Shown in pieces: positions 1 through 64,000 of a stretch of DNA of 64,000 bases (position 1 is its first letter; each line of letters starts with the position of its first letter). Both the position numbers and the translations under genes were made by a program. Source of the stretch: Cecembia rubra. Lineage in GTDB: Bacteria > Bacteroidota > Bacteroidia > Cytophagales > Cyclobacteriaceae. The notes beneath the pieces were generated by a model, which saw nothing but the letters and a program-made list of their open reading frames with translations, was not told the origin of the DNA and did no database searches. The stretch is taken from contig NZ_PYGF01000001.1 of NCBI RefSeq assembly GCF_003014575.1, positions 434,001 to 498,000 on the forward strand, given 5' to 3'.

Positions 1-168
1 CTCATCCACCGTTTGAAAAAAAACAATTTACAAATCATCCTAACATTCAATGGTTTTGGGCCGTCTTTGACTAAGCTACCTGATTAAAACTCAAATTGGA
101 CCAAACAGTTTCAATTGTGTATGCCTTTTAATATTTATATTAGCGGCCGTAAAATTAGCAATAAGACT

Positions 169-663
169 ATGTATTATCGTTTCGGAAAAGCATTCCATTT
201 CCTTTCAGTCCTGTTCTTCCTTGTTTCATTTTTGTATATTTATTCAGCTTTACCAGATTTGGTTACCTATGAATTGAATGAGGAGGGATTGAGTGAAAAA
301 TTTATAAGTAAGAGTACTTTTTTCTATTCTGGAATAATATTCTTTTTGATCATGAACCTTATTCTGATCACCCCAGGAAAAATGATTGAAAATCAAAGCA
401 CACCAAATCTCAAAAGGCTGTTTCCTATGGGAGATCAATTTAGAGATTACATTTTGACTTGGATTTACAGTTTTGTGGGGGTAATAAATGTCTCTTTATC
501 CATTCTGGGCTTGTTTATTCACAGCATCAACAATCAGAATGAAATTGCTTCGGGTGATTTTGCCTTTTTCTTTTATCTGGTACCAATATTTTTTGTAGTT
601 TGGATTGTTGGACTGTTTTGGATTATAATAAAAAAATTCAAGTCGATTCAAAATCAAGGCTAA
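169..663 (+). CDS. small four-TM membrane protein, possibly DUF1648-like
   Basis: Function unknown. The 164-residue product has about four hydrophobic membrane segments. The first two enclose a short polar loop (LPDLVTYELNEEG...) that loosely resembles the DUF1648 loop of SdpI-type membrane proteins; this match is tentative. I chose the ATG at 169 because it puts the first membrane segment near the N-terminus. The frame stays open upstream to a TTG at 115 and an ATG at 121, which would add up to 18 polar residues. It lies 42 bp before parE on the same strand, so the two may be co-transcribed, but nothing here ties it to DNA topology. Bases 1-168 hold no other recognisable gene. Confidence 0.6.
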   Translation: MYYRFGKAFHFLSVLFFLVSFLYIYSALPDLVTYELNEEGLSEKFISKSTFFYSGIIFFLIMNLILITPGKMIENQSTPNLKRLFPMGDQFRDYILTWIYSFVGVINVSLSILGLFIHSINNQNEIASGDFAFFFYLVPIFFVVWIVGLFWIIIKKFKSIQNQG

Positions 664-705
664 TAATTATTTGAAAATCAGTTTGTAAAAATATTCTATT
701 AATAA

Positions 706-2610
706 ATGGCAGAAAACGTACAATATACCGAGGACAGCATTAAATCATTGGATTGGAGGGAGCATATTCGGTTGAGGCCAGGTATGTATATTGGTAAATT
801 GGGGGATGGAAGCGCTCAGGATGATGGTATTTATGTACTTGTAAAAGAGGTGGTAGATAATAGTATCGACGAGCATATGATGGGACATGGCCGTACGATA
901 GACATCAAAATTTCTGAGCATAGAGTTGAAGTCAGAGATTATGGTAGGGGAATTCCCTTGGGAAAAGTGATTGATTGTGTTTCAAAGATCAATACTGGAG
1001 GAAAATATGATTCCGGAGCTTTCCAAAAATCTGTGGGACTTAACGGGGTGGGTACCAAAGCTGTCAATGCTTTATCTGAGTATTTCAAAGTGCAATCATT
1101 CCGAGATGGTGAAACCAAAGTGGCAGAATTTGAAAGGGGAGTCTTGATTGAGGACAGGAAACTCGAAAAATCATCAGAAAGAAATGGTACAAAGGTGACA
1201 TTTTCTCCTGACGCTTCAATTTTCAAGAATTACCATTTCATTCCTGAATATCTTGAAAACCAAATTTGGAATTATGCTTTTTTGAATGCCGGACTTACCA
1301 TTAATTTCAACGGTAAAAAGTACTTTTCGGAAAAAGGGCTTTATGACCTTTTGATTAGAAAGGTGGATGAGGACAGTATCCGTTATCCCATTATCCATCT
1401 AAAAGGTCATGAAATTGAAATAGCGCTTACCCATTCCAACCAGTATGGAGAGGAATATTATTCCTTCGTCAATGGTCAGTTTACAACCCAAGGAGGTACC
1501 CATTTGGCAGCCTTTAGGGAAGCTATCGTAAAAACGATAAGGGAGTTTTATAAAAAAGACTATGATGCTTCGGACATCAGGTCTTCGATTGTTGGAGCAA
1601 TTGCAGTTAGGGTCCAGGAGCCAGTCTTTGAATCCCAGACCAAAACCAAATTGGGTTCCCAGAATGTCGGTCCTGATGGTCCCACATTGAGGACTTTTGT
1701 TAATGATTTTGTAAAAACAGAGCTTGACAATTACCTACATAAAAATCCAGCAGTAGCAGATGCGCTGCTAAAGCGTATCCTTCAATCTGAAAGGGAAAGG
1801 AAAGAAATTTCCGGCATCAAAAAGCTGGCAAATGAAAGAGCGAAAAAAGCCAATCTTCACAATAAAAAGCTCAGGGACTGCCGGGTGCATTATGATGATC
1901 CCAAAGGGGATGATGAAATGAAAAACAGGACCATGCTTTTTATTACCGAGGGTGATTCTGCATCTGGTTCCATTACCAAATCCAGGGATGTGCAGACCCA
2001 AGCGGTATTTTCCCTTAGAGGAAAACCGCTTAACTGCTTCGGCATGACCAAAAAAGTGGTATATGAAAATGAAGAGTTTAACCTCCTCCAACATGCCCTG
2101 AATATTGAAGATGGGATAGAAGGTTTGAGGTACAGAAAAATAGTCATTGCTACTGATGCTGATGTGGACGGTATGCACATCAGACTCTTGATTATGACTT
2201 ACTTCCTTCAATTCTTTCCTGATTTGGTTAAAAATGGGCATCTATTTATACTGGATACACCATTGTTTAGGGTCAGGAATAAAAAGGAAACCATTTATTG
2301 CTATACCGATGAAGAGAGACAAAGAGCCATACATAAACTGGGCAAAACCGCAGAAATAACCCGATTCAAAGGTTTGGGTGAAATTTCTCCGGAAGAATTT
2401 GGAAAATTCATTGGAGAAGATATCCGATTGGATCCCATTATTTTGAGTAAAGAAACTAAAATTGCTGATTTGCTTAATTTCTATATGGGGAAAAATACCC
2501 CTGACCGTCAGAACTTTATCATTGACAATTTGAAAATTGAAAAGGATATTGTTTTTGATGATCCTGCTAAGAAGGAAGGAGGAGAAACCGAAGAAAGTGA
2601 AGCAGCATAA
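706..2610 (+). CDS. parE: DNA topoisomerase IV subunit B (GyrB-type ATPase)
   Basis: ATPase subunit of a type IIA topoisomerase that, with ParC, decatenates and relaxes DNA in the cytoplasm. The GHKL ATP site is seen as EVVDNSIDE near residue 50, GRGIPLG, and the [14 protein letters not shown] lid. The transducer has the QTKTKLGS lysine motif. The TOPRIM domain has EGDSASGS and the metal-binding [10 protein letters not shown]. The 634-residue length and the lack of the long GyrB insertion fit ParE. It is followed 124 bp later by the GyrA-type partner, a pairing usual for parE-parC and less so for gyrB, which in this phylum often stands alone. The acidic C-terminal tail ([11 protein letters not shown]) is probably disordered. 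GyrB is the main alternative name. Confidence 0.93.
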
Positions 2611-2734
2611 CCCAAAAGGAAGTAGGGCTAGATTGGTATTACCAAGTTTCCAGGCCTAATAATCAATTTGAATAGATCATTTTAAGCAGAGGGAAATAGA
2701 ATTAATTATTCTCTCTATAAGTATAGCACATTGC

Positions 2735-5347
2735 ATGAGTGATAAAGATACAACAAACGCTGAGGACAAAGACGAGAGTTTGCATGATTCCATCCCGGTA
2801 ACAGGGATGTATAAAGACTGGTTCTTGGATTATGCTTCATATGTGATTTTGGAAAGGGCTGTACCCGCCATTGAGGATGGATTGAAACCGGTGCAAAGAA
2901 GGATCCTTCATGCTATGAAGGAGATGGATGATGGTAGGTTCAACAAAGTGGCCAATATCATCGGGCAGTCCATGCAGTACCACCCTCATGGGGATGCTTC
3001 CATAGGTGATGCCATAGTTAATCTTGGGCAAAAAGATCTTTTGATCGAAACACAAGGCAACTGGGGAGATATCCGTACTGGAGATTCAGCTGCGGCTGCG
3101 AGATATATTGAAGCCAGACTATCAAAATTCGCCTTAGAGGTAGTCTTTAACCCTCAGACAACTGACTGGCAGTTGTCCTATGATGGCAGAAAACGGGAAC
3201 CGGTGACACTTCCGGTCAAATTCCCCTTACTTTTGGCCCAAGGTGTTGAAGGTATAGCTGTAGGGCTATCTACCAAAATCCTTCCCCATAACTTCATTGA
3301 GCTGATTGATGGATCCATTGCAATCCTTAAAGGAGAGAAAACCAATATCCTTCCTGATTTCCCAACAGGAGGACTTGCTGATTTCTCCGAGTACAATGAA
3401 GGTTTGAGAGGGGGTAGAATTAAAGTTAGAGCAAGAATTGAAGAGGAGGATAATAAAACTCTAATAATTAAGGATATACCATTTGGCACAACCACCAACT
3501 CCTTGATCGATTCCATTATCAAAGCCAATGATAAAGGGAAAATCAAGATCAAAAAAGTGATAGATAACACAGCAAAGGATGTTGAAATCCAGATCCAGCT
3601 GGCACCAGGACAATCTCCTGACATGACCATAGATGCTTTGTATGCATTTACAGATTGTGAAGTCAGTATATCTCCCAATGCCTGTGTGATTATCAACGAA
3701 AAGCCAGTTTTCCTCTCAGTTAATGAAATTCTGGAATACAATACCCAACAGACAAAAACTTTACTGAAAAGGGAATTGGAAATCAGAAAAGGGGAGTTGA
3801 TGGAAAAGTTGCTATTCTCTTCGCTTGAAAAGATTTTTATTGAGAACAGAATTTACCGTGATATTGAGGAATGTGAGACTTGGGACGCGGTTATTGAGAC
3901 CATCGATAGAGGTTTAGACCCTTTCAAACCTGATTTTTACAGGGAAATTACCACAGATGATATCATTCGTTTGACTGAAATAAAAATTAAAAGAATTTCC
4001 AAATTTGATTCTTTCAAAGCGGATGAATTGATGCGTAAACTTCAGGAAGAACTCAAAGAAGTCAATCATAACCTGAAGCACTTGACTGATTTCGCTGTCA
4101 AGTACTACGAAAATCTATTGGCCAAATATGGCAAAGGAAGGGAAAGAAAGACAGAAATCAGGACTTTTGATACCATTGAAGCAACGGTAGTTGCTGCCAA
4201 TAATGCCAAACTATACGTTAACAGATCAGATGGTTTCGTAGGATATGGTCTCAAAAAAGATGAGTTTGTCTGTGATTGCTCAGACCTGGATGACATTATA
4301 GTTTTTCGAAGAGATGGAAAGTGCGTGGTCACCAAAATTCAGGAAAAAGGCTTCGTTGGCAAAGACATCATTCATGTCGGAGTATTCCGTAAGGGTGATG
4401 AACGAATGGTTTACAACCTGATATACTTAGATGGTACATCGGGCAGAGCTATGGTGAAAAGATTCCAGGTTCTTGGAGTAACAAGGGATAGGGAATATGA
4501 CCTTACCAAAGGCACCAAAGGCTCAAAAGTGATGTATTTGACTGCTAATCCCAATGGAGAAGCAGAGATAGTAACTGTCTATCTTACCCAGGGTGCTAAA
4601 GCCAGAATTAAAGTATTTGATTTTGATTTTAGTACAATTGAAATCAAGGGAAGATCTGCAGGAGGTAATATTCTTACCAAATACCCAGTAAGAAAAATCC
4701 AGCTCAAGATGGAAGGTGTATCAACATTAGGTGGCTTGGATGTATTCTATGATGCTTCAATTGGGAGGTTAAATACAGACCAAAGAGGAACATGGATTGG
4801 CAATTTCTTGGGTGAAGACCGAATAATTGTCTTTTACAAAAATGGGGATTATGAGTTGACATCCTTTGAACTGACCAATCGCTATGAAGCAAACGATGTG
4901 CTTTTGATTGAAAAATTTAACCCAGAGAAAGTAATTTCTTTGGTTTATTTTGATGGTGCCAGTAAGAACTATTTTGTCAAAAGATTCCTCATTGAGACTA
5001 CCACCATCAATAAGAAATTCAATGTGATTTCTGATCATAAGCAATCCAAACTACTGGTCGTATCCACAGAAAAACAACCTCAGATCAAAGTCAAAGTAGC
5101 CAAAGGAAAAGAACAGGAAGAACTGGAGTTTGACTTAGACATGCTTATTGATATCAAAGGGTGGAAAGCTATTGGAAATAAACTAACATCGCACCAAGTA
5201 CTGGAAGTAAGCTTATTAGATAGCAAACCTAAAGTAGAACAGCAATCTGAACCTGAAGAAAATGACTCTGATCAGGATATAGAAATTGGCTCTACTGTAT
5301 CTTTTAAAATCCAGAAAGACGAAGACGAACAGTTAGGTTTGTTTTAA
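2735..5347 (+). CDS. parC: DNA topoisomerase IV subunit A
   Basis: Cleavage-and-religation subunit of topoisomerase IV. The breakage-reunion domain starts near residue 25 and has the catalytic tyrosine Tyr124 in AAARYIEARLSK. The quinolone-region motif is HPHGDASIGDAIV, so Ala88 sits where E. coli GyrA has Ser83, and Asp92 aligns with GyrA Asp87. After a coiled-coil tower region the C-terminal part (from about residue 490) carries degenerate beta-pinwheel blades; I see no clear GyrA box, which supports ParC over GyrA. The 870-residue product ends in an acidic tail. It lies downstream of parE on the same strand and ends at a palindromic terminator facing smc. Confidence 0.92.
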   Translation: MSDKDTTNAEDKDESLHDSIPVTGMYKDWFLDYASYVILERAVPAIEDGLKPVQRRILHAMKEMDDGRFNKVANIIGQSMQYHPHGDASIGDAIVNLGQKDLLIETQGNWGDIRTGDSAAAARYIEARLSKFALEVVFNPQTTDWQLSYDGRKREPVTLPVKFPLLLAQGVEGIAVGLSTKILPHNFIELIDGSIAILKGEKTNILPDFPTGGLADFSEYNEGLRGGRIKVRARIEEEDNKTLIIKDIPFGTTTNSLIDSIIKANDKGKIKIKKVIDNTAKDVEIQIQLAPGQSPDMTIDALYAFTDCEVSISPNACVIINEKPVFLSVNEILEYNTQQTKTLLKRELEIRKGELMEKLLFSSLEKIFIENRIYRDIEECETWDAVIETIDRGLDPFKPDFYREITTDDIIRLTEIKIKRISKFDSFKADELMRKLQEELKEVNHNLKHLTDFAVKYYENLLAKYGKGRERKTEIRTFDTIEATVVAANNAKLYVNRSDGFVGYGLKKDEFVCDCSDLDDIIVFRRDGKCVVTKIQEKGFVGKDIIHVGVFRKGDERMVYNLIYLDGTSGRAMVKRFQVLGVTRDREYDLTKGTKGSKVMYLTANPNGEAEIVTVYLTQGAKARIKVFDFDFSTIEIKGRSAGGNILTKYPVRKIQLKMEGVSTLGGLDVFYDASIGRLNTDQRGTWIGNFLGEDRIIVFYKNGDYELTSFELTNRYEANDVLLIEKFNPEKVISLVYFDGASKNYFVKRFLIETTTINKKFNVISDHKQSKLLVVSTEKQPQIKVKVAKGKEQEELEFDLDMLIDIKGWKAIGNKLTSHQVLEVSLLDSKPKVEQQSEPEENDSDQDIEIGSTVSFKIQKDEDEQLGLF

Positions 5348-5356
5348 ATTTTCAAC

Positions 5357-5391
5357 AATTCATACGATGACTTAAAGTCATCGTATGAATT
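5357..5391. terminator. palindromic bidirectional terminator between parC and smc
   Basis: Two perfect 17-nt arms (5357-5373 and 5375-5391) surround one central base, with A/T runs on both sides. It lies exactly between the convergent stop codons of parC and smc, so it can end transcription from either side. A protein-binding palindrome is possible but less likely given the position. Confidence 0.8.
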
Positions 5392-5393
5392 AT

Positions 5394-8300
5394 TTAGGCT
5401 AACTCTCTCAAATCTACCGGAACTACTCTTGATATACCGGCTTCAATCATAGTAATCCCATAAATGATATCTGTGCTGGCCATTGTACGCTTGTTGTGGG
5501 TTACAATGATAAATTGGGATTCTTTTGAAAAAGTCTGGATGATATTGTTGAACTTATCAATATTGGCATCGTCCAATGGTGCATCAACTTCATCGAAAAT
5601 ACAGAATGGAGCTGGTTTCAAAAGGTAAATGGAAAAGAGTAGGGAGGTTGCTGTTAAAGTTTTTTCACCACCAGATAATTGGTTAATGGTCAACGGCCTT
5701 TTGCCCTTTGGTTTTGCCATAATTTCAATTGGGCTTTCCAATGGGTTCTCCGGATCCACCAACTTGAGGTCACAATCATCTTCAGCGGTAAACAGGGAGC
5801 GGAATACTTTGACAAAGTTTTCCTTTATCTTGTCAAAAGCATCCAAAAAAGTTTCTTTGGCAACCTGATCAATTTCTTCGATAGTTTCCAACAATGAATT
5901 TTTGGCTTTGATAAGGTCTTCTTTTTGATCTTGGATAAAGGAATGTCTTTGCTTGATTTCATCATAAGCTTCCATCGCCATAGGATTGATAGGTCCTATT
6001 TTTTCCAGTCTTTCCTTTGCTTTGGATACAATCTCCCTGATTTCGGACTCACTTAACTCTAGATAAGCTTGGTCCAGATCAGGGTTTTCTTCCATTAGCT
6101 GATCAAGGTCAATTTCAAATTCAACGCTAAGTCTTTCCTTAAGACTGGCTAATTTCAATTTTACCTCATTCATGGACTGTTGCATCTCCTGGATCAAACT
6201 ATCCAAGGCCTCCTTGGATTTTTGGAGTTCACGGATCTGCTTGTCATTATCATCAATTTCACCCCTGCAGGCATAGTATTCTTTTTCGGCCTCATTCACA
6301 CCCCTTTCAATCAATTCTTTCTCAGCATAGAGCTCAATAAGCTCATCATCCTTGATTTCATTATTTTCCAAGAGGGTCTTTATTTCCTGGTCGATTCCAC
6401 TGAGTTCTTGTTGGGATTTTTCAATCCTTTCCTTACTGCTTTCAAAAGCTGTTTGCTTGAACTCAATTTCTTGGTCCAAGGAGTGGACCCTGTTCAATTG
6501 CTGATGGTAAAGGATATTTTCCTGGTTGAATGCCGCTGATTTTTGGCTAAGCATATCGCTTTCGGATTGGAGCCTGATATTGACCTCTTCCAATTCCCTT
6601 TCCAGCTGTTCAAATACAACTTTTACCTCTTCCAATTCTGGAGTAATAGTTTCCAAACTGAACTGAAGGGTCTCAATCCTATCCAAAATATCCTCGCGTT
6701 TGTTTGCATTGGAAGATAGCAATTCACTCAGCTGTTCTTTTTTAGTCCTTACAGAGACGTATTCCTGATTGATTTCTGAGATTTCCTGTTGTAATTTTTC
6801 AATGGATGCTTTAAATGAAACCTCTTTCAATTTAAGCAGATCACTCAATTTGTTATCCAGATTGGCACGTGTAGAGGAAACTTTCTTGTTCAGTTCTTTG
6901 ATTTCTTTTTCCAGCTTTTCTAGATTTTTCGCTCTACCAATCCTTTTTCCTTCAAATAGTCCCACCGAACCACCTGAAATACTGAATTTCCTTTTGGTAA
7001 ACTTGCCGCTTTCTGTTATAAAGATGGCATTTTGGTCTTTAGGAAAATCCTGATACTCTCCTCGAATGATATAAACATCATCCAATATGAAACCTATAAG
7101 TCTGGCGTATTTTTCATCATATTCGATGATTTCAGTAGCAGGGATTGCATTGGGAAATAATTTGGTCTGTGAAGGCTGAAAGCTTTTAAAGTGTTCCAAT
7201 ACAAAGAAATTGGCTTTTCCACGGGCTGCATCACTCAAAAGGTTGACAGCAGCGATGGCCTGTGCTTCTGTATCCACTACATAATAGTTCATGTAGTTTT
7301 CCAGATAATTCTCAATTGTTACCCTGTACTTCTCCTCTGTGGTCAAAATGTCCGAAAGCAAAGGAGTATCTTTAGCCCAATTGGGACTCTTTTTGAGGAA
7401 TTTGATGGCTTCAGGAAAGCCTTCGAGGTTTTCTACCAGGGATTTGGTGAGGTTGAACTCATTCTGCTTGGCATCCAGCTTTCGGGAGTTTTGGGTTACT
7501 TCTTCCCTGATCATTTCAATGATTCGATTTGCATCCTCGATTTTATTGAGCTGATCTTCTTCTTTGGCTTTTAACACACCCAATTCTGCATTCTTTGCAT
7601 CTAATTCCTCTTTAAGTAGGAACATTTTATCTTCAAATTCAGCCAAATTGGATTCCTGACTGCTATCATCTGAAGCAGTTTTTTCCAACTCCTGTTTTAA
7701 GGTTGAGAGCTGTATTTGTTTGATTTCAAGTTCTTTGGTAAGTTGGTATAAGCGGTCTTTTTTGATAGTATAATCCCTTGAAAGCGTTTTTTGACTTTCC
7801 TGAATATGGACCTGCTCGGCTTTTTGAGCTTCGTAAGCAATCCTCAGTTCCTCTACAATGATTTCCTTTTCATTCAGAATTTTGCTCGCAGATTCTTTTT
7901 CCTGTTCTAATGACCTAATGCTGAATCCGGCTCTGTCATTGGATTTTCTATCTGCATCTATCTGTTCCCTGAGCTTTTGTGACCTATCCTCCAAAAACCT
8001 CAGTCTTTCATTTTTGATTTTTTTATCACTTTCAAACTGACGGATTTTATTCACATGTTCATTGAGGGTTTTTTGCCTGGAAGCCAATAACTTTTCCTTA
8101 TTGATCAGTTCAGTTTTATTTTCCTCGAGTTGTGCTTCTTTCTGGGCAATTTTAGTGTTAATGCCCAATTTTCTATCTTGCTCTTCCTGGATTTTTTGAT
8201 TGAGTCCTATTAGGTTGTCTGAATGCTTGCCAACCGAGCGCTTTGCCAAATTAATACTGGCCTCTTTGTATTCTTTTTTAATTTCAAAATACTTAGCGGT

Positions 8301-8933
8301 CTGTTTGGCCTGTTTTTCAAGACTTTTTAGGTTTTTATCAATTTCAAAAAGTACATCTTCTACGCGGTCCAGATCTGCATCTGTGTCCTCCAGTTTTCGA
8401 AGCGTTTCTCTCTTGCGTGTTTTAAATTTGGAAATCCCTGCCGCCTCTTCAAATAATTCTCTGCGGGAATTGTTTTTATCATTAAGCAGCTCATCGATCA
8501 TTTTCAGCTCGATAATGGCGTAACTATTCGAATTAATTCCCGTATCCATGAAAAGATTTGTGATGTCCTTTAGACGGCATACAACGCCATTTAAAAGATA
8601 TTCACTTTCCCCGCTTCTATAGTAGCGGCGGGTAATGGTAACATGGGTATATTCTGTGGGCAAGAGGTTTTTGGTATTCTCAAAGGTCAAAGACACTTCT
8701 GCCATATTGGTAGGCTTACGGTTTTTGGTGCCGTTGAAAATGACATTTTCCATTTTATCGGATCGTAACATGCGGGATTTCTGTTCTCCCAAAACCCATC
8801 GGATAGCATCCACAACGTTGGATTTGCCACATCCATTGGGCCCAACCACGCCAGTGATTCCTTTATCAAAATGGATAACCATTCTGTCCCCAAAACTCTT
8901 AAACCCTTTTATCTCAAGCTTACTAAGCAGCAT
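5394..8933 (-). CDS. smc: chromosome segregation protein SMC
   Basis: Condensin-type ATPase that, with ScpA and ScpB, compacts and segregates the chromosome. The 1179-residue product has the complete SMC plan. The N-terminal ABC half has Walker A GPNGCGKS at residues 31-38. Two long coiled coils (about 170-500 and 680-1000) flank a hinge that contains the SISGGSVGLFEGKRIGR segment. The C-terminal half has signature LSGGEK at 1086-1091, Walker B CIFDEVDAPLDDAN near 1111 and a THNKRTM switch. The length is normal and the frame intact. It converges on parC and ends just beyond the shared palindrome. scpA and scpB are not in this window. Confidence 0.95.
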   Translation of the reverse strand: MLLSKLEIKGFKSFGDRMVIHFDKGITGVVGPNGCGKSNVVDAIRWVLGEQKSRMLRSDKMENVIFNGTKNRKPTNMAEVSLTFENTKNLLPTEYTHVTITRRYYRSGESEYLLNGVVCRLKDITNLFMDTGINSNSYAIIELKMIDELLNDKNNSRRELFEEAAGISKFKTRKRETLRKLEDTDADLDRVEDVLFEIDKNLKSLEKQAKQTAKYFEIKKEYKEASINLAKRSVGKHSDNLIGLNQKIQEEQDRKLGINTKIAQKEAQLEENKTELINKEKLLASRQKTLNEHVNKIRQFESDKKIKNERLRFLEDRSQKLREQIDADRKSNDRAGFSIRSLEQEKESASKILNEKEIIVEELRIAYEAQKAEQVHIQESQKTLSRDYTIKKDRLYQLTKELEIKQIQLSTLKQELEKTASDDSSQESNLAEFEDKMFLLKEELDAKNAELGVLKAKEEDQLNKIEDANRIIEMIREEVTQNSRKLDAKQNEFNLTKSLVENLEGFPEAIKFLKKSPNWAKDTPLLSDILTTEEKYRVTIENYLENYMNYYVVDTEAQAIAAVNLLSDAARGKANFFVLEHFKSFQPSQTKLFPNAIPATEIIEYDEKYARLIGFILDDVYIIRGEYQDFPKDQNAIFITESGKFTKRKFSISGGSVGLFEGKRIGRAKNLEKLEKEIKELNKKVSSTRANLDNKLSDLLKLKEVSFKASIEKLQQEISEINQEYVSVRTKKEQLSELLSSNANKREDILDRIETLQFSLETITPELEEVKVVFEQLERELEEVNIRLQSESDMLSQKSAAFNQENILYHQQLNRVHSLDQEIEFKQTAFESSKERIEKSQQELSGIDQEIKTLLENNEIKDDELIELYAEKELIERGVNEAEKEYYACRGEIDDNDKQIRELQKSKEALDSLIQEMQQSMNEVKLKLASLKERLSVEFEIDLDQLMEENPDLDQAYLELSESEIREIVSKAKERLEKIGPINPMAMEAYDEIKQRHSFIQDQKEDLIKAKNSLLETIEEIDQVAKETFLDAFDKIKENFVKVFRSLFTAEDDCDLKLVDPENPLESPIEIMAKPKGKRPLTINQLSGGEKTLTATSLLFSIYLLKPAPFCIFDEVDAPLDDANIDKFNNIIQTFSKESQFIIVTHNKRTMASTDIIYGITMIEAGISRVVPVDLRELA

Positions 8934-9044
8934 CCTACAACCTTTGAAATTGAATAACGAACAAAATTAACCTATTTCAGAAATTTACCAAGGATTGGTA
9001 GGAGATGGCTTTTTTAGTTATCTTGCAATTAAAATAAATACAAA

Positions 9045-9578
9045 GTGGACGCAGGAAATATTATCTATTTAGTCGCAATCATCATTTATTTCATTTACAC
9101 AGCTTTGAAAAAAGGAAAGCCGGAAGGTGAAATTGAAAAACCTGCTGTACCAAATGAGCAACAGGAACAAAGGAGACCTGTTTCTTTTGAAGACTTACTG
9201 AAAGAAATTAGGTCAGGTCAACAGCAATTGGAAAGAGACCTTCAGCAAACTGGTCAGGGAAAGGCAGCTGAGGAAAAACCTGTTGCTCAGATGACTTCAG
9301 CTGAAAAACCGTTAGGCAATTGTCCACAAAAAATCAAGCAGCCCAAAGCTTATGAACAGTTTCAGGGGGAAATATCTGAGAGGGAAATGCCAAAACTGAG
9401 AACCCTGAACGAGCAAATATCCCTTGAGGCATCCTTAGAGGGCATAAAATCTTCTTTGAAATCTGAAACTCTGGAAAAAGTCAAAAAGGAAAATAGGTAC
9501 CGTCAATTGCTTAAAGATCCCCGATCTGTAAAAGATGCAGTTATTTTAAGTGAGGTTTTGACAAAGAAATATTTTTGA
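9045..9578 (+). CDS. hypothetical single-TM protein
   Basis: Not assigned to a family with a known job. The 177-residue product opens with one hydrophobic segment (IIYLVAIIIYFIYTALKKGK) followed at once by lysines, so it is probably a membrane anchor with the rest in the cytoplasm. The remainder is charged, rich in Gln, Glu and Lys. The last 20 residues (KDPRSVKDAVILSEVLTKKYF) look like the short C-terminal block found on many Bacteroidota hypothetical proteins. The start is a GTG at 9045; there is no upstream ATG, and a later start would lose the membrane segment. It is divergent from smc with 111 bp between the two starts. Confidence 0.75.
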   Translation: MDAGNIIYLVAIIIYFIYTALKKGKPEGEIEKPAVPNEQQEQRRPVSFEDLLKEIRSGQQQLERDLQQTGQGKAAEEKPVAQMTSAEKPLGNCPQKIKQPKAYEQFQGEISEREMPKLRTLNEQISLEASLEGIKSSLKSETLEKVKKENRYRQLLKDPRSVKDAVILSEVLTKKYF

Positions 9579-9704
9579 TTTCAGCATTTTTACGGTTTGT
9601 TTTTAAATTTTTACAACTGATTTCCGAATTAAAACAATTTTTTGTTCGTTGAAGTTTATAGCATGTGTTGCAAAACAAATGTTTGTGCTATAAAACTTTA
9701 CATT

Positions 9705-10193
9705 ATGGAAACATCGGAAAAGGTTATCATGGGCACGCTATCTTCTGATAGGAGGGTTTTTTTAAAAAAATCAGGTGCCTTAGCAGTCGTATCATTCTTT
9801 GGAATTGGTTTCTTTACATCCTGTTCTGATGAGGACCAAAGACCTGGCTTGCCTCAGGCCCCAAGCACAGGTATAAGTGTTCAGGGAAATCAGGTCTTGG
9901 TTAATCTTGATGAGGCAACAGCATTGAATAATACTGGTGGTTGGGCCCTAGTCCCTGCCGCAAAAGTACTAATTGTCAATATTGGTAATAACCGATTCAA
10001 TGCTCTAACTTCGGTATGTACACATAATAATTGCGACAGAAATTGGACTTTCTCTAATAATGTCTTCACCTGTACATGTCATGGTTCAAGATTTAATACG
10101 GATGGTTCGGTGGTAAATGGTCCTGCAATAAGACCTTTGGTCAGCTATCCGACTACAATTGATGGTAGAACTCTTATTGTTGATTTTGGATGA
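9705..10193 (+). CDS. Rieske [2Fe-2S] protein with Tat/lipoprotein signal
   Basis: Exported electron-transfer protein. The ligands of a Rieske cluster are visible: Cys105-X-His107 in CTHNNC and Cys123-X-X-His126 in CTCHGSRF. Cys110 and Cys125 supply the extra cysteine pair of bc1-type Rieske folds. The N-terminus has a twin-arginine motif (SDRRVFLKKSG, Arg16-Arg17), a hydrophobic stretch, then FFTSC, a lipobox-like end at Cys40. It is therefore probably folded in the cytoplasm, exported by Tat and lipid-anchored. The ATG at 9705 is preferred; the frame is open to a TTG at 9642, and ATG 9729 is also possible. Its stop overlaps the next start (ATGA), so it is translationally coupled to the YceI-like gene. 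Partner and substrate are unknown. Confidence 0.85.
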   Translation: METSEKVIMGTLSSDRRVFLKKSGALAVVSFFGIGFFTSCSDEDQRPGLPQAPSTGISVQGNQVLVNLDEATALNNTGGWALVPAAKVLIVNIGNNRFNALTSVCTHNNCDRNWTFSNNVFTCTCHGSRFNTDGSVVNGPAIRPLVSYPTTIDGRTLIVDFG

Positions 10194-10741
10194 AAGCCCA
10201 GGTTATTTTTTGCCTTCTTTTTTTCCTTGCTTTGATAAGGCAACCTCTTGATGCCCAACAATTCGTCACAGACAATGGTAAGGTGACATTTATTTCGAAA
10301 GCTTCTTTAAGTGAATTTGAAGGCAAATCTAATCTCCTTCAAGGTGTTGTTGATTTGGATAAGAATCTTTTGGATTTTTACCTGGACTTGAACACAATAA
10401 AAACAGGTATTGGATTAAGAGATAGGCATATGAGGGAAAATTATTTGGAAACCAAAAAGTTCCCTTTTGCTGAATTTTCTGGAAAGATCCAGGATATACC
10501 AACATTAGAAATAGGTCAGGAAAAATCCGTTAGGGCGAAAGGTAAATTCAAAATTCATGGGGTTGAAAGGGAAATTGAAGTACCCGGAAAATTAAAAAAG
10601 TTAAATGAACAGGAATTGAGCCTTTCCGCTGATTTTAAAGTGCTGCTTAGTGATTACAATATATCCATCCCCAAGGTTATGTTTTATGAACTTGCAGAGG
10701 AACAGATCGTAATTATTGATGCTGTTCTGAAAAAGAAATAA
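10190..10741 (+). CDS. YceI-like domain protein, exported
   Basis: A 183-residue exported protein with a cleavable signal peptide (ends near LIRQPLDAQ). It matches the YceI lipocalin-like barrel by the pattern VTFISKASLSEFEG, then the central LRDRHMRENYLETKKFPFAEF and the late GKFKIHGVEREIEVPG strand. YceI proteins bind isoprenoid or other amphipathic molecules in the periplasm; the ligand here is unknown. The start codon overlaps the Rieske stop by 4 bp, and the following barrel protein starts 2 bp after its stop. The three genes are therefore almost certainly one transcript. Confidence 0.85.
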   Translation: MKAQVIFCLLFFLALIRQPLDAQQFVTDNGKVTFISKASLSEFEGKSNLLQGVVDLDKNLLDFYLDLNTIKTGIGLRDRHMRENYLETKKFPFAEFSGKIQDIPTLEIGQEKSVRAKGKFKIHGVEREIEVPGKLKKLNEQELSLSADFKVLLSDYNISIPKVMFYELAEEQIVIIDAVLKKK

Positions 10742-10743
10742 AA

Positions 10744-11628
10744 ATGCTGAAAATGGATAAGAAGATATTATTGACACTATTCCTTATTTGTTGGATATCT
10801 ATGTCTTTTGCCCAGTTGGAAAGAAAATTGGCCAATGAATCACAGACAGTAGATTTGATTTTTCACGCGCCAAGAAACATCAATTTGCTAACAGTGGAGC
10901 CACTTGATAACAACACCCTACATTTTTCAATCATGCATACATTTGGGACTCTTGATGGTGGCCTCCAAAATCTTTTTGGACTGGATAATGGTGCTGTAAT
11001 CCAATTAAGTTTTGAATACGCATTTAACGAAAATTTTTCTTTAGGTGCTACCAGACAGAGTAGGGATAAAGTTTACAACCTTTACAGTAGGTACCACTTA
11101 TTGAAGCAAACACACGATGATAAAATACCTTTCTCATTATCATTTATGGCCGGTGCCGGAGTAAATACTGCGGACTACAGGTTTTTGCAAAATGATAATC
11201 CAAGTTTTAGTGAAAGGAGCAGTTTTGCCTTTCAGGTAATGGCCGGAAGGAGATTCACGGAAAAACTAAGTCTGCAACTGTCTCCAATGATGGCTTATTT
11301 TGTTGATCCTAACCCCATTTTTTTAATTGAAGGGGATCAAAATCTATATCTGGCTCTTGGCTTCAGCGGTAAATATAAAATCAGTGGAAAAAGCTCACTG
11401 ACTATGCAGTGGATTCCAAATCTGAATAATGATCTTAGAAACAATATCGGCTTTGGTATTGACCTTGAGGCTGGCGGCCATGTATTCCAGATGTATTTTG
11501 TAACCTCCCAATTGCTCAATGAGCAATATCTATTGGCTGGGGGAAATGGTGCCCCAGGAGATCAGTTTAGGTTAGGTTTTAATGTCAATAGGGTTTTTGC
11601 TACAGGAAAAAAGAAATCTACTTGGTGA
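10744..11628 (+). CDS. DUF5777-family outer-membrane beta-barrel protein
   Basis: A 294-residue protein with a signal peptide (ends SMSFAQ) and alternating hydrophobic strands typical of an outer-membrane barrel. Recognisable blocks are the N-terminal FHAPRNINLLTVEP, MHTFGTLDGGLQNLFGLDNG and the LGATRQSRDKVYNLYSRYHL strand pair. I recognise the pattern as the DUF5777 family of Bacteroidota, which has no assigned function. It ends a tight three-gene set with a Rieske protein and a YceI-like protein, which suggests a shared envelope role in redox or lipid handling; that is inference only. An ATG at 10744 and another at 10753 (MDKKI) are both plausible starts. Confidence 0.8.
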   Translation: MLKMDKKILLTLFLICWISMSFAQLERKLANESQTVDLIFHAPRNINLLTVEPLDNNTLHFSIMHTFGTLDGGLQNLFGLDNGAVIQLSFEYAFNENFSLGATRQSRDKVYNLYSRYHLLKQTHDDKIPFSLSFMAGAGVNTADYRFLQNDNPSFSERSSFAFQVMAGRRFTEKLSLQLSPMMAYFVDPNPIFLIEGDQNLYLALGFSGKYKISGKSSLTMQWIPNLNNDLRNNIGFGIDLEAGGHVFQMYFVTSQLLNEQYLLAGGNGAPGDQFRLGFNVNRVFATGKKKSTW

Positions 11629-11704
11629 AATTATAAGACATTTTGTGTCATTTGTTTTCTGAGCCAAACAGAAATTACTTATCTTTTGCCAATTGATTCA
11701 CAAA

Positions 11705-12622
11705 ATGGCAAAATCTAACAGCATAGAACAGCAGAAAATCTTACGTGTTTTCAGATTGATCAACTTACTGAGAGGAAATATCGGTAAGCCGGTTCATAAG
11801 TTGGCAGACTCATTGGATACAGATCCAAGGACAATATACAGGTATTTTAAATTATTGGAAGCATTGGGATTTGAAATCGAAAAAAAGCATTCCAAATTTA
11901 GGATAGTTGACCGAATAGAAAATCCAGAGTCTTTTTCATTTGGTACTTTCAGTGATGAAGAGATCCAATTTTTGAATCAATTAATCGGTAAATCCAGCAA
12001 GAAAAACTTATTAAAAGAATCTATACTCCAAAAAATCAACATCAGATCTGATTTTCGCCAAAGCGTAGATCAATTGTTCAATGCCAAACTTGGAATTTCA
12101 GTAGATCTTTTATCCAAAGCTATCAAGGATGAAAATCAGGTAATTTTACATGATTATTATTCTCTGAGTTCTGATTCAGTATCAGATAGGCTGATTGAAC
12201 CTGTAGCATTCAACACCAATTTTGATTTCATTTATGCCCTGGAAGTAGAAAGCAAGGAGATGAAACTGTTCAAGATTGAAAGGATAGGAGAGGTGGTATT
12301 GACTTCCAAACCTTTCAAATTCCAATCCCTTCATCAACCCCTGGAGCAAGGGCTGTTTGGATTTTCAGGCAAAAGCCAGTTTCCTGTTCATCTCAAATTA
12401 AGCAAAAAAGCTTTCCAATTGATGATGGAGGAATATCCTGACGCCAAACCCTTTACCTATACCAAAAACAGAAATCAGTATTATTTTGAAGGAAAAATTC
12501 CTCAGCTTCCAGGTTTGGCAAGATTCATTTTAGGACTTCCCGGAGAAATCAAGGTTTTGGAAGGAGAGGAGTTGAAGGATTATCTTCGGGAGCAGTTAAA
12601 AAAAGCAGAGAGTTTTTTCTAA
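11705..12622 (+). CDS. HTH/WYL-type transcriptional regulator
   Basis: A 305-residue DNA-binding regulator. The first 70 residues form a winged HTH of the DeoR/HTH_11 type (KPVHKLADSLDTDPRTIYRYFKLLEALGFEIEK, seen in pieces). The middle contains a WYL-like beta domain with YYSLSSDSVSDRLIEPVAFN in place of the canonical WYL core. The C-terminal part resembles the WCX extension. Ligand and targets are unknown; WYL domains generally sense nucleic acids or other negatively charged ligands. The ATG at 11705 is used; a TTG at 11693 would add MIHK. It is 77 bp after the DUF5777 gene on the same strand and may respond to the same condition. A MITE-like element follows. Confidence 0.8.
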   Translation: MAKSNSIEQQKILRVFRLINLLRGNIGKPVHKLADSLDTDPRTIYRYFKLLEALGFEIEKKHSKFRIVDRIENPESFSFGTFSDEEIQFLNQLIGKSSKKNLLKESILQKINIRSDFRQSVDQLFNAKLGISVDLLSKAIKDENQVILHDYYSLSSDSVSDRLIEPVAFNTNFDFIYALEVESKEMKLFKIERIGEVVLTSKPFKFQSLHQPLEQGLFGFSGKSQFPVHLKLSKKAFQLMMEEYPDAKPFTYTKNRNQYYFEGKIPQLPGLARFILGLPGEIKVLEGEELKDYLREQLKKAESFF

Positions 12623-12642
12623 ATGCATTTTTCTAGAAAATA

Positions 12643-12840
12643 CAAAGAGGCTGTCTCCTAAGTCAATGTTTTAATTCATTGCCCAAATTTTATTTGGCGA
12701 TTAATCAGTGGAACTTTGTGTCTTAGAGCCTTTGTTGCATTTTATGTCTCAAAGACTCTAAGTCACAGTAGGATTGATTCTTAAACAGATTTTTGTTTCG
12801 GTAAAAAATCTGAAAATCTATTTATAAGACAGCCTCTTTG
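12643..12840. mobile_element. MITE-like element with terminal inverted repeats
   Basis: The outer 18 bp at 12643-12660 and 12823-12840 are inverted copies matching at 16 of 18 positions (core CAAAGAGGCTGTCT). The roughly 198-bp interior has no gene but a second nested inverted pair (TCTTAGAG near 12721 and CTCTAAG near 12765). Ends reading GAGGCTGTCT are common on Bacteroidota insertion sequences, so this may be a non-autonomous derivative. I cannot define a target-site duplication. It lies between convergent genes, so the outer hairpin could also act as a terminator. Confidence 0.55.
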
Positions 12841-12878
12841 TTATTTGCTCTAGTCGCATTACTTCAGCAATACATTTT

Positions 12879-14393
12879 TCAGTTCTGATGTTCATTTCTC
12901 AATAGGTCATTGACAGTTTTGACCGGATTGAAAGTAATCAAGGGAACCTCTACAAATATGGTATTCCATCCTGCCATGGAACCGTTCCATAGACCGGGTA
13001 ATTCAAGGGCTTTGAGATCTCTTCCGCTCTTTGATTTTTCGGTAATAAATCCAGTTCTCATATCCCTGAATTTCAGAAGGTCGAATTTTTGGCCTTTGTA
13101 ATCTTTTGTAGCACATACCAAATCCACAGGATTGAAATGGGTGGAAGACAGCAATATTTCTTTTTGTTTGCTATCTGAAAGGTCTATTTGAGCCGTTTCT
13201 GCAATCTGTAAGGAAAGTGAGCCATCATCATCTTTTACCCAAAACGGTCCACCTCCTGGTTCTCCCGTATTTTTAACCATGCCACATACCCTAAGTGGAC
13301 GGTTCAGTTTTCCATGTAAATAGCAGGCCTTCTCATCCAAGCTCATGGCGTTATAATTTTCTGGTAATTTGCCATGGCAATCATGGGTATATATCGTTTC
13401 GGCGAGTTTTACGGCAGATTCATTCTTGGTAGAATCTAGGCGTATTAGGGCCTCAAAAACCTTTTCCTGAACATCAAGCAATAATGCGCCAATGGCTATT
13501 TTATAATCTTTTGTAGTTGATTTAAGGTGATCTGGAACAACATTGTCAATATTTTTGATAAAAATAATATCTCCATCTATCTCATTCAGGTTTTCCAATA
13601 GTGCTCCGTGTCCAGCCGGTCTAAAGAGTATAGAACCGTCATCTTCCACAAAAGGCGTATTGTCCATATTTACAGCAATAGTATCAGTGGATTTTTTTTG
13701 TTGGGAATAAGTAACTTCAAATTTAATACCCAATTCTTTTTCCAATTTTGGTTGTATTGATGCAACCTCTTCTTTGAACTTTGCTTCATGCTCTGGGGAG
13801 ACAGTAAAATGGAGTCTGACAGTATTTCCAGACCCTAATGCATAGAGGTAACCTTCTACGAAATGCTCATAGGTAGGGGTCCGATCGTGATCTGTATAGT
13901 GATGGAATTTTAGAAGCCCCTTTGGAAGCTGTCCATATCCCAAACCTTTTTCCTCAAGCAAATAACTGATGATCAATTGGTATTGGTTGTCGCTCAATGC
14001 TTTGGCTAGGCTAGAACCGGATTTTTTGAGGCATAAATCTAAATCCATGGAAAAGGCAAATCGTTCAAGGTTTTGAATGAATTTCTGAATAAATGGACTT
14101 TTTGAAATATCCCCATCACTTTCCAGAAATGAAAAAAGGTCTTTGAACATTCGGGATGCAGCTCCACTGGCAGGAACGAATTTTACAATTTTCTTGCTGT
14201 TGATTTTTGTAGGATAGGTGTCCTGATAATATCTGATTTCAGAGTCTGAGAAAACTTTTATGCCATTACCAATGGTGGCAGCTTCTACAATTGGAAGGAA
14301 GGGGAAACCTTCCTCGAAATTTTTTAACTGTTCTATTACATTCTTAAGGGACATGCCCTGCGCTGTAATCTGCTTTTCAAGCTCCTTATTCAT
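12879..14393 (-). CDS. DUF4301 family protein
   Basis: A 504-residue cytoplasmic protein that I recognise as DUF4301, a family common in Bacteroidota with no proven reaction. Typical blocks are the N-terminal FLPIVEAATIGNGI, the loop KFVPASGAASRMFKDL, FRPAGHGALLENLNEID, and near the end the CGMVKNTGEPGGGPFWVKD segment. The glycine-rich loop and GHGALLENLN stretch are reminiscent of nucleotide-sugar pyrophosphorylase folds, so nucleotide binding is plausible but unproved. It starts 34 bp after pxpC on the same strand and may belong to that transcript. It converges on the WYL regulator with the MITE-like element between them. Confidence 0.85.
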   Translation of the reverse strand: MNKELEKQITAQGMSLKNVIEQLKNFEEGFPFLPIVEAATIGNGIKVFSDSEIRYYQDTYPTKINSKKIVKFVPASGAASRMFKDLFSFLESDGDISKSPFIQKFIQNLERFAFSMDLDLCLKKSGSSLAKALSDNQYQLIISYLLEEKGLGYGQLPKGLLKFHHYTDHDRTPTYEHFVEGYLYALGSGNTVRLHFTVSPEHEAKFKEEVASIQPKLEKELGIKFEVTYSQQKKSTDTIAVNMDNTPFVEDDGSILFRPAGHGALLENLNEIDGDIIFIKNIDNVVPDHLKSTTKDYKIAIGALLLDVQEKVFEALIRLDSTKNESAVKLAETIYTHDCHGKLPENYNAMSLDEKACYLHGKLNRPLRVCGMVKNTGEPGGGPFWVKDDDGSLSLQIAETAQIDLSDSKQKEILLSSTHFNPVDLVCATKDYKGQKFDLLKFRDMRTGFITEKSKSGRDLKALELPGLWNGSMAGWNTIFVEVPLITFNPVKTVNDLLRNEHQN

Positions 14394-14427
14394 GGTTAAA
14401 GTGATTTTTATTTAAAACCTTAATATA

Positions 14428-15297
14428 TCATAAAATGCTAAATTTTATTTTGTCGCCTGATCTTTTTTGACTTAAAACATTCAGGGATACATTGTCCACC
14501 TGTAAAATCCTAGGATAGCCGCCAGTGACTTGGGCATCCCGCATTAAAATAATCAAGTTTCCACCAGGGGTAAGCTGTATGGTTCCTGGATAAACCGGAG
14601 CTGTCAAAATCTGGGGTAAATCATTGGAAATCTCTTCCTTGAGTTGGTAAGCCATCCTGTTGATCAGTTCAGACACTGTAAAAGATTTTTTTAGGATGCG
14701 GTTTTGCAGCAATTTCGGCAATAAATGCCATTCGGGGCCCGGGAAAACCTGAATGAGGTGATTTCCAAACCAATCGGATCTTACCTTTGCTTTTGGTTCT
14801 ACTGAGGGATAGAACCTTTCCTCTTCTGACAGGTAGCAAATGGAATCGTTTTTTTTGATTTTAAACCTTGGCGTAATTTGGGGATACCAACTTTTGCTAC
14901 CGGCTATATATTCCGTTTCAAAGCCTCCTTGTATTCCCATATAAAGCCATTGACCTTTTCTGAAATTTTTGATTTTGATTACATCCTCTTCCTGGATTTC
15001 TAAGATCTGTCCATTTTTTATTGATTTTTTTTTATTCCACAAGATATCCGCCTCTGCTCCTGCAAAAACTATTCTGGTAGGCCTTTCAAAGACCATCTCG
15101 GGTCCCAGATTTGACATTTCCAGAACAGCAGATCCTTTTGGGTTTTGTAATAAAAAGTTAACCTGCTCCAGAGAATAACGGTCCATTGCCCCTGAATAAG
15201 GGATTCCATATTGGGCCAGGTTAAAACGCCCAAGATCTTGAACGCTGGTCATAAGGCCAGGTTGGATAAAATGGATATAGGAGGGTATTTTAATCAT
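14428..15297 (-). CDS. pxpC: 5-oxoprolinase subunit PxpC (biotin-dependent carboxyltransferase-like)
   Basis: One subunit of the PxpABC enzyme that hydrolyses 5-oxoproline (pyroglutamate) to glutamate using ATP. The 289-residue product has the KipA/urea-amidolyase C-terminal fold: opening GLMTSVQDLGRFNLAQYGIP and MDRYSLEQVNFLLQNP, then GAVLEMSNLGPEMVF-like strands, AGAEADILWN and the late IQLTPGGNLIILMRDAQVTGGYPRI. Its start overlaps pxpB by 8 bp, as in a translationally coupled operon (order pxpA, pxpB, pxpC). Family annotations such as allophanate hydrolase subunit 2 are less likely given the complete pxpABC set. Confidence 0.88.
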   Translation of the reverse strand: MIKIPSYIHFIQPGLMTSVQDLGRFNLAQYGIPYSGAMDRYSLEQVNFLLQNPKGSAVLEMSNLGPEMVFERPTRIVFAGAEADILWNKKKSIKNGQILEIQEEDVIKIKNFRKGQWLYMGIQGGFETEYIAGSKSWYPQITPRFKIKKNDSICYLSEEERFYPSVEPKAKVRSDWFGNHLIQVFPGPEWHLLPKLLQNRILKKSFTVSELINRMAYQLKEEISNDLPQILTAPVYPGTIQLTPGGNLIILMRDAQVTGGYPRILQVDNVSLNVLSQKRSGDKIKFSIL

Positions 15298-16000
15298 GTT
15301 TTAGCTCATATTTTCCATTCTGAACCTGAAATTTAATTTTCTTATATGTTTCCAGATCAATGACTTTGAACCGGATGGAGTCGCCAACCTGTGCAAAAAC
15401 AGGTGGTTTTTTTTGAATATCGAACAGGGGTAATGGGCAGGAACCTATTGCATTCCATCCACCCGGACTTTCTTGTGGATAAATTCCCGTTTGCTGTCCT
15501 CCAATGGCTACAGTACCTTCTTGAATCAATCTTTCAGGTCTTTCTTTCCGCTTGGTGTACAAATTGGGATTTAGGCCACCTAGGTACATAAAGCCGGGCA
15601 AAAAGCCATAAAAGTGAATTGTATAGACACTTTCACTGTGCATTTGGATGATTTCTTCAGTCTTTAGTTTGTGGATTTTTGCCAGTAGTTCAAGGTCTTT
15701 TCCATATTCACCACCATACAGCACAGGAAGGGTCCATGTTTTGGTTGGATAATCATCCGGTCCAGCTGGAATCCTTTTAAACTCTTCGATTAATTCTTGG
15801 CAATCCTCTTCGGAAATCTCCTCTTGAAGCTTTAATGAAAGGGTGTGGTATCCTTTTCGGATTTCCTTAATACCTTCCCCATATTCCTTCTCCAAATATT
15901 GCTGTACCTTGATTAAAGCCTTCAAGATTTCCTCCGAAATCAAGGGAGGCCAAATAAATTCTACTAATTTGCTGTGGGTTCTAAAAAAACGTATCTCCAT
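15290..16000 (-). CDS. pxpB: 5-oxoprolinase subunit PxpB (KipI family)
   Basis: Second subunit of the ATP-dependent 5-oxoprolinase, probably carrying the ATP-using partner role with PxpC. The 236-residue product shows the KipI/AHS1 pattern: LPVLYGGEYGKDLELLAK, the FYGFLPGFMYLGGL motif, a basic RKERPERLIQEGTVAIGGQQ stretch and YPQESPGGWNAIGSCPLP. Its start follows the pxpA stop by 2 bp and its end overlaps pxpC by 8 bp. KipI was first described in Bacillus as an inhibitor of kinase KinA, but the pxpA neighbour makes the metabolic role more likely here. Confidence 0.9.
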   Translation of the reverse strand: MEIRFFRTHSKLVEFIWPPLISEEILKALIKVQQYLEKEYGEGIKEIRKGYHTLSLKLQEEISEEDCQELIEEFKRIPAGPDDYPTKTWTLPVLYGGEYGKDLELLAKIHKLKTEEIIQMHSESVYTIHFYGFLPGFMYLGGLNPNLYTKRKERPERLIQEGTVAIGGQQTGIYPQESPGGWNAIGSCPLPLFDIQKKPPVFAQVGDSIRFKVIDLETYKKIKFQVQNGKYELKHD

Positions 16001-16002
16001 AC

Positions 16003-16725
16003 TTAAAAGGTAAGGTTTTTTCTTAGGCTTTTCAATATTTCAAGAGCATTCGGATTATCGCCGTGTATGCATATGGTGTCTGCCTTTACAGGTATTTCCA
16101 TCCCTTCGATAGTTTTTATCCTTCTATTTGTCACCATATTTTGCACATGCGCCAATGCCATGGATGGATCTGTAATCACAGCATTGGGATGGCTTCTGGA
16201 AACCAAACTGTAGTCTTGATGATAATTTCTGTCTGCAAAAACCTCCAACATGATAGGAATTCCTTTTTCAGTGGCAATTTTCTCAAGTATGGAGTGAGGA
16301 GGGCAATAAAGGATTATGTTTGGGAAATCAAACATCACCAAATCCACCAACATTTCTGCCAGTTCGTGGTTTTTTGCTGCCTCATTATACAAGGCACCAT
16401 GTGGTTTGATATGATGCATGGAATAATTCAGGTCATTGGTGATTTTTAGGAAACTGGATATTTGTTTAAATAAGCTTTCTTTAAGACTGACGGTAGAAAT
16501 GTCTAAGACCAACCTGCCGAAATTTTCCCGATCTGGATAAGAAGGATGAGCACCAACCTTTACCTTGTATTTTTTGGCTATTGAAATTGTAGCTGCCATA
16601 CTTTCCTTATCACCGGCATGACCTCCACATGCTATATTGCAGCTTTGAATCAATGGCATGATTAAGACATCATTATCCAAACCCTCCCCTAAGTCACAAT
16701 TGAAATTTAGATTTAATTTGTCCAT
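16003..16725 (-). CDS. pxpA: 5-oxoprolinase subunit PxpA (LamB/YcsF family)
   Basis: First gene of the pxpABC set. The 240-residue product matches LamB/YcsF: opening LNFNCDLGEGLDND, then SCNIACGGHAGDKESM, VGAHPSYPDRENFGR, MHHIKPHGALYNEA, EVFADRNYHQDYSLVSR and late ICIHGDNPNALEILK. The conserved Asp, His and Glu residues of a metal-dependent TIM-barrel hydrolase are present. The start is ATG at 16725; the codon before it is a TTG. Upstream lies a divergent thioesterase gene 88 bp away, so the operon promoter is in that gap. The likely outcome is salvage of spontaneously formed pyroglutamate. Confidence 0.92.
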   Translation of the reverse strand: MDKLNLNFNCDLGEGLDNDVLIMPLIQSCNIACGGHAGDKESMAATISIAKKYKVKVGAHPSYPDRENFGRLVLDISTVSLKESLFKQISSFLKITNDLNYSMHHIKPHGALYNEAAKNHELAEMLVDLVMFDFPNIILYCPPHSILEKIATEKGIPIMLEVFADRNYHQDYSLVSRSHPNAVITDPSMALAHVQNMVTNRRIKTIEGMEIPVKADTICIHGDNPNALEILKSLRKNLTF

Positions 16726-16813
16726 CAAATGCTAATTTATCCAATAGCTTGGAATTTTGAATTCTAAATCGAATCTTTTAATTTGAATTACATTAGTTAA
16801 AATTTATCCAGCC

Positions 16814-17329
16814 ATGTTTGAATACAATCCGGAAAAACATTATTCCAAAGAGACTGAAAGTAGGGTAGTAATCCGATTTCAGGACTGTGATCCACTTCAG
16901 CATCTTAACAATGCCAAATACTTTGACTATTTTTTCAATGCAAGAGAAGATCAGGTTCCCAAACTCTATGGCTTGGAAATGATAGATATGATCCATAAAT
17001 ACAAAGCAGCATGGGTAGTGTACAACCACAATATTTCCTATGTCCGGCCAGCAAGGGTGGGGGAATGGGTTCGTATCATGAGCCGGCTACTATGGTTTAA
17101 CCACAATACTGTTGTTCTCGAGTATTACATGACAGATGATTCCAAAAAAGAACTTAAAACAGTCCTTTGGACGACCATGCGTTATGTGACCATCAAAGAA
17201 GGAAAATCAACTGAGCATTCTGGAGCTGTTTTGGATTTTCTAAAAGCCACATCAGAAAATCTGGATATCTCCAATATGACCATTACGGATAGGGTTAAGT
17301 CTCTGAAACAAAAACTCTTGGAGATATAA
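16814..17329 (+). CDS. hotdog-fold acyl-CoA thioesterase
   Basis: A 171-residue member of the 4-hydroxybenzoyl-CoA thioesterase group, which hydrolyses acyl-CoA to acid and CoA in the cytoplasm. The active-site motif VIRFQDCDPLQHLNNAKYFD has the expected Asp (DCD) and the HLNN signature. It is followed by a long helix and five antiparallel strands including WVVYNHNISYVRPARVGEWV. Its natural substrate cannot be told from the sequence. It stands alone between the divergent pxp operon and a terminator at 17349. Confidence 0.85.
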   Translation: MFEYNPEKHYSKETESRVVIRFQDCDPLQHLNNAKYFDYFFNAREDQVPKLYGLEMIDMIHKYKAAWVVYNHNISYVRPARVGEWVRIMSRLLWFNHNTVVLEYYMTDDSKKELKTVLWTTMRYVTIKEGKSTEHSGAVLDFLKATSENLDISNMTITDRVKSLKQKLLEI

Positions 17330-17700
17330 ATTGACCGTATTAATACAGAACCTGTGCGGTAGCGTACAGGTTATTTTTTTAAGGTTCATTTTTTTATTGG
17401 GACTTTAGAAAAAGTAAAATTTTTTTTCAAAAAAATTCACAGAGATCATGCAACCTTTAATGTTCCTGGAAATTTAAGTACTGGCTGATAAATTGTATGG
17501 TTAATGAACACTTTTATTGAGCGTTGTTCGCTCATGCTACAATTTTTTCAATAATCCTTCATGGATTTTAATGCCCCTTTTAAGTTCCAAATCCCTCATG
17601 AGATGAATTTTTGCCCTAAGTCAAGGCATGTGGAAAATTATTTTTTTGAATTGGTACAGATGATGGGTATAAGAAAGTACCAACTTAAATAACCACAAAT
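17330..17700. other. intergenic region, 371 bp
   Basis: It contains the terminator at 17349-17380 and a second short hairpin (GAGCG / CGCTC, 17519-17533) followed 8 bases later by a T-run. I see no coding frame worth reporting. The promoter of the following exported-protein gene must lie in the last part, but I found no clear TAnnTTTG element. Confidence 0.5.
17349..17380 (+). terminator. rho-independent terminator after the thioesterase gene
   Basis: Stem AACCTGT (17349-17355) pairs with ACAGGTT (17366-17372), followed by ATTTTTTT. It lies 19 bp after the stop codon. Confidence 0.8.
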
Positions 17701-18282
17701 ATGAAAAAGATTTTAACAATGGCATTGATCGCTACACTAGGCATGAGCGGTATGGCCTTCGCAGCAAACGAAAGTGTTGAAGCATTGACAGAAGTCAGTA
17801 ATAGCAACAACAGAATTAAGGTAATCCTAAAAGAAGGATTGGGTAAAGTTAATTTAGTAGTCTCAGATCTTGAGGGGAAAAAACTTCATCAACAAACTAT
17901 TTTTGTAAAAAATGATGTGATGGTTCCTTATAACTTGTCTGAACTTCCAGTAGGAAAGTATCAATTGAAAGTTGAATCAGCTTCTAAAGGATTGAATTCT
18001 GATGTAGCCATTTATGAAGTTGAGAGAAAGCTGACAAAAGAGGAATTACCCTTAATGGCCTACAGGAAGGATTTGGATCAGGATTCTTTCAAACTGACAG
18101 TTATAGGTCTTGAAGAACCGGGAGTCACCGTGGAACTTAAAGACAAAAGGGGAAATATGATTTTTGAAGAAAAAATTATGGAAAAAGGAGCATTCTCAAA
18201 AATTTATTCCATGAAAAACATGAAAGCTGATGAAGTTTCCGTTCATGTGACAGATTTTAGAGGAAGGAGCAAGGCCTTTTAA
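17701..18282 (+). CDS. exported protein, DUF3244/T9SS-CTD-like beta folds
   Basis: A 193-residue exported protein with a standard signal peptide ending SGMAFA. The mature part has two similar beta-rich segments. The first runs INVILKEG-like strands then VNLVVSDLEGKKLHQQTIF and LPVGKYQLKVES, a pattern shared with DUF3244 and with T9SS-type C-terminal domains. The second ends in VSVHVTDFRGRSKAF. It lacks the usual T9SS C-terminal arginine/lysine endings in strict form, so I do not call it T9SS cargo. It is monocistronic, with a 371-bp upstream gap and a strong terminator 28 bp downstream. Function unknown. Confidence 0.75.
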   Translation: MKKILTMALIATLGMSGMAFAANESVEALTEVSNSNNRIKVILKEGLGKVNLVVSDLEGKKLHQQTIFVKNDVMVPYNLSELPVGKYQLKVESASKGLNSDVAIYEVERKLTKEELPLMAYRKDLDQDSFKLTVIGLEEPGVTVELKDKRGNMIFEEKIMEKGAFSKIYSMKNMKADEVSVHVTDFRGRSKAF

Positions 18283-18309
18283 TTTTCTCATAAACTATAA
18301 TAATTACTA

Positions 18310-18339
18310 TACCCCGGCCAAATGCCGGGGTATTTTTTT
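18310..18339 (+). terminator. rho-independent terminator
   Basis: A GC-rich stem TACCCCGGC (18310-18318) pairs with GCCGGGGTA (18324-18332), followed by TTTTTTT. It ends the exported-protein gene. Confidence 0.92.
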
Positions 18340-18425
18340 GAGGTCTTTTATACCAACGGCATGAATTCTTTGAGTTAGTTTTAGATTTTTGGGATCATAA
18401 GCTGATTAAACTAAATGTATGTAAT

Positions 18426-19964
18426 ATGAGGAGTATAAAATTTAAAATTCCGGCTTTTGTTTTTCTGTGGATTGTAATAGTTTCTATTTCTTGGGCACAG
18501 GAAAAATTGGACCTGGATATGGTTTACCGTATTAAAACCGAAGGTATTGGTAATTCCCAAATTCAGGACCTTTCTTTTTATTTAACGGATTTTTTGGGAC
18601 CTAGGCTTTCAGGTTCCACCAATTTGAGAAATTCCAGAAATTGGACTGCTGAAAAGTTCAAAGAATGGGGTCTTAGCAATGTCAGAATTGATTCTTATGG
18701 GGATTTTGGAAGAGGTTGGAATGTGAAGAAATCCTACATTGCCATGAAGGCACCTTATTATGCACAGATCATAGGCTATCCAAAAGCATGGACTAATGGA
18801 ACCAATGGTTTTATTGAAGAAGAAGTTATGCTCTTGGAAATCAATACAGATGCAGATTTTGAGAAATACAAGGGCAAATTGAAAGGAAAAGTAGTCATGA
18901 CACCAGCCAATCTGGAAAGCAATCCGGCCTTTGAACCGGAAGCCAGAAGGTTGACCGAATCTGATTTAGAGGACAGAAAAAATATTACAATTGGAGGGAG
19001 AACTGGAAGGTATACACCTGAGATGCTTGCCCAGCTTCGGGCGCAACGTTCCCTTGACCAAATGCTCAATGAGTTTTTATTGGCTGAAGGGGTTGGACTT
19101 AGAATAACTGGTACCAGGGGAAATTTTGGAACAGTTTTTCACACCAGGGCAGGATCTTATAGTACTGAGAAAGTTCCAACCGTACCAGAGCTTGAAATTG
19201 CTTCAGAGCATTATGGCAGGATTTATAGATTAATCAAAAAAGGAATACCTGTGAAAATTGAAGCCGAGGTAGAGGTGGAATGGTTGGATGATGATTATAA
19301 GGGATATAATGTTTTGGCCGAGATACCAGGCACAGATAAAAATCTTCGCTCTGAAATAGTCCTTTTAGGAGCTCATTTAGATAGCTGGCATGCCGGTACA
19401 GGCGGGAACGATAATGCCGCTGGTGTTGCAGTGATGATGGAAGCCATTAGGATTTTGAAGGCTTTGGGAATACAGCCAAAGAGAACTATCCGAATAGCTC
19501 TTTGGGGTGAAGAGGAACAAGGACTCTATGGATCAAGAGGATATGTTCAGAAATATGTTGCAGATAGAAACAGCAAAGAGAAAAAAGCAGAATGGGATAA
19601 GATTTCCGCTTATTATAATCTGGACAACGGTTCTGGAAAAATCCGTGGAATTTACTTGGAAGGAAATGATATGTTAGTTCCAATCTTCGAGGAATGGTTC
19701 AAACCTTTCCATGAAATGGGAGCCAAAACTATAACCAGAAGGAATACAGGATCAACGGACCATGTTCCTTTTGATGCAGTGGGAATACCTGGTTTCCAAT
19801 TTATCCAAGATCCTATTGATTACGGAAGAGGATACCATACCAATATGGATGTTTATGAAAGGATGCAGTTTTCTGATATGACCCAAGCTGCTGTAATCAT
19901 TGCTGCAATTGTGTATCATACTGCACAAAGGGAAGAGAAATTGCCAAGGAAACCTTGGAATTGA
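18426..19964 (+). CDS. M28-family zinc aminopeptidase, exported
   Basis: A 512-residue exported metallopeptidase. The signal peptide ends near SISWAQ. A protease-associated (PA) insert lies in the middle region (around the RRLTESDLEDRKN stretch). The two-zinc M28 site is complete: LGAHLDSWH, the GTGGNDNAAGVA bridging Asp, WGEEEQGLYGSRGY with the general base Glu, the NLDNGSG Asp, and GRGYHTNMDVYE with the late His. The role is removal of N-terminal residues from peptides in the periplasm. It stands alone between two terminators. Confidence 0.92.
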   Translation: MRSIKFKIPAFVFLWIVIVSISWAQEKLDLDMVYRIKTEGIGNSQIQDLSFYLTDFLGPRLSGSTNLRNSRNWTAEKFKEWGLSNVRIDSYGDFGRGWNVKKSYIAMKAPYYAQIIGYPKAWTNGTNGFIEEEVMLLEINTDADFEKYKGKLKGKVVMTPANLESNPAFEPEARRLTESDLEDRKNITIGGRTGRYTPEMLAQLRAQRSLDQMLNEFLLAEGVGLRITGTRGNFGTVFHTRAGSYSTEKVPTVPELEIASEHYGRIYRLIKKGIPVKIEAEVEVEWLDDDYKGYNVLAEIPGTDKNLRSEIVLLGAHLDSWHAGTGGNDNAAGVAVMMEAIRILKALGIQPKRTIRIALWGEEEQGLYGSRGYVQKYVADRNSKEKKAEWDKISAYYNLDNGSGKIRGIYLEGNDMLVPIFEEWFKPFHEMGAKTITRRNTGSTDHVPFDAVGIPGFQFIQDPIDYGRGYHTNMDVYERMQFSDMTQAAVIIAAIVYHTAQREEKLPRKPWN

Positions 19965-19982
19965 TAGCTTAATTCAAATAAA

Positions 19983-20010
19983 AAAAAGGGGAGAGGTTCC
20001 CCTTTTTCTT
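19983..20010 (+). terminator. rho-independent terminator
   Basis: AAAAAGGGGA pairs with TCCCCTTTTT around a short GAGGT-type loop, followed by more T. It lies about 20 bp after the M28 peptidase stop. Confidence 0.85.
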
Positions 20011-20139
20011 TTCTTTTATTTTTTAGCTTCCAAATTTTTATTGGTATAACAGGATGTTATTTTTAATTTTATCCCAAACTTTATCCATATCCGGTTGGTC
20101 AACAGGATTTAATTTTGAATTGATATAAACCCAAATAAA

Positions 20140-21297
20140 ATGTATTCTGTAATCCGTACAATATTCAATGAGGAACATGAGATGTTCCGTCAATCTTTAA
20201 AAGATTTCATTGCCAAAGAAATCACTCCCCACAATGCTGAATGGGAAAAAAATAAAATGGTTTCCCGTGAATCATGGAAAAAACTGGGTGAAAACGGTTT
20301 CCTATGTATACAAGCTCCTGAAGAATATGGTGGATTGGATATTCATGATTTTAGGTATAACGCCATTTTTGTAGAAGAATTAGGTTTAAGTGGATGTTCG
20401 GGACCTGCGATTGGCTATCCACTCCACAATGATATTGTTTTTCCTTATATCCTTCATTATGGTACTGAGGCCGCCAAAAAGAAATACATTCCAGGTATGA
20501 TCAACGGTGATCTTATTTCTGCAGTGGCCATGACAGAACCAGGAGCAGGAAGTGACCTTCAGGCTATTCGTTCTACTGCTGTGGACAAAGGAGACCACTA
20601 TGTTATTAATGGTTCAAAAACTTTCATTACCAATGGTTTTCTGGCCGATGTTGTTGTAGTAGCAGCTAAAACCGATCCTACCCAGGGAGCAAAGGGAATC
20701 AGTTTATTCATTGTAGATAAGAATATGGAAGGATTTTCTAAAGGTGTTCCTTTTGATAAAGTAGGATTGCATGCACAGGATACCTGTGAGCTTTTCTTTG
20801 AAGATGTAAGTGTTCCGAAGGAGAATCTTTTAGGCAATATAGGTGAAGGATTTAAATATTTGATGACCGAACTTGCCCAAGAAAGGTTAATTGTAGGTTT
20901 AGCGGCTGTGGCCTTGGCAGAATCTGCATTCCTTTCCACACTGGATTACGTTCAGCAGCGGAAAGCATTTGGAAAAAGCATTTCTGATTTTCAAAATACC
21001 AGGTTCAAATTGGCAGAGATGGGAGCTAAATTGGAACAGGGAAGGATTTATGCCGATCAATTGGTCATGCTCCACAATGACAAAAAAGTGGATTCTGCAA
21101 TGGCTTCATCAGCCAAATACCTTTTGACCGAACTTCAGTGCTGGGTATCAGATGAGTGTGTTCAGCTCCATGGTGGTTATGGTTACATGTGGGAATATCC
21201 AGTTGCAAGGGCTTTTGCAGACGCAAGAGTTCAAAGAATTTATGCTGGTACCAACGAAATTATGAAGGAATTGATCGTTAGAAAATTATTAAGCTAA
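20140..21297 (+). CDS. acyl-CoA dehydrogenase, long-chain/isovaleryl type
   Basis: FAD enzyme of beta-oxidation or branched-chain catabolism that forms trans-2-enoyl-CoA. The 385-residue product has the signatures AVAMTEPGAGSDL and QLHGGYGYMWEYPVARAFAD. The catalytic Glu of medium-chain enzymes (YEGT) is replaced here (RIYAGTNEI, Ala). Instead Glu248 in LAQERLIVG occupies the position used by long-chain and isovaleryl-CoA dehydrogenases, so substrate preference is likely of that class. A TAATTTTG element 23 bp before the ATG (20110-20117) could be its -7 box. A fatty acyl-CoA ligase gene follows after a terminator. Confidence 0.92.
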   Translation: MYSVIRTIFNEEHEMFRQSLKDFIAKEITPHNAEWEKNKMVSRESWKKLGENGFLCIQAPEEYGGLDIHDFRYNAIFVEELGLSGCSGPAIGYPLHNDIVFPYILHYGTEAAKKKYIPGMINGDLISAVAMTEPGAGSDLQAIRSTAVDKGDHYVINGSKTFITNGFLADVVVVAAKTDPTQGAKGISLFIVDKNMEGFSKGVPFDKVGLHAQDTCELFFEDVSVPKENLLGNIGEGFKYLMTELAQERLIVGLAAVALAESAFLSTLDYVQQRKAFGKSISDFQNTRFKLAEMGAKLEQGRIYADQLVMLHNDKKVDSAMASSAKYLLTELQCWVSDECVQLHGGYGYMWEYPVARAFADARVQRIYAGTNEIMKELIVRKLLS

Positions 21298-21316
21298 ATA
21301 GCTGTTTGATTGTTTT

Positions 21317-21357
21317 AAAAACCACTTTTCAAGTCATGGAAAGTGGTTTTTTGTTTT
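21317..21357 (+). terminator. rho-independent terminator
   Basis: AAAACCACTTT pairs with AAAGTGGTTTT, followed by a T-rich tract. It lies 20 bp after the acyl-CoA dehydrogenase stop, separating it from the acyl-CoA ligase. Confidence 0.8.
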
Positions 21358-21386
21358 TTGAAACAAACAATTATGCTTTATATTTA
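21357..21386 (+). promoter_or_regulatory. candidate Bacteroidota promoter for the acyl-CoA ligase
   Basis: TTTG (21357-21360), 18 bp, then TATATTTA (21379-21386), one mismatch from TAnnTTTG. It starts at the tail of the preceding terminator and leaves a leader of about 40 bp before the ATG at 21434. Confidence 0.45.
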
Positions 21387-21433
21387 GTCCAGTTAATAAC
21401 ATTGAATCCAAAATCAACCTAAAATAAAAGCTT

Positions 21434-23119
21434 ATGCATAATTTTCCCTGGTTTAAATTTTACCCATCTGAAGTAGATCCCGAAGTAAATGTGTCAGCCT
21501 ACAGTTCTGTGGTTAACCTTTTTGAAGAGAGCGTTAAAAAATTTGGCAATGCCATTGCATATGAATGCATGGGCAAAACTATCACATTTAATGAAGTGGA
21601 TACCCTTTCCAAAAAATTCGCCTCGTATCTTCAAAATGAGCTGAATATGAAAAAGGGGGACAGAGTTGCCATTCAAATGCCAAACTGTCTTCAATATCCT
21701 GTGGCTTTATTTGGAACATTGAGGGCAGGAATGGTGGTAGTTAACACCAACCCCCTGTATACACCCAGGGAAATGAAGCATCAGTTTGAAGATGCCGGGG
21801 TGGATGCCATAGTTATAGTAGCCAATTTTGCCAACAACTTGGAAAAAATCAGACATGAGATCCCCGCTAAACATGTAATAATAACTGAACTTGGGGATAT
21901 GTTGGGTGGCTTGAAAGGAAGCATTGTGAATTTTGTGGTCAAATACATAAAAAAAATGGTTCCTGCTTATAACCTTCCAAGAGCAATTTCTTGGAAAAGT
22001 ATGATGGCAGCGGCAAATGCCTCCAAATTCAAGAGAACTGAAATGACTTTGGCTGATACTGCATTCCTTCAATATACAGGAGGTACTACCGGAGTTTCAA
22101 AAGGTGCTGAACTTACCCATGGTAATATTGTAGCAAATATGCAGCAAATATCTGCTTGGATGAAGCCCAAATTAAAAGAAAGCGAAGAAATTGTTATTAC
22201 AGCTTTGCCGCTTTACCACATTTTTGCACTAACAGTCAATTGCCTTGCAATGATGAAAATTGGAGCTCATAACGTTTTGATAACCAATCCTAGAGATATG
22301 CCTGGCTTCATCAAAGAATTAAAAAATCATAAGTTTACAGTAATTACAGGTGTCAATACCTTGTTCAATGGACTACTCAATCAGGAGGCATTTGCAAAAA
22401 TTGATTTCAGTACCTTGAAAATAGCAGTAGGTGGCGGTATGGCGGTACAGAAAGCCACTGCTGAAAAATGGGAGAAAGTGACCGGAACACCTCTTGCTGA
22501 AGGTTATGGGCTTACTGAGACTTCCCCTGTAGCTGTATGTAACCCCATCGATGGAACCGAAAGGATAGGCACCATTGGTATTCCAATCCCGAATACAGAT
22601 GTGAAAGTTATTGATGATAATGGGAATGATCTTCCTGCAGGGGAAAAAGGTGAACTTTGTATCAAGGGACCCCAGGTAATGAGGGGATATTGGAATAGGC
22701 CGGACGAGACTGCAAAAGTTATGGATGGGGAATGGTTCAAAACCGGTGATATTGCTGTTATCGATGAGGATGGATTTGTGAAAATAGTTGACAGGAAGAA
22801 AGAAATGATTCTTGTCTCAGGTTTCAATGTTTATCCCAATGAAGTAGAGAATGCAATTGCGATGCATCCCAAAGTACTTGAAACAGGAGTGATTGGAATG
22901 CCGGATGATAAATCTACTGAAAAGGTAGTAGCTTATGTCGTGCCTAAAGACAAATCTGTCACTGCAGAGGAAATTATAGCACATTGCCGAAATGAGCTGA
23001 CCAATTACAAAGTCCCAAGAGAAGTTTACTTTGCAGAAGAATTACCAAAAACAAATGTTGGAAAAATTCTAAGAAGGAAAATCAAGGAAATGCACGAAAA
23101 ATCAATTGGAAAGGGATAA
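21434..23119 (+). CDS. fadD: long-chain fatty acid--CoA ligase
   Basis: Activates fatty acids to acyl-CoA with ATP, giving AMP and pyrophosphate. The 561-residue product has the adenylate-forming motifs: P-loop LQYTGGTTGVSKGAELTHGN, ALPLYHIFAL, VGGGMAVQKA, EGYGLTETSPV, the hinge WFKTGDIAVIDEDGFVKIVD and late KTNVGKILRRKIKE with the catalytic lysine. Length and spacing match FadD. It follows an acyl-CoA dehydrogenase on the same strand, so the pair plausibly starts fatty-acid beta-oxidation, though a terminator and a separate promoter lie between them. Confidence 0.92.
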   Translation: MHNFPWFKFYPSEVDPEVNVSAYSSVVNLFEESVKKFGNAIAYECMGKTITFNEVDTLSKKFASYLQNELNMKKGDRVAIQMPNCLQYPVALFGTLRAGMVVVNTNPLYTPREMKHQFEDAGVDAIVIVANFANNLEKIRHEIPAKHVIITELGDMLGGLKGSIVNFVVKYIKKMVPAYNLPRAISWKSMMAAANASKFKRTEMTLADTAFLQYTGGTTGVSKGAELTHGNIVANMQQISAWMKPKLKESEEIVITALPLYHIFALTVNCLAMMKIGAHNVLITNPRDMPGFIKELKNHKFTVITGVNTLFNGLLNQEAFAKIDFSTLKIAVGGGMAVQKATAEKWEKVTGTPLAEGYGLTETSPVAVCNPIDGTERIGTIGIPIPNTDVKVIDDNGNDLPAGEKGELCIKGPQVMRGYWNRPDETAKVMDGEWFKTGDIAVIDEDGFVKIVDRKKEMILVSGFNVYPNEVENAIAMHPKVLETGVIGMPDDKSTEKVVAYVVPKDKSVTAEEIIAHCRNELTNYKVPREVYFAEELPKTNVGKILRRKIKEMHEKSIGKG

Positions 23120-23174
23120 ATCCCTAAGGCTAAATATTTCTTGACAAAATTAATTTCAATTTGTGTCGCGTTTT

Positions 23175-23211
23175 AATGCCCTATGATCTTATTTTCATGG
23201 GGCATTTTTTT
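23175..23211 (+). terminator. rho-independent terminator after fadD
   Basis: AATGCCCTATGA (23175-23186) pairs with TCATGGGGCATT (23195-23206) with one G-T pair, then a T-run. Confidence 0.85.
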
Positions 23212-23339
23212 GTTTACAAAATTACCAAATAGGTACATTTTTGGCTTTTTGACCAATTTTAAGGAGATAATAATAAGGTATTGGTAAATAAATCCATTCA
23301 TTATCACTATTTTAAGTGTGTCTAAACCAATTTGTCCTT

Positions 23340-24941
23340 ATGATTTTTGACTTTATCATTATCGGTGCCGGTTCAGCAGGCTGCGTGCTGGCTAATAGGC
23401 TTTCCGAGAACCCAAGGCATACTGTTTTATTGATAGAAGCCGGTGAGAAAGATTCCAAACCGGAGATACAAATCCCTGGAGCTTATTCCCAATTAAACCG
23501 TTCTGATGTGGATTGGGCATTTTGGACAGAGCCTCAATCAGTACTAGGAGGCAGAAAACTTTATATTCCCCGAGGAAAAGTATTGGGAGGAAGCAGCAGT
23601 ACAAATGCTATGGCCTATGTTAGGGGAAACAGTGAAGATTTCAATGAATGGGCTGCTCTTGGAAATTCAGGTTGGTCTTACGATGAAGTATTGCCATACT
23701 TTATCAAATCAGAACATAATGAAGACTTTCAAGGTAAATATTATGGCAAAAATGGCCCTCTTCATGTGGCTTATTCCAGGCAGCCCCATCCCTTAGGAAA
23801 GGTCTTTATTCAAGCCTGTGAAGAGCAAGGGATACCACATAATGAAGAATATAACGGTGCTGAACAGTTTGGAACTTCCATGCTTCAGTTTACCATCAAA
23901 AATAATATAAGGCACAGCACCGCGGCAGCATACCTAAAGCCTGTTCTCAACAGAAAAAACCTAACAGTCAAAACCTCAACACATGTTTCGAGAATTCTTC
24001 TTGAAAACAAAAAGGCTATAGGAGTTGAAGTGATATTGAAAAATGGAACAAAGAAAGTTTATACCTGTAATAAAGAAATTATACTCAGTGCTGGCGCCAT
24101 CCAATCTCCTCAGATTTTGATGCTTTCAGGAATTGGAGATGAACCTTACCTCAAATCCTTGGGAATTGAAAGTAGACATCACCTTCCTGGTGTGGGTCAA
24201 AATTTGATTGATCATGTATGGTCCGGCCTTACGGCATGGGTAAATGTACCTACCAATAATGATGTACTCAGGCCGATGAATAAAATTTTGGCATTACTCC
24301 AACATTTACTATTCAAAAAAGGCCCATTGGGAAACAGCCCTTTGACTGCCAATGCATTTCTGGCAAGTAATGGAGCGCTGAAGAGGCCTGACCTTCAGTT
24401 TCATTTTGCTCCTTCAGGTGTCAAAGAGGATTACAGTACGGATATTCATGATATAGCAACCTATCCCCATAAAAGCGGAATAGGGATAATGGTTATCCTG
24501 ATCAGGCCCGAAAGCAGGGGATTTGTTGGCTTAAGGTCTTCAGATGCCTTAGATGCACCACTCATTCAGCCCAATTTTCTTTCGGATAAAAGGGACCTAG
24601 AAGTGCTTAAAAATGGTCTGCTAAAAGCCAAAGATGTTTTGGAATCCAAACATTTTTTTAAATATCATCAAGGTAAAATTGCCTTTCCCTATAAGTTTGA
24701 TGAAGAAAGTTTGGAAGAGCATATTAAAAAGAGCCTTGAAACGCTCTATCATCCTGTTGGTACCTGTAAAATGGGAAAGGATAAAATGGCAGTAGTGGAT
24801 AACCGATTGAAAGTCCATGGAATTGAAAACTTGAGAGTAGCTGATGCTTCGATTATGCCAAGTATCATTTCGGGCAATACCAATGCAGCCTGCATCATGA
24901 TAGGTGAAAAATCTGCAGCTATGATATTAGAAGACCAGTGA
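23340..24941 (+). CDS. GMC-family FAD oxidoreductase (choline dehydrogenase-like)
   Basis: A 533-residue flavoprotein that oxidises an alcohol or sugar hydroxyl. The Rossmann FAD site is FIIIGAGSAGCVLANRLSE at the N-terminus. Both GMC signatures are present: RGKVLGGSSSTNAMAYVRG and GAIQSPQILMLSGIG. Near the C-terminus LYHPVGTCKMG carries the catalytic His and ISGNTNAACIMIGE the second active-site residue. The ATG at 23340 is preferred because it puts the Rossmann motif at the extreme N-terminus; a GTG at 23316 would add eight residues. No export signal is seen. The family includes choline, alcohol and sugar dehydrogenases, and the substrate is unknown. The epimerase-like lipoprotein gene starts 27 bp downstream. 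Confidence 0.9.
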   Translation: MIFDFIIIGAGSAGCVLANRLSENPRHTVLLIEAGEKDSKPEIQIPGAYSQLNRSDVDWAFWTEPQSVLGGRKLYIPRGKVLGGSSSTNAMAYVRGNSEDFNEWAALGNSGWSYDEVLPYFIKSEHNEDFQGKYYGKNGPLHVAYSRQPHPLGKVFIQACEEQGIPHNEEYNGAEQFGTSMLQFTIKNNIRHSTAAAYLKPVLNRKNLTVKTSTHVSRILLENKKAIGVEVILKNGTKKVYTCNKEIILSAGAIQSPQILMLSGIGDEPYLKSLGIESRHHLPGVGQNLIDHVWSGLTAWVNVPTNNDVLRPMNKILALLQHLLFKKGPLGNSPLTANAFLASNGALKRPDLQFHFAPSGVKEDYSTDIHDIATYPHKSGIGIMVILIRPESRGFVGLRSSDALDAPLIQPNFLSDKRDLEVLKNGLLKAKDVLESKHFFKYHQGKIAFPYKFDEESLEEHIKKSLETLYHPVGTCKMGKDKMAVVDNRLKVHGIENLRVADASIMPSIISGNTNAACIMIGEKSAAMILEDQ

Positions 24942-24968
24942 TTAATTTATATACCTAATGCATATCAA

Positions 24969-26330
24969 ATGAAAAAATTCCTAGTCCTCCCCTTGATTCT
25001 AACCGTTTTATCTATAAACGGATGTAATGCGCCCAAGAAAACTGAATCAGAATACAAACAGCTGAAAACAGAATTTGAAACTTCTTTAAAGGAAAATTTA
25101 TTGGATACTTGGTATCCAAAAGCTGTAGATTGGGAATCAGGTGGGTATTTCAGTGATTTCACTTATGATTTTCAATTGAAAGAAAGTTCTCAGGAGAAAA
25201 TGATTGTCACGCAGGCCAGGCACCTTTGGTCCAATTCCAAAGCATCTCTTAGGTATCCAGAGGAGGAGCATTTTAAATTTGGGGCAGAACATGGATTTAA
25301 GTTCCTAAAGGAAATAATGTGGGATAAAGAAAATGGTGGCTTCTTTCAATTGGTAGATAGGAACGGAAACCCTTTATTGGAAAAATCTCCTTTGAAAACA
25401 GCATATGGTATGAGCTTTGGCATATATGCCCTTGCAGCATATTTTGAAGCTACAGGTGACTCAGCCGGTCTTGATTTGGCAATTGAAGCATTCCACTGGT
25501 TGGAGAGTCATAGTCATGACCCAATACACAAAGGATATTTCCAGCACTTGGATCAAAAAGGGAATAGGATTCTGAGATCTGAAGATACCCCTTCCACCTC
25601 GGATTTGGGTTACAAGGACCAAAATAGCAGTATTCATCTTTTGGAGGCATTCACAGAACTATATCATGTTTGGAAAGATCCTTTGTTGAAAGAAAGGCTT
25701 GAAGAGATGCTCTTATTGGTTAGAGATGTAATACCAAATGAAAGGGGATACTTGGTCCTGTTTTTTGAGCATGATTGGACTCCGGTATCATTTATGCAAT
25801 TTGATCGGGAAACTGTTCTTCGTCATAAGAGTTTGGACCATGTTTCTTTTGGTCATGATGTTGAAACTGGCTTTCTACTTTTAGAAAGTGCCCATGCGTT
25901 AGGTTGGGGAGATGATCCAAAAACTCTTGCTCAATCCAAGAAAATGATTGACCATGCGCTTAATTTTGGCTGGGATGTTGAAACAGGAGGGTTCTATGAC
26001 GAGGGTTATTATTTTTTGGGCAAAGAAACTCCTGAAATCATTAAAGATTCTAAGAACTGGTGGGCTCAGGCAGAAGGGATGAATGCACTTTTGGTGATGT
26101 CAACTTATTTTCCAGATGATCCTATGGATTATTTTGGCAAATTCCGCCAGCATTGGGATTTTATTCAGAAATTCCTAATTGATCATGACCACGGAGATTG
26201 GTATCCGGGTAGTATCGATAAACAACCTCAAATGAAAACGGCCGATAAAGGCCATATCTGGAAAGCCAATTATCATCAGTTTCGGGCAATGGCACATACC
26301 ATAAAAGTCTTGGGTGATCTTCAGGAGTGA
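24969..26330 (+). CDS. AGE-family epimerase/isomerase, predicted lipoprotein
   Basis: A 453-residue alpha/alpha-barrel protein of the N-acylglucosamine 2-epimerase/cellobiose 2-epimerase group. Matching blocks are WESGGYFSDF, QARHLWSNSKA, YGMSFGIYALAAYFEATGD, QNSSIHLLEAFTELY, SFGHDVETGFLLLES, KNWWAQAEGMNALL and WKANYHQFRAMAH. The two histidines in GHDVET and NYHQF match the acid/base pair of cellobiose 2-epimerases. The N-terminus has a lipoprotein signal (LTVLSINGCNAP), so it should be anchored in the envelope, unlike the usual cytoplasmic members. It directly follows the GMC oxidoreductase gene. The pair may act on the same sugar, but that is inference. Confidence 0.88.
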   Translation: MKKFLVLPLILTVLSINGCNAPKKTESEYKQLKTEFETSLKENLLDTWYPKAVDWESGGYFSDFTYDFQLKESSQEKMIVTQARHLWSNSKASLRYPEEEHFKFGAEHGFKFLKEIMWDKENGGFFQLVDRNGNPLLEKSPLKTAYGMSFGIYALAAYFEATGDSAGLDLAIEAFHWLESHSHDPIHKGYFQHLDQKGNRILRSEDTPSTSDLGYKDQNSSIHLLEAFTELYHVWKDPLLKERLEEMLLLVRDVIPNERGYLVLFFEHDWTPVSFMQFDRETVLRHKSLDHVSFGHDVETGFLLLESAHALGWGDDPKTLAQSKKMIDHALNFGWDVETGGFYDEGYYFLGKETPEIIKDSKNWWAQAEGMNALLVMSTYFPDDPMDYFGKFRQHWDFIQKFLIDHDHGDWYPGSIDKQPQMKTADKGHIWKANYHQFRAMAHTIKVLGDLQE

Positions 26331-26733
26331 TTTGAAAAACTTGGAAATTTGTGAAATTAGTGTGATTCTTGCCTGAATCAGGCAGGAGTGGGTTCTTCAT
26401 TTGTGTTCATCATCACCCATCGGTAGTTCCTGCTCGAAAATCGTGTCAATTCATGAGCGTTGAGCTCATGTTTTTTTAATTCATTATCTCATGACCGGTT
26501 CCTAAAAAATCATGGATCAAATCTTCATTTCAGTGCTCATATTAGAAAATATTATGTGAAATTAATGACTTCTTTATCACACAACGGTGTTTCAATCCCC
26601 CAGACTTCTACTATAATTACTGCCCTAAGCCCCAGCGCCAATTGCCTTACGTACTTCCATATTTCCAATTTTAACCTTTTTCCCTGGCTCTTATTCCAGC
26701 CTTTATATCCGTACCTGAACTCTTCTTCTTAGA
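26331..26733. other. intergenic region, 403 bp
   Basis: It lies between convergent genes. I see no credible gene. It holds two short palindromes: TGCCTGAATCAGGCA near 26370 and ATGAGC / GCTCAT around 26453-26468. Neither has a clear T-run on one side, so I do not call a terminator. Confidence 0.4.
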
Positions 26734-27147
26734 CTATTGCCCATCCCTGATAAAATACACTTCAGCAATTTTTCCCTCTTTGATTTTGTAAATGGCAATT
26801 GCTTTTATGGGGGGCTCTTCTTTACTGATAGTCACCTCTTCCTGATCGATTACGGTATTTCCCATCACCATCCGGTTAACCAATTTACAATGCAAATCAG
26901 GCGTACGGGAAAACATACGACCATAAAGACCGTACATTTCATCTCGGCCCTGATAAAGCAATTGATCTGGGAAGTTGAACACCTTCACATCATCTGCATA
27001 AGGAATTACAAAGGCTTCAATATCCCGGTTGTTGTACGCGTCTAACTGCTCCTGGGCCAGTCTTTCCGCAATTTTTTCTATATTTTCCTGAGCAGTCACA
27101 GTTCCGATGATTAATAAAAACAAAGCACAAATTAAATATCTAAACAC
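26734..27147 (-). CDS. exported SnoaL/NTF2-like protein
   Basis: A 137-residue protein with a signal peptide (ends IIGTVTAQ) and one NTF2-like cone-fold domain. The pattern is ERLAQEQLDAYNNRDIEAFV, YADDVKVFNFPD, GRDEMYGLYGRMF, then three beta strands ending IAIYKIKEGKIAEVYFI. Such domains bind small molecules or act as isomerases or dehydratases; the role here is not known. The start is a GTG at 27147 and overlaps the upstream DUF6526 gene by 8 bp, so the two are translationally coupled. Confidence 0.75.
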   Translation of the reverse strand: MFRYLICALFLLIIGTVTAQENIEKIAERLAQEQLDAYNNRDIEAFVIPYADDVKVFNFPDQLLYQGRDEMYGLYGRMFSRTPDLHCKLVNRMVMGNTVIDQEEVTISKEEPPIKAIAIYKIKEGKIAEVYFIRDGQ

Positions 27148-27577
27148 GTCTTCTGTCCTCCTGCCAGTTTTCGATAGATTTTTTGATTTCTTTGGACCGC
27201 ATACCTTCCTTAATAGCCCTTTCGATCAAATGTAGTAATTCCTTGTCCCCAGCAAAGCGTAAAGCAACGATTTGGGATAAACGTAACTTTCTTTCTTTTT
27301 CGCGGAAAGAAGTACCTGTTAACTCAAAATATCGCTGCCGCATTTCCATTCTAATTATTCGATCTTGATTTTTAAGCGCATAAATCCTCGTAAGTATAGG
27401 GATCAAAAATAGGATAACTGCTCCTGTAAATTGATAAATTTGCTCTTCTAATCCAATACCAGTCGATAATGCAGAAAATAGATTTATTATTGACCAGATC
27501 AGATACAACAAGGTCAAAGGTGTAATTACAAAGTGATGAAAGGGATAATAACGGGAATGGTTTTTATAATTCTGCAT
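27140..27577 (-). CDS. DUF6526 family membrane protein
   Basis: A 145-residue protein with two membrane segments (about residues 19-40 and 46-68) and a basic, helical cytoplasmic tail rich in Arg and Lys. The opening NYKNHSRYYPFHHFVITP and the tail block RMEMRQRYFELTG are the pattern I associate with DUF6526 of Bacteroidota. The function is unknown. The ATG at 27577 is used; a TTG two codons earlier is the only extension. It overlaps the following SnoaL-like gene by 8 bp. Confidence 0.75.
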   Translation of the reverse strand: MQNYKNHSRYYPFHHFVITPLTLLYLIWSIINLFSALSTGIGLEEQIYQFTGAVILFLIPILTRIYALKNQDRIIRMEMRQRYFELTGTSFREKERKLRLSQIVALRFAGDKELLHLIERAIKEGMRSKEIKKSIENWQEDRRRV

Positions 27578-27722
27578 AAGCAATAAATAGTTTTCAATCT
27601 CAATTTAAATCAAAACTCTCCATCTGTCAAAAAGATTACAAATAGGGCTAATTTTTTTATAATTTCAAGAATTTAAAGATTCACCTTCAAAAATAAATGC
27701 TCACCCTTAACGGCCAAAGATT

Positions 27723-29036
27723 ATGAAATCCTTTATCCAGCTGTTCTTAATAATGCTATTCCCTTTTACACTTGCTGCCCAAGAACTCAAATTCTCAACC
27801 GAAATCCTCAAATGGCCAAATGGTAAGAAGGCAGCCATTTCCATGACTTATGATGATGGAACCTATAATCAGTTTAAAATAGCGCTTCCCATCATGGAAG
27901 AATTTGATATGAGGGGTACATTTTATATCAACACAGGAGAAATACCAGGGCATAAACAGGAAGCCCGATTTTTGGGAAGGAATCCTATGGAAATTATCTC
28001 CGAAACTGCTCAAATACCCACTTCTGAGGAAAATCTATTTGAAAGAGCGAGTTTAATCCGGTTTTTAGATATGCCTGGAGCCGTTTCCTATCATGATAGG
28101 GCAGGGGCGGCATTTGAGCAGGGTAGAAAGGAAACAGCCTTTCAGTTGATCGATGAAGGATTTGCAAAGGCAAGGGAATGGAATGTTACAAAATTGAAAG
28201 CGCCTCAGATCATCGACGGACCTATGATTGGCTGGGAAGAACTGAAAACCTATGCAGCAAGGGGTCATGAATTTGGAGTCCATACCATTTCCCATCCCAG
28301 GTTGGCGGTATTGGATGAAGAAAACCTGTTGTTTGAACTGGAAAAATGTGCAGAAGATATAGAAAGGGAACTTGGAAGAAAATTTTTGTTTTCAGCTGAG
28401 TGCCCCTTTGGGACTGAAAATGAAAGGGTAATGGAATATGCTTTACACTTGTTTCCCGCTACCCGAAACAGGATGCCTGAAACTTGGCTGGAAGAAATCA
28501 ACAGGTCTGGAAGATTTGATCCCAAAAATGACTATGGTACTGAATATGTACAATGGCAGCGTGGGCCATTATCCCAAACGAGTCCAGAACTGATGAATTC
28601 TTGGGTGGATGACATTTTGACTAGGGATGACACTTGGCTGGTATTGGTATTTCATGGAATAGAAGGAATTGGATGGGAGGCGATACCTGAGTCACGGATC
28701 AAGGATTATTTCCAATATATTGCCTCCAAATCAGAGGATTTATGGGTATCCACTTTTGCTGATGTAACCAAATATTTGAGACAAAGAATGTCCTCAAAGA
28801 TTCAATTAAAAGCAAGCCCTGGATCTTTGGAAATTAGTCTTCAATCCAACCTTGATCCTTACTGGTATGATCAAGTTTTGTATTTAAAGACTTATTTACC
28901 AGATTCTTGGACAAATGTACAAATATTACAGGGAGGGGAATTAAGTGGATTTGAATTGGGAAAGGATGTGAATGGGAAGTTTGTTTCTTACCCTTATTTT
29001 CCCCAAAAGGGAAATGTTATAATTCATTCCCAGTAA
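27723..29036 (+). CDS. polysaccharide deacetylase (NodB/CE4) family protein, exported
   Basis: A 437-residue exported protein with a signal peptide ending FTLAAQ. The NodB domain opens with AAISMTYDDGTYNQ (Asp44-Asp45, the catalytic base and metal aspartates) and has the zinc histidines in HEFGVHTISHPRL (His187, His191). A late VLVFHGIEGIGWEA gives the final active-site His. A C-terminal beta domain of about 90 residues follows. CE4 enzymes remove N- or O-acetyl groups from polysaccharides such as chitin, peptidoglycan or xylan; the substrate is unknown here. It is monocistronic. Confidence 0.88.
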   Translation: MKSFIQLFLIMLFPFTLAAQELKFSTEILKWPNGKKAAISMTYDDGTYNQFKIALPIMEEFDMRGTFYINTGEIPGHKQEARFLGRNPMEIISETAQIPTSEENLFERASLIRFLDMPGAVSYHDRAGAAFEQGRKETAFQLIDEGFAKAREWNVTKLKAPQIIDGPMIGWEELKTYAARGHEFGVHTISHPRLAVLDEENLLFELEKCAEDIERELGRKFLFSAECPFGTENERVMEYALHLFPATRNRMPETWLEEINRSGRFDPKNDYGTEYVQWQRGPLSQTSPELMNSWVDDILTRDDTWLVLVFHGIEGIGWEAIPESRIKDYFQYIASKSEDLWVSTFADVTKYLRQRMSSKIQLKASPGSLEISLQSNLDPYWYDQVLYLKTYLPDSWTNVQILQGGELSGFELGKDVNGKFVSYPYFPQKGNVIIHSQ

Positions 29037-29044
29037 CAAGGGTT

Positions 29045-29076
29045 TTTGGAATGAGAGCTTAGAATTTCTACCTTCG
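29045..29076 (+). promoter_or_regulatory. candidate promoter for the small acidic protein gene
   Basis: TTTG (29045-29048), 20 bp, then TACCTTCG (29069-29076), a close match to TAnnTTTG. The expected transcript start, about 7 bp further on, leaves a leader of about 14 nt before the ATG at 29097. Confidence 0.55.
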
Positions 29077-29096
29077 TATTTTAACTTATAACTGAA

Positions 29097-29522
29097 ATGG
29101 ATTACAACAAACTGGAAGAAGACCTGGCAGCGATTGTAGAAAAGAGAATTGCACTGAGTAAAATTTCATATGATCACGCCTCTTATGATGATATTGAGGA
29201 AGAAATGCATGATTTGGAAGATGACTTCAACGATGAATATGGAGATGAATTAGAAGCAATTCTTGAAAAAATTTATGCACAATTGAAATCAGATAATGAA
29301 GTTTTGCTTCCTTCTGCTTACTTGGCTAATGAATATCATACTATGATGCCAGATGCCTCTGGAAAAGTCACTTATGAAGTTATCGGCAAGGAAGGAGTAC
29401 CGGTAGAGTCTGAACAATTTGACAAAATGGATGTCCGCCTGGTTTTGGTTCCCAATCCGGCAAGGTTTGTCTTGCAGATCAATGGAAAATCGATGAAAGA
29501 TCTTTGGGTAGCAAAGAAATAG
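29097..29522 (+). CDS. hypothetical acidic protein
   Basis: A 141-residue acidic cytoplasmic protein I do not recognise as a family of known function. The first half is helical and strongly acidic (YDDIEEEMHDLEDDFNDEYG). The second half is predicted beta strands (DVRLVLVPNPARFVLQINGK). No signal peptide or membrane segment is seen. It has its own promoter-like element just upstream and no same-strand neighbour in close reach, so it is probably expressed alone. Coding quality (codon use, intact frame, upstream promoter) supports a real gene. Confidence 0.75.
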   Translation: MDYNKLEEDLAAIVEKRIALSKISYDHASYDDIEEEMHDLEDDFNDEYGDELEAILEKIYAQLKSDNEVLLPSAYLANEYHTMMPDASGKVTYEVIGKEGVPVESEQFDKMDVRLVLVPNPARFVLQINGKSMKDLWVAKK

Positions 29523-29877
29523 ACCTTATTTTATCAATGGCAAAAATGTAGCTCACCCTGAGATTTTAAAATGTTTACATTTTCCGAATTGGAATGTCAT
29601 CATGTTTCCAACGTCATTCTGAGTTATTAAAATTTGGCATTTAAAGATCATAAAATGACAAAAGGTTTCACGCAGCGATCACCGCGAGAAATGGCGATTT
29701 GTCATTTGTAGGCGCAGCCTGCTGAATAGAAAGCCTGCCCCATTGCATTGTAGGGGATCTCCACTATTTTTGGAGACCCCCCGACAAGATCGGAGCAGGC
29801 TTTCGCTTTGCTCAGGGTGAGGGGTCCGGTAATTTGTTTTGGTTTTCATTGTGTTTCTGATCAACCAAAACAACAAT
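29523..29877. repeat. intergenic hairpin repeat region
   Basis: This 355-bp gap between convergent genes holds a large imperfect hairpin. GAAAGCCTGC at 29729-29738 is matched by GCAGGCTTTC at 29795-29804, and TCTCC/GGAGA pairs inside it. Flanking stretches near 29553 and 29810 (CACCCTGAG / CTCAGGGTG) also form inverted copies. It resembles a dispersed non-coding repeat of this genus. The 82-codon frame on the minus strand through it is not convincing. Confidence 0.5.
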
Positions 29878-30852
29878 TTATAAAAAGCCCAATTTTTCTC
29901 TGACCTTATGGAGGATATCCTTGGCAATTACACGGGCTTTTGCTTCCCCTTCTGCCAATTTTGCTTCCAGTTCATGAGGGTGTGACATAAAGTAATCAAA
30001 TAAGCGTCTTTCTTCAGCATATTTGGATAAAATCAGGTCCAGGAATTCTTTTTTAGCATGTCCATAGCCAAAGTTCCCTTCCAGATATTTGGATCTGAGC
30101 GCTGCAGTTTTTTCAGGACTTGCCACTAACGAATACAATTTGTACACATTACAGGCGTCTGGATCTTTGGGTTCTTCCAAAGGGGTAGAATCTGTTACTA
30201 TGCTGTTGATGTTTTTCTTAAGTTCTTTTTCTGGCAGGAAAATATCAATGTAATTGTTATAGGATTTGCTCATTTTTTGGCCATCTGTGCCTGGAATGAT
30301 CATCACCTCTTCTGAAATTCTCGCTTCAGGAATGGTCAAAATATCTTCTTCCACTTTGTGGTTGAAGGAGCTTGCAATATCCCGGGTAATTTCAAGGTGC
30401 TGCAATTGATCTTTTCCTACAGGAACAATATTTGCAGAATACAAAAGAATATCAGCAGCCATCAGTACAGGATAAGTAAATAATCCAGCATTGACATCCG
30501 CCAAACGGTCAGATTTGTCCTTGAAGCTATGGGCATTGGCCAACATAGGAAAGGGAGTGAAACAGCTTAAATACCAAGTGAGTTCAGCTACCTCAGGAAT
30601 CATTGATTGTCGGTAGAACACTGTTTTGTTGATATCAAGACCAAAAGCCAACCAGGCAGCAGCAACAGCCAGGGTGTTTTCCTTTCTCAGTTCCCCATCT
30701 TTAATAGTAGTCAGGGAGTGGAAATCTGCAATAAAAATAAAAGACTCATTATTATCTTTTTTGGTGAGCTCTATCGCCGGTACGATAGCGCCAAGTATGT
30801 TCCCAAGATGGGGTCTGCCCGAACTCTGTATTCCTGTTAGTACTCTCGCCAT
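29878..30852 (-). CDS. trpS: tryptophan--tRNA ligase
   Basis: Class I aminoacyl-tRNA synthetase charging tRNA-Trp. The 324-residue product has the HIGH-type motif SGRPHLGNILGA near residue 11 and the KMSKS loop KMSKSYNNYI. Other TrpS blocks are VADFHSLTTI, YRQSMIPEVAELTWYLSCF, YPVLMAADILLY and VPVGKDQLQHLE. The length is normal for bacterial TrpS. It is divergent from the DUF1573 gene (73 bp gap). Its 3' end lies beside the hairpin repeat region. Confidence 0.95.
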   Translation of the reverse strand: MARVLTGIQSSGRPHLGNILGAIVPAIELTKKDNNESFIFIADFHSLTTIKDGELRKENTLAVAAAWLAFGLDINKTVFYRQSMIPEVAELTWYLSCFTPFPMLANAHSFKDKSDRLADVNAGLFTYPVLMAADILLYSANIVPVGKDQLQHLEITRDIASSFNHKVEEDILTIPEARISEEVMIIPGTDGQKMSKSYNNYIDIFLPEKELKKNINSIVTDSTPLEEPKDPDACNVYKLYSLVASPEKTAALRSKYLEGNFGYGHAKKEFLDLILSKYAEERRLFDYFMSHPHELEAKLAEGEAKARVIAKDILHKVREKLGFL

Positions 30853-30925
30853 TCCTAATTAATTTTTCGCGCAAAATAAATAAATAAAGGTACAATTCGC
30901 TTAAAATTTCACGTTATTTGCCCAT

Positions 30926-32017
30926 ATGAAGCAGTACATTTATTTATTAATCTTAATTCCGTTTTTTATCGCACTGAGTTTACCACTTGAAGCTCAGAAT
31001 ATTGACAGAAAGTTATTGACCTGGGAACAAAAAACCATTCATATTGGAGCTGTATTGGAAGAAAAGGGCCCTGTTGAAACTACTTTTTATGCTTTGAATA
31101 GTAACAGAGAAGGCATCATAATTACAGATGTGATTACTGACTGTGGCTGTACTACAGTGGATTACAGCAAAGATACACTTCATCAAGAACAAATCGCATC
31201 TGTACAAGTAAGGTTTGATCCTGACCATAGAGGAGGTGAATTTTCAAAAGTTATTATTGTCAGGACGAATCAGGATATTTATGGAGACACACTTTACCTT
31301 GAAGGAATCAACATGCCAGTGGCGGAAAACGTTGAAATGGCTTATCCAATTAGGAAAGGACAGTTAGGATTTAGGCTACCGGGTATCAATCTGGGAAATG
31401 TTTTTACCAATGAACCAAAAATCAGATATGTAGAGGTCCATAACTTTGGAAAAGAAGAATTTTCATTTTCTGATATGCAGCCTCAACTACCTGATTATTT
31501 GACTTTTCGGCTTGAACCTGAACGGATTCCATCAGGTCAAAGGGGAGTATTGGTAGTAAATTATGATGGGCAAAAGAAAAATGACTTAGGTTTTTTTGAT
31601 GAGAATATAAAGTTAAACCTTAGCGAAGGTGAAGAATTGGAATTGAGAATCATTGCAGTAGTTTATGAGTATTTTGCACCAATCCCGAAGAGCATGGAAA
31701 ATATAGTGCCCCGGTTAACTCTCTCCGAAAATGAAGTGGATTTAAAGGAGGTTTCGGCAGGGAGAAAAGTACAAAGAAACATTACTCTCAGCAATCAGGG
31801 ACAAGATGATTTGGTGATAAGAAAAATCACAGGAAACTGTGATTGTCTATCCTTTAACTTATCTAATAAAATGATTAGACAAGGAGCAAGAGCAAATTTA
31901 GAGTTTGAATTTGATACCAAGGGTAGAAGGGGTATAGATCATAAGCATATTACAATATTCAGTAATGACCCTATCAATCCCGTAAGGACAATTACCATAA
32001 AAAGTAATATAAAATAA
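30926..32017 (+). CDS. exported protein with two DUF1573 (Ig-like) domains
   Basis: A 363-residue exported protein; the signal peptide ends LPLEAQ. Two copies of the DUF1573 fold are visible, one after the signal and one at the C-terminus. Each has the signature of a cysteine pair: TDCGCTTVDYSKDTL in the first and TGNCDCLSFNLSN in the second. The copies are separated by a strand-rich ASPM/SPD-2/Hydin-like segment. Both end in the HRGGEFSK / RRGIDHKH-type strand followed by the FSNDP or VRTNQD turn. The function is unknown; such proteins are common, often many per genome, in Bacteroidota. Confidence 0.85.
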   Translation: MKQYIYLLILIPFFIALSLPLEAQNIDRKLLTWEQKTIHIGAVLEEKGPVETTFYALNSNREGIIITDVITDCGCTTVDYSKDTLHQEQIASVQVRFDPDHRGGEFSKVIIVRTNQDIYGDTLYLEGINMPVAENVEMAYPIRKGQLGFRLPGINLGNVFTNEPKIRYVEVHNFGKEEFSFSDMQPQLPDYLTFRLEPERIPSGQRGVLVVNYDGQKKNDLGFFDENIKLNLSEGEELELRIIAVVYEYFAPIPKSMENIVPRLTLSENEVDLKEVSAGRKVQRNITLSNQGQDDLVIRKITGNCDCLSFNLSNKMIRQGARANLEFEFDTKGRRGIDHKHITIFSNDPINPVRTITIKSNIK

Positions 32018-32142
32018 AACTGAATGGTTGTTATTTTCGTACAAATGGTATAGAAGTTGATAGATAATAACTGGTATCAGATCCTATGTGTACTCTGAAT
32101 CCCACATCTTTACTTAATTGTTCACTTTAAAAATTAACAACT

Positions 32143-32400
32143 ATGAACGCTACAAAATTTATTCTAGGTGCTTTAGTTGGCGCTGCAGTAGGTATTCAAA
32201 TCGGCATTTTAGTTGCCCCGGATAAGGGTGAAAATACAAGGAAAAAAATCACCAAAAAGGGCGGCGAATATATGGATGATTTAAGTGTTAGACTTAATGG
32301 TTTTTTTGATAATATGACCAAAAAGGTTTCCGATGTCAGTGATGAGGTAGATAAATTGGCCAAAAAAGCAAAAGCTGAGGTCAATAAAGTTACCCATTGA
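32143..32400 (+). CDS. YtxH domain small protein
   Basis: An 85-residue protein with a glycine/alanine-rich membrane segment (FILGALVGAAVGIQIGILVAP) followed at once by DKGENTRKKI, the classic YtxH opening. A lysine-rich amphipathic helix follows. YtxH proteins are associated with general stress in Firmicutes; a role here is not established. It stands alone with a strong terminator 18 bp downstream. The next gene upstream on this strand ends 126 bp before. Confidence 0.88.
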   Translation: MNATKFILGALVGAAVGIQIGILVAPDKGENTRKKITKKGGEYMDDLSVRLNGFFDNMTKKVSDVSDEVDKLAKKAKAEVNKVTH

Positions 32401-32418
32401 TCTTTGAATATGTTCAAG

Positions 32419-32449
32419 AAGGGAGGCAAAAGCCTCCCTTTTTTATTTT
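32419..32449 (+). terminator. rho-independent terminator after ytxH
   Basis: AAGGGAGGC (32419-32427) pairs with GCCTCCCTT (32432-32440) around AAAA, followed by TTTTATTTT. Confidence 0.92.
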
Positions 32450-32490
32450 GCTATCGGAGATAAGGTTAGATTTTGGGAATAATGTTTAAA

Positions 32491-32512
32491 AAATACCCCG
32501 AATAGGGTATTT
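32491..32512. promoter_or_regulatory. 22-bp palindromic operator candidate, copy 1
   Basis: AAATACCC, spacer CGAATA, GGGTATTT: a perfect 8-6-8 palindrome centred 76 bp before the ATG of the 184-residue protein gene. It ends exactly 20 bp before a candidate -7 element TACTTTAG (32533-32540). The same half-sites and spacing recur at 35676-35697 before the paralogous gene. The TAC...GTA heptamers separated by 2 bp resemble NarL-type response regulator sites, and the regulator gene next door is of that family. Confidence 0.6.
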
Positions 32513-32577
32513 TTCCCAGTCAAAATTATGGTTACTTTAGATGCTTCATATTCTAAAGATTATTCCCTATTTGAACT

Positions 32578-33132
32578 ATGTTTTCAGAAATTGTATTGCC
32601 ATCTTCGGAATTAGCTGATTTTGTCAAGGGCTATTATTTAGTCAATGTAGAAAACAATGATGAAGAAGCCTGTTTGAATACCTTTGAAACTGGGATATCC
32701 TTAGGTGTTCCCTTAGGAAGGCCTTTTTTCTATTATGCAGGCAAAACTTTGGATGAGTTTGAAGAAGTGCCCTACAAAATTTTTGATAAGCCCTTACTTT
32801 TTTGGGATAGTAAATCAATTGAATGTTTCAGTGTTCTAGGCAATGCTAGGGCTGTTTTTATCGTTTTGACAGACTTAGGAATAGAAATGTTTTTAAATGA
32901 AAGACAACTGGTTTGCTCAGAATCCGTCTTCCCAATCAACAGAATAGGTATTCCGATATTCAATTTGATTGTTAAAAGGAAATTACGCCTCAATCATGAT
33001 AATTTTGAAGGAATAAAGATAATTGAGGATGAATTAATCCGATTTTTTAAAAGATTTTCCAAAGATGGTAGCACAGATGGTAAAATGGAAATTGAACAAA
33101 ACGACAATGGAGGTTTTCCATTTGTTTCCTAA
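32578..33132 (+). CDS. AraC-type sensor-domain-like protein without DNA-binding domain (paralog 1)
   Basis: A 184-residue cytoplasmic protein. It resembles the N-terminal domain of AraC regulators with DUF6597: PSSELADFVKGYYLV, then SLGVPLGRPFFYY, then FIVLTDLGIEMFL and FPINRIGIPIFNLI. The match is by overall pattern and is not strong. There is no HTH: it ends in IEDELIRFFKRF and a loose tail. It is a clear paralog of the gene at 35758 (shared GVPLG-PF, FDKP, G-PIFNL-V, and E-G--I---EL-RFFK). It converges on the response regulator with 13 bp between stops. Function unknown; possibly a ligand or partner sensor for that regulator. Confidence 0.7.
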   Translation: MFSEIVLPSSELADFVKGYYLVNVENNDEEACLNTFETGISLGVPLGRPFFYYAGKTLDEFEEVPYKIFDKPLLFWDSKSIECFSVLGNARAVFIVLTDLGIEMFLNERQLVCSESVFPINRIGIPIFNLIVKRKLRLNHDNFEGIKIIEDELIRFFKRFSKDGSTDGKMEIEQNDNGGFPFVS

Positions 33133-33145
33133 TTTGAGGAACATT

Positions 33146-33778
33146 TCAGGTTTTGTTTTTTGCCATAAGCGCTGCCAATTGAGCTGTATTATTTAACCCA
33201 AGTTTTTGAAGTACATTTCTTCTATGGGTATTAACAGTAAACTGGCTCAAGAACAGCTTTTTAGAAATTTCCTGAGAGGTATAACCTTCAGTAATCAGGT
33301 AGGCAATCTGTTTTTCCCTACTGCTTAAAATGGAAAGCTTTTCATCCTCAGAATTGGAAATGGGCCCCTTTTTAAGTGTTTTTCGCGATGGAATATAAGG
33401 TCTGCCCAACAAAACTTCATCTATTGCTAAAAACAGCTCATTTTTATCAATGGTTTTTGGAAGAAAACCCATGATTCCAAAGGATTTGCAAATTTCAATT
33501 AAATCGGGATGGTCTTCCATAGTTAGAAAAATAATTTTCACCTCAGGTCTTTTTTCGATCATTTTCTGAGCAAGATTTAGACCTTTCCCGTCAGGTAGAA
33601 AGTAATCCAATAACACTAATTCCGGTTTTTTTTCAAGAAATAACTTCCAACCATCATTTAGATTTCCGGTATTACCCAAATAATTGATTTTTTGGTTTTC
33701 TTTTAACATGGAGCGTAGCCCCTGAAGAAAGATCATATGGTCATCAATATGGATCAATCCTACTTTTTTAGCTGTCAT
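33146..33778 (-). CDS. LuxR/NarL-family response regulator
   Basis: A 210-residue two-component response regulator. The receiver domain has the acidic pair IDDH at residues 11-12, phosphoacceptor Asp58 in LVLLDYFLPDGKG, the conserved Thr in IIFLTMEDH and Lys in GFLPKT. The LuxR-type HTH at about 145-205 reads LSSREKQIAYLITEGYTSQEI then FTVNTHRRNVLQKLGLNN. Its start lies 1 bp after the kinase stop, so the two are one operon and very probably one signalling pair. Family members bind palindromic sites such as those at 32491 and 35676; those sites are my suggested targets. Confidence 0.93.
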   Translation of the reverse strand: MTAKKVGLIHIDDHMIFLQGLRSMLKENQKINYLGNTGNLNDGWKLFLEKKPELVLLDYFLPDGKGLNLAQKMIEKRPEVKIIFLTMEDHPDLIEICKSFGIMGFLPKTIDKNELFLAIDEVLLGRPYIPSRKTLKKGPISNSEDEKLSILSSREKQIAYLITEGYTSQEISKKLFLSQFTVNTHRRNVLQKLGLNNTAQLAALMAKNKT

Positions 33779-33779
33779 T

Positions 33780-35603
33780 TTAATTGGATTCGACGGGTAA
33801 TTGTATGATGATGGTTGTTCCGTTTGGATTGGAATCCAGGTTAAATTGCCCCTTTAGGTATGCTACCCTGTTTTTAATATTGGATATTCCGATTCCTCTA
33901 TGCTTATTTTCCAAATCTATACCTATTCCGTCATCTTCTACTATAAGCTCCAATATATTCCCTTTTTGGATAATTTGTAGCATAATTTCTTTTGCCTGTG
34001 CATGTTTTAACACATTCTGGAGTAATTCACTACATATTCTATATACCATCAAAGCCAAATTGGAAGGTATAGGCGTTTTTATCTTATAATAAAAATTTGT
34101 TTTGATGGCATGGTTTTCTTCAATAAACCTGAGCCTGTTTTTTAAAATTGTCTCAAGTCCAAGTTCATTTAAATGTGAAGGAGCAAGGTCATGGCTCAGG
34201 GCTCTGGATTCTTTGATGCTTTCTTTTACCAAACTTTTGAGTTTATCCAAATTCTGGGCCTGATCTATATCCTGTGAAAGTCTATCTGCCAGTATGTAAA
34301 TACTGGCTAGCTGGCCTCCTAAACTATCATGTAAGTCACGTCCAATGCGGGTTCTTTCTTCCTCCTGCACTTGGATCAACTGATCTGCCAGTTCTTTTTC
34401 TTTTTGGATAATTTGAAGGCCAAGTTTTTCCTTTTCTCTTTTAAAATCAGCCGTCCTGCTCGCAAAGGCTGCAGTTATAAAAATTGTTTCACCCAATAAT
34501 GAAAATGCACCTCCAAAATCAAAAATAAAACTGGATGTTCCAAAATATACACCATAATGGTTCAGCTGTGTGAAAATGCTGAAAAGTACCATAATGGATA
34601 TACCAGCTAGATAATAACCAGCGTAGGGCACTTTATTTTGAATTTGACGGATAAGATATGCCAAAACCAGGAAAACCAATAAAATGGAAAGGCCAAAAGT
34701 CAGCTTCAGGAAAAAGATTTTGTCCTGAACAGGTAGTTCTAATTCGTTAATAGATAGTGTTTCCCAAATGAGAAGAAGATGTATGGCAATAAGGATCCAT
34801 ATACTCCACACGAGTATACTTTTTTTATTTTGGGGAGGGAAAAACCTTAATACTAAAATCAAGAAGAACATATTGGTCATAAGATTGAAAAAAGGCCGGG
34901 ATTTTCCTGCCCATCCAATAGATTCTGGCCACAGAAACTGGAAACCAAGTCCCCAATGGCTGATATACCAAAGCATAATGCTGATAATAAAAAGTGCATA
35001 AAATAGAGCTCCTGATTCTTTAAGCTGAAAAGCCGTAAATACTGCAAAAATCAGGATGATGATCATCCAACCTAAGATAAAGCCCAGAAGCAGGTTTTCT
35101 AAAATAGTATTATTTACAAATTCTAACTCACTCATGATGCTAGGTTGTAAAATATTGGTTTCTCCCGACTTGTCCACCAAAAGCAGGATTTCCAATTTTT
35201 GTCCAGGGTCAATTTTTAAAGGTACTATTAGGTCTCTGTTGATAATAGGCCTTTCATAGAATGGATGTCGGTCTCCCAATATCAACTCTGGATAGTCATT
35301 ATTGTCAAAGTAGACTTTCAAAAGGTTGATATGGGGATTTTTCAGGGTAAGATAATAATTGACTTCAGTGTTACTATTGTTCTCAAACTCTGTATAAATC
35401 CACCAAGGAGTAGGGCTTATTCCTTTATTAATAGGCCCAGAACTCTGAGGAAGTGAATCCATAGCCTGCCAGATAAAATTGGCATTCTCACCATGATAAG
35501 GTATTGATTTGTAGGTTAAGCTATCGTCATAGGTACTGTTGCATGATAAAAAAAAATAAGCTAAGAATATAAGGGTCAGGAATTCTTTAAAATTTTTAAG
35601 CAT
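33780..35603 (-). CDS. 7TMR-DISM sensor histidine kinase (HisKA_3 type)
   Basis: A 607-residue membrane sensor kinase. The start at ATG 35603 gives a lipoprotein-like signal (LAYFFLSCNS). A periplasmic 7TMR-DISM extracellular beta domain follows (WWIYTEFENNSN, then strands to about residue 165). Next come seven membrane segments (about 170-390) and a coiled-coil linker. The HisKA_3 box has RIGRDLHDSLGGQLAS with the phosphoacceptor His425. The ATPase motifs are ELLQNVLKHAQA (N box), VEDDGIGID and RGIGISNIKNRV (G boxes). This kinase class pairs with LuxR-type regulators, matching the gene 1 bp downstream. The signal is likely a carbohydrate or other small ligand; this is inferred from the family. 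Confidence 0.93.
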   Translation of the reverse strand: MLKNFKEFLTLIFLAYFFLSCNSTYDDSLTYKSIPYHGENANFIWQAMDSLPQSSGPINKGISPTPWWIYTEFENNSNTEVNYYLTLKNPHINLLKVYFDNNDYPELILGDRHPFYERPIINRDLIVPLKIDPGQKLEILLLVDKSGETNILQPSIMSELEFVNNTILENLLLGFILGWMIIILIFAVFTAFQLKESGALFYALFIISIMLWYISHWGLGFQFLWPESIGWAGKSRPFFNLMTNMFFLILVLRFFPPQNKKSILVWSIWILIAIHLLLIWETLSINELELPVQDKIFFLKLTFGLSILLVFLVLAYLIRQIQNKVPYAGYYLAGISIMVLFSIFTQLNHYGVYFGTSSFIFDFGGAFSLLGETIFITAAFASRTADFKREKEKLGLQIIQKEKELADQLIQVQEEERTRIGRDLHDSLGGQLASIYILADRLSQDIDQAQNLDKLKSLVKESIKESRALSHDLAPSHLNELGLETILKNRLRFIEENHAIKTNFYYKIKTPIPSNLALMVYRICSELLQNVLKHAQAKEIMLQIIQKGNILELIVEDDGIGIDLENKHRGIGISNIKNRVAYLKGQFNLDSNPNGTTIIIQLPVESN

Positions 35604-35649
35604 TTTTACCAAACAAGATTGGTTTAGGGAATTTGTACCTAATTAGGCA

Positions 35650-35657
35650 CTAATATA
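35650..35657 (-). promoter_or_regulatory. candidate -7 element for the kinase-regulator operon
   Basis: Read on the minus strand it is TATATTAG, one mismatch from TAnnTTTG. It lies 18 bp from the nearer edge of the palindrome at 35676-35697 and 46 bp before the kinase ATG at 35603. The palindrome could therefore control both this operon and the paralog gene on the other strand. Confidence 0.4.
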
Positions 35658-35675
35658 AGAAGTAATTCTTTTGAA

Positions 35676-35697
35676 AAATACCCATTTTATGGTATTT
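35676..35697. promoter_or_regulatory. 22-bp palindromic operator candidate, copy 2
   Basis: AAATACCC, spacer ATTTTA, TGGTATTT: the same half-sites and 8-6-8 layout as copy 1 with one mismatched pair. It ends exactly 20 bp before the candidate -7 element TAATTTTA (35718-35725) of the paralog gene, the same distance as at copy 1. It lies between the divergent kinase operon and paralog gene, so it may control both. The left heptamer TACCCAT fits the NarL consensus TACYYMT. Confidence 0.65.
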
Positions 35698-35757
35698 AAA
35701 GTACAGCTAATTATCACTAATTTTAACACTTCAATATTCCTTATTCCCAGCCAATAA

Positions 35758-36306
35758 ATGACCGGTCAAGACTTTTTATTAACCTCCTCTGATTTAAGCG
35801 AATTCGTAACAGGGTTTTTGCATTTTAAAGGAGAATATAAAAGCCCTTATCAAATTCCAATGTATGAAAATAGCTTATGCATAGGAGTTCCTTTGGGAAA
35901 ACCTTTTGACCTGTATTTGGGAGGTAATGATTTAAATGATGAATCCATTTATATTGAATCTTTTGACAAGCCTTATGTGATCAATGCACTCGAGGGAGTA
36001 CATCATATTTGGGTAAGTGGAAATATTAGTTTAGTCATCCCTGTTTTTACCGCTAAAGGGACTGAAATACTGCTTCAGAACTTTGTTATCCATCCTAATC
36101 AAAATATCTATCCCTTATCAAGAAACGGACTGCCAATTTTTAACCTCTTGGTCAGAAAGCAGCTTCGCGGCATACAAAGTGACCAGGAGGGTTTGGAAAT
36201 TGTGGATAAGGAATTAGCGAGGTTTTTTAAGAAGTATATGTCCAAAGAACCGCATTCCAATAATGAAAATGAAAGGATCTTGGGAGAGGAAAAAGAGGTG
36301 TTATAA
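35758..36306 (+). CDS. AraC-type sensor-domain-like protein without DNA-binding domain (paralog 2)
   Basis: A 182-residue cytoplasmic paralog of the 32578 gene. Matching positions are LTSSDLSEFVTGF, CIGVPLGKPFDLY, SFDKPY, FTAKGTEILL, NGLPIFNLLVRKQLR and EGLEIVDKELARFFKKY. Like its relative it has no HTH and ends in a polar tail. It is divergent from the sensor kinase, with the shared palindrome 72 bp upstream of its ATG. The adhesin gene begins 380 bp downstream on the same strand. The conserved arrangement suggests co-regulation with the two-component system. The function itself is unknown. Confidence 0.7.
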   Translation: MTGQDFLLTSSDLSEFVTGFLHFKGEYKSPYQIPMYENSLCIGVPLGKPFDLYLGGNDLNDESIYIESFDKPYVINALEGVHHIWVSGNISLVIPVFTAKGTEILLQNFVIHPNQNIYPLSRNGLPIFNLLVRKQLRGIQSDQEGLEIVDKELARFFKKYMSKEPHSNNENERILGEEKEVL

Positions 36307-36685
36307 CTAAATCTGGAGATAGAAATTCATCTTTTCAAATGTTAAGACAATGTGGCCAGATGGACAGCATTCAGAATTAGGCATTTGTAATTGGAAATCC
36401 ATATTGTTATCTGAATGAAAAAATTTCTCAAAAAACGCCAGCACTTTGGTAAATAGGTTTCATTGTAATTTTTTCTAGTTAAAATTAGCTTTTGTTAAAA
36501 AAAACAAATTACTATACTTGAAATACAGATTTTTTTGTTTTAATTGTATTTTCGTCTATTAATGTAGATATTCTTGTTTTTATTTCGATTAACCTAATGA
36601 AAAGCCTTTGTATAGTTTCAATTTCCCCAAGCCTTGGCTGTGCTTTACAAACTTGTTGCTTATTAGGTAATTTGTTTTACTTAAA
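36307..36685 (+). other. upstream region of the T9SS adhesin gene, 379 bp
   Basis: No gene is visible. A candidate promoter is TTTG at 36491-36494, 18 bp, then TATACTTG at 36513-36520, one mismatch from TAnnTTTG. It would give a leader of about 160 nt. The AAATACCC palindrome found before the two paralog genes does not occur here. Confidence 0.35.
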
Positions 36686-39600
36686 ATGGAAATTAGAAAA
36701 TCATTAATTTTTAGTTTTTTAGCCTTGGTTTTTATCCTGACAATATTCAGGTTAACCGCTATTGTCGGTACCTCAGGCTATATTTTCCCAAAAATAGCAG
36801 AGGAAGATCCTGTTGCTGATTTTACATTTGATCCTGAAGTCCTATGTGCCGATCAGGCCATAAAATTCACCAATACTTCAACAGGAGATAGTCTCAGCTA
36901 TGAATGGAATTTTGGAGATGGTAAAACTTCAACTTTAAAAGATCCTAGCCATATTTTTTCAACAGTAGCAGGAGGAGGAACTCAAACCTTCAATGTAAAG
37001 CTTACAATAAAAGACAAAAGGGATAGTGTGAGATCCATTACAAAATCTGTCACAGTAAATCAGGTCCCATCTATGGCTGTAGGTTCTGATAAGGGTAGCG
37101 TCGATTTTGAAAACCTTTCTTATTTTATTCTTTGCGAAAACAGTTCTTCTGTTTTTACTTTTTATAACAATTCCACAACAAGAAGTACCAACGTCTTATA
37201 TGAAATTGATTGGGGTGATGGATCAACACCATTTAGTGATTCAGATTGGACAGAGCTTTCCCATGAATACGATAGAGGCATTTATGATATCACTTACACC
37301 ATTACTTCAGCCAATGGCTGTAAATTCACTAAAAAATATGGGGTTTTTGTAGGAGGAAATCCAGCTGTAGGCTTAGGTAATCCGGGAAACACCAATGTTT
37401 GTGTGGGGTCACAACTTACCTTTCCTATCACGGGTACTGAAAATAACCCTGAGGGAACCCGTTATTTTGTGTTCTTTTCTGATGATTTCAACAATCCCCA
37501 AATTTTTGAACATCCTGCTCCTCCAACGGTTACACATACTTTCGGGAGTGGTTCTTGTAGTTTTTTTGCAGATGGTTTCAATAACTCTTTTTCAGTGAGG
37601 ATTATTGCAGTCAATCCCTGTTCTTCATCTGCAGCTACAGTAGTGCCCATATACGTATCTGAAAATCCAAACCCGTTGATTGATCTTCCCAAAGATCCAG
37701 TTTGTAAGGATGTTGCCGTTCAGATCAGAAATAGAAAAGAGGAAGGAAAAGAAGTGGCGACTAATGGGCAATGTTCAGACCCAAGGTTTGTCTGGGAAAT
37801 TTCCCCGGCCACAGGATGGGTATTGGATGGTGGAAGCTTGGGCACCATTAACAATCCAAGCTCCCCTAATTCCTGGGTATCTGGGACAGAGTTTATTTTC
37901 CCAAGATTCACTGAAGCAGGTACATACACGATCAAATTGACAACGGGAAATAGGTGCGGAATCAAATTTAAAGAAGAAACCATTTGTGTAATTCCGGAGC
38001 CTGTTCCTGATTTTCAATTGGACAATATTTTGGTGTGCGCTCCCGATATCGTGGAAGCCACCAATACTTCAAATGTCCTTGGGGCATGTGATCTTGACTT
38101 TTTCCAATGGTCAGTGGCCTATAATGGGGGCAATTGTGGCCCGGGGGCTGATTGGAAATTCGCTGAAGGAAATGCGCAATCTCCCAATGCAAAATTTGAA
38201 TTTATCAATCCTGGAAGATATACCATTACCTTGACTGCCTCTACCTCCTGCGGTACTTTCTCAAAAAGTCAAGAAGTGGTGGTCTCTACACCTCCAATAG
38301 TTGAAATCAACAATATCCAAGATCTTTGTGTCAATGGATCAATTAGTCCAAGTGCTAATGTAAGGGCCTGCGATGATGGGCAAATCAGCTACAAATGGAC
38401 TTTTGAAGGAGGAATCCCCAGCTCTTCCGAAGAGGAGGTTCCAGGACAAATTTTATTTGATAGCCCTGGAGAAAAAATCATTACCCTGGAAGTAAGCTCT
38501 TCCTGTGGAACAACGATAAAAACACAGTCCATCAATGTCAACCCACTTCCTCAAGTAGATGCAGGTGCGGACATTGAGATTTGTGAAGGGGAATCACTTA
38601 CTTTAAATGGGACAGTCTTGCCGGTGGGAAATTACAATTTTCAATGGACAGCTGATCCTGTTTCAAATATTATTGGTGCAAATACCTTAACGCCAACAAT
38701 ATCTCCCCGGGTGAATACCACCTACACCCTGAGGGCAAGAAATACAGTGACAGGCTGTGAGGAATTTGACCAGATAACAGTAACTGTGATACCTGCCCCG
38801 GTGGTGGTTTTTGATATTCCCAATCAGGTAATCTGTTCGGGGGAAAGCACTTTGCCTGTCAATATTTTCTCAGATCCAACAGGAGAGCAAATAAAATGGA
38901 CCGTCAATGGAAACGGAATTGCCGGCCTGAACATTTCAGAAGGGGAGAACCTTATACCCTCTTTTACCTTGGTAAATACCTCCAACTCAGCAATTGAGTT
39001 GGTATTCACTGCCCAGATTGTCAAAGAAGATGCAGGAAACTGTACTTTGACTCCAGGAACTTATGTTATTACCGTAAAACCGGAACCTTCCTTTAAAGAT
39101 GAGACTTTAGAAATATGCAGTGAACAGGACTTTTCTTACATTCCAGAAGGATTTGTTCCCGGCACTACTTTTCTATGGACATCAGCAGCACCTAATGGAA
39201 TCATTGGAAACACCAATAATACCACAGTCCAACAAGCGGCTGTGACTGATAAACTGATCAATGAGACCAATGTTCCTTTAGAGCTGTTATATACCATCAC
39301 ACCCTTCCTTGGCGGTTGTTCCGGTGATCCCTTTCAGTTGAGTGTGACAGTATTGCCATCACCAGTTGTTGATTTTTCAATACCAGATCAGATCATTTGC
39401 ACTGGTGGATTCACCGAAGAAGTAATTATCAGTTCAGATGTAGAAACAGCCCAATTTACCTGGACAGCCATAGCCAATGGAGCATTAGGCGTCATCCCTT
39501 CTGGTGTAGGCAATCTGATACCTGTCCAACAGATTATCAATCCAAGCCAGAATCCAATTATTGTTAGATTTGAGGTCTTTGGTAGCGTATCAGGTGAAAA

Positions 39601-41605
39601 CAGCTGTGCGGGCCTGCCTAAAATTTACCGAATTACAGTCAACCCTTCTATTTCCCTGGTTTCTGAGGTTTCTGATTATTCCGGATTTCAAATCAGCTGT
39701 ACAGGGGCAAATGATGGTTTTATCCGATTGAATCCAAGGGGAGGTAGTGGTAATTATACCTTTACCTGGACTGGACCAAATGGGTTCAAATCCAATCAAA
39801 AAGATATCAACAATTTACCTCCAGGTAATTACAGTGTATTGATCGAAGACGAATTTGGGTGTAGTCTGGAAAAGGATTTTACTTTGGTAGAACCCAGTCC
39901 TTTAGCTGCCGAATTGGCTTCCACCAGGGATATATTTTGTTCTGGAGAGTCAACTGGTCAGATTTTCATCAAAGTTTCAGGTGGAGTCTCAGCATTTCCT
40001 TACCAATTTAACTGGTTTAGAAATGGACAGCCTTTCAATGCCACAGGACAGAATTTAATAGACGTTCCATCAGGAATTTATGAAGTTGAGATAGCTGACC
40101 GGAATGGATGTGTGATTGCTCTTGGACCGATTGAACTCATCCAACCTGAACTCCCATTGGTGATTGGTTTTGAAAAAACAGATATTTCCTGCTATGATGC
40201 CAATGACGGATTTATCAAACTGGATATTCAGGGAGGGGTTCCTCCTTTCCGAATAGCATGGAACAATAATTCCACAAGGGATGAATTGAATAATTTGGGG
40301 CCTGGTAACTATACGGTACAGGTAAGTGATCAGGCAGGATGTGTGAAGACCCAAACCATTATCATAGAGGACGCACCACTTTTCAGAATTCTTCCTGAAG
40401 TGAGGCAAATCTCCTGTTTTGGTAAAAAAGATGGATATATAAAATTGAATTTCGAAGGGGGAGTGGGTAAGCCCATCGTCTTGTGGAATAATGGGGAGGA
40501 TCGAAATGAGTTATTTAACCTAGGTCCGGGCACTTATAGTGTTTTGATAAAAGATGAAACAGACTGTGAGATCCGCAGCACATTCAACATAGTAGAACCG
40601 GCAGAATTGCTGATAGAGCCACAGATATTTGATGCCATCGATTGTATTAATCCTCAAAGTGGATCCATCAATTTAGGAATTTCAGGAGGTAGGCCACCCT
40701 ACACTTATGTTTGGAGCAATGGTCAAACTTCCTCTAATCTCACAAATATTCCTGCAGGCCAATACAATGTGGTAGTAAGAGATGCTTCCGGATGTGAAAT
40801 CAAAGGAACATTTGAAGTAAAAAGACCGGCACCATTAGCCATTACCTCAGTAAGGAGAACCTTTATTGCCTGTGATCCCCGTCTGATTGAAGAAGAAATT
40901 CAGGTCAGTATTTCAGGAGGAGTTGCCCCTTATAGAATTAACTGGTCAGGTGGAAAAGTCTCACAAAACGGTCAGGTCATGAACACAACCAAGGCAGGTT
41001 TATATACGGTACAAATCACCGATGGGGCAGGATGTACAACTACACAGTCTTATGAAGTCAAAAACTTAGATGTGCTTCCTGATTTAGCCATTCAGTCTCT
41101 GGCATTTGATCAGTATAAATCTTACTTGGTGAACTTTGAAATCCAATTCTGGAACAGGTCATTCGGTGAGATAGCTGGGTATTATTGGGATTTTGGGGAT
41201 GGTAATTTCAGTACGGAGGAAAATCCTAAACATTCCTATTTAAAAGAAGGAGAATATGAAGTGATACTTAAAGTCACTGATATATATGGTTGTGTTTCAG
41301 AGGTAAAAAGTAGGATAAAAGTTTTTGACTATTTTCTGGTTATGCCCAATGCTTTTACTCCCAATGGTGATGGAGTCAATGATTATTTCTTTCCAAGATT
41401 TATCAATATCGCTTCATTGGAATTTTGGGTATTAAATAAATGGGGGGAGACAATATTCTACACGGACGACAAAGACTCCAAAGGATGGGACGGTACAGTT
41501 GGGGGCAAAGAAGTCCCAGCTGGAAACTACTTGTACAAGTTGAGCTTTAAGACACTTGATGGGAGAAAGCAGGATAAAACAGAGGTATTCTTATTACTCA
41601 AATGA
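36686..41605 (+). CDS. giant PKD/SprB-repeat surface protein with T9SS type B sorting domain
   Basis: A 1639-residue exported adhesin-like protein. A hydrophobic N-terminal signal (residues 5-30) is followed by a PKD domain (about 44-130, YEWNFGDGKTSTLKDPSH). Several more PKD/Ig-like beta domains with conserved cysteines follow to residue 700. Then come three PKD-like modules (about 705-1000; IPNQVICSGEST and IPDQIICTGGF). Six SprB repeats fill about 1003-1460, then a last PKD (YYWDFGDGNFSTEENPKHSY). The C-terminal domain MPNAFTPNGDGVND ... GGKEVPAGNYLYKL is the type B signal of gliding-associated T9SS cargo. It is overlapped by a PorP/SprF-like gene, the usual partner for type B cargo. The exact function (adhesion, gliding or a polymer) is not shown. 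Confidence 0.93.
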   Translation: MEIRKSLIFSFLALVFILTIFRLTAIVGTSGYIFPKIAEEDPVADFTFDPEVLCADQAIKFTNTSTGDSLSYEWNFGDGKTSTLKDPSHIFSTVAGGGTQTFNVKLTIKDKRDSVRSITKSVTVNQVPSMAVGSDKGSVDFENLSYFILCENSSSVFTFYNNSTTRSTNVLYEIDWGDGSTPFSDSDWTELSHEYDRGIYDITYTITSANGCKFTKKYGVFVGGNPAVGLGNPGNTNVCVGSQLTFPITGTENNPEGTRYFVFFSDDFNNPQIFEHPAPPTVTHTFGSGSCSFFADGFNNSFSVRIIAVNPCSSSAATVVPIYVSENPNPLIDLPKDPVCKDVAVQIRNRKEEGKEVATNGQCSDPRFVWEISPATGWVLDGGSLGTINNPSSPNSWVSGTEFIFPRFTEAGTYTIKLTTGNRCGIKFKEETICVIPEPVPDFQLDNILVCAPDIVEATNTSNVLGACDLDFFQWSVAYNGGNCGPGADWKFAEGNAQSPNAKFEFINPGRYTITLTASTSCGTFSKSQEVVVSTPPIVEINNIQDLCVNGSISPSANVRACDDGQISYKWTFEGGIPSSSEEEVPGQILFDSPGEKIITLEVSSSCGTTIKTQSINVNPLPQVDAGADIEICEGESLTLNGTVLPVGNYNFQWTADPVSNIIGANTLTPTISPRVNTTYTLRARNTVTGCEEFDQITVTVIPAPVVVFDIPNQVICSGESTLPVNIFSDPTGEQIKWTVNGNGIAGLNISEGENLIPSFTLVNTSNSAIELVFTAQIVKEDAGNCTLTPGTYVITVKPEPSFKDETLEICSEQDFSYIPEGFVPGTTFLWTSAAPNGIIGNTNNTTVQQAAVTDKLINETNVPLELLYTITPFLGGCSGDPFQLSVTVLPSPVVDFSIPDQIICTGGFTEEVIISSDVETAQFTWTAIANGALGVIPSGVGNLIPVQQIINPSQNPIIVRFEVFGSVSGENSCAGLPKIYRITVNPSISLVSEVSDYSGFQISCTGANDGFIRLNPRGGSGNYTFTWTGPNGFKSNQKDINNLPPGNYSVLIEDEFGCSLEKDFTLVEPSPLAAELASTRDIFCSGESTGQIFIKVSGGVSAFPYQFNWFRNGQPFNATGQNLIDVPSGIYEVEIADRNGCVIALGPIELIQPELPLVIGFEKTDISCYDANDGFIKLDIQGGVPPFRIAWNNNSTRDELNNLGPGNYTVQVSDQAGCVKTQTIIIEDAPLFRILPEVRQISCFGKKDGYIKLNFEGGVGKPIVLWNNGEDRNELFNLGPGTYSVLIKDETDCEIRSTFNIVEPAELLIEPQIFDAIDCINPQSGSINLGISGGRPPYTYVWSNGQTSSNLTNIPAGQYNVVVRDASGCEIKGTFEVKRPAPLAITSVRRTFIACDPRLIEEEIQVSISGGVAPYRINWSGGKVSQNGQVMNTTKAGLYTVQITDGAGCTTTQSYEVKNLDVLPDLAIQSLAFDQYKSYLVNFEIQFWNRSFGEIAGYYWDFGDGNFSTEENPKHSYLKEGEYEVILKVTDIYGCVSEVKSRIKVFDYFLVMPNAFTPNGDGVNDYFFPRFINIASLEFWVLNKWGETIFYTDDKDSKGWDGTVGGKEVPAGNYLYKLSFKTLDGRKQDKTEVFLLLK
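39692..41070 (+). repeat. six SprB repeats inside the adhesin
   Basis: Each unit is about 70-77 residues with the pattern I-C---(D/N)-G-I-L---GG--PY---W, then LPPGNY-V-I-D-(D/N)GC. The units open at ISCTG, IFCSG, ISCYD, ISCFG, IDCIN and IACDP. The last copies are the most divergent. SprB repeats are known from the gliding adhesin SprB of Flavobacterium. Confidence 0.85.
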
Positions 41606-42627
41606 TAAAAAATTCACAAATCATTTTATTCGTCTTGTATTTCCTTTGTTCCGCAGTATTCGGGCAGGATTTCCATTATTCCCAGTTTTATGCAGCTCCT
41701 TTGTATTTGAACCCTGCAATGGCCGGTAGTACGGAACTCTCTAGGGTGGGTATCAATTACCGAAAACAATGGCCTGGCCTTGCCCATGATTTCAATTCCT
41801 ATTCCGCATATTTGGATCACTATAGTTATGACCTAAGAAGTGGAATGGGTATAGCTGTGAACAGTTTTCAGGAATCCAATATGAGAATCAATACTTCTGA
41901 TGTTTCCTTTTTTTATGCCTATAACCTAAGGTTGTCCGAATCCATGAATTTCAGGATGGGTAGCCAAGTTGGGATATTCAGAAGAAGCACGGCTTTGGAT
42001 AACATCCTATTTGGTGATCAGATAGACTTGTTCAATAGAACGGTGAATCCCACTTCCATTGATGATATTCCAAATTTTGAACCTTATACCTACCTGGATA
42101 TTTCTTTTGGAGGATTGCTTACAGGAGAGACCTTTTGGTTGGGGGCATCAGCCCACCATGTCAACCGGCCTAATCTCAGTTTTTTTCCGGACAATGAAAT
42201 CGGTTACCTTCCCGTTAAATGGAGTGTGCACGGTGGTTATACCATTCCTTTGGGAACAAATGATTACTTCGGTTCCAAATTTGACAATCAGGTTTCTATA
42301 TTGCTCAATTATAAAAACCAGGGGCCTTTTCGGCAGTTGGACATAGGTTCACAGTTTATGTACAAAAATGTGATTTCAGGAATCGGTTATAGGGGTATTC
42401 CAGGGGTGAGGAGTATGCCCAACCAGGACTCCATTATTTTCCTATTGGGTTTGGCCTTGGAAAATGGTATGGTTATCGGTTACAGTTATGATTTCATGAT
42501 TTCTAATGTAGGTACACAGACCAGGGGAGCCCATGAAATTTCTTTGCGCTACCAATTTTTGATGGGCGATCCCAGAAAAAGAAACCAGAGAAGCAGGGTC
42601 TTGCGCTGTTTTGATTATATGATGTAA
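41602..42627 (+). CDS. PorP/SprF-family T9SS outer-membrane protein
   Basis: A 341-residue outer-membrane beta-barrel of the PorP/SprF group, which assists secretion or anchoring of T9SS type B cargo. The signal peptide ends SAVFGQ. The family opening FHYSQFYAAPLYLNPAMAG and VGINYRKQWP is clear, and the C-terminal strands end GYSYDFMISN and SLRYQF. The start codon overlaps the adhesin stop by 4 bp (ATGA), so translation is coupled. This linkage matches known SprB-SprF and similar type B cargo pairs. Confidence 0.93.
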   Translation: MIKNSQIILFVLYFLCSAVFGQDFHYSQFYAAPLYLNPAMAGSTELSRVGINYRKQWPGLAHDFNSYSAYLDHYSYDLRSGMGIAVNSFQESNMRINTSDVSFFYAYNLRLSESMNFRMGSQVGIFRRSTALDNILFGDQIDLFNRTVNPTSIDDIPNFEPYTYLDISFGGLLTGETFWLGASAHHVNRPNLSFFPDNEIGYLPVKWSVHGGYTIPLGTNDYFGSKFDNQVSILLNYKNQGPFRQLDIGSQFMYKNVISGIGYRGIPGVRSMPNQDSIIFLLGLALENGMVIGYSYDFMISNVGTQTRGAHEISLRYQFLMGDPRKRNQRSRVLRCFDYMM

Positions 42628-43178
42628 TTTTTTGCTTTTAGGGTTGTAGTTTTTGTAATGCTTATGGCTGATCCAAAGGATGAGGCTGTCCTCGAGTTTG
42701 TCAATGTTGCCATAGTTCGCCTTCAATTGTATGTGGGGAGTAGTTTCCATAGTTCTAATTGTTGTAATGGGTCAGCATCGCAGTACGATGGTTATCATTT
42801 TTGTCGTAGTTGTCTTGGTTATCCCTTGAAACTTTTATCATTTAAACACTTTTCACTTAGATACAAGTAGATCTAAAAAACTATAATCTGATTTTTTATC
42901 ACAACTTGTCCCGGATTCGGGAGAGAAACATAGCCCCACATAGTTATCCCTGATATCAACCGCCTGATTTTAAACACAAAGGATTGGTAATGGGTCACCT
43001 ATGTTTTCTATGATCATTATGTGGTTATATATTTTTTTCACCACAAAGAAAAATAGATCAAATTGTTCTCCCGGGTTTGATCAATCTTATTTCTGAACAA
43101 CAGTCAAAAAAAAGACCACCGAGGTTTCAAAAACCTCAGCGGTTCCAGTCTTATTTCTTGAGTCTTGTGTCTTAAGTC
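42628..43178. other. intergenic region, 551 bp
   Basis: It lies between convergent genes. I find no convincing gene; a short plus-strand frame at 42658-42870 has low-complexity Cys/Ser-rich translation and overlaps another weak frame. Features seen are a GATCAAA/TTTGATC inverted pair around 43055-43081, the terminator at 43106-43145, and a degenerate CTTGAGTCTT stretch at about 43157-43180. Confidence 0.45.
43106..43145 (-). terminator. rho-independent terminator for the glutaryl-CoA dehydrogenase gene
   Basis: Read on the minus strand, a stem built on CCGCTGAGGTTT and AAACCTCGGTGG with a short loop is followed by CTTTTTTT. It lies 34-70 bp past the stop codon at 43179. Confidence 0.8.
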
Positions 43179-44387
43179 TTACTTAAACGCCGGAATACCC
43201 GTAATTTCATGACCCAAAATCAACAAATGTATATCATGGGTACCCTCATAAGTCACCACAGATTCAAGGTTCATCATATGTCTCATAATTGGATATTCGC
43301 CGGTGATACCCATACCACCATGGATCTGTCTGGCCTCCCTCGCAATTTCTAAAGCCATAGCCACATTGTTTCGTTTGGCCATGGAAATCTGAACAGTAGT
43401 AGCTTTGCCTTCATTCATCATTAAACCCAGTTTCCAGTTTAATAATTGTGCCTTAGTAATTTCGGTAAGCATTTCAGCCAGTTTTTTCTGGATCAATTGG
43501 AATGATCCGATGGGTTTGTCAAATTGAATCCTTTCCATGGCATATCTTCTGGCAGAATCGTAGCAGTCCATGGCCGCTCCCACAGCTCCCCAAGCAATAC
43601 CATAACGGGCTGAATCCAGGCACATCATTGGAGCACCCAAACCGTTTTTTCCAGGCAAAAGATTCTCTTTTGGCACTTTTACATTGTCAAATACCAATTC
43701 ACCAGTAGCTGATGCCCTTAGCGACCATTTACCATGGGTTTCTGGGGTAGAGAAACCTTCCATGCCTCTTTCCACAATCAAACCATGAATTCTTCCTGCT
43801 TCATTCTTGGCCCAAACCACAGCGATATCTGCTTTTGGAGAATTGGAAATCCACATTTTGGCACCGTTCAACAAGTAGTGGTCACCCATATCCTTGAAAT
43901 TAGTCACCATCCCTGAAGGATTTGAACCAAAGTCAGGTTCAGTCAAGCCAAAGCAACCCAGCATTTCTCCGGATGCCAGTTTGGGGAGGTATTTTCTTTT
44001 TTGTTCCTCAGAACCAAATTTGTAAATAGGGTACATTACCAGGGAGCCCTGTACTGAAGCTGTAGAACGCATGCCTGAATCACCTCTTTCGATCTCTTGC
44101 ATGATAAGGCCATAAGCAATGTAGTCCAAACCACCACCGCCATATTCTGCAGGTATCTGTGGACCAAAAGCACCCACATCTCCAAACTTCTTTACGATTT
44201 CATAGGGAAAATGGGCTTTTTGCGCCCAGCCTTCGATATAAGGACTGATTTCTTTTTTAACAAACTCCCTGATCGAAGAACGGATCAATTTATGCTCCTC
44301 GGACAATAGATCGTCCACACCATAAAAATCAACCCCCTCAAAAAGGTCCTGTTTCATTGATTTCTGCACTTCGGAAGTATGCGCCAT
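43179..44387 (-). CDS. probable glutaryl-CoA dehydrogenase (acyl-CoA dehydrogenase family)
   Basis: FAD enzyme converting glutaryl-CoA to crotonyl-CoA and CO2. The 402-residue product has acyl-CoA dehydrogenase motifs GCFGLTEPDFGSNP and ARQIHGGMGITGEYPIMRH. The C-terminal SVVTYEGTHDIHLLILG is a glutaryl-CoA dehydrogenase hallmark, with catalytic Glu381. GDSGMRSTASVQGSLVMYPI also fits that subgroup. It is divergent, 291 bp apart, from a tryptophan 2,3-dioxygenase-family gene. Aerobic tryptophan degradation can run to glutaryl-CoA, so a pathway link is possible. The alternative is another short-chain acyl-CoA dehydrogenase. Confidence 0.88.
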   Translation of the reverse strand: MAHTSEVQKSMKQDLFEGVDFYGVDDLLSEEHKLIRSSIREFVKKEISPYIEGWAQKAHFPYEIVKKFGDVGAFGPQIPAEYGGGGLDYIAYGLIMQEIERGDSGMRSTASVQGSLVMYPIYKFGSEEQKRKYLPKLASGEMLGCFGLTEPDFGSNPSGMVTNFKDMGDHYLLNGAKMWISNSPKADIAVVWAKNEAGRIHGLIVERGMEGFSTPETHGKWSLRASATGELVFDNVKVPKENLLPGKNGLGAPMMCLDSARYGIAWGAVGAAMDCYDSARRYAMERIQFDKPIGSFQLIQKKLAEMLTEITKAQLLNWKLGLMMNEGKATTVQISMAKRNNVAMALEIAREARQIHGGMGITGEYPIMRHMMNLESVVTYEGTHDIHLLILGHEITGIPAFK

Positions 44388-44678
44388 AACTGTTTTGGTT
44401 TATTGCTAATTAAAACGGATTTTTACAGCTTGTAAACCATATTATGAATTAGTTTTCGTAGTCAGGGCTGGCCACACAAAAAAATCAGTCACTTTAGAGA
44501 TTAAGCCATAGCAATGCTATACCGGATTCGAAATGTGAAGAATTAAAACAAATGATTTTTATGTGTTTTCAGCATGTCTTAGAATTTCTAATGCATATTT
44601 TGGGTTTATTCTGTATTCCTGCCTGAAATAAATAAGATCCCACTTAAAAAACTACCTTATCGCGTAAAAAATTAGCAT

Positions 44679-45641
44679 ATGAGCCCAGCACATTACCCAA
44701 AAGACGTAATAGAGAAAATAGAGCTGCTTCAAGAGAAATTTAAAGCATCCGGACAGGATCTTTCTTCTTATTTGGAAGGTCTATTATATGCGGATTATAT
44801 GACCTATTGGGATTATATCAATCTGGATATTCTTCTTTCCCTTCAACAACCAAGGACCTCATTCAAAGATGAAAAGATTTTTATTATCTACCACCAGATT
44901 ACTGAGCTGTATTTTAATTTGATCATTTGGGAGCTGGAACAGATTGCAGATAAGAAACCAATTGATGCCAAATTTTTTAAGGAAAGGTTGGATAGGGTGA
45001 TCATGTACTTTGACCAGCTGATATCATCCTTTGCTGTCATGTGGAAAGGCATGGAAAGAGAGCAATTTTTGAAGTTCCGAATGTCCTTATTGCCTTCCAG
45101 TGGTTTTCAAAGTGCCCAATATAGAGTTATTGAACTTCAGTCAACTGATGTGCATCAACTAATTCACATCGATAAAAGAGAGGATCTGATGGGAGAAAGG
45201 GATCCAGATGTGATTTTTGACAACCTCTATTGGCAGCATGGTGCTAAGGAATTAGCCACAGGGGAAAAGACTTTAACATTGAAATCATTTGAGAAAAAAT
45301 ACAGTAAAGATCTGAAGGAGCTGATTGAAGTCTACCATAACAAAAATATCTGGAGGAAATACCTGGAATGTTTAGACAAAGACGAGGAATTAAAGCAAAT
45401 GTTAAGGTCATTAGATTTGAAGGCCAATGTATTTTGGCCTTTGGCCCATTACAAATCTGCTGTCAGGTACCTTCAAAGAGACCCAGTGGATATTGCCGCT
45501 ACAGGAGGGACAAACTGGCAGAAATACCTGCCTCCAAGGTTCCAAAAAGTCATTTTCTTTCCCGAACTTTGGAGCCAGAAAGAAATGGATGAGTGGGGCA
45601 AAGGATGGGTGGTGAAGGAAGTGTTTGGGAATGAGGAATGA
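44679..45641 (+). CDS. tryptophan 2,3-dioxygenase family protein
   Basis: A 320-residue heme protein of the TDO group, which opens the indole ring of L-tryptophan to N-formylkynurenine. Family features are TYWDYINLDILLSLQQPRT, DEKIFIIYHQITELYF (His72 matches the active-site His55 of Xanthomonas TDO), FRMSLLPSSGFQSAQYR (Arg134 in the FR motif that binds the substrate carboxylate), His257 in LAHYKSAVRYL (heme ligand position) and ATGGTNWQKYL for the GTGGT loop. It differs from canonical TDO at several places (ELYFN rather than ELWFK; ATGGT loop), so a divergent subfamily or substrate is possible. It is divergent from glutaryl-CoA dehydrogenase. Confidence 0.85.
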   Translation: MSPAHYPKDVIEKIELLQEKFKASGQDLSSYLEGLLYADYMTYWDYINLDILLSLQQPRTSFKDEKIFIIYHQITELYFNLIIWELEQIADKKPIDAKFFKERLDRVIMYFDQLISSFAVMWKGMEREQFLKFRMSLLPSSGFQSAQYRVIELQSTDVHQLIHIDKREDLMGERDPDVIFDNLYWQHGAKELATGEKTLTLKSFEKKYSKDLKELIEVYHNKNIWRKYLECLDKDEELKQMLRSLDLKANVFWPLAHYKSAVRYLQRDPVDIAATGGTNWQKYLPPRFQKVIFFPELWSQKEMDEWGKGWVVKEVFGNEE

Positions 45642-45913
45642 GGAAAGTCGGATTTCGGATTTCGGAGGTGGGAAGTGGAAATTTTGAACTATTGAGAAGT
45701 TAAGGGAATTAAGGGTTTCATCAAGTACTTGGTGTTGTCCGGTGTTTTTAGTTCGGGACGATAAAGCCTGAGATTGCAGCTCCAATGAATAAACTTCCTT
45801 TATTCCTTCATGTTGAAACTTTCGAAATCTTATGTCTTGAGTCTTGAATCTTGAGTCTAGTATCTAATCTCTAGCATCTCGCTTTTAAATTTTAAGGATA
45901 AATACCTTACCTA
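45642..45913. repeat. intergenic low-complexity repeats
   Basis: It contains a short ATTTCGG-type duplication at about 45655-45668 (GGATTTCGGATTTCGG). A degenerate run of about 10-bp units follows at 45828-45882 (GTCTTGAGTCTTGAATCTTG, continuing GAGTCTAGTATCTAATCTC). The same TCTTGAGTCTTG core occurs at about 43156-43180. I see no gene. Confidence 0.6.
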
Positions 45914-47497
45914 ATGAAAAAAGAACTGCAATTACAGCTGAGCCCTGAAGAGGCTTATGATGAAGTAATGTTCCAACAAGTGGCGCTGAAAAAAGCTGGT
46001 TTATCCGCTGATAATGTTCAGGCTATTGCCCGACAGACCAAAAGATCCATTGATGCCCGAGGAAGACAGGTTAGGGTCAATGTCACTGCTGAGATTTTTG
46101 TCAATGAACCGCTGACACCACTTTTACAAACCCCTAAGGCCTATCAAAACGTTTCGAATAAGGAGCAATTGATCATAGTAGGAGCAGGTCCTGCGGGTCT
46201 TTTCGCAGCACTCCGTGCTATAGAGCTTGGCATCAAACCTATAGTGATCGAAAGGGGAAAGGATGTGCGGGCAAGAAGAAGGGATTTAGCTGCCATCAAC
46301 AAAGAACATATTGTCAATCCTGAATCCAACTATTGTTTTGGAGAAGGGGGAGCAGGCACATATTCAGATGGAAAATTATACACCCGCTCCAAAAAAAGGG
46401 GAGATATCAGAAGAATCATGGAGATATTTGTTGCCCATGGTGCAACAGAAGATATTCTAGTGGACGGACATCCCCATATTGGAACCAATAAACTCCCCAA
46501 GTTAGTAGCTGAACTCAGGGAAAGTATCCTCCTGGCAGGAGGAGAGGTTCTCTTTGAAACCAAGGTGGTAGATTTCATTTTGGAAGCTAATGAGATGAAG
46601 GGAGTGGTGACCCAAGATGGCGAAAAGATCAAAGGCATTGGGGTAATTTTGGCCACAGGACATTCAGCAAGGGATATTTTCCACTTGCTCAAACACAGAG
46701 GTATCCTGATAGAAGCTAAGCCTTTCGCATTAGGTGTAAGAATTGAACATAGCCAAAATTTAATTGACAGGATTCAATACCATTGCGAGGTGGATAGGGG
46801 ACCTTATTTGCCTGCCTCCTCTTATGCTTTAGTACAGCAGACTTATTTTCAGGGTAAACAACGCGGAGTCTTTTCCTTTTGTATGTGCCCGGGAGGTTTT
46901 ATTGTACCAGCAGCCACCTCACCTGGAGAAATTGTGGTCAATGGAATGAGCCCCAGTAGGAGGGACAGTAAATTTGCAAATTCTGGTATGGTTGCAGCAG
47001 TTGAATTGGATGATTTACCTCATTATCAGAAATATGGTCCTTTGGCGGCAATGATGTTTCAATCAGATGTGGAACAAATAGCCTGGAAATTGGGGGGCGA
47101 GTCCCAAACTGCTCCTGCCCAACGCATGATGGATTTTGTCAATAAAAAGGTTAGCGGTTCTCTTTTGGACACATCTTATCAACCTGGATTGAAGTCAGTA
47201 GATATGTATGAAGTTTTGCCAAATTTTATAGCAGAGAGATTGAGGCAGGGCTTCCTGGCTTTTGGTAAAACAATGAAGGGTTATCTAACCAATGATGCTC
47301 AGATTATAGGTGTAGAAAGCAGAACTTCTTCTCCTGTTAGGATTCCAAGAGACAGGGAGAGTTTTGAACACCCACAAGTGAAAAGACTTTATCCATGCGC
47401 TGAAGGTGCAGGTTATGCCGGGGGTATTGTATCCGCAGCCATGGATGGTGAAAGATGTGCGGAAAAATTGATTGCTCAGTATGTAAAATCTGTTTAA
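45914..47497 (+). CDS. FAD-dependent oxidoreductase, COG2509 type
   Basis: A 527-residue flavoprotein. About 90 residues of an N-terminal alpha/beta domain precede the FAD-binding site LIIVGAGPAGLFAALRAIELG near residue 78. Family blocks are ERGKDVRARRRDLA, CFGEGGAGTYSDGKLYTRSKK, DGHPHIGTNKLP, ILATGHSARDIFHLL and CMCPGGFIVPAAT. The C-terminal LYPCAEGAGYAGGIVSAAMDG closes the FAD domain. I recognise it as the COG2509 group of uncharacterised dehydrogenases. No signal or membrane segment is visible. It stands alone; its substrate is unknown. Confidence 0.88.
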   Translation: MKKELQLQLSPEEAYDEVMFQQVALKKAGLSADNVQAIARQTKRSIDARGRQVRVNVTAEIFVNEPLTPLLQTPKAYQNVSNKEQLIIVGAGPAGLFAALRAIELGIKPIVIERGKDVRARRRDLAAINKEHIVNPESNYCFGEGGAGTYSDGKLYTRSKKRGDIRRIMEIFVAHGATEDILVDGHPHIGTNKLPKLVAELRESILLAGGEVLFETKVVDFILEANEMKGVVTQDGEKIKGIGVILATGHSARDIFHLLKHRGILIEAKPFALGVRIEHSQNLIDRIQYHCEVDRGPYLPASSYALVQQTYFQGKQRGVFSFCMCPGGFIVPAATSPGEIVVNGMSPSRRDSKFANSGMVAAVELDDLPHYQKYGPLAAMMFQSDVEQIAWKLGGESQTAPAQRMMDFVNKKVSGSLLDTSYQPGLKSVDMYEVLPNFIAERLRQGFLAFGKTMKGYLTNDAQIIGVESRTSSPVRIPRDRESFEHPQVKRLYPCAEGAGYAGGIVSAAMDGERCAEKLIAQYVKSV

Positions 47498-47604
47498 AAA
47501 AATCTTTGATTTTATTTTTGGTTTTAGTGGATGTTGAATGAAATCACTTTTGAGAGGATTTCAAAAGCAACATAGATATATAAAAATTTAAATTCTGGAG
47601 GATT

Positions 47605-47644
47605 ATCAATAAAAAATACCACTTTTGTGGTATTTTTTATTGAT
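47605..47644. terminator. perfect 18-bp stem hairpin, terminator or operator
   Basis: Arms 47605-47622 and 47627-47644 are perfect inverted copies around loop TTTT, with T-rich 3' and A-rich 5' arms. Its core AAATACCA, 6 bp, TGGTATTT repeats the 8-6-8 layout of the palindromes at 32491 and 35676. It follows the COG2509 flavoprotein stop by about 110 bp and fits a bidirectional terminator. A regulator-binding site is the alternative. Confidence 0.55.
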
Positions 47645-47743
47645 GGTGAATTACCGATATTTACGTCAGTGTTTGTGCTTTGAATAAGCTATTTAAACAA
47701 CATAGAGAGAACCAGCACTTTTTTTGAACTTACACTTGAAACT

Positions 47744-47771
47744 ACCGGATCCATTTAGGATCCGGTTTTTC
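47744..47771 (+). terminator. rho-independent terminator
   Basis: ACCGGATCC (47744-47752) pairs with GGATCCGGT (47758-47766) around ATTTA, then TTTTC. It lies about 250 bp after the flavoprotein stop, so it may end a transcript that runs past the first hairpin. Confidence 0.75.
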
Positions 47772-47820
47772 GTTAATGGCCAGCAATGTTTACATAACTT
47801 TATTTCTAATGCAATACGTT

Positions 47821-49020
47821 TCAAACCAAATCAAACTCTGGTTTCCAGTTCATTATTTTTCCTGTATAAATTGATTGATTGGCCAATGCAACTGTGATAG
47901 CAGTCTTACCACCGTTTATTGTGTTAGAATGGGGGAGTTCATTTTCTGTCAAACAACGGTAAAAATCCTCCAAGGCATAATAAGAACCATCCTTCGTTGG
48001 TTGATCCAGGATTTTTATACCTTTTTTGTCATTTGACCATGATAACCTTGTAGCACCAGAAACTCCGTCTACTTCTTCCAAGTGGGTTTTGGTGTCCGGC
48101 TCGGGATAAAAAATTCCTTCATTGGTAAGTAAGGATATCATTCCCTGACTTCCTTTTATTTTAAAGGAATAACCTTCATGCTGATTGGCGCATGTAGCCC
48201 CAAAATTTCCAACCATTCCCACATCCTCATAACGTAGAGTTACTTGTACATTATCGAAAGTTTCTCTCCCATCCTTATAATGGTCAATACCACCTACTCC
48301 GTAAATAGTACTAGGACGGGTTTCAAAAGCCCAATGTATGAAATCGATCTGATGGGAAAGCAATTCAGCCACAAGACCACCTGAATATTCCCTATACATT
48401 CTCCAATTGATCTTTCTTTCCAATTCAGTATTAGGTACTGGTCTTCTCCAATTATTGTTTCGGTCCCATCTGGCTTCAATTTGTGTCACATCCCCCAACC
48501 AGCCATTTTGAATCATCTCTTTTACCCTAAAATAAAGAGGGGAGTAGCGGTATTGATGGCCGATTTGTATTACTTGTTTTGCAAATTTTTTCTTTAAAGC
48601 ATTAAGCTCCATAGCTTGATCCACATTGAATACCATGGTTTTTTCCAGAAAGAGATGCTTCCCTGAATCCAATACTGCCTTTGCATGTTCAAAGTGAAGG
48701 TAAAGCGGAGTGGCAACCAGAATGATATCCAAGTCCTTTTGGTCTAATAATTTCCTGAAATCCTGATAAAACTGAATACCATTGGGGTAATTTTTCCGGG
48801 CGTTTTCCAATCTTAATGGAAGATCATCACAGATAGCTTTTACAACAAATTTATCAGGCATTTGGCGTAAAACCTGGTGTAATCCTGAGCCCCTGTCTCC
48901 ATATCCTAATATGCCGATCTGATAAACTTTATCCTTTTGCCATGCAGAAAGATTGGTAAAAGGTAATACTGTGCCTGCAGATAATAGGGAACTCAATTTG
49001 ACGAAATCTCTTCTTTTCAA
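47821..49020 (-). CDS. Gfo/Idh/MocA-family oxidoreductase with Tat signal
   Basis: A 399-residue NAD(P)-dependent sugar or cyclitol oxidoreductase family protein. It starts with a Tat-like signal (MKRRDFVKLSSLLSAG), so it is probably exported folded. The Rossmann site is GILGYGDRGSGLHQVL. The LEKT motif (HLFLEKTMVF) stands where many members have EKP. The catalytic region LLSHQIDFIHWAF has the expected His and Asp. The C-terminal beta sheet is present. The substrate is unknown. It begins 195 bp from a divergent nuclease gene. Confidence 0.88.
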   Translation of the reverse strand: MKRRDFVKLSSLLSAGTVLPFTNLSAWQKDKVYQIGILGYGDRGSGLHQVLRQMPDKFVVKAICDDLPLRLENARKNYPNGIQFYQDFRKLLDQKDLDIILVATPLYLHFEHAKAVLDSGKHLFLEKTMVFNVDQAMELNALKKKFAKQVIQIGHQYRYSPLYFRVKEMIQNGWLGDVTQIEARWDRNNNWRRPVPNTELERKINWRMYREYSGGLVAELLSHQIDFIHWAFETRPSTIYGVGGIDHYKDGRETFDNVQVTLRYEDVGMVGNFGATCANQHEGYSFKIKGSQGMISLLTNEGIFYPEPDTKTHLEEVDGVSGATRLSWSNDKKGIKILDQPTKDGSYYALEDFYRCLTENELPHSNTINGGKTAITVALANQSIYTGKIMNWKPEFDLV

Positions 49021-49215
49021 GGTTTATAGGTCGTTTTAGGTTAATTTTTTGTAATTTATTAAAAGTTTTGATTCTGTTATATTTCCTATTGATAAGCGCT
49101 AAAAATTGGAACAAGAAAGGAAATATTGTACAAAATAAGACATTTACTGACACTATTTTTCTACAGGAATGTTTTATTCGGAAAGCTTCTTTAAACTTGC
49201 TCCTGAATAATTAAA

Positions 49216-50580
49216 ATGGAATTTGTAATCGTAGATATAGAAACCACAGGTGGGAATCCCAATCAGGGAGGGATAACCGAAATAGCTGCTATAGTTTCTG
49301 ATGGACATAAAGTGCTTGACAAATTCCATACTTTGATCAACCCTCAAAGATTTATTCCCAATTTTATAACTGGATTGACTGGCATCAACCAAGAGATGGT
49401 GGAATCTGCCCCGACATTTGGGGAAATAGCTGAAGAGTTTTATGATTTTCTAAAGGGAAGAGTTTTTGTAGCCCACAATGTTAATTTTGATTACACCTTT
49501 ATCAGGGAAGCTTTTAAGGTATGTGGACTGGACTTCAATGTTCCCAAACTGTGTACGGTTAGACTTAGCAGAAAAGCATTTCCGGGTTTAGGTTCCTATG
49601 GTCTGGGAAGGATTTGTGAGAAGCTTTCTATAACAATCAGTGCAAGACATAGGGCATTTGGAGATGCGGAAGCTACCGAACTCCTTTTTAGGAGGATTTA
49701 TCAATATCAAAGTGAAATAATTCTCCAAAGTCTTAAAAAAGGAAATGGCGAAAGTTTCCTGCCTCCCCACATTACCCAAGAAAGGTATCAACAAATACCT
49801 GAAGCTACCGGGGTTTATTTTTTCCATGACAAAAATGGACAGGTCATCTATGTAGGAAAAGCACTGAATATCAAAAGCAGGTTTAAAAGTCATTTCTCGG
49901 GTAACTCCCGGGAAAAAATACTGCTCAAATCTGAAATTAATGATATCACTTGGGTATTGACAGGTTCAGAATTCCTTGCCTACCTATTGGAAACCCTGGA
50001 AATTAAAAGGATTTGGCCAAAATACAACAGGGCTTTGAAATACCAAAGCAGTAATTGGGCTTTGTTTCAATATGAAGATAGCCAAGGTTTTATACGGTTT
50101 CAGGTCAGTAAAAATAATAGTAAAATTCAAAATCTACTTGAATTTGATTCCCATTCGGAAGCTTGGAAGTATATCATGGAGCAAACTGAGCATTTTGAAC
50201 TTTGCCCGAAATTGACTGGAATTCAAAAAACTGCCATGGAGTGTTATGATCATCAAATCAACAAATGTCTAGGTGCCTGCTGTGGCAAGGAAAAGGTAGA
50301 AGTATATAATAAAAGGGCCCAGAAATTTATTGACTCAATTCAATCAGAAAAAGGCAGTGTACTTATCAAAGAAAAAGGAAGATCGGTGAATGAAACCTGT
50401 GCATTGCTATTTGAGAATGGGATCCTTGCAGCATATGGATTTATTTCCCAAGAGGAGTATTTAGAAAACAATGAAGAAATCCTGAATAGATTGGAAAGGG
50501 TGAAACACATCCCGGAAACCAAGTACATTTTAAGGGCATTTTTACCCAAAATCCATTTCCGCAATATTATTCCTCTCTAA
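49216..50580 (+). CDS. DEDDh exonuclease fused to GIY-YIG (UvrC-like) nuclease
   Basis: A 454-residue fusion protein. Residues 1-160 are a DnaQ-type 3'-5' exonuclease: DIETTGGNPNQGG (Asp7, Glu9), AHNVNFDYTF (Asp91) and HRAFGDAEATELLF (His144, Asp149). Residues 195-275 are a GIY-YIG domain: TGVYFFHDKNGQVIYVGKA, Arg221 nearby, and Glu258 in LLETLEIK as the metal ligand. The end has a UvrC-like segment, KCLGACCGKEKVEVYNKR. The combination resembles proteins annotated as DNA polymerase III epsilon-like/Cho-type, so a role in DNA repair is likely but untested. It converges on the GH30 gene with 3 bp between stops. Confidence 0.9.
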   Translation: MEFVIVDIETTGGNPNQGGITEIAAIVSDGHKVLDKFHTLINPQRFIPNFITGLTGINQEMVESAPTFGEIAEEFYDFLKGRVFVAHNVNFDYTFIREAFKVCGLDFNVPKLCTVRLSRKAFPGLGSYGLGRICEKLSITISARHRAFGDAEATELLFRRIYQYQSEIILQSLKKGNGESFLPPHITQERYQQIPEATGVYFFHDKNGQVIYVGKALNIKSRFKSHFSGNSREKILLKSEINDITWVLTGSEFLAYLLETLEIKRIWPKYNRALKYQSSNWALFQYEDSQGFIRFQVSKNNSKIQNLLEFDSHSEAWKYIMEQTEHFELCPKLTGIQKTAMECYDHQINKCLGACCGKEKVEVYNKRAQKFIDSIQSEKGSVLIKEKGRSVNETCALLFENGILAAYGFISQEEYLENNEEILNRLERVKHIPETKYILRAFLPKIHFRNIIPL

Positions 50581-50583
50581 TTC

Positions 50584-51972
50584 TCATTCAATCAAAAGGC
50601 TGATTACAGCACCAGGAGCTATTTGCAATGCAGCAGAATGTCCAGCATAGCTAACATTGAAATCCCTGTTTTCTTTGCTCTCATTTAGTATGATCAAAAT
50701 TACCCCCCCATCTGGCCTTAAAAAGGCTACATTTGGAAGACCTTCAATCTCAGTAGAATCAATCCTTTTTGACCCTTGGTCAACGAATTTAGAAGCATGG
50801 GCCAAAATATAATAAGCAGGGTTTCTCGTAACTTCATCCCCATCTATGGTTATCCCACCTAAGCATTGACTGCAACCACCTCTATCAGTAAATGGCCTTA
50901 AATCAGGTGATGAACTTAGATTCCATTCCAAGACGGTCTTAGCCCAATTCTTAGTTGCTCCAATGATCAGATTCTTCACATGCCATACCAAGTCTCCTGC
51001 TAAATTCCCAGGTGCGCCAATCCATTGTTCTGTGAAATAAATATTTTTATCAGGATGTGCCCTGTGAACCTCTGAGAGTGCTTCTATCTTTCCGCCATAT
51101 AAATGAAAGGCAGAACCATCTATCCATTTTTTTGCATCAGGATCATCCAAAATGCTGATAGGGTAATCAGGCCTGTCTGCATTGTGATCATAAATAATTA
51201 TTTTAGTAGATATACCATGCTCCTTGAATTTTGGCCCCAAATGGTTTTTTATAAAATAACCTTGTTCTTCGGGAAGCATCAAGAGGCTGGGATTGTTACC
51301 TGGATGTAGAGGCTCATTTTGAACAGTTACTGCATCGATTATTATTCCTTCGTCCTCCATCTGTTTGATGTATTTGACAAAATAGAGGGCGTATGCATCA
51401 TAATTTTCAGAAAGCAATTTACCACCACGTGTGTCTTTGTTGTCTTTCATCCAAGCAGGCGGAGACCAGGGAGAAGCCATTAATTTTATTTCAGGATTGA
51501 TATCCAAAATTTCCTTCAGTATCGGAATTACATCATCTCGATCAGGCCCTAAATCGAATTTTTCCAGTTCCGGATCAATTTCTCCCTCTTCCAGGTCATG
51601 GTAAGAAAAAACAGTTTCATTTAAATCGGAAGCGGCAACTGATAATCTCAAATAATTGATACGGATACTATTTTCACCTGAACCAAAAAGTTCTTCCAAA
51701 ATTGCTTTTCTCCCTTCTTCACTCATTCCTAATAAATGGATGGCTGATCCTTGGGTCAAAGTAAACCCGAAGCCATCCATTTCTTGATATTGCATTTCCG
51801 GATTAATTTCAATCACTGTTCCTGACGGGGCTGAATTGGAAAAGGAGACTTTATCCTGTTCCTGGAATAATATTCCACCTGTTGGATCGGTTAACCAAAT
51901 TCTGGATTCAAATCCTACTTGGGTACATGCAGTGAACAAAAATGCGGCAAAGAGCAGAAATGGATTTTTCAT
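50584..51972 (-). CDS. glycoside hydrolase family 30 lipoprotein
   Basis: A 462-residue secreted GH30 beta-glycosidase. The lipoprotein signal ends LFTACTQ (Cys16). The (beta/alpha)8 barrel has MASPWSPPAWMKDN, the acid/base Glu220 in AVTVQNEPLHPGNN and the nucleophile Glu315 in IYFTEQWIGAPG. A side beta domain follows at the C-terminus (GLPNVAFLRPDGGVILIILN). Family members include glucosylceramidases, beta-1,6-glucanases and xylanases; the substrate cannot be assigned. It lies 127 bp downstream of the Nramp-like gene on the same strand. Confidence 0.9.
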   Translation of the reverse strand: MKNPFLLFAAFLFTACTQVGFESRIWLTDPTGGILFQEQDKVSFSNSAPSGTVIEINPEMQYQEMDGFGFTLTQGSAIHLLGMSEEGRKAILEELFGSGENSIRINYLRLSVAASDLNETVFSYHDLEEGEIDPELEKFDLGPDRDDVIPILKEILDINPEIKLMASPWSPPAWMKDNKDTRGGKLLSENYDAYALYFVKYIKQMEDEGIIIDAVTVQNEPLHPGNNPSLLMLPEEQGYFIKNHLGPKFKEHGISTKIIIYDHNADRPDYPISILDDPDAKKWIDGSAFHLYGGKIEALSEVHRAHPDKNIYFTEQWIGAPGNLAGDLVWHVKNLIIGATKNWAKTVLEWNLSSSPDLRPFTDRGGCSQCLGGITIDGDEVTRNPAYYILAHASKFVDQGSKRIDSTEIEGLPNVAFLRPDGGVILIILNESKENRDFNVSYAGHSAALQIAPGAVISLLIE

Positions 51973-52099
51973 TGGAAACTGAAATGATAAAGCAAAGGAA
52001 AATTAAACAAAATTTCCATTGTTTTTTAAAAATGTCCATAATTATAGGATGGATTAAATTTTCATAAGCAATAAAAAAAATTCATCCTTTACTTTTCGT

Positions 52100-53326
52100 T
52101 TAGATCAGTCCAAATACCTTAAGAATACTCAATATACCTAACAAAAGGGTAATCAACCAAATGATCCCACTGAGCAGATTGAGTTTAATCGAATTTTCTA
52201 AGCCTTTCATTAGTGCCTTTTTGTTAACCAGCCATATAACATATCCTGAAAGCAGCGGTAGAAGTATCCCATTGGCCAATTGTGCCAAAGTAATGAGTTG
52301 AATAGGCCGAATTCCCAAAGAAGAAAAAATCAAACCCAAGCCCAATACTACACCTATGCTGCACCTCATGGCCCATCCTTTAATGTTACTGGACCAACCG
52401 AAACATTCTGTAATGACCATTGAAGCAGCCAAAGGAGCAGTAATTGCCGAGGTTATTCCTGCTCCAAAAAGACCAAAAGCAATAAAATACTTAGCCAAAT
52501 TACCTCCCAGAAGAGGTTCCAGGCCTTTTGCCAAGTCCACTGCATTATTGACTTCAAAAGCTTTTCCTGCTACACCTGTCACTACTATTGCCATAGAAAC
52601 TAAGCCGCCCAGAATAACTGCAATGAGCGTATCCATACGAACATATTTTAAATCATCTAATTTTTGCCACTTTTTTGCAACCAAACCTGAATGTAAAAAT
52701 AAGTTGTAAGGAACCACAGTGGTCCCGATGAGTGCAACAACTGTAATTACATGATCAATTTGAATCCTTGGCATAAATCCACCCATAATGGCATAAAAAT
52801 TTGGACGGACTAAAAACGCACTGATTACAAAAGCCAAACTCATTAATATTACCAATGCGGTCAAGAACCTAGTAATTAGGACATAGCTTCCACTGAACAA
52901 GAGGATAAGCGCCATTACACCGATCAATAGGTTGAGGGGGTTGAACTGTAACTTGCCTATTTCAAAAACAGGAAGATTAATAAAAATTTCAGCCCCTAAA
53001 GCTCCTCCGCTTATATTTCCTGCTTCATAGGCAGCATTTCCGAGGACAATGGCAAAAAGGACCAGTGAAATTGAAAAGATTCGCCAACCTGATTTTTGTA
53101 TGGTATTTGAAATATTTGCTGCCAATCCTCTTTGGGTGATCAAGCCAATCCTTGCAGCCATTTCCTGCAATACGATCGTTGTAATAATTGAAAGTCCAAG
53201 TGCCCAAAGCAAATCATAACCGAAATTAACACCGGCTAGCGTACATACAGTTACTGTTCCCGGCCCGATAAAAGCTGCAGCAACCAAAGGTCCGGGGCCC
53301 AGGTATTTCTTCCAGTCCTTTTTCAT
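52100..53326 (-). CDS. Nramp-like transporter with altered metal-site residues
   Basis: A 408-residue inner-membrane protein with about 11 membrane segments and the Nramp fold. In TM1 the usual DPGN metal motif reads GPGT (Gly21-Pro-Gly-Thr24, in AAAFIGPGTVTVCTLAG). In TM6 the usual MPH reads VPY (Val205-Pro-Tyr207, in IGTTVVPYNLFLHS). The canonical Asp, Asn and Met that bind Mn2+ or Fe2+ are thus missing. It could carry another ion such as Mg2+, or another solute. The start at ATG 53326 overlaps the DUF2891 stop by 4 bp; an upstream GTG-type extension would add an unlikely N-terminal segment. GH30 follows. Confidence 0.85.
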   Translation of the reverse strand: MKKDWKKYLGPGPLVAAAFIGPGTVTVCTLAGVNFGYDLLWALGLSIITTIVLQEMAARIGLITQRGLAANISNTIQKSGWRIFSISLVLFAIVLGNAAYEAGNISGGALGAEIFINLPVFEIGKLQFNPLNLLIGVMALILLFSGSYVLITRFLTALVILMSLAFVISAFLVRPNFYAIMGGFMPRIQIDHVITVVALIGTTVVPYNLFLHSGLVAKKWQKLDDLKYVRMDTLIAVILGGLVSMAIVVTGVAGKAFEVNNAVDLAKGLEPLLGGNLAKYFIAFGLFGAGITSAITAPLAASMVITECFGWSSNIKGWAMRCSIGVVLGLGLIFSSLGIRPIQLITLAQLANGILLPLLSGYVIWLVNKKALMKGLENSIKLNLLSGIIWLITLLLGILSILKVFGLI

Positions 53327-54420
53327 GGTGCCTGTTGTAAGGCATAAATAGCAAAAGATCCCAACCAATGGGTTCCCTCATAGTTGTCGTCAACGATGGA
53401 AGGCAAAGAATATGAAACATGTGCATTGGCTACCTCCATCAAATGACCATAATCAACCGGGAAATCCTTAATAAGTCCATACAATACCCAAGCCCTTGAA
53501 AAATTCAATCCATCTAAATGGACCAATTTGCCATCAGTCCTGTCACTTACTCTCCCAGGTTCGAGTTGAAAATCAGGTTTTGACAATTCAGGCATAAAGC
53601 GATTCAGCCAATCCAGAAATTCAGTGGGTTCCATGACTTTCCGCATGATATCCAACTCCTGAAAGCAAGGCGATAGAAAATCAAATCCACTGGGTTCCCA
53701 AGTAAGCGGGCAATTAGTATCAGCCTTGAACCATTCCATGGATCTGGTTTTGATTAGGTTTTTTAATTCTTCATTTTGGACTGTGACAGCATAATCGTAG
53801 GCCAATGAAAGCCCAAAAGCAATATTGGTATGTTCTCCAACCCTAATAGGATAAATGAGTTTGGGCAAAAACTCAAGGTATTTTTCCACCATCAAATCTG
53901 TCAAAGGTTGCAGGTTATTTTCTAATTCCCTTGCCAATGGATCCTCCCATAAGTGGATTTCCTCTGCCAATTTTAGTACCCATGCCCATCCATAAGTCCT
54001 TTCAAAACTGCTGTTTTGTGGAGCAAAGAAATATGCTACTTCAGCCTTAATGTTTTCTCTACTCATGTTTTCAAGTAGTTTTTGCCTGATTTCATCTTTC
54101 TTTTCCAAATCTGGAAATTGCCTCAGTAGACTTACCAGCATCCAATGGCCATGTACACTTGAATGCCAGTCAAAACATCCATAAAAAGAAGGATGGAGAG
54201 CCCTGGGACCTTTAAGATAAGATTCATTTTCAAGTGTTTGGTTTAGTTTATTTGGATACTCTTCCTGCATGCAATGCAAGGGCAACGCTGCCAACCTGTT
54301 TGCTTCTGCTAAGGTCAATTCAATGGCTTTATTTTGGGTCGCGGGTGAAGGTTCATTGGCAGTACTTTTGCAAGCAAGCATCAGAATAAATACAAGGGAA
54401 AGGTATTGGTAATTTTTCAT
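53323..54420 (-). CDS. DUF2891 family lipoprotein
   Basis: A 365-residue predicted envelope lipoprotein; signal LVFILMLACKST. The body is mostly helical, with the family motif LHPSFYGCFDWHSSVHGHWML and repeated Trp/His-rich helices including GWAWVLKLAEEIH, HTNIAFGLSLAYDYAV and YEGTHWLGSFAIYAL. It looks like an alpha/alpha toroid. The function is unknown. Its stop overlaps the Nramp-like start (ATGA), so the two are translationally coupled and probably work together. Confidence 0.85.
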   Translation of the reverse strand: MKNYQYLSLVFILMLACKSTANEPSPATQNKAIELTLAEANRLAALPLHCMQEEYPNKLNQTLENESYLKGPRALHPSFYGCFDWHSSVHGHWMLVSLLRQFPDLEKKDEIRQKLLENMSRENIKAEVAYFFAPQNSSFERTYGWAWVLKLAEEIHLWEDPLARELENNLQPLTDLMVEKYLEFLPKLIYPIRVGEHTNIAFGLSLAYDYAVTVQNEELKNLIKTRSMEWFKADTNCPLTWEPSGFDFLSPCFQELDIMRKVMEPTEFLDWLNRFMPELSKPDFQLEPGRVSDRTDGKLVHLDGLNFSRAWVLYGLIKDFPVDYGHLMEVANAHVSYSLPSIVDDNYEGTHWLGSFAIYALQQAP

Positions 54421-54550
54421 AATGGAAAACCGGACAAAACTTGCTCAAGATAAATTGAAAAATCTTGAATCTAAAAGGAAAATTTGTTGAGCAGGAATGG
54501 ATTTGTTTCATTAATTTGTAATGTAATGTTTCGCTAAAACCATTTTTGTC

Positions 54551-56089
54551 ATGGCCAAAATCGATGAATTTAAATCCCATATCGAACAGGGATACACTTT
54601 CAAAGGGGATTCCATTATTCTTGGTACAGCGGTTTTGGACCAAGAACCAATACCACATGCCCAAATCCATATTCCTCTCAAAACACTTAACCGCCATGGA
54701 CTGATTGCTGGAGCTACAGGTACAGGAAAGACCGTAACCCTACAGGTCTTTGCAGAGCAATTGTCAATGAACGGAATTCCTTGCGTACTGATGGATCTTA
54801 AGGGAGACTTATCAGGTCTTGCGATGCCAGGAAAATTGAATAGCATCATTGAAAAAAGATGTGAATTGATCGGTATTCCTTATGAACCTTCCGGTTTGCC
54901 TGTTGAACTCATGTCTATCAGTGGAGAGAAAGGTGTTAAACTTAAAGCTACAATTTCAGAGTTTGGGCCCGTTTTGATTTCACAGATTTTGGAACTTAAT
55001 GATACACAGAGAGGTGTAATTGCTTTGGTTTTTAGGTATTGTGATATGCATCATTTGCCTTTGCTTGACCTTAAAGACTTGAAAAAAGTTCTCCAATATG
55101 TCATCAACGAGGGTAAGGAAGATATTCAAAAAGAGTTTGGCGCTGTATCATCCGCTACTGTTAATACTATTTTGCGAAAAATCATTGAGTTGGAGCAACA
55201 GGGTGCGGAGTGCTTTTTTGGAGAACTTTCCTTTGATGTGAATGACTTTGTGAGGACTTCAAATGGCAAAGGAGTTTTGTCTATTATCCGATTGACCGAT
55301 ATTCAGAACAGGCCTAAATTATTTTCAACCTTTATGCTCTCCTTATTATCAGAGATCTATGAAACATTTCCAGAGGAAGGTGATTCAGGTAAACCTAAAC
55401 TTTGTCTGTTCATAGATGAGGCCCATTTGGTATTTTCAAATGCGTCCAAAGATTTGATTGACAAAATTGAGGCCATTGTCAAATTGATAAGATCCAAAGG
55501 AGTAGGGGTTTATTTTTGTACCCAGACGCCCACTGATATTCCTGAAAAGGTGCTTGGACAGCTCGGATTGAAAATTCAGCATGCCTTAAGGGCATTTACG
55601 GCAAAAGACAGAACTGCAATCAAAAAAACAGCCGAAAATTATCCCATCACCTCATTTTACAACACATCGGAAATATTGACTTCAATGGGTATTGGGGAAG
55701 CTTTAGTAACAGTGCTGAATGAAAAGGGCATCCCAACTCCCTTGGCTCATACATTGCTCAGGTCACCTATTACCAGAATGAATATCCTAAGTCAAGAAGA
55801 GATTGAAGAGTTGGTCAATAATTCATTCCTTGTAAAAAAGTACAATGTTGAAATTGATAGAAAGAGCGCTTTTGAAATTTTGGATGAAAAAATTACCAGG
55901 GCTGAAATTGATTCAGAAAAAGAAAAAGATGCTCATCCTTCACAAAGAAAGAGTCATGGGAGACCTCCAAAAGAAACCTCTATATTTGAAGAGTTGAGCA
56001 AAAACACAATGGTAAGGCAAATTGGAAGGACAATTTTCCGGGAATTGAGCCGAGGTATCATGGGTGGATTAACAGGCAAAAGGAAATAA
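54551..56089 (+). CDS. HerA-like ATPase, DUF853 family
   Basis: A 512-residue cytoplasmic P-loop ATPase. Walker A is AGATGTGKTVTLQ near residue 55. Walker B is KLCLFIDEAHLVF. Sensor-type motifs include the GVYFCTQTPTDIPEKVLGQL segment, and a positively charged C-terminal region follows. DUF853/HerA-like proteins are DNA translocases or helicases, some linked to NurA; no NurA gene is seen here. It starts 130 bp after the divergent DUF2891 gene and may be co-transcribed with the flavoprotein 16 bp downstream. Confidence 0.9.
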   Translation: MAKIDEFKSHIEQGYTFKGDSIILGTAVLDQEPIPHAQIHIPLKTLNRHGLIAGATGTGKTVTLQVFAEQLSMNGIPCVLMDLKGDLSGLAMPGKLNSIIEKRCELIGIPYEPSGLPVELMSISGEKGVKLKATISEFGPVLISQILELNDTQRGVIALVFRYCDMHHLPLLDLKDLKKVLQYVINEGKEDIQKEFGAVSSATVNTILRKIIELEQQGAECFFGELSFDVNDFVRTSNGKGVLSIIRLTDIQNRPKLFSTFMLSLLSEIYETFPEEGDSGKPKLCLFIDEAHLVFSNASKDLIDKIEAIVKLIRSKGVGVYFCTQTPTDIPEKVLGQLGLKIQHALRAFTAKDRTAIKKTAENYPITSFYNTSEILTSMGIGEALVTVLNEKGIPTPLAHTLLRSPITRMNILSQEEIEELVNNSFLVKKYNVEIDRKSAFEILDEKITRAEIDSEKEKDAHPSQRKSHGRPPKETSIFEELSKNTMVRQIGRTIFRELSRGIMGGLTGKRK

Positions 56090-56105
56090 AGGACCCAGTT
56101 CAAAT

Positions 56106-57311
56106 ATGAAAATAGGAGTCATAGGTGCAGGAGCAGCCGGATATTTTTCAGCTATCCATGCTGCATTGGCAGGTGCTGAGGTTTTTATCTTGGAAAAAAC
56201 ATCCAAACCGCTGGCAAAAGTAAAAATTTCCGGAGGAGGAAGATGCAATGTAACCCATGCGGCTTTTGAAAACTCAAATTTGGTGAAGAATTACCCAAGA
56301 GGAGAGAAGTTTCTGAAGAGGGTTTTTAAATATTTTTCAGTCAAAGATACCATAGATTGGTTTGAGGGCAGGGGTGTATCTCTAAAGGTAGAAAGGGACG
56401 GTAGGATGTTTCCTGTATCAGATGATTCCCAATCCATAATTGATGCTTTACAAATAGCTGCTTATGAGTTTGGGGTAAAAGTTTTGCTTAATCATGGTGT
56501 AGAAAAAATTCAAAAGAAAGGAGATTATTTTGAAGTTTTGACAAAAGAAAAACCCTTTCAATTTGACAGGATTATAATTTGTAGTGGGGGAGCTCCCAAG
56601 GCTGAAAGTTTTGGATTTATAAAGGATTTAGGCCATAGTATTGTTGATCCTATTCCCTCTTTATTTACTTTTAATACACCCCAGGAACCTATTAGGAAAC
56701 TCATGGGAATAGCTGTTCCTGATGCTTTGGTAAGATTAGAAGGCACTAAATTGGCATATAAAGGACCGGTATTGATTACTCATTGGGGACTCAGTGGCCC
56801 TGCAGTACTTAAATTATCTGCATTTGGAGCCAAATGGCTTTATGATCAAAAATATGAAGCCAAGGCACATGTACGTTGGAACCAACATTGGACCGAGGAT
56901 CAACTTATTCGGGATTTACAAAAATTCCGGAATGACCATCCCAAGAAAAAAATCACTGGCAGTCCATTGTTCAGTTTACCTGCAAGGCTTTGGCTCCACC
57001 TTTGTGAACAAGCAGAAATATCGACAGAAACTGTCTGGCAAAATTTGCCAAAAAAACAATTCCATAAATTAGTTCAAAATCTTTTTTCCTATATTGTAGC
57101 CGTGAAAGGAAAAACAACATTCAAAGAGGAATTCGTGACGGCCGGAGGTGTAAATTTGGATGGGGTGAATTCCGAGACCATGGAAAGTAAACTGGTAAGA
57201 GGTTTGTTTTTCGCCGGAGAAGTGCTGGATATTGATGGAATCACAGGAGGCTTTAACTTTCAGGCTGCTTGGAGTACGGGATATCTGGCCGGCATAAATG
57301 CAAGTGAATAA
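56106..57311 (+). CDS. NAD(P)/FAD-dependent oxidoreductase, YhiN/HI0933 family
   Basis: A 401-residue flavoprotein. The FAD site is GVIGAGAAGYFSAIHAALAGA at the N-terminus. Family features are SGGGRCNVTHAAFEN, RDGRMFPVSDDSQSI, the ILITHWGLSGPAVLKLSAFG-type block and the closing GLFFAGEVLDIDGITGGFNFQAAW. It matches the HI0933/YhiN group, recently also called BaiN or RdsA in gut bacteria; the true substrate is not known. It lies 16 bp after the HerA-like gene and 9 bp before the Hpt-like ORF start, so it sits in the middle of a short operon. Confidence 0.92.
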   Translation: MKIGVIGAGAAGYFSAIHAALAGAEVFILEKTSKPLAKVKISGGGRCNVTHAAFENSNLVKNYPRGEKFLKRVFKYFSVKDTIDWFEGRGVSLKVERDGRMFPVSDDSQSIIDALQIAAYEFGVKVLLNHGVEKIQKKGDYFEVLTKEKPFQFDRIIICSGGAPKAESFGFIKDLGHSIVDPIPSLFTFNTPQEPIRKLMGIAVPDALVRLEGTKLAYKGPVLITHWGLSGPAVLKLSAFGAKWLYDQKYEAKAHVRWNQHWTEDQLIRDLQKFRNDHPKKKITGSPLFSLPARLWLHLCEQAEISTETVWQNLPKKQFHKLVQNLFSYIVAVKGKTTFKEEFVTAGGVNLDGVNSETMESKLVRGLFFAGEVLDIDGITGGFNFQAAWSTGYLAGINASE

Positions 57312-57320
57312 ATTTTGAGC

Positions 57321-57689
57321 ATGTACAATACGCCGCCTGTTAATTTTGATAAGATCCATGAAATGACTGATGGTGATGCTGACTTCAAGGCTGAGTTGGT
57401 ATCTGCCATTTATACTTCATTGGTGGAGTTAAGGAATACTTATATAGAGGGGGCTTCTCTGGAAGATGAAAATACGATTCAGGAAATCCGCCATAAGGTC
57501 AAGCCTTCCCTTGTGATGTTTGAAATCAACCCATTGAACGATATACTTTCAGAAGGAAAAGATATCATTGAGTCCCATGGATTTGGACCCGAATTCTTAG
57601 TGCATTTTGAGAAATTTTTGGATGCTGTTCAGGAAGCTATAGATTTCCTGGAACCTCAATTCAATAAGACTGAAGGTACAGAAGAATAA
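57321..57689 (+). CDS. Hpt-like small helical protein
   Basis: A 122-residue, mostly helical cytoplasmic protein. The segment IQEIRHKVKPSLVMFEINPL resembles the phosphotransfer (Hpt) motif H-x-K-x-S, with a histidine in RHKVKP about residue 57. It continues into the two helices expected of an Hpt bundle (DILSEGKDIIESHG and a C-terminal helix). The match is moderate: no other phosphorelay parts are adjacent. I use ATG 57321; a TTG two codons earlier is possible. It ends 10 bp before the convergent GAPDH stop. Confidence 0.65.
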   Translation: MYNTPPVNFDKIHEMTDGDADFKAELVSAIYTSLVELRNTYIEGASLEDENTIQEIRHKVKPSLVMFEINPLNDILSEGKDIIESHGFGPEFLVHFEKFLDAVQEAIDFLEPQFNKTEGTEE

Positions 57690-57699
57690 GTGCCGCTAC

Positions 57700-58707
<1,008 letters not shown>

Positions 58708-58746
58708 TTAATAAAAAGCGAAATTAAGAATTTGTTTGGCAAAGAC

Positions 58747-58778
58747 TAAAAATATTTTTTTCTGCTAATTTTCAGCAA
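58747..58778 (-). promoter_or_regulatory. candidate gap promoter
   Basis: On the minus strand TTG (58776-58778), 21 bp, then TATTTTTA (58754-58747), one mismatch from TAnnTTTG. It lies about 60 bp before the gap ATG. Confidence 0.4.
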
Positions 58779-58813
58779 TTTGGATGAGAGTACCAAATAT
58801 TTTTTTGTCAGTT

Positions 58814-58844
58814 TTTGGATTGTAGATTTAACCAGCTATATTTG
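58814..58844 (+). promoter_or_regulatory. promoter for the tandem tRNA-Glu genes
   Basis: TTTG (58814-58817), 19 bp, then a perfect TAnnTTTG box TATATTTG (58837-58844). It matches the Bacteroidota sigma-ABfr consensus. The first tRNA base lies 41 bp after the box, leaving a leader of about 34 nt. Confidence 0.85.
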
Positions 58845-58884
58845 CATCACCGTTTCGAAAACGGGTTACCCCAAACTTAAAAAT

Positions 58885-58956
58885 GGTCGATTCGTCTAGG
58901 GGTTAGGACGCATCCCTTTCACGGATGAAACACGGGTTCGATTCCCGTATCGACTA
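58885..58956 (+). tRNA. tRNA-Glu (anticodon TTC), copy 1
   Basis: A cloverleaf is readable: acceptor arms GGTCGAT and ATCGACT (G1 pairs with T72), D-arm with GGGGTTAGGA, anticodon arm CATCC / GGATG with loop CTTTCAC giving anticodon TTC, T-arm ACGGG TTCGATT CCCGT. CCA is not encoded. The 72-nt length allows a very short variable region. Confidence 0.95.
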
Positions 58957-58958
58957 CT

Positions 58959-58993
58959 GAAAACACTGGAAAACTTTCAGTGTTTTCTTTTTG
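58959..58993 (+). terminator. hairpin between the two tRNA-Glu genes
   Basis: GAAAACACTG (58959-58968) and CAGTGTTTTC (58978-58987) form a perfect 10-bp stem, followed by TTTTTG. It looks like a terminator located between two identical tRNAs; partial read-through or RNA processing are alternatives. Confidence 0.7.
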
Positions 58994-59000
58994 AAATAGA

Positions 59001-59072
59001 GGTCGATTCGTCTAGGGGTTAGGACGCATCCCTTTCACGGATGAAACACGGGTTCGATTCCCGTATCGACTA
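59001..59072 (+). tRNA. tRNA-Glu (anticodon TTC), copy 2
   Basis: Identical in sequence to copy 1 over all 72 positions, beginning 44 bp after it. It uses the same TTC anticodon. No separate promoter is visible in the 44-bp spacer, so it depends on read-through of the hairpin or on an unrecognised promoter. Confidence 0.95.
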
Positions 59073-59155
59073 CAACAAATTGATGTTTTTCATCGTTCGG
59101 ATTGCTTTGCAGCATGATGAATTTGTTTTATGGTTGTTAGTGGTTAAAGTGAGTG

Positions 59156-59184
59156 AAAACCCAGTCTTCTAGGCTGGGTTTTTC
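59156..59184 (+). terminator. terminator after the tRNA genes
   Basis: AAACCCAG pairs with CTGGGTTT around a short loop, then TTTTC. It lies about 85 bp after the second tRNA and 4 bp from the stop of the convergent radical SAM gene, so it may serve both. Confidence 0.85.
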
Positions 59185-59187
59185 ATT

Positions 59188-61392
59188 TTACACCAATACC
59201 AATCCTTCTTCCTCAAGTGACCTCCAGTCCAACGAATTGAAAAATTTTAAGAAATCTCCCCGGCCAGAGTTTTCAAAGATTTCTTTTAATTGAGACATGG
59301 TCATTTCCTTTTTATCTTTTGAAGGCTGGAGCAATGGAAGTGTCTCTAAGAGCCATTGCGCTTCATTTTCTGACAATTTAATTTGTGAACTACCGCTTTT
59401 GTGTTCAAAAATCAGTTTATAACCCTCTTTTAATTTACCCTTTTTTTGAAAACTATAAGTTATCAGTTCCGGCTTACTGCCTAGCCATATTACTTTGGCA
59501 TTGGGTTTAAATACCATTGGGGGCTCATCCTGTAAGGCTTTGTAAATAAAATTAGCGGGTACACTGGTTTTAGGTATTCTGAAATCAAACCATTCCTGCA
59601 AGGGGAAATCGATACAGATTCCATGCATATAGTTGAATAGGGCTTTTTTGAGTCCTGAACTGAATTGATCATGATCTGTACCCAATGGATCATCATGGCT
59701 CAGGTCATTGTCTGCAAAATCACCTGGCTCAGGACCAGTTCTTACTACTTGATATGCTTTAGGGTCCAAACCTATTGGTGCATGAGAGGTCATGGCAAAT
59801 AGATGCCAAAATCCAGATTGTAGGACATGATTGGCAAATAGCTGCCTTACCATTTCAAGGCTATCAATAGTTTCATTGGCAGTTTGTGTGGGAAAACCAT
59901 ACATAAGATACGCATGAACCATGATACCCGCTTCTGTAAAATTTCTGGCAACCCTAGCCACTTGAGCTACTGTCACACCTTTTTGCATCAATTCAAGAAG
60001 CCGATCAGAAGCCACTTCCAATCCACCTGAAACAGCTATACAACCTGAGGCCTTTAACAGACGGCAAAGATCTCTGGAAAAGCGTTCTTCAAAACGAATA
60101 TTTGTCCACCAACTGATTTTAATTTTCCTTTTTAGGATTTCTATTGCCAATTCCCGCATGAGAGCAGGTGGAGCAGCCTCATCCACAAAATGGAAGCCCG
60201 TTTCACCTGTTTGGGCTATAAGCTCCTCAATTCGGTCACAGATGATGGATGCACTTACAGGTTCATAGTTTTTAATGTAATCAAGTGTTATATCACAAAA
60301 AGTACATTTTTTCCAGTAACAACCATGGGCCATAGTCAGCTTATTCCATCTTCCATCTGACCAAAGACGGTGCATGGGATTGGCAATTTCAATTACAGAA
60401 AGGTATTGTTTCAAAGGTAAACCTGTGTAATCAGGTGTACCTGTTTTACTGAACGGGATATCGCTTTCCTTGGATCCGTTATAATAGTTGACCTTTCCAT
60501 CTTGAATCGCGAATGTCCGCTTTAGTTGATGGATTTCCCTCGTGCCTTCCAAATATTCCAATAGACAGGTCAAAGGTCTTTCTCCATCATCCAATGTGAT
60601 AAAATCAACATATTGGAAAACCCTGGTTTCTTTCAGAGATCTTAATTCAGTATTGGGATAGCCTCCGCCCATGGCAACTTTGACTTGGGGATAATGCTTT
60701 TTGATATAACCACCACAGCGAAGCGCACCGTACAAATTACCAGGAAATGGGACCGAAAGACAAATTAGGATTGGATTGGTTTGGACAATTTCTTTTTCCA
60801 GCTCTTCAATTAAATACCGATCAATAAAAGATGGTTCAGATTGTAATGCATTATGTAGCGGATCAAAAGATACTGCTGATCTACCTAGACGCTCTGCATA
60901 CCTGCTAAATCCAAAATGGGGATCTAATATCTCCTGTATGAAATCAGCTAAATCTTCCAAATACAATGTCGCTAAATGTCTTGCCTTATCCTGAATTCCC
61001 ATAGTGCCAAATGCCCATTCGAGATCATCAAGTTGATCAAACCTGGATGCTTGGGGCAAAAAATCACCTTCACAAATTATATATGCCAAGGTGGGATTTT
61101 CAAATTGAAGAAATTTAATGACCGGATCAATTGTTTCAATATATTCTTCCTTTAGTTTGAATATTCTTATTGCATTGGAACTGATTTTCTTTAAAGTATG
61201 CTTTTCAGCTTCTGAAAACAATTCAATAAGTCCCGGTTTTGAAAAAATTCTCAAAATTACATTAATCCCTAAATCAGCTTGAAAAGCGGATTTACCCAAA
61301 GTGTTGAGGTAACCTTTGATGTAGGCAGTTGCAGGATAGGGGGTATTCAGCTGGGTAAATGGTGGGGTAAGAAGGAGTATGGATTTGGACAC
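59188..61392 (-). CDS. B12-binding domain radical SAM protein with CX4CX2C motif
   Basis: A 734-residue radical SAM enzyme. The N-terminal half (about 1-300) looks like a cobalamin-binding-type Rossmann domain (opening LLTPPFTQLNTPYPAT, later VAMGGGYPNTELRSLK). The cluster-binding motif is GCYWKKCTFC, with cysteines 358, 363 and 366, thus CX4CX2C rather than the usual CX3CX2C. The SAM-binding part continues with GFHFVDEAAPPALM, VSGGLEVASDRLLELMQKG and AYLMYGFPTQTANET. A C-terminal domain of about 180 residues, with no family I recognise, follows. The reaction is unknown. Confidence 0.88.
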   Translation of the reverse strand: MSKSILLLTPPFTQLNTPYPATAYIKGYLNTLGKSAFQADLGINVILRIFSKPGLIELFSEAEKHTLKKISSNAIRIFKLKEEYIETIDPVIKFLQFENPTLAYIICEGDFLPQASRFDQLDDLEWAFGTMGIQDKARHLATLYLEDLADFIQEILDPHFGFSRYAERLGRSAVSFDPLHNALQSEPSFIDRYLIEELEKEIVQTNPILICLSVPFPGNLYGALRCGGYIKKHYPQVKVAMGGGYPNTELRSLKETRVFQYVDFITLDDGERPLTCLLEYLEGTREIHQLKRTFAIQDGKVNYYNGSKESDIPFSKTGTPDYTGLPLKQYLSVIEIANPMHRLWSDGRWNKLTMAHGCYWKKCTFCDITLDYIKNYEPVSASIICDRIEELIAQTGETGFHFVDEAAPPALMRELAIEILKRKIKISWWTNIRFEERFSRDLCRLLKASGCIAVSGGLEVASDRLLELMQKGVTVAQVARVARNFTEAGIMVHAYLMYGFPTQTANETIDSLEMVRQLFANHVLQSGFWHLFAMTSHAPIGLDPKAYQVVRTGPEPGDFADNDLSHDDPLGTDHDQFSSGLKKALFNYMHGICIDFPLQEWFDFRIPKTSVPANFIYKALQDEPPMVFKPNAKVIWLGSKPELITYSFQKKGKLKEGYKLIFEHKSGSSQIKLSENEAQWLLETLPLLQPSKDKKEMTMSQLKEIFENSGRGDFLKFFNSLDWRSLEEEGLVLV

Positions 61393-61450
61393 TTGATTAC
61401 TATTTTCTCACAAATTTGGTGATTTTTTGTCGAGAAGCGGGAATTTCAAA

Positions 61451-61490
61451 GGCAAAAGTAAAAAGTGAGGTTCGGCTTTTTACTTTTGCC
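61451..61490. terminator. hairpin between the M14 and radical SAM genes
   Basis: GGCAAAAGTAAAAAG (61451-61465) and CTTTTTACTTTTGCC (61476-61490) form a perfect 15-bp stem. It lies about 45 bp past the M14 stop and 58 bp before the radical SAM start. It has no strict T-tract outside the stem, so attenuator or terminator are both possible. Confidence 0.55.
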
Positions 61491-61536
61491 ATCAGAAATT
61501 CTTCGATATTCGTTTTGTGTTTACTTTCAAATTAAC

Positions 61537-64000
61537 CTACATTTTATCAGCAAAGAAGAGGGCATTTAGGAACAGTTTATTAGTTCCAAACCAAGTTCCC
61601 CTGAAATTAGGATTATCGATAAAATGGATTACCCTTCCTTGGCCCACTTGGGATACAATAACACTGGCACTTTGCTTTATTTTTTCCAAATTTGCCTTGG
61701 AAATATATCCTCCAAGGAGTGGGTCTGCTGTATATCTAACTGGTGTCTGGTACTTGTTTTTGGAAGGTTTTAAAAATATGGAGGAATTTCTGTAAACAGG
61801 AAGCTCTGTATTCCGGTAACCAAAGCCCAAAGGATGTGTAATATCCAATCGTGTCAAATAAACACTGCCTCCAATGGCCTGAGCACCTTCAAAATCTCTT
61901 CGGGAAGCAAAAGGAATAAATTCAGGCCCTTGTTCTTGGTCAGCTGAAAGAAATTCCTCTTTTATAATTTCCTGAGATTGAAGCCATTGAATTGCTGTCC
62001 GTAATGAAATGATCGTTCCCCCTCGGTTTAACCAATCTTTCAAATGATTGATTTGACTTCCGCTCAAAATATTGTAGAATCCAGAAGGTAGGATTAAGGT
62101 ATTAAAATCATGCAAATTTACCCTATTGAATGAACTGATATCCATTTTGGTAATTGGCATCCCGACCTTAGTATCCAGTAGATGCCATATTTCTCCTGCT
62201 TCATATTGAGAGGTCCCATTGCCTATCAGCATAATAACTTTGGGTTTCCTGACAGCAGTGACATTGTTGCTTCCTAAGTCAATTCCTTTGAGGCTAAAAC
62301 CGGTTTTTGTAGCAAAAACATCTTGACCACTTGATGTTGCGGCCTGTTGCAAATGTTTCCTTAATTCTTCGGATGACATTTTTTGAAATGCAGTTGGTAT
62401 AATCAAAGATCCTGCGGGAAATTCTTTGTTGCCACTATCAGTGGCCGAGGTAAATGGAAGGGAGGTTACTTCCACGTGGATCCCTGCATTCTGAATCTGG
62501 TGTAAGAATTTCGGGGCAAAATAATCTGACCAATCCAGAATGTAAGCAACATAGTTTTCTGGAGCAGGAAAATGAAGTTTTGTGTTCTCTAAAGTAACAA
62601 TTTCTTTGGTGGCTGAAAAATTAGTCTGGCCGGCATAAGGAAGTCCATAGGCAAGTGCCATAGTCCATGAGGAGGCATCGTAGAAAATTGAATCTGAAAA
62701 TTCTGTGACCCTTTCAAACATGCTCCTGACCATTCTGTATTGGGGCTGAGAGGTAGGGACTACCCATGATTTTCCTTTCTTAAAGGATTTTCCTTCTAAA
62801 TTCTGATCCCTGTCATTTTCGTAAACTTTAATTTTATGGTCTAATAACAACTGAAGAAATAATCTGTTCCGGGATGCATCGAATTCATCTCCAAAGATAT
62901 AGGACTTCACTTTTTCTTTACCTGCTTCAGTTAGAGCTGTCTGGAAAAATTCCCGAAGATATCGGTGCATATATTCTCTTTCTTTCACCCCCGCTTCCAT
63001 TGTAGCTATGGAAGTTTTTAATTGGTTGCGGATTGTAAAGGCAAAAGTAATATCACCCCTCTGTGAACTTTGGATATGACCTCGGGAAGAAGCCTGTTCA
63101 AAAACCAAGCCCAGACCACCCTGTATATCCGGATAGGTTGAGCCATAACCAGGGTAGGAATTGTCAAAGACTTCTTTTGTCCAATATAGACTTCCTATTT
63201 CATCTAAGGCTTTGGCGAAATAAGTAGCAAATTTGTTGTTTATTTCCTCATAATTTTTTCTTGGGACTACAGGGTTTTCACTACCAAAAGGCTTGGTTGG
63301 TTCAAAGAAGTAAGTACTATTGGTGCCCATTTCGTGAAAATCACCTACCACATTGGGATACCAGGTATGATACCAGTCGATTTTTGACTGTAGTTCAATT
63401 TGTGCCAATGGAAGCCAGTCCCTATTAAGATCAAACCAGTAATGGTTAACCCGGCCGGAAGGCCAGATTTCATTGTGCTCTCTGTCTAAAGGATCGGACA
63501 CAGGTGGATTTCCTTTATGCATATTGGCCCAATTGGTATGTCTATCCCTGCCATCAGGATTGATGGCTGGATCTATCATTACAATAGCATTTTCTCTGAT
63601 TTCTCTGGCTTTTTCTGACTGAGAAGCCAGTAACCAATAAGCAGTTAAAATAGCTGCTTCACCTCCAGAGGGTTCATTGCCATGAACACTGTATGCCAAA
63701 TTTATAATAGCTGGCATCCTTGAGACATCCGGTAATGGCTTTTGAGGATCCACGAGTTGCAAATGATTGAGCCTGACTTTTTCAAGGTTTTGAATATTAT
63801 CTGAATTACTGATAACAAGCACCACTAATGGTCTTAATTGGTGACTTTGGCCAATAACCTGAAGCTCTGCCATAGAAGAACTATGTGCAAGTTTTTCAAA
63901 ATATGCAATTAGCTTGTCATAACGGGTATGCCATTCACCGATTTCGTAGCCAAGAAATTCTTTGGGACTTGGTATAGCAGGGTCAAATTGTTCTCCAGGA
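61537..64000 (-). CDS. M14-family zinc carboxypeptidase, 5' end beyond the window
   Basis: Incomplete: the frame is still open at base 64000, so the start is outside. In-frame sequence before the first internal ATG (63873) reads IPSPKEFLGYEIGEWHTRYD, a standard opening of this family, showing that this ATG is not the true start. Zinc and active-site elements are AYSVHGNEPSGGEAAI (His and Glu), DPAINPDGRDRHTNW and GDFHEMGTNSTYFF (His). The long C-terminal half contains a class-I-glutamine-amidotransferase-like domain (LILPSGFYNILSGSQINHL). It is probably exported, but the signal is not in view. It removes C-terminal residues or acts on peptides or cell wall; the substrate is unknown. Confidence 0.9.
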   Translation of the reverse strand, partial: PGEQFDPAIPSPKEFLGYEIGEWHTRYDKLIAYFEKLAHSSSMAELQVIGQSHQLRPLVVLVISNSDNIQNLEKVRLNHLQLVDPQKPLPDVSRMPAIINLAYSVHGNEPSGGEAAILTAYWLLASQSEKAREIRENAIVMIDPAINPDGRDRHTNWANMHKGNPPVSDPLDREHNEIWPSGRVNHYWFDLNRDWLPLAQIELQSKIDWYHTWYPNVVGDFHEMGTNSTYFFEPTKPFGSENPVVPRKNYEEINNKFATYFAKALDEIGSLYWTKEVFDNSYPGYGSTYPDIQGGLGLVFEQASSRGHIQSSQRGDITFAFTIRNQLKTSIATMEAGVKEREYMHRYLREFFQTALTEAGKEKVKSYIFGDEFDASRNRLFLQLLLDHKIKVYENDRDQNLEGKSFKKGKSWVVPTSQPQYRMVRSMFERVTEFSDSIFYDASSWTMALAYGLPYAGQTNFSATKEIVTLENTKLHFPAPENYVAYILDWSDYFAPKFLHQIQNAGIHVEVTSLPFTSATDSGNKEFPAGSLIIPTAFQKMSSEELRKHLQQAATSSGQDVFATKTGFSLKGIDLGSNNVTAVRKPKVIMLIGNGTSQYEAGEIWHLLDTKVGMPITKMDISSFNRVNLHDFNTLILPSGFYNILSGSQINHLKDWLNRGGTIISLRTAIQWLQSQEIIKEEFLSADQEQGPEFIPFASRRDFEGAQAIGGSVYLTRLDITHPLGFGYRNTELPVYRNSSIFLKPSKNKYQTPVRYTADPLLGGYISKANLEKIKQSASVIVSQVGQGRVIHFIDNPNFRGTWFGTNKLFLNALFFADKM

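Follow-up and report, generated by a model that had tools for sequence, protein, structure and literature searches.

A Palindromic Promoter Element Upstream of Two Paralogous Genes in Cecembia rubra Recurs Across the Cyclobacteriaceae

RESULTS AND DISCUSSION

Two palindromes preceding paralogous genes of Cecembia rubra are two of many copies of a promoter element found throughout the family, rather than a local pair. The window examined is the whole stretch of 64,000 nucleotides from this bacterium. The element, its fixed spacing, its spread, its conservation before the paralogs and the targets it shares were computed directly from genomes. The reading that we favor, with somewhat better than even confidence, is that this is a family-wide NarL-type element from which a NarL/LuxR-type response regulator activates transcription in class II fashion, and that the shared regulon includes both paralogs.

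Architecture of the paralog locus

The relevant features of the locus are as follows.

32421..32446, plus strand: GGGAGGC-AAAA-GCCTCCC-TTTTTT, recognized by eye as an intrinsic terminator serving the YtxH-like gene that lies upstream
32491..32512, no strand assigned: palindrome 1, AAATACCC-CGAATA-GGGTATTT
32533..32540, plus strand: -7-like element TACTTTAG, 20 bp 3' of palindrome 1
32578..33132, plus strand: paralog 1 (184 aa), without a helix-turn-helix (HTH) and without a Pfam or NCBIfam match
33146..33778, minus strand: response regulator of 210 aa, NarL/LuxR type by domain content (receiver plus GerE)
33780..35612, minus strand: sensor kinase of up to 610 aa (TTG start), with 7TMR-DISMED2, 7TMR-DISM and HisKA_3 domains
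35648..35655, minus strand: weak -7-like element TATTAGTG (4/6), separated from palindrome 2 by exactly 20 bp
35676..35697, no strand assigned: palindrome 2, AAATACCC-ATTTTA-TGGTATTT, in the divergent gap between the kinase gene and paralog 2
35718..35725, plus strand: -7-like element TAATTTTA, 20 bp 3' of palindrome 2
35758..36306, plus strand: paralog 2 (182 aa), sharing 33% identity with paralog 1

The first-pass annotation described an identical 22-bp palindrome before both paralogs. Its coordinates and letters are correct, but the two copies are not the same in their central bases or at one position of an arm, and the pattern common to 32491 and 35676 is AAATACC-N8-GGTATTT. Both palindromes do end exactly 20 bp before a TAnnTTTG-like element, as had been proposed, and TACTTTAG and TAATTTTA each carry five of the six fixed bases. 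The gene between the paralogs is indeed a NarL/LuxR-type regulator, with both receiver and GerE domains. The terminator at 32421..32446 stands between the YtxH-like gene and palindrome 1. On the opposite strand of the divergent gap, TATTAGTG (35648..35655) is a possible promoter of the kinase-regulator pair.

The expectation that the paralogs are co-regulated is supported by two other genomes, G053, from the same genus, and G073, in which palindromes lie 5' of both paralogs. A -7-like box at 20 bp passes the cut for three of these four palindromes, the exception being paralog 1 of G053, where TATCTTGA (4/6) falls under it. The regulator keeps its position between the paralogs in G053. In G073 the paralogs adjoin without an intervening regulator, each has its own palindrome, and a third palindrome belongs to a kinase gene.

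The paralogs themselves offer few clues. Paralog 1 may be a relative of the DUF6597 portion of AraC-type neighbors in other genomes, where two longer proteins carry DUF6597 plus HTH_18, one of them under the DUF6597 cut-off. Pfam DUF6597 and the AraC HTH were not found in either paralog or in the three relatives scanned. An AlphaFold model of paralog 1, built from a two-row alignment, has a mean pLDDT of 44.

With up to three mismatches allowed, the pattern occurs three times in the window against an expectation of 0.53, and three occurrences were reached in 2 of 100 shuffles. The third copy, which is absent from the list of the first-pass annotation, has the following features.

47614..47635, no strand assigned: palindrome 3, AAATACCACTTTTGTGGTATTT, between convergent genes and kept in G053
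47656..47663, plus strand: weak -7-like element GATATTTA (4/6), 20 bp 3' of palindrome 3
47664..47770, plus strand: candidate short RNA of ~105 nt with the 3' hairpin CCGGATCC-ATTTA-GGATCCGG-TTTTT

Genome G053 preserves the spacing at palindrome 3, has GAAATTTA where the window has GATATTTA, and retains parts of the candidate short-RNA stretch.

The element in the genome, the family and the order

A scan of the genome for AAATACC-N8-GGTATTT, a check that the first-pass annotation had called for, yields 15 copies, while the reversed control yields none. These exact copies were picked without regard to any promoter before -7 box spacings were counted. The main sigma factor of Bacteroidota recognizes a -7 box of the form TAnnTTTG. 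A box matching at least five of these six bases lies exactly 20 bp away on one strand in 11 of the 15 copies, and it is perfect in seven. At all other spacings from 0 to 80 bp, the mean is 0.31 boxes and the maximum two, which gives the excess at 20 bp a binomial P of ~4e-16. The four copies that lack such a box include one inside an open reading frame. A TTG -33 box was not found at these sites; the right arm fills the -33 place, with TATTTTT at most of them.

The signal extends well beyond this genome. When 50-mers were searched with up to three mismatches, 29 rows were returned against two for the control. Among 390 family genomes, the promoter pattern is matched in 171, and the reversed control in about 40 by hand count; the genera g57 and g65 gave no match to the pattern. 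Because the control matches in so many, some of the single matches are due to chance. The counts of 18, 11, 9 and 8 matches in G043, G040, G039 and G047 are beyond chance. At the order level, with no more than one mismatch, the element occurs in 53 of 241 genomes, and the control gives one hit in all; GGTATTG occurs in other families of the order. At 32 sites from one genus (g82), A occupies each of the three positions of the left flank in 94-97% of cases, although the search pattern did not require A, and 88% of the sites have C as the fifth base of the left heptamer.

Small RNAs and other genes behind the element

A probable small-RNA family starting with GGGTGATT stands behind the element. 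The distance from this motif to the palindrome is 32 or 33 bp in 18 loci, and 31 bp in one weaker copy from the C. rubra genome. Although a palindrome lies 31-33 bp away in 19 of the 31 motif loci printed, most of these were chosen by their palindrome, and this proportion is therefore biased. An unbiased measure comes from exact GGGTGATTAAGCRA copies in the C. rubra genome, three of four of which carry the promoter; of the three one-mismatch copies (C1:107120, C18:50213 and C1:969895), the first two were inspected, and it was not seen there. Terminators were located by script in 13 of 20 small-RNA copies. No Rfam family matched in the loci searched, and no open-licence paper closely matched a search on small RNAs of Cyclobacteriaceae. 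A search of that literature for the motif strings returned, among the matches listed, only the short AAATACCC.

Protein-coding genes also follow the element. They include a gene for a ~78-aa Cys-rich protein, phage-defence genes in places, and kinase-regulator operons. One such operon, on contig C15 of the C. rubra genome, encodes a 208-aa regulator with a GerE domain by Pfam. The same operon, judged by sequence, is behind the element in G204 and G217. The operon of the 208-aa regulator carries the element in two g41 genomes as well as in C15, and in G053 the operon HK2-RR2 (GerE) is similarly placed.

A NarL/LuxR-type activator as the best class

The inner 16 bp of site 1 are identical at 13 positions to the engineered Escherichia coli NarL 7-2-7 site TACCCCTAAAGGGGTA (excerpts of PMC4549865), as the suggestion of a NarL-type site would predict. 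Site 2 reaches 10/16 and site 3 11/16, and only site 1 rises above the background of the window, where a score of 10/16 arises 163 times. The palindromes have inverted TACCCnn-like heptamers with a 2-bp gap, and GerE regulators are encoded near some sites. The proposed class II-type placement is supported as well: the 32 or 33 bp between palindrome and small-RNA motif would put the center of the element near -43.5, provided that transcription begins at the first G of GGGTGATT. For comparison, the NarL 7-2-7 sites of E. coli napF and yeaR lie at -40 to -49 and -38 to -47, respectively (excerpts of PMC4549865). Given the 13/16 match and the predicted center near -43.5, a NarL/LuxR-type activator appears to be the best regulator class for the element. 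One observation against this class is that a 22-bp frame with AAA/TTT flanks suits Crp/Fnr geometry equally well.

From these data we infer activation, a protein class and a signal. The palindrome would be a site of the NarL type with inverted heptamers, TACCCnn-2-nnGGGTA, flanked by AAA and TTT; it would be centered ~43.5 bp 5' of the transcription start and take the place of a -33 box, and the main sigma factor would use the -7 box exactly 20 bp past it. A dimer of a response regulator, probably of the NarL/LuxR type, would bind there and activate from the class II position. Besides the two paralogs, and perhaps the kinase-regulator pair between them, the predicted regulon takes in the sibling small RNAs and the small Cys-rich protein, along with two-component operons of the LuxR type and some of the loci for phage defence.

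Which protein binds the element?

The first-pass annotation named the regulator encoded between the paralogs as the probable activator at both sites. As a specific proposal, the response regulator at 33146..33778 would bind both sites as the dedicated activator of the paralogs and would regulate its own synthesis through the divergent palindrome 2. The position of its gene, an arrangement kept in G053, speaks for this idea, as does the divergent gap that holds palindrome 2 with a weak minus-strand -7 element at 20 bp. Furthermore, the promoter pattern is matched in all 16 family genomes that have a close ortholog (E<=1e-42). However, it is also matched in 155 of the 374 genomes without one, some of them by chance. 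The genomes richest in sites (G043 with 18, G165 with 13 and G040 with 11) are among those without a close ortholog, as are G039 with 9 and G047 with 8. By hand count within genus g82, the pattern is present in 11 of 11 genomes with the ortholog but also in 36 of the 50 that lack it. A 98-genome set includes two genomes each of g2 and g21; G001 of the first pair and G020 of the second have no close ortholog yet show four and five matches, respectively. Moreover, a strong site adjoining the ortholog was not found within the 8-12 kb around it in G026, G082 and G096.

We consider the dedicated activator an unlikely, though serious, alternative, and the assignment of the neighboring protein as the regulator is not supported. 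Ortholog presence compared with pattern matches across the 390 genomes does not support it as the sole regulator. A plasmid search with the window regulator gave only matches below 60% identity. Under the favored reading of a family-wide NarL-type element, the regulator of the window may still be the one that acts there; a paralog with wider conservation, for example the C15 regulator of 208 aa, is at least as likely.

Sites of the Crp/Fnr family usually have a GA core. A Crp/Fnr-family activator bound at the class II position is quite unlikely in our judgment, although the element has the corresponding geometry: a 22-bp dyad, an N6 center and A/T flanks. The frame equals that of the proposed Bacteroides Crp/BT4338 motif, wwwTATGTTnTAnAACATAwww, for which a putative -7 box is given at fusA2 (excerpts of PMC3878776, PMC6989115). 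Strong relatives from each of two Crp/Fnr groups are present in all eight site-rich genomes examined. However, site-poor genomes also have homologs, of the first group (at least 150 bits) in five of eight and of the second (at least 158 bits) in eight of eight, with scores below those of the site-rich genomes. The TACCC half-site lacks a GA core, and a palindrome with two or fewer mismatches was found in none of the 60 Crp/Fnr loci fetched. These loci came from 16 genomes and were compared by BLASTP; two of them overlap, and most frames of ~355-366 aa over the Pfam cut-off are not among them.

A role of the palindromes as intrinsic terminators (an A-tract, a hairpin and a T-tract), in some cases acting in both directions, is scarcely credible. 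Several copies, including 47614, do lie between convergent genes with A and T tracts, but five of the 15 exact ones form perfect dyads that leave no loop bases, and a -7 box at exactly 20 bp would be superfluous. For sites 1 and 2, to which our rejection applies and not to 47614, the idea is made unlikely by the divergent gap that holds palindrome 2, the separate terminator upstream of palindrome 1 and the spacing statistics.

Comparison with known systems

The element resembles the NarL 7-2-7 sites at napF and yeaR in its inverted heptamers and 2-bp gap, with TACCC...GGGTA as in the engineered narG site (excerpts of PMC4549865). It differs in belonging to another phylum with a -7/-33 promoter type and in its extra conserved AAA/TTT flanks. 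The targets seen here also show no tie to nitrate.

GacA is a LuxR-type regulator. The GacS/GacA system with RsmY and RsmZ may be the closest parallel for a possible working mode, because several candidate short RNAs that end in terminators and share sequence stand behind one palindrome here as well. In that system, an upstream palindrome precedes sibling small RNAs, TGTAAGCATTCTCTTACA lying 5' of rsmY and TGTAAGCATTCGCTTACT 5' of rsmZ (excerpts of PMC4353343). In contrast, the half-site of our element is different, and the site is located at approximately -43.5 beside the -7 box.

The regulon of the Crp-like regulator BT4338 (Cur) of Bacteroides, also a member of the Bacteroidota, likewise pairs a palindrome of 22 bp with a -7 box (excerpts of PMC3878776, PMC6989115). 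Its half-site is TATGTT rather than TACCC, and its targets are sugar-use genes rather than small RNAs.

Implications

To our knowledge, few regulons have been described in Bacteroidota from outside the gut. As a speculative extension, which we consider rather unlikely in its full form, one LuxR-type two-component system conserved in Cyclobacteriaceae-like bacteria might drive the small RNAs, the Cys-rich protein, the sensor-only paralog pair and the phage-defence genes of cassette-like arrays through a movable module of palindrome, 20 bp and -7 box. The repeated junctions of these arrays would carry this module, so that newly acquired defence genes would enter the regulon as they arrive.

The case of the neighboring regulator illustrates that proximity alone is a poor guide to the identity of a regulator. 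A promoter element with exact spacing in many genomes provides a handle that predicts a small-RNA family and names target genes, and the element may connect two-component signaling with phage-defence loci.

A palindrome and -7-like box shared by two paralog promoters

The element consists of a palindrome, AAATACC-N8-GGTATTT, followed 20 bp later by a -7-like box, TAnnTTTG. The relevant features of the window are:

32491-32512, palindrome 1, 3' of a separate terminator
32578-33132 (+), paralog 1
33146-33778 (-), GerE response regulator, between the paralogs
33780-35612 (-), 7TMR-DISM kinase, between the paralogs
35676-35697, palindrome 2, in the divergent gap between the kinase gene and paralog 2
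35758-36306 (+), paralog 2
47614-47635, palindrome 3, between convergent genes

The first-pass annotation described an identical palindrome at identical spacing before both paralogs. The position and the 20-bp spacing are borne out, but the palindromes differ in their central bases and in one arm base. The boxes TACTTTAG (site 1) and TAATTTTA (site 2) each match TAnnTTTG at 5/6 positions exactly 20 bp past the palindrome, and the start codons are at 32578 and 35758. The paralogs share 33% identity, and neither has a match in Pfam or NCBIfam. Longer proteins that combine DUF6597 with an AraC HTH adjoin paralog relatives of G097 and are also present close to the G096 regulator ortholog. Paralog 2 weakly matches the longer proteins of this type in G097 (E 4e-5) and G043 (E 1e-4). 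Each paralog may therefore correspond to a sensor half that lacks a DNA-binding partner domain. 3' of paralog 2 (36686-42627) are genes for a 1639-aa PKD/SprB protein with a type IX secretion tail and then PorP/SprF; a tandem pair of tRNA genes with equal scores is located at 58885-59072.

The exact palindrome occurs at 15 places in the C. rubra genome, selected regardless of promoters, and its reversed pattern at none. A box matching at least 5/6 positions lies exactly 20 bp away in 11 of the 15, and seven boxes are perfect; every other distance from 0 to 80 yields a mean of 0.31 and a maximum of 2 boxes. The four remaining places are the third window copy (L004, 4/6), L008 (4/6), L012 (4/6) and L011, a copy inside an open reading frame. 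A 50-bp pattern with up to three mismatches gives 29 rows versus 2 for the control, or 25 distinct places by hand count.

Conservation of the element

In G053, a genome of the same genus, both paralogs are preceded by the palindrome (AAATACCCTGTATGGGGTATTT and AAATACCCTTTTTATGGTATTT); at 20 bp, AAATACCCTTTTTATGGTATTT is followed by TAATTTTA and AAATACCCTGTATGGGGTATTT only by TATCTTGA. A further copy is found there upstream of a second pair of DISM kinase and GerE regulator. G073, whose paralogs are adjacent, has a palindrome before each of them, followed at 20 bp by a -7-like box, and one more before a DISM-type kinase gene. Near more distant paralog relatives (G097, G039, G021 and G043) the site was not found; in three of these four genomes another palindrome, of the TACTACTTTGGTAGTA kind, precedes the relative (by eye). 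At L033, L034 and L036 a TACTACTTTGGTAGTA-type palindrome lies 5' of the 176-aa gene, before paralog relatives that adjoin another response regulator.

Palindrome 3 is conserved in G053, again 20 bp from a similarly weak -7 box, and the following ∼100 bp are conserved in parts up to a CCGGATC stretch. The interval 47614-47770 comprises the palindrome, the weak box and a partly conserved stretch ending in a hairpin. The site may start a candidate short RNA or else be the terminator of the plus-strand gene.

The pattern TACC-N8-GGTA-N23-TANNTTTG was found in 171 of 390 Cyclobacteriaceae genomes. Some single matches must be due to chance, since the reversed control matches in about 40 genomes (hand count). 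With AAA/TTT flanks and at most one mismatch, 53 of 241 Cytophagales genomes match, and the control gives one match in all. An exact-match scan of GTDB returned at least 116 stretches, and 78 of the 80 matches listed by name belong to Bacteroidota. We do not claim one phylum-wide regulator, because the arms are different in genomes beyond the family, as are, apparently, the downstream genes.

Small RNAs and protein-coding genes behind the element

A motif beginning GGGTGATT, mostly GGGTGATTAAGC[AG]A[CT]TTTT, is located 32 or 33 bp past the palindrome (4-5 nt past the -7 box) in 18 loci spanning at least six genera (g1, g2, g27, g41, g64 and g82). With one weaker C. rubra copy at 31 bp, 19 of the 31 motif loci listed carry the palindrome at such a distance. 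These loci probably represent a family of small RNAs. A script detected a terminator in 13 of 20 motif copies, nine of which give 76-96 nt; the other seven have none above its cut. The four C. rubra loci searched have no Rfam match at gathering scores. Of the four exact motif copies in this genome, three have the promoter, whereas C9:29912 has TATATTTG but no palindrome. Sibling small-RNA candidates with the common 5' end GGGTGATT in C. rubra (fetched locus, position) are:

L182, 3012
L183, 2350
L189, 2713
L181, 2463
L190, 2413

A second conserved short-transcript candidate, TAGAGTTTCTCTA...AGTGTTTAAGTTCAAATAAGGGTTA, lies behind the element at L188 2664 (C. rubra) and L426 821 (G001); in both genomes it adjoins a 484-aa gene, and the two genes are related. 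A leader beginning CACGGTTTTTTGATA recurs behind the element at L421, L428, L429 and L434 (four genomes, three genera).

Among protein-coding genes, a ∼78-aa Cys-rich protein (MKFFYLSS... type) follows the element in C. rubra and in 16 of 30 fetched loci of genus g82, and an 83-84 aa MIIQT-type protein replaces it in six of the 30 (hand counts). Two-component operons follow at C15:78154 of C. rubra and in G204 and G217, and kinases also in G053 and G073. Phage-defence-like genes lie near the C. rubra C19, C10 and C14 sites, where PADLOC matches comprise type IIG and type I restriction-modification, SLATT, NsnB/HEC-03 and MkoA. In G043, Gabija lies directly behind one site (GajA 1e-154, GajB 4e-209), and SIR2 and TIR-NLR genes are farther downstream of another. 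The site in G043 belongs to a repeated junction that also includes a terminator and a leader with better folding than its shuffled versions. HEC-01, type III restriction and HEC-05 genes are downstream of one G040 site. The 19 proteins scanned were picked by eye, and these matches do not measure enrichment; four gave no PADLOC match (L172, 404 and 274 aa; L173, 336 aa; L187, 364 aa). The element recurs in cassette-like arrays with phage-defence genes at L120, L121 and L297 (G043), L291 and L293 (G040) and L172-L175 (C. rubra), and in the repeated junctions of the G043 arrays it is accompanied by a terminator and by a leader that forms a hairpin.

Candidate regulators

If the small RNAs start at the first G of the motif, the palindrome spans -54 to -33 (centre -43.5). 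Its right arm occupies the -33 place, as would be expected for activator-dependent promoters. In excerpts of one source, Escherichia coli NarL 7-2-7 sites lie at -40 to -49 (napF) and -38 to -47 (yeaR), and an engineered NarL site reads TACCCCTAAAGGGGTA (PMC4549865). Identity to TACCCCTAAAGGGGTA is 13/16 at site 1, 10/16 at site 2 and 11/16 at site 3; in the window background 13 is the top score and 10 is reached 163 times. Given this placement and likeness, a NarL/LuxR-type response regulator would be our first-choice class for binding.

A Crp/Fnr activator would also fit the 22-bp palindrome, which has the same frame as that described for the Crp-like regulator BT4338 of Bacteroides in excerpts of two sources (PMC3878776, PMC6989115). 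Two Crp/Fnr groups are present in 8/8 site-rich genomes, but their lower-scoring homologs occur in 5/8 and 8/8 site-poor genomes, and none of 60 Crp/Fnr loci has the palindrome with two or fewer mismatches.

Within the preferred NarL/LuxR-type class, it is not established that the neighbouring regulator acts on both sites, as proposed. Of the 390 genomes, 16 have a close ortholog of this regulator (E ≤ 1e-42). The pattern is present in every one of them, but also in 155 of the 374 genomes without a close ortholog, the richest being G043 (18 matches), G165 (13) and G040 (11). This positive association may reflect shared ancestry; within g82 the pattern is found in 11/11 genomes with a close ortholog versus 36/50 without (hand count). 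The surroundings of the G026, G082 and G096 orthologs contain no strong site; in G085 the divergent gap on the far side of the kinase gene has a palindrome, and GATGTTTG at 20 bp is directed away from the kinase. The operon of another regulator, a 208-aa receiver-GerE protein of contig C15, carries the element in C. rubra and in two genomes of g41, a genus in which the window regulator has no close ortholog. This protein would be at least as good a candidate as the window regulator.
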